Positions 1 through 10,977 of a DNA stretch of 10,977 bases are shown one piece after another. The DNA lies in NCBI GenBank assembly GCA_016783225.1, contig JADHWZ010000059.1, positions 1 through 10,977 of the forward strand, given 5' to 3'. This stretch comes from Dehalococcoidia bacterium (GTDB taxonomy: Bacteria; Chloroflexota; Dehalococcoidia; GIF9; UBA5620). The notes under the pieces were generated by a model. It saw only the letters and a program-made list of their open reading frames with translations, was not told the origin of the DNA and searched no databases. Made by a program: the position numbers and the translations under genes. Position 1 is the stretch's first letter. Every line of letters starts with the position of its first letter.

Positions 1-841
1 CGACCCCGCTGTCTTTCGGTGAGGGCAGATAATCATGAATAGCGTCCATGAGAGGGGCGATAGCGATATTCTTCAGGGCGGAGCCGAGCAAGACTGGCAC
101 AACTTTGCCCAGCTTGGTAGCCTCTCCTACGCAGCGATAAATCTCATCTTCGCCAATATCTTCCCCATCAAGATACTTAGTGATAAGTTCGTCGTCAACT
201 TCTACTACTGCTTCAACCAATTTCTCCCGGTGGGAATCAACCTCGCTTAGAAGGGCCGGAGGCACCTCGGTCTCCTGCAAAGGAGTACCGGTATAACCTT
301 TTCTCGTCACCAAATCCACGATTCCTTGGAAATCTTTCTGCGAACCTATCGGTAACTGGATAGGCAAGCATCTAGCCCCCAGTCTGTTTTGCACATCTTC
401 CAGGGCGCTGTAGAAGTTGGCGTTCTCGCGGTCTATCTTATTCACGAAAACAAGGCAAGGCAGTTTCGCCTCGCTGGCATGTGCCCATACCTGTTCAGTA
501 CCTACCTCCACACCTGAGGCGGCACAGACTACAACAACAGCACCCTCGCTAACACGCAGTCCCGCCTTAACTTCAGCCACAAAATCGGGGTAGCCTGGGG
601 TATCAATAAGATTCAGCTTAGAACCCTTCCAATCACACGGGAGTAAAGACAAGCTGATACTGATCTTGCGTTTGATCTCGTCTGCGTCGTAATCTGAAGT
701 TGTCGTACCGTCCTCAGGATTGCCCAGGCGGCTGATTATCCCCGCATTGAAAAGCATCGCCTCAGCCAGAGAGGTTTTGCCGGCACCTGAATGAGACAAC
801 AAAACGATGTTCCGCACTCTATCTGATTCATAGTCGTGCAC
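1..841 (-). CDS. fusA: EF-G-like translational GTPase, N-terminal part (cut by window edge)
   Basis: This is the first 280 codons of an EF-G family GTPase, which in classical form drives ribosomal translocation; full proteins are near 690 residues. The G domain is complete in order: P-loop HSGAGKTS (17-24), DGTTTSDY switch I region (44-51), DTPGYPDF (80-87), NKID (134-137) and a GSALKN G5-like motif near the cut end. Classical EF-G has DTPGHVDF, so the catalytic histidine is replaced by Tyr84, and the P-loop reads HSGAGKT rather than AHIDAGKT. Both point to the EF-G-like paralogue group rather than the housekeeping factor. The start chosen is GTG at 841, preceded at five bases by GAGGTGG; an in-frame GTG at 850 overlaps that ribosome binding site. 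It is divergent from gatC. Family call is firm; the precise role of the paralogue is unknown. Confidence 0.88.
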   Translation of the reverse strand, partial: MHDYESDRVRNIVLLSHSGAGKTSLAEAMLFNAGIISRLGNPEDGTTTSDYDADEIKRKISISLSLLPCDWKGSKLNLIDTPGYPDFVAEVKAGLRVSEGAVVVVCAASGVEVGTEQVWAHASEAKLPCLVFVNKIDRENANFYSALEDVQNRLGARCLPIQLPIGSQKDFQGIVDLVTRKGYTGTPLQETEVPPALLSEVDSHREKLVEAVVEVDDELITKYLDGEDIGEDEIYRCVGEATKLGKVVPVLLGSALKNIAIAPLMDAIHDYLPSPKDSGV

Positions 842-889
842 TTTGTCCACCTCAACGTTAATCGTGATTTTTGCTTGAAACGCTCTGGC

Positions 890-919
890 ATTGTAGCAAT
901 GCTTGGTTCTGACAGTCAA
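890..919 (-). promoter_or_regulatory. Sigma-70-type promoter for the EF-G-like gene
   Basis: On the minus strand TTGACT (914-919) is separated by 18 bases from TACAAT (890-895), and TGC directly precedes the -10, giving an extended -10. The predicted start near 883 leaves a leader of about 42 bases before the GTG at 841. Confidence 0.6.
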
Positions 920-969
920 GCTACTACCCTGCCGCCCTCGTGAAATGCGCCTCTGCAACCAGCCCTTTA

Positions 970-978
970 TGCTATAAT
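970..978 (+). promoter_or_regulatory. Extended -10 promoter for gatC-gatA
   Basis: A perfect TATAAT (973-978) is preceded by TGC (970-972), an extended -10 arrangement. No convincing -35 lies at the usual distance (950-955 reads CCTCTG). Transcription would start near 985, about 55 bases before the gatC start. The rest of the 842-1040 gap shows no further gene. Confidence 0.5.
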
Positions 979-1040
979 ATGCACCACAGCAGTCAGGTCA
1001 AAACGGACGTTTTTTGCATTACTTCCGAGGGTGAACCGAA

Positions 1041-1328
1041 GTGAAGCTGAGTAGCGAAGAAGTACAACACATCAGCCTCTTAGCCAGATTGGGACTGGAC
1101 GAAGCTGAGATCGAGAGGTTCAAGCTCCAGTTGTCTGACATTCTGGAGAATTTCGAAGTGCTCAAAGAAGTAGACACTACTGATCTTCCACCTACAGCCC
1201 AGGTTATCGCCCTTCAAAATATCCTGAGGCCGGACGAGTCAGAGGCATCCTATCCGACGAAAGACATTCTAGCCAACGCCCCGCAGCAAGCCGACAGTTA
1301 TTTCAAGATACGCGCAGTCCTGGAATAA
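1041..1328 (+). CDS. gatC: Aspartyl/glutamyl-tRNA(Asn/Gln) amidotransferase subunit C
   Basis: GatC is the small subunit of the GatCAB complex, which amidates Glu-tRNA(Gln) and Asp-tRNA(Asn); it stabilises GatA and wraps between GatA and GatB. The 95-residue length is typical. The N-terminal pattern (EEVQHISLLARLGLDEAEIE, residues 7-26), the FEVLKEVDTTDLPPT stretch and the C-terminal YFKIRAVLE are characteristic of the family. The start is GTG at 1041, with GAGGGTGA about six bases upstream. gatA follows after three bases, so the two are translationally linked. gatB is not in the window. Confidence 0.95.
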   Translation: MKLSSEEVQHISLLARLGLDEAEIERFKLQLSDILENFEVLKEVDTTDLPPTAQVIALQNILRPDESEASYPTKDILANAPQQADSYFKIRAVLE

Positions 1329-1331
1329 GTC

Positions 1332-2792
1332 ATGGACGAGCTTCATGAACTGACTATCAGTCAGGCCCATCACCTTCTGAAGGCAAGGGAAGTATCCTCC
1401 GTCGAACTGACCAAGGCAAGCCTGAGACGCCTGGCCGAGGTCGAAGAGAAGGTTCACGCTTGCGTCACCATTTGCGACGGCGTGGCTTTACGGCAGGCGG
1501 AAGAAGCAGATAAAGCCATAAATAGTGGTGCAATCAAGCCCTTGACCGGTATACCTGTCTTGATTAAAGACGTTATGTGCACTAATGGCATCCGAACCAC
1601 CTGCTCATCGAGAATGCTGGAGAACTTCGTTCCCCCGTATGATGCGACAGTCATACAGAAGCTGAAAGCCGACAACACAGTGATTCTGGGGAAGACCAAT
1701 ATGGATGAATTCGCCATGGGGTCATCAACAGAGAATTCTGCTTTCTTCCCAACTCGTAATCCGTGGGACTTGGACCGCGTCCCTGGCGGCAGCAGTGGCG
1801 GTTCAGCCGTTGCTGTAGCTACTGATGAGACCATCTATGCGCTTGGCTCCGACACCGGAGGAAGCATCCGTCAGCCCGCGGGGTTCTGCAGCGTGGTCGG
1901 GCTAAAGCCAACCTATGGCAGAGTGAGCCGTTTTGGCCTGGTTGCTTTCGCCAGTTCGCTGGACCAGATTGGCCCCATTACTAAGACCGTTGCCGATGCC
2001 GCTTTGGTAATGAATGCCATCGCGGGTCCTGACCCGAAGGATTCAACATCCGTTCCCTGTCCAGTGCCTGATTATACCAAAGCATTGATCCCCGACCTCA
2101 AGAACATGCGTATCGGCATTCCTCAGGAGTATTTCGTTGAAGGAATGCAAGACGAGGTAAGATCCACCGTGCAGGCAGCCATAAATAAGTTGGCGGAGTT
2201 GGGAGCGCAAATAGACTGGGACGCCTCATTACCCCATACCAAATATGCGCTTGCCGCCTATTACATTCTGGCCCCTTCAGAGGCTTCGGCTAACTTGGCT
2301 CGGTACGATGGCGTGAAATACGGATTTTCTTACGGAGACACCAGCAACATGTGGGAGGCTATGGAGAAAACCAAACAACATGGCTTCGGACCCGAGGTCA
2401 AAAGACGAATCATGCTTGGAACCTATGCCTTATCTGCCGGATACTATGATGCCTACTACCTCAAAGCCCAGAAGGTCCGCACTTTGATAAGGATGGAGTT
2501 TGACCAAGCTTTCGAGAAATACGACGCTCTGGTTACGCCAACATCCCCCACGCTACCTTTCAAGATAGGCGAAAAGGTAGACGATCCTATGCAAATGTAT
2601 TTGAGCGATGTTTGCACCCTGCCCATCAATATCGGTGGTGTTCCGGCTATCTCAATCCCCGCCGGTTTCGCAGATGGTTTGCCTATAGGCATGCAGATTA
2701 TAGGTAAGCCTTTCAACGAGGAGACGGTGCTTCACGTAGCTTTTGCCTATGAGCAAGCAACTGACTGGCGTAAAACAAAATCACCAGTGTAG
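1332..2792 (+). CDS. gatA: Aspartyl/glutamyl-tRNA(Asn/Gln) amidotransferase subunit A
   Basis: GatA is the glutaminase subunit of GatCAB: an amidase-signature enzyme that releases ammonia from glutamine for transfer to misacylated tRNA in the cytoplasm. The Ser-cisSer-Lys triad is intact: Lys79 in VLIKDV, Ser154 in PGGSSGGSA and Ser178 in [11 protein letters not shown]. These are the same residue numbers as in the structurally known Staphylococcus Gat[14 protein letters not shown] (120-132) is also conserved. The 486-residue length matches the family norm, so the gene is complete. It begins with ATG three bases after the gatC stop. Its presence implies that the organism makes Gln-tRNA and/or Asn-tRNA by the indirect route, with gatB encoded elsewhere. 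Confidence 0.97.
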
Positions 2793-2802
2793 GGCACTGG
2801 CG

Positions 2803-3024
2803 ATGAGACAGCAACGACTGCTTCACGTGGAGTGTTATTCAGGTTACACCTATCCAGAGAGACCGGAGTCCTTCATATGGTTGGGTGAAAAGCACAGAGT
2901 ATCGCGGCTAGAAAAGGAATGGCGCGAGCCAAACAGAAGATTCTTCAGGGTCGCCACTGAGAATGAGGAGATTTTCACGCTCTGCTATAATGAGAGTCAA
3001 GACCGATGGTGGCTCACCCGATAG
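2803..3024 (+). CDS. Conserved small hypothetical protein (73 aa)
   Basis: I do not recognise a function. The chosen ATG at 2803 lies ten bases after the gatA stop; a longer in-frame reading from 2743 would overlap the gatA 3' end and looks like out-of-frame gatA sequence up to this ATG. No strong ribosome binding site is seen, only AGGG about eight bases upstream. The product is soluble and rich in aromatic and charged residues (YSGYTYPERPESFIW, EKEWREP, CYNESQDRWWL), a look consistent with a small beta-barrel-like domain; it resembles short DUF6504-like proteins, but that link is weak. It sits between gatA and the Lrp-type regulator, with 16 bases to the next start, so it is probably co-transcribed. 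Confidence 0.6.
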   Translation: MRQQRLLHVECYSGYTYPERPESFIWLGEKHRVSRLEKEWREPNRRFFRVATENEEIFTLCYNESQDRWWLTR

Positions 3025-3040
3025 CAGGTGAGGAGGTAAA

Positions 3041-3520
3041 ATGAAACAGCTTTTTGAAGCCCTGGAAAAAGACGCGCGGCTAACACCGGAGCAGATCTCT
3101 ACGATGACTGGTATCCCGGCAGCTGAGGTAGAGAAAACGATCAAGAAAGCCGAAAAGGACCGAGCTATCCTGAGATACAAGACTCTCATCGACTGGGCCA
3201 AACTGGGCGAAGAGCAGGTGTGGGCTCTGGTCGAAGTTAAGGTCGTCCCTCAGCGCGATGTAGGCTTTGACGCCATAGCTGAACGCATATATCGCTTCCC
3301 CCAAGCTCGCTCCGTTTATCTAGCCTCTGGCACCTATGATTTGGCCATAATTGTGGCAGGCAAGACCATGCAGGAGGTTGCTGTTTTCGTGTCGGAGAAG
3401 CTAGCCCCCCTGGAAACAGTGGAGGGCACTGTTACTCATTTCATCCTCAAGAAGTATAAGGAAGACGGCGAAATCCTTGAAGGCGGAGAGGGGATCAAGC
3501 GCCTGCCGGTAACTCCTTAG
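3041..3520 (+). CDS. AsnC/Lrp-family transcriptional regulator
   Basis: This is a 159-residue feast/famine regulator. Residues 1-55 form the winged-helix DNA-binding part (DARLTPEQISTMTGIPAAEV, then helix EKTIKKAEKDRAI leading to the RYKTLIDW wing). Residues 62-140 are the RAM ligand-binding and oligomerisation domain (ALVEVKV, ASGTYDLAIIVAG, a C-terminal THFILKKYKEDG strand). Such proteins normally bind amino acids and control amino acid metabolism genes. The ATG has an excellent ribosome binding site, GAGGAGGT, five bases upstream. The aminotransferase starts 39 bases downstream, making that gene and the regulator's own operon the obvious candidate targets; no operator was identified. Confidence 0.9.
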   Translation: MKQLFEALEKDARLTPEQISTMTGIPAAEVEKTIKKAEKDRAILRYKTLIDWAKLGEEQVWALVEVKVVPQRDVGFDAIAERIYRFPQARSVYLASGTYDLAIIVAGKTMQEVAVFVSEKLAPLETVEGTVTHFILKKYKEDGEILEGGEGIKRLPVTP

Positions 3521-3559
3521 CCGGAATCCCGTTCTACGCTTCAGAGGCAGGAGATTTTC

Positions 3560-4759
3560 GTGTCGAAAACCGGGTCGACTCGCATTCAGGTACCTCACAG
3601 CTACATATCTGAGAAGGTGCGCAATATCCCACCTTCGGGCATCAGGAGATTCTTTGATTTGCTCTCCTCGATGGAGGGAGTAATCTCGCTCGGGGTAGGC
3701 GAACCCGATTTCGTCACACCCTGGCACATCCGAGAAGCCGCCATCTACTCTTTCGAAAAAGGGTACACCATGTACACGTCCAATCAGGGGCTACCTCAGC
3801 TCCGGCAGGAACTAGCAACATACCTCGAGTCTTCTTACGGCCTAAGCTACGACACCGATAGCGAGCTTCTCATTACTGTCGGGGTCAGCGAGGGACTCGA
3901 CCTTGCCTTCAGAGCCATACTCAATCCAGGCGATGAGGTCATAATGCCTGACCCCTGTTATGTTGCCTATCCGGCCTCCGCTAGCTTGGCTGGAGGAGTA
4001 CCTGTCTTGGTGCCTACCACTGAGGAGCACGACTTCAAAGTAACGGCTGAGGACATCGAGCGGCGGATTACGCAGCGAACCAAGGCAATTCTGATTGGCT
4101 ACCCAGCCAACCCCACCGGCGCGGTCATGGCAAAGAAAGAGCTGACTCAAATTGCCAAACTGGCTCAGCAATACGACCTTTTGGTGATTTCCGACGAGGT
4201 CTACGACCAGCTTGTTTACGGTACGGAGCACACCTGCTTCGCCAGTCTGCCAGAGATGAGGGACCGAACAATCTTGCTAAATGGTTTCTCCAAAGCCTAC
4301 GCTATGACCGGATGGCGAATCGGCTATGCTGCCGGAACGCCCGAAATCATCCAGGCCATGACCAAGATTCACCAATACACCATGCTCTGCGCCCCAATAA
4401 TGGGGCAAATGGCGGCCATTGAAGCCTTGAAAAAAGGGAGCAGCGAAGTACAGGCAATGGTGAGGGAGTATGACCGGCGGCGCAGAGTCATGGTGAAGGG
4501 TTTAAGAGATATTGGCTTATCTTGCTTCGAGCCGAAGGGCGCTTTCTACGCCTTCCCATCGGTGAAAGCTACCGGCCTGGCTTCAGAGGAATTCGCCGAG
4601 CGACTGTTGACAGAGGAAAAGGTGGCTGTAGTTCCGGGCCCCGCCTTCGGCCAGCACGGCGAAGGCTATGTCCGTTGCTGCTATGCGACCTCCCTGCCCG
4701 AAATCGAAGAGGCATTGAAAAGGATGGGGAGGTTCATCAAGAGACACCGCAGAATGTGA
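3560..4759 (+). CDS. Class I/II PLP-dependent aminotransferase
   Basis: A 399-residue fold-type I aminotransferase, complete. PLP-site residues are visible: Asn184 in YPANPTG, Asp212 in SDEVY, the Schiff-base Lys245 in NGFSKAYAMTGWR, and the substrate-carboxylate arginine Arg372 in YVRCCYA. The N-terminal SLGVGEPDF and the MYTSNQGLPQLR segment are typical of the AspC/PatA-like Ibeta subgroup, which transfers amino groups between amino acids and 2-oxoacids. Substrate cannot be read from sequence. GTG start at 3560 with AGGCAGGAG about seven bases upstream. It probably shares a transcript with the Lrp-type gene. Its last 392 bases recur at 7987-8378, and the 3' end may have been replaced during that event. 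Confidence 0.93.
   Translation: MSKTGSTRIQVPHSYISEKVRNIPPSGIRRFFDLLSSMEGVISLGVGEPDFVTPWHIREAAIYSFEKGYTMYTSNQGLPQLRQELATYLESSYGLSYDTDSELLITVGVSEGLDLAFRAILNPGDEVIMPDPCYVAYPASASLAGGVPVLVPTTEEHDFKVTAEDIERRITQRTKAILIGYPANPTGAVMAKKELTQIAKLAQQYDLLVISDEVYDQLVYGTEHTCFASLPEMRDRTILLNGFSKAYAMTGWRIGYAAGTPEIIQAMTKIHQYTMLCAPIMGQMAAIEALKKGSSEVQAMVREYDRRRRVMVKGLRDIGLSCFEPKGAFYAFPSVKATGLASEEFAERLLTEEKVAVVPGPAFGQHGEGYVRCCYATSLPEIEEALKRMGRFIKRHRRM
4368..4759 (+). repeat. 392-bp direct repeat, copy A (3' third of intact aminotransferase)
   Basis: Pairs with 7987-8378 without any indel. By hand alignment I count 19 differing bases including the stop codon (TGA here, TAG there), about 95% identity. Homology stops abruptly just upstream of the shared TTCACCAATACACC and at the stop codon. 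The DNA between the copies is unrelated to either flank. Confidence 0.9.
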
Positions 4760-4771
4760 CGACGGCAACCC

Positions 4772-4807
4772 AGAAGAGGTCGTGAATTCAAATCCACGAC
4801 CTCTTCT
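4772..4807 (+). terminator. Terminator-like hairpin after the aminotransferase
   Basis: AGAAGAGGTCGTG (4772-4784) and CACGACCTCTTCT (4795-4807) form a perfect 13-bp stem with a ten-base loop. The following TATTCTTTAGTCTTGTT is T-rich but not a clean T-run. It begins 12 bases after the stop codon. The fragment copy at 8378 lacks it. Confidence 0.65.
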
Positions 4808-5032
4808 TATTCTTTAGTCTTGTTGACAACACAAAACAGGCTTTCGTTCAATCAGGTACGGCCACATAGTTCATTCAACTACCGACCATCTGCTACAGAG
4901 GCTACAATGTTGATAACACTGACTTAAGAAGTGGTATAACTATTGGGGGCAGGTAACGTTTGGCGGGTAATGCCGCGGTAATTATTATTGTATTAATGGT
5001 AATTTTTGTATTAGCTAACGGAGTAACGAACT
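4808..5032. other. Non-coding stretch upstream of the membrane protein gene
   Basis: No gene seen. It holds TTGACA at 4823-4828 with only a poor partner (TTCAAT, 18 bases on), the first 40-bp repeat, and an AT-rich run (4980-5013). A possible promoter spans the repeat: TTGATA (4910-4915) and TATAAC (4935-4940) with an over-long 19-base spacer but a TGG extended -10. GGAG at 5020-5023 is the probable ribosome binding site for the ATG at 5033. Confidence 0.4.
4915..4954 (+). repeat. 40-bp direct repeat, copy 1 (IS3-end-like)
   Basis: Matches 5838-5877 in 39 of 40 bases (G at 4921 versus A at 5844). The core includes ACTTAAGAAGTGGTATAAC and ends in GGGGGCAGGT. Read on the other strand it begins ACCTGCCCCC, like the terminal repeats of many IS3-family elements (5'-TGACCTGCCCCC). 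This copy diverges before the terminal CA, so the end is damaged. Confidence 0.7.
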
Positions 5033-5797
5033 ATGACTGCTTCTGAACGCATCCGGGAAACCTTGGAATACATGATAATCGTGGTAGTGACGTTCGCCAT
5101 CCTCCAGGCTGTGGTCGTCGTCATGCACGAGTTTACCCACAGCACCGTCGCCTGGATCCTCGGCTACATGCGAAGCCCTCTCGACATCGTCTGGGGCAAT
5201 CCCTTGACGCTGACGGGATGGGACGAAGGGGTTCATTATTCCGAACTATTTGCCTCCGGCCACCTCCGCACCGCGGCGATCATCGGGGTGAGCCCGCTGG
5301 TTGTCCATACGGCCATCGTGACCCTTGGCCTTGTTCTGATGCAGCGGAAAGGGATGCAAGGGAGAAAATGGCTTTTCCACACCCTCTTCTGGTTCGTCAT
5401 AGCCAACTTCATGGAACTTATCGCCTACATCACGATGCGGGCGTTCGCAGCCCACGGCGATGTCGGCATTTTCAACCGTGGACTGGAACTTTCTCCTTGG
5501 ATCATCTTCATCGCGGGGTCGCTGGCCATCGTGGCAGGGCTATACATTCTCTTCGGAGAGATCCTTCCCCGCATGTATGCCATCTTCGCGCGGGGAAACC
5601 ATCGGACTGAATGGGCGATCCTGTTGATGACCGCCTTTTTTCTTTTTGTGTGGGGAAGCGGAATGCGGGTGGTGCTTTACGTCTACCCCGATCCCCAGTG
5701 GATGTTCGGACTCCTCGGTTTTGCGGCGTTCGGCCTGGTCCTGGCCGTCTGCAATCCATCCAGGGCATGGGTCGTCAGACGCACAAAAATGGGATGA
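5033..5797 (+). CDS. Putative membrane-embedded zinc metalloprotease-like protein (HEFTH motif)
   Basis: A 254-residue polytopic protein with about six hydrophobic segments (roughly 14-31, 81-103, 114-135, 154-176, 193-215, 222-240). HEFTH at residues 32-36 lies at the end of the first segment, an HExxH zinc-binding pattern placed in the membrane as in M50/site-2-type proteases. A second conserved-looking polar block, NFMELIAYITMRAF plus HGD (141-143), falls in and after the third segment and could supply the third ligand. GNPLTLTGWDEG (55-66) sits in the loop after the motif. No substrate is suggested. GGAG lies nine bases before the ATG. Codon wobble positions are much richer in G and C than in the neighbouring lipoprotein gene, and 40-bp repeats lie on both sides, both consistent with transfer. 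Protease activity is inferred from the motif only. Confidence 0.75.
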   Translation: MTASERIRETLEYMIIVVVTFAILQAVVVVMHEFTHSTVAWILGYMRSPLDIVWGNPLTLTGWDEGVHYSELFASGHLRTAAIIGVSPLVVHTAIVTLGLVLMQRKGMQGRKWLFHTLFWFVIANFMELIAYITMRAFAAHGDVGIFNRGLELSPWIIFIAGSLAIVAGLYILFGEILPRMYAIFARGNHRTEWAILLMTAFFLFVWGSGMRVVLYVYPDPQWMFGLLGFAAFGLVLAVCNPSRAWVVRRTKMG

Positions 5798-5837
5798 TAC
5801 CCGCTGCGGAAACAATACTCCCAATTTATGCTATGCC

Positions 5838-5879
5838 AACACTAACTTAAGAAGTGGTATAACTATTGGGGGCAGGTCA
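5838..5879 (+). repeat. 40-bp direct repeat, copy 2, with intact IS3-like terminal CA
   Basis: Same orientation as 4915-4954 and 923 bases to its right; this copy continues to CA (5878-5879), so its end reads GGGGGCAGGTCA, as expected for an IS3-family tip (5'-TG...CA-3'). If so, the element body lay to the left of 5879. No transposase remains. The rest of the 5798-5915 gap shows no gene. Confidence 0.65.
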
Positions 5880-5915
5880 ATTTTAGTAAGGCGAAGGAGT
5901 TAGGATATGAACCGC

Positions 5916-7910
5916 CTATTTGATATAGATGAAAACAAATTCTCCGTCCTCTATGGATGTCAAGTAAACCCTATCTAGCCCTTGGTGGTCATTTTCACTG
6001 AAGGTCGCAGCAGCCCCTATGCCCGCAGAATAATCCCTAATGGACTCCAATGCCTCAATAAGACCTTCTCTGGTCAGGTTTCCACCGCACCTTCTCAGCC
6101 CCTCAACTAAAACTTTGGAATTAACAAAACCCTCCAACCCTTCAAAACTCGGCGATTCTCCAGGATAGTACTTTGTAAGATTTTCCACATATTTTTCCAC
6201 TGAATCAAGTAATTCACTGTAGTGTAGGGGTGGCACAACCTGAGTAACAAGTACATTATCAGTATGACCTTCAAGCTCCTTGACAAATTCTTCGGGCCCC
6301 ACAAACGAAACACTGTGAAAAATCATGTTAGGTTTTTGTGATTTGACGAGCCTGACAAATTTGGCGGTGGGGCTGTATGTTCCAACCATTACCACTATCT
6401 CCGCATCTGATTGAGTAATTGCCTGAACCGCCGCCTCAACGTTCATTGCTCCCCTAGTGTAAGAACCCAGGGCAACTGGTTCTAGTCCACGTTTTTCAAG
6501 AGCCATTTTTGTTCCTTGAAGACCATCCATGCCATAATCATCTGCCTGATAAAAAACAGCCACTTTCCTTAATCCAAGTTTATCTACAAAATATTTCACT
6601 GCATGTTCAATTTCCTGATAGTAAGAGGCTCTGATGTTAAAGATGTATTTCTTAACTGGTTCTCGGAGGACATTTGCACCTGTGAATAAGCCAATCAGAG
6701 GAACCTTTGCTTCCTCCACAATCGGAATGACTTGGACCGCCGTCGGCGTACCGACATAATTGAAAAGGGCAAAAACCTTATCTTCGTTGATTAGTTTTTG
6801 GGTATTTTCAACAGCCTTTGGAGGGTCGTACTGGTCATCATAGCTTATAACTCTTATTGCCCTGCCATAAATGCCGCCCTCTTCGTTAATTTGATTTATG
6901 AAAGTCATTGCTCCATACATGTAATTCGTGCCCAATTGACCGGCATGGCCGCTTAATGCCGAAGAGGAACCAATAAGAATTTCTGTATGAGTTACGCCCG
7001 GCGCGGCAATTGTTTGAGATGACGCTCCCAGGTACACCCCGGAACCCACCAGGACCCAGGTGTCCCCGAGCTTTGCCTTCATAACAAAGGAGGATTTCTT
7101 CGAGGACTCAGCCTCTCCCGGCTTGGGCCAACTGTAGTCTAACCAGCCTGAATCTTGCGTTTCGAGCAGGTCAAACATCGCGCGTACCAAATATTTGCCT
7201 TCTGTGTCCTTCAAGTCCATGACGTTTGTGCCTTCAAGATGACGAAAGACGGGATTCGCCAGATCAGTCCCATCCTGGTTAATGACAAACACATACACAT
7301 CCTGGAATATACACTCGCCAGCCGGGTCCTTGATTTCGTTGAACGCATCCGTCCCTTCGCTTTCGATAAGCCGCACAGCTTCTTTGACCCCGTCCTCGAT
7401 GAATGCCCTTTCTGTGCTCATGCCATAGCCACCGCTGCCTACGATATACTTCTTGCCAGAAGGAGAGGTTACCAGCTTGACGAATGTGGTTTTCCATGTC
7501 GGGAAGATTTCTCCCGGTTTGGGCCAGAGATAGTGGCTCCACCCTTCGGCCTCGCCTTCATAGCTGCTTACTTCTTCAACGAACCGTTTGACTATGGGTT
7601 TCCCATTGACATCCCTGAGCCCCAGCTGGTTCTTGCCTTCCAGTTCGGTATCAGGATGAACAAGCATATTCCCTTCGGTGTCCACAACAAAGATGTAGGT
7701 CTCTCCCTTCCACCACTTGCTCCCCTCGGTCTTGAATTCAGAGAAGGCCTTTTCTCCATTTCTCTCCACAAGAGCGCTAGCTTCCCTAACCAGGGTAACA
7801 AGATTCTTAGTGTCCTGGTATTGGTAATCTGATTTCTGCCCGGAGCATCCTCCAGTAAGCAGGGACATTAATACTATGAGTGTGACACTGATAGATATTG
7901 TCCTTTTCAT
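5916..7910 (-). CDS. Lipoprotein with two Cache domains fused to a LivJ/LivK-type periplasmic binding domain
   Basis: This is a 664-residue exported protein. I chose ATG at 7910 because AAGGAGGT (7921-7928) sits ten bases upstream; an in-frame GTG at 7922 overlaps that site. Residues 1-21 are a signal peptide ending LTGGC, a lipobox-like site with Cys22 as the likely lipidated residue (T at -3 is not ideal). Two sCache_2-like repeats follow: about 32-163 (YIFVVDTEGNMLVHP, GWSHYLWPKPGE, IVGSGGY) and about 172-295 (YVFVINQDGTDLANP, GWLDYSWPKPGE, LVGSGVY). Residues about 308-660 are a type I periplasmic binding fold of the branched-chain amino acid/urea class (ILIGSSSALSGHAGQLG, EEGGIYGRAIRVISYDD, VAVFYQADDYG). 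No permease, ATPase or membrane kinase is adjacent, so it is an orphan receptor in this window. Base composition shifts at the Cache/PBP boundary. Confidence 0.88.
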   Translation of the reverse strand: MKRTISISVTLIVLMSLLTGGCSGQKSDYQYQDTKNLVTLVREASALVERNGEKAFSEFKTEGSKWWKGETYIFVVDTEGNMLVHPDTELEGKNQLGLRDVNGKPIVKRFVEEVSSYEGEAEGWSHYLWPKPGEIFPTWKTTFVKLVTSPSGKKYIVGSGGYGMSTERAFIEDGVKEAVRLIESEGTDAFNEIKDPAGECIFQDVYVFVINQDGTDLANPVFRHLEGTNVMDLKDTEGKYLVRAMFDLLETQDSGWLDYSWPKPGEAESSKKSSFVMKAKLGDTWVLVGSGVYLGASSQTIAAPGVTHTEILIGSSSALSGHAGQLGTNYMYGAMTFINQINEEGGIYGRAIRVISYDDQYDPPKAVENTQKLINEDKVFALFNYVGTPTAVQVIPIVEEAKVPLIGLFTGANVLREPVKKYIFNIRASYYQEIEHAVKYFVDKLGLRKVAVFYQADDYGMDGLQGTKMALEKRGLEPVALGSYTRGAMNVEAAVQAITQSDAEIVVMVGTYSPTAKFVRLVKSQKPNMIFHSVSFVGPEEFVKELEGHTDNVLVTQVVPPLHYSELLDSVEKYVENLTKYYPGESPSFEGLEGFVNSKVLVEGLRRCGGNLTREGLIEALESIRDYSAGIGAAATFSENDHQGLDRVYLTSIEDGEFVFIYIK

Positions 7911-7942
7911 GTGTCTTGTCACCTCCTTGCTAGCGTGAGGAA

Positions 7943-7971
7943 ATTGTAGGCTATCGCCAGCTTTCTGTCAA
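7943..7971 (-). promoter_or_regulatory. Near-consensus sigma-70 promoter for the Cache-PBP lipoprotein
   Basis: On the minus strand TTGACA (7966-7971) and TACAAT (7943-7948) are separated by exactly 17 bases. Expected start near 7936 gives a leader of about 26 bases containing the ribosome binding site. The -35 box lies only 15 bases from the edge of the duplicated aminotransferase fragment, so the promoter belongs to the inserted DNA. Confidence 0.8.
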
Positions 7972-7986
7972 TTAACAATTTCCAGG

Positions 7987-8378
7987 TTCACCAATACACC
8001 ATGCTCTGCGCCCCAATAATGGGGCAAATGGCAGCCATTGAAGCCTTGAAAAAAGGCAGCAGCGAAGTGCAGGCAATGGTGAGAGAGTATGACCGGCGGC
8101 GCAGAGTCATGGTGAAGGGTTTGAGAGATATCGGCTTATCCTGCTTCGAGCCGAAGGGCGCTTTCTACGCCTTCCCATCGGTGAAAGCTACCGGCCTGAC
8201 GTCAGAAGAATTCGCCGAGCGACTGTTGACAGAGGAAAAGGTGGCTGTAGTTCCGGGCTCCGCCTTCGGCCAGCGCGGCGAAGGCTATGTCCGTTGCTGC
8301 TATGCGACCTCCCTACCCGAAATCGAAGAGGCCTTGAAAAGGATGGGGAGGTTCATCAAGAGACACCGCGGAACATAG
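7987..8378 (+). pseudogene. Headless aminotransferase fragment (392-bp repeat, copy B)
   Basis: This copy repeats the last 130 codons of the aminotransferase at 3560-4759 in an open frame, ending at TAG. It lacks the PLP lysine, the Asp and Asn cofactor contacts and any promoter or ribosome binding site; the first ATG (8001) is an internal methionine. It cannot be an aminotransferase. Compared with copy A, ten codons differ silently and five change the residue (A to T, P to S, H to R, R to G, M to T), with no indel or premature stop. That means most of the divergence arose while both versions were parts of working genes. It converges on the ACT-protein gene, whose stop is 24 bases away. Confidence 0.9.
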
Positions 8379-8401
8379 ATAAAGAGCCTTGAGCAAACCG
8401 C

Positions 8402-8833
8402 TTACAGGGCGTAGATTTCTTTGCCAAAGGTACGAACCCAGTTCTTTTTCAAAACCGCCACCGCCTCATCAGTTTTGTTCACGCCCACAATGACTATGGG
8501 CTGCCCGCTTTCACCCCTGCCCAAATAGGGATAGAAATAGGTGACATTAATATTGGCTCCCTTTAGAGGCTTAAGTACGGCCTGAAGCCCACCAGGATGG
8601 TCAGGGACTTCCACTGCAATTACATCGGTTTCTTTTACAGCATAGCCATGACTTTTTAGGACATTGGCGGTTTTTTCCGGGTCATCTGTTACAAATCTCA
8701 CAGTGCTAATATCAGATGTGTCAGCTACTGAAATAGCTCTGATGTTTATCCCTTCAGCCCCCAGACATTCGCTTACATCTAAGAACTTCCCGGGCACATT
8801 TTCCAGACTAACCGAAATCTGTTTTATACACAT
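8402..8833 (-). CDS. Tandem ACT-domain protein
   Basis: A 143-residue protein made of two ACT domains and nothing else: about 2-66 (ISVSLENVPGKFLDVSECLG, then GINIRAISVADTSD) and about 71-135 (AVEVPDHPGGLQAVLKPL, then GANINVTYFYPY). ACT pairs bind small ligands, usually amino acids, at their interface. Proteins of this plan often accompany genes for 2-oxoacid or aryl-acid oxidoreduction and branched-chain amino acid metabolism, but what this one controls is not shown by the sequence. The ATG has CAGGAGT six bases upstream. It is the last gene of the leftward oxidoreductase cluster, 107 bases beyond the gamma subunit; a separate promoter in that gap is possible but none is clear. Confidence 0.87.
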   Translation of the reverse strand: MCIKQISVSLENVPGKFLDVSECLGAEGINIRAISVADTSDISTVRFVTDDPEKTANVLKSHGYAVKETDVIAVEVPDHPGGLQAVLKPLKGANINVTYFYPYLGRGESGQPIVIVGVNKTDEAVAVLKKNWVRTFGKEIYAL

Positions 8834-8940
8834 AAGCTACTCCTGAATAAATATATATTCCAACGATTCTTCATTTACCGAAGCTCTCACTCAAAGTCTA
8901 TCATTCAAAGACTACAGTTAACCAAAACCCACAACCTGGA

Positions 8941-9471
8941 TTACAACAAATCGTATCCTGCCATCAATGCCTTCTCGTTAATAGCTATCAGTTTTTGTTT
9001 ACTTTTGAAAGCGTCTTTCAGCCCTTCAATCACACTGGAAAGTGAAACTATGTTACTTTTTTTGATGAAAGCGCCGAGCATAACAATGTTAGCCGATTTG
9101 GGGTTCCCCAGTTCTTCGGCAATTCTATTTGCTGGAACATTGATAATATCAACGTCCCCCCTGGAGATTTCAGCTTCCCCTAGAGAGGAATTGACGAAAA
9201 ACAGACCTCCTGATTGAATCTGATTTTGAAATCTAATAACAGAAGGTTGATTCATAGCCACAATAAATTCAGGGGAAGAAGCAACCGGAGATGCAATCTC
9301 TTCATCCGATATGGCTATCGTACAGTTAGCGGTACCGCCACGAACCTCAGCACCATAAGACGGCAGATAAGTCACTTGCTTTCCCTCTAACATCGCTGCC
9401 TGAGCTAAATTGAGCCCCATAGAGAGAACTCCCTGCCCGCCGAAGCCGGCAAAGAGTGTCTTAATCAGCAT
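8941..9471 (-). CDS. 2-oxoacid:ferredoxin oxidoreductase, gamma subunit
   Basis: The 176-residue gamma subunit of a CoA-acylating 2-oxoacid:ferredoxin oxidoreductase. The N-terminal GFGGQG (9-14) and SYGAEVRGGTANC (38-50) are family hallmarks, and the length is normal for a separate gamma chain. In the multisubunit enzyme gamma contributes to the CoA side of the reaction. Its ATG lies inside the end of the beta gene (11-base overlap) with TGGAG six bases upstream, so the two are translationally coupled. Subunit order alpha-beta-gamma is that of the KOR/VOR group. Confidence 0.9.
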   Translation of the reverse strand: MLIKTLFAGFGGQGVLSMGLNLAQAAMLEGKQVTYLPSYGAEVRGGTANCTIAISDEEIASPVASSPEFIVAMNQPSVIRFQNQIQSGGLFFVNSSLGEAEISRGDVDIINVPANRIAEELGNPKSANIVMLGAFIKKSNIVSLSSVIEGLKDAFKSKQKLIAINEKALMAGYDLL

Positions 9472-10216
9472 CTTTTTCTCCAGTCATATCCTTTATTACT
9501 CCTAAAGGAAACTCCTTCGTCATTTCATTATCAACCCACTGCCATGATTCTAATGGACTCATCTTCCAATTAGTGGGACAGGGGGAGAGTATCTCCACCA
9601 GTGAAAAACCAAGACCGTCGATTTGCACCTGAAACGCCTTGCGGATAGCCTTCTTTGTCTTCCTGATGTTGGCTGGAGAATTCACCGCGGTGCGCTCAAT
9701 ATATATTGCGCCTTTAACTAATGCTACCATCTCGCTCATCTTAATAGGATACCCTTCTATCTTTACATCTCTTCCGTAAGGGGTAGTTGTGGTCTTCTGT
9801 TTCGCAAGCGTAGTGGGAGCCATCTGTCCTCCGGTCATTCCGTAGACAGCATTGTTGATAAAAATGGCGGTTATATTTTCCCCCCTATTGGCAGCATGTA
9901 TAGTCTCGGCAGTGCCGATGGCAGCGAGATCGCCATCGCCCTGATAAGTAAAGGCTATTGCCTCGGGAAATGCCCTCTTTATACCGGTAGCCACAGCCGC
10001 TCCCCTGCCATGTGCCGATTCCGCCATATCTACATCGAGATAGTTGTAAGCAAAGACCGAACATCCCGGTGGTGGGATGCCGATAGCTTTATCCTGAAGG
10101 TCCATCTCATCAATCACCTCGGCAAGAAGCCTGTGGACAATGGAGTGGCCACATCCGGGACAATAATGAAAAACATTTCTTTTTAACGACTTTGGACGAG
10201 TGAATACTTTTTTCAT
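9461..10216 (-). CDS. 2-oxoacid:ferredoxin oxidoreductase, beta (thiamine diphosphate) subunit
   Basis: A 251-residue beta subunit that binds thiamine diphosphate and carries out oxidative decarboxylation of the 2-oxoacid. Visible features: CPGCGHS near the N-terminus (19-25), GIPPPGCS (46-53), SAHGRGAAVATGIK (67-80), and the ThDP/Mg motif GDGD (93-96) followed by FINNAVYGMTGGQ (119-131). Length and order of motifs match complete KorB/VorA-type proteins. Its ATG follows the alpha stop in TAGGAGATG, so the ribosome binding site is unusually close and reinitiation from alpha is likely. The substrate (2-oxoglutarate, 2-ketoisovalerate or other) cannot be fixed from beta alone. Confidence 0.92.
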   Translation of the reverse strand: MKKVFTRPKSLKRNVFHYCPGCGHSIVHRLLAEVIDEMDLQDKAIGIPPPGCSVFAYNYLDVDMAESAHGRGAAVATGIKRAFPEAIAFTYQGDGDLAAIGTAETIHAANRGENITAIFINNAVYGMTGGQMAPTTLAKQKTTTTPYGRDVKIEGYPIKMSEMVALVKGAIYIERTAVNSPANIRKTKKAIRKAFQVQIDGLGFSLVEILSPCPTNWKMSPLESWQWVDNEMTKEFPLGVIKDMTGEKDAD

Positions 10217-10219
10217 CTC

Positions 10220-10977
10220 CTATTTCAAACCCTTCTGATGATAAATACGTGAAATCACTCGAGCAACCTCGTTTGGCGTAGGGATTACGCCACCGGGCCT
10301 TCCGTAGAAGGAAACTTCCCCTTTACCCTCCAGCGCCAGCTGCACATCCTCCAGCATCTGACCCATATTCATCTCGAAAACGAGAAATTGTTTTATTCTC
10401 TTGGCTAGCTCCCGAACTTCGTCGGTAGGAAATGGCCACAGCGTAATTGGCCTCAACATCCCCACCTTTAACCCCTCTACCCGCGCATTGTTAACTGCCC
10501 CCTTAGCAATACGGGCTGCTATCCCAAAAGCAACAACTATCAGCTCTGCATCTTCAACCAGAAACGTTTCGTAAGTGGTCTCTTCCCTCTTGATCAACTG
10601 ATATCTTCTGAACAAACTCCAGTTAATCTCTTCCAGCTCAGTCGGGTTTGAGGTAAAGGTCTTGATAATCCTGCTCGGTCGTCCCTTCGCCCCTCTTAGA
10701 GCACGGCTTCTTATCGGCAATGTTTCAGGAGCTTCGTGTTTGAACTCTATCGGTTCCATCATCTGCCCCAGCATGCCATCCCCAAGAATAATCGTAGGAA
10801 TCAGATATTTGTCGGCGAGGTCAAATGCACGATGTGTGAAATCTGCCAGTTCTTGCACCGATGACGGTGCCAGAACTATAGTGCGATAATCTCCGTGTCC
10901 CCCACCACGGGTAGCTTGAAAATAGTCCGACTGAGAAGCAGATATACTTCCTAACCCCGGACCACCTCTGGACATAT
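10220..10977 (-). CDS. vorB: 2-oxoacid:ferredoxin oxidoreductase, alpha subunit (VorB-like), C-terminal part
   Basis: About 252 C-terminal residues of the alpha subunit; the reading frame runs off the right edge. Complete proteins are near 350-380 residues, so roughly the first third is missing. The apparent first methionine at 10975 is almost surely internal, because it precedes the conserved RGGPGLGSISASQSDYF segment, which lies well inside family members. TRGGGHGDYRTIVLAPSS and LGDGMLGQMMEPIEF are strongly like proteins annotated as 3-methyl-2-oxobutanoate dehydrogenase VorB, which suggests branched-chain 2-oxoacids, though KorA (2-oxoglutarate) is close in sequence. Reaction: 2-oxoacid + CoA + oxidised ferredoxin to acyl-CoA + CO2 + reduced ferredoxin. 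A small ferredoxin subunit may lie upstream, outside the window. Confidence 0.85.
   Translation of the reverse strand, partial: MSRGGPGLGSISASQSDYFQATRGGGHGDYRTIVLAPSSVQELADFTHRAFDLADKYLIPTIILGDGMLGQMMEPIEFKHEAPETLPIRSRALRGAKGRPSRIIKTFTSNPTELEEINWSLFRRYQLIKREETTYETFLVEDAELIVVAFGIAARIAKGAVNNARVEGLKVGMLRPITLWPFPTDEVRELAKRIKQFLVFEMNMGQMLEDVQLALEGKGEVSFYGRPGGVIPTPNEVARVISRIYHQKGLK

Follow-up and report, generated by a model that had tools for sequence, protein, structure and literature searches.

Genetic organisation of the locus

The locus lies in a 10,977-nt stretch of DNA (hereafter, the window), and among the sequences fetched its nearest relatives are MAGs of Dehalococcoidia (Chloroflexota) or genomes of the class of one such MAG. 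It comprises an aminotransferase gene preceded by a regulator gene, two unrelated genes, a second, headless copy of the aminotransferase 3′ end and, on the opposite strand, genes for an ACT-domain protein and a 2-oxoacid:ferredoxin oxidoreductase (Table 1). Both the gatA–asnC–aminotransferase order and the ACT–kor order occur in relatives. The names of the two kor subunits other than the beta subunit are presumed.

Table 1. Features of the aminotransferase locus and the evidence for them.
Feature	Position	Strand	Evidence or remark
Lrp/AsnC-type regulator	3041..3520	+	Pfam AsnC_trans_reg 2.9e-13; usual neighbour upstream of aminotransferase
Intact aminotransferase, class I/II, 399 aa	3560..4759	+	Pfam Aminotran_1_2 2.8e-78
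Copy 1 of duplicated 3′ segment	4365..4754	+	within intact aminotransferase; repeat search and alignment
Terminator-like hairpin, copy-1 flank	4772..4807	+	fold z-score −5.3; common to G388
Presumed IS3-type transposase 3′-end remnant with putative IS right end	4837..4961	+	29 codons and stop at 4838–4927
Unit of IS remnant and M gene	4837..5813	+	87% over 985 columns to G404
M, 254-aa helical membrane protein, M50/site-2-protease-like	5033..5797	+	invariant HExxH
Second copy of putative IS right end	5838..5884	+	91% to 4915–4961
Putative lipoprotein, dCache and Peripla_BP_6	5916..7922	−	Pfam Peripla_BP_6 3.1e-60, dCache_2 1.7e-33
Promoter-like site of lipoprotein gene, TTGACA-17-TACAAT	7943..7971	−	11/12 matches
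Copy 2, headless aminotransferase 3′ segment	7984..8373	+	ORF 8001–8378; repeat search and alignment
Native-type gene end and junction to ACT	8374..8418	+	45/45 identical in G400
ACT-domain protein, convergent to tail	8402..8833	−	Pfam ACT_8 5.2e-17; 94% identical in G400
2-oxoacid:ferredoxin oxidoreductase subunits, korC, korB and part of korA (non-beta names presumed)	8941..10975	−	NCBIfam for beta subunit

The hairpin behind the intact gene was not listed by the terminator scan, which covered loops of 3–8 only. By eye it has some likeness to a T-arm, but a terminator is the better reading, and the window contains no tRNA; a tRNA as integration target was therefore rejected. A search of positions 3500–8900 against Rfam gave no match up to an E-value of 1, and tandem repeats were not found.

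The duplicated 3′ segment

Positions 4368–4759 and 7987–8378 align without gaps, with 373 of 392 positions identical (95.2%) and 13 of the 19 differences at third codon positions. In the portion of the repeat ending at 4750, 14 of 383 positions differ, 11 of them third positions, and the copies have three amino-acid differences (Ala/Thr, Pro/Ser and His/Arg in copy 1/copy 2). Differences are spread throughout the repeat, and none of its several perfect runs exceeds 57 bp. This pair was the first direct repeat reported by a search of the window (300 nt, 96%, spacing 3619). Since random stretches of the window reached an identity of 68% at best (up to 200,000 pairs, 56 positions sampled each), the repeat is not due to chance. 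The ORF of copy 2 encodes 125 aa, contains neither a stop nor a frameshift, and was matched by the Aminotran_1_2 profile at positions 250–360 of 361 only. An indel-free segment of about 95% identity, headless in its second occurrence and separated from the first by two unrelated genes, had been described in the first-pass annotation, and this description is correct.

Homology between the copies ends abruptly at about 4754/8373. Copy 1 terminates with RHRRM-TGA, followed by the hairpin, and copy 2 with RHRGT-TAG, followed by the convergent ACT gene, whose stop is 23 bases from the end of the copy. In the final three codons and in the 3′ flank, copy 1 is unrelated to copy 2, and each resembles a different relative; the replacement 3′ end, with its different last codons, keeps the 399-aa frame of the intact gene. 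The C-terminus of P0125 reads HRRT, similar to the native end. This divergence, as well as a smaller direct repeat described below, was absent from the first-pass annotation.

Full-length homologues of the aminotransferase reach 99% identity. One of them, P0123, is 99% identical across the whole gene and has Thr, Ser and Arg, as in copy 2, with the C-terminus of copy 1; the residues of copy 2 therefore exist in a full-length gene. The motif around the Pro/Ser site, PGPAFG in the intact copy, was present in 116 of the 119 homologues listed, which have Ser (79), Thr (35) or Cys (2) at the position of the Pro of the intact copy. At the site of the copy-2 Arg, among the same 119, only P0123 and P0124 have Arg; the two seem to be a single gene given two start sites. 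As the unusual residue sits in the intact gene and not in the tail, a decaying tail does not fit. The sequences thus support the view that the copies differ as alleles do, and not as a gene differs from a decaying pseudogene.

Genes between the copies

The cargo between the copies is composite. A fragment from 4837 on contains a short frame reading ...NQVRPHSSFNYRP..., for which the rve_3 profile gave an E-value of 0.0068, below its cut-off. The frame is assigned to an IS3-type transposase because genome G180 (locus L203) has an open frame of the DDE type, 290 aa or longer, with the same ending and the same repeat right after it; IS3 is the family name that we assume for this remnant. The repeat concerned, 4915–4961, recurs at 5838–5884 with 91% identity, and we interpret it as an IS3-type right end. 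It is dispersed, with eight sites in three of the 30 family genomes (G180, G222 and G265) at no more than three mismatches; G395 has a copy with four.

Together with the M gene, the IS remnant forms a unit that G404 carries at an unrelated locus, the left edge being the same in both genomes. In M, residues H32, E33 and H36 are invariant among 48 aligned sequences and lie within helix 3–42 of the structure model. The match to Pfam M50 was not significant (E 0.048; 13.4 bits, cut-off 27.2), and none of the 139 rows of a Foldseek comparison with the PDB had an E-value of 0.001 or better. Homologues of M at E 0.001 or better number 169; the 120 listed are 54–96% identical, apart from one partial sequence at 99%, and those that carry an organism name span several phyla. 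A protein search found M in none of seven genomes and in none of 393 sampled from the class Dehalococcoidia; G404, the sole family genome with M, was found by DNA comparison and lies outside the 393. A scan of viral contigs found no relative of M, and a tblastn search of plasmids with M gave two records at 25–27%.

The second cargo gene encodes a product that is a lipoprotein by the look of its N-terminus; its start is probably at 7910. Among the 120 homologues listed, five have 664 aa and a coverage of 99%, and the gene was found in none of the 30 family genomes. Its promoter-like site was the best of six in the scan (3.7 expected), and the −35 box begins 13 bases from the tail edge. The joins between M and the lipoprotein gene and between the latter and the tail were seen in this single assembly only.

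No recombinase domain was found by Pfam between the copies, either in M, in the lipoprotein or in 10 of 11 overlapping ORFs of at least 60 aa, in keeping with the earlier remark that no integrase is visible. PADLOC gave no match for M, the lipoprotein or the gene pair of G400 described below. A phage or plasmid origin of the insert was rejected, positions 4760–7980 being unmatched in both collections (distant blastn); the three viral-contig aminotransferase loci (39–43%) are irrelevant.

Related genomes and a second bracket

In 20 fetched stretches, the gat–asnC–aminotransferase and kor–ACT groups never occur together, and flanks of up to 1.5 kb around 30 ACT loci contained no aminotransferase. 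Among the listed matches from the 30 family genomes, the two genes share a contig in G400 alone. There, an intact aminotransferase gene is followed by two small genes, a headless 91-bp tail and ACT. The second small gene matches Pfam HicA_toxin (1.9e-15); the first matches DUF7387 (9.7e-7), has a HicB-like look and is presumably HicB. Neither contains a recombinase domain. A search for headless tails of this aminotransferase found one in G400 only, out of 30 genomes; an open frame of 110 aa in G352 (40% identity) is a distant paralogue and was rejected as a tail. The first-pass annotation had predicted an empty site in relatives, with the aminotransferase directly before ACT. Such a site was found in none of 84 genomes of the order, and the tail–ACT junction sequence occurs in one of them, G400, where it is itself occupied. 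The 0.9-Mb G388 genome gave no ACT match; it shares the flank of copy 1 up to 4847, followed by unrelated genes and gene pieces. G404 contains two aminotransferase genes, on different contigs.

An 87-bp stretch is available for all four gene ends. The window copies agree at 85/87 positions and the G400 copies at 79/87, with the first 56 bases of the G400 repeat identical, whereas comparisons between the genomes give 66–71/87 (71/87 for the two tails). Because each tail matches the copy in its own genome better than that of the other genome, the brackets were formed, or homogenised, separately; there were either two duplications or one that was homogenised in both lineages.

The aminotransferase 3′ end as a breakpoint throughout the family was considered and rejected: among 25 aminotransferase loci from 24 genomes, one convergent neighbour pair is retained within 2.6 kb at 15 (at one of these behind an extra gene) and another neighbour at four, the other six having neither. 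In G395, a HicB-like gene is located at the aminotransferase 3′ end, without a detectable tail.

Mosaic identity and a possible allele switch

The identity of the window to G388 and G400, respectively, is 80.6% and 79.9% for fusA, 81.2% and 81.1% for gatCA, 91.2% and 84.2% for asnC, 91.6% and 83.7% for the 5′ part of the aminotransferase gene and 92.0% and 78.0% for its 3′ part. The copy-1 flank is 97.7% identical to the flank of the G388 aminotransferase gene and has no counterpart in G400; ACT and kor are 91.0% and 90.8% identical to those of G400, with none in G388. From these blockwise identities, the two sides of the insert had different partners. Of the other genomes, G395, G180 and G265 could be compared in each of the seven shared blocks, and they score about alike on the two sides; G404, G378 and G222 lack some of the blocks in the fetched stretches.

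At all four informative sites of the repeat from 4414 to 4465, G388 has the base of copy 1, and from 4504 it has that of copy 2 at eight of nine, the exception being 4656; site 4714 was uninformative and was dropped. One switch point between 4465 and 4504 fits 12 of 13 sites (permutation p 0.02, with G388 as the one outgroup). Such a switch may be the mark of a reciprocal crossover, although it is a weak one when taken alone. Relative to G388, the intact copy has eight changes and the tail five.

Origin of the arrangement

The locus has a duplicated gene end, two 3′ flanks with different closest relatives and a composite cargo, and G400 has a second bracket. The aminotransferase 3′ end is probably a junction made by insertion-type homologous recombination, which joined two alternative downstream neighbourhoods. 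The incoming DNA would have comprised the last third of an aminotransferase allele with its own downstream sequence (the terminator, the IS3 remnant and M, with the lipoprotein gene optional), and a single recombination would have taken place between it and a resident allele upstream of ACT–kor. This would leave, in order, a full-length gene whose 3′ end is new, the incoming DNA and the resident 3′ end, displaced but still attached to ACT; the gene would remain whole because the incoming DNA supplies a complete 3′ end. We infer a single crossover within the repeat, its dependence on RecA and the order of events; the donor may have been either a circle or linear DNA. The first-pass annotation had proposed Campbell-type integration of a circular DNA carrying both cargo genes. 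The intact gene with its new 3′ end, the headless allele beside ACT, the allele-like differences between the copies, the negative recombinase search and the bracket in G400 agree with this proposal; the circular donor is not required, because linear DNA could leave the same footprint. Joint entry of the cargo was not upheld: since M belongs to a separate unit with the IS3-type remnant, present at another locus in G404, the two genes need not have arrived together.

Some observations go against insertion-type recombination. An empty site was not found in the relatives, one of the 13 informative sites conflicts with the switch point, and the joins on either side of the lipoprotein gene come from one assembly. 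The tails of the window and G400 agree at 74/91 positions, like the rest of the left side, and the identity step is located at 8373/8374; ACT–kor could accordingly have been brought in from a G400-like donor. Since the history of ACT–kor differs from that of the left flank, either side may be host or insert. P0123, which mixes the residues of copy 2 with the end of copy 1, would need a second exchange or another crossover point.

A decayed site-specific element of the e14 type, inserted into the gene 3′ end by a tyrosine recombinase, with a replacement 3′ end and later loss of the integrase, would have a form close to that of icd/e14/icdC (PMC11148124, PMC4444293), and the perfect 56-bp stretch common to the G400 copies would suit it. 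We consider such an element unlikely, given that neither the ORFs analysed between the window copies nor the two G400 genes contain a recombinase domain, that the window copies differ throughout, their longest perfect run being 57 bp, and that the repeats are unequal in length (390 and 91 bp). A headless tail is also expected from an old whole-gene duplication followed by deletion of the head of the second copy and arrival of the cargo, and the two aminotransferase genes of G404, although on different contigs, could be cited in its favour. The open frame of copy 2, the predominance of third-position differences (11/14) and the greater number of changes in the intact copy than in the tail (8 against 5, relative to G388) make this history improbable; it would also need later homogenisation, as the tails are more like their own intact genes (79/87 and 85/87) than each other.

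An assembler mixing strains could likewise yield mosaic identity and an allele switch inside the repeat, if contigs of two strains had been joined at the aminotransferase tail. A chimera of this kind appears quite unlikely: the tail–ACT junction recurs in G400, a separate assembly, and a partial M protein, P0024 (99%), and P0123 (99%) are each encoded on an NCBI contig of 2535 bp. The equal size suggests, without proving, that these two lie on one contig and that the left join is real. With a difference of 5% between them, the copies do not represent a single collapsed repeat.

Comparison with known systems

Integration of the Escherichia coli element e14 is performed by an integrase. By analogy, the closest known case is icd/e14/icdC, in which the displaced 3′ end is 165 bp long with 12 nucleotide exchanges and two conservative amino-acid changes, the gene is kept, and intE is among the listed e14 genes (PMC11148124, PMC4444293). 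In both loci, the element is bordered on one side by the intact gene, whose 3′ end has been replaced, and on the other by the displaced 3′ end without its head, and the copies differ little (12/165 and two amino-acid changes for e14; 14/383 and three for the window). Unlike the window insert, of about 3.2 kb and with no recombinase domain found, e14 has its own integrase and about 16 kb of prophage genes.

Integrase-free routes are described in two further papers: merodiploids made by transformation (PMC3784515), and single crossover or homology-facilitated illegitimate recombination, with single-crossover integration in E. coli being recA-dependent (PMC3240628). As in Campbell-type (insertion-duplication) integration, a partial gene duplication flanks the insert, one copy being complete and one headless; unlike in that process, no replicon or vector backbone was recognised between the window repeats. 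The likeness to merodiploidy and illegitimate recombination is that homologous exchange with incoming DNA may leave both the resident and the incoming copy (PMC3784515, PMC3240628). The pneumococcal duplications span about 100–900 kb, the first case having IS861 repeat borders, whereas the repeat in the window is a 390-bp end of a protein gene. Among the papers listed in the literature searches, none described this locus or a precedent in Dehalococcoidia, which does not prove that there is none.

Integrase-less islands are often met in environmental genomes, and in most cases it is difficult to tell how they entered. Where a gene end is duplicated and the copies differ at the level of alleles, entry by ordinary recombination has left a trace that can be read. 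Gene ends may serve as landing sites in this way, with no specialised insertion enzyme, and since one gene has two brackets that differ in cargo, a census of headless gene tails could test the idea. It is conceivable, if rather doubtful, that in a Dehalococcoidia family small integrase-less units land repeatedly at the aminotransferase 3′ end, captured when gene-end alleles undergo homologous recombination, and that in the bracketed cases the gene gains a new C-terminus and leaves the old one behind. The units would then be the HicA-type pair of G400, the IS3-remnant/M unit and sensor lipoprotein of the window, and the HicB-like gene of G395.

Sequence of the aminotransferase gene and its downstream region in related genomes

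The intact aminotransferase carries proline at the x position of its PGxAFG motif (codon at 4640). Of the 119 homologues listed, 116 match the motif, none of them with proline at this position; the headless copy of the aminotransferase 3′ end has serine there, the usual residue.

The DNA following the aminotransferase varies among the related genomes. In G180, G404 and G332, an acyl-CoA-dehydrogenase-like gene lies directly 3′ of it. In G395 (stretch L197), the aminotransferase is followed by a 68-aa HicB-like gene and debris and then by this acyl-CoA-dehydrogenase-like gene; a search of this locus for a copy of the aminotransferase tail found none. In G388 (L195:1-2896), the region contains one ORF with a weak match to Fer4_16, below the cut-off, and a second ORF, the first third of which is a carboxylesterase piece, the remainder not being carboxylesterase. 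These two ORFs are a second sign of rearrangement at the aminotransferase 3′ end.

Genes between the two aminotransferase 3′ copies

Coordinates and features of the two intervening genes
Gene	Position	Strand	Feature
M	5033-5797	+	HExxH membrane protein
Lipoprotein-like protein	5916-7922	-	Cache domains and periplasmic-binding domain in one protein

The AlphaFold model of M, the helical membrane protein, is confident (pLDDT 93), and no significant match to M was found in Pfam, NCBIfam or Foldseek-PDB. Among the 120 matches listed, homologues of M share 54–96% identity with it, with one partial match at 99%, and their names span several phyla. M perhaps represents an undescribed, often transferred family of site-2-protease-like proteins.

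Of the 120 matches listed for the lipoprotein-like protein, only five are near-full-length homologues. The protein may serve as a secreted sensor of ligands, with no kinase of its own. Positions 5890-5980, 3′ of the second IS end, were read by eye and contain a site resembling a ribosome-binding site, together with a short open start (MNRLFDIDENKF...). These look like a gene's truncated beginning, overlapping the 3′ end of the lipoprotein gene.
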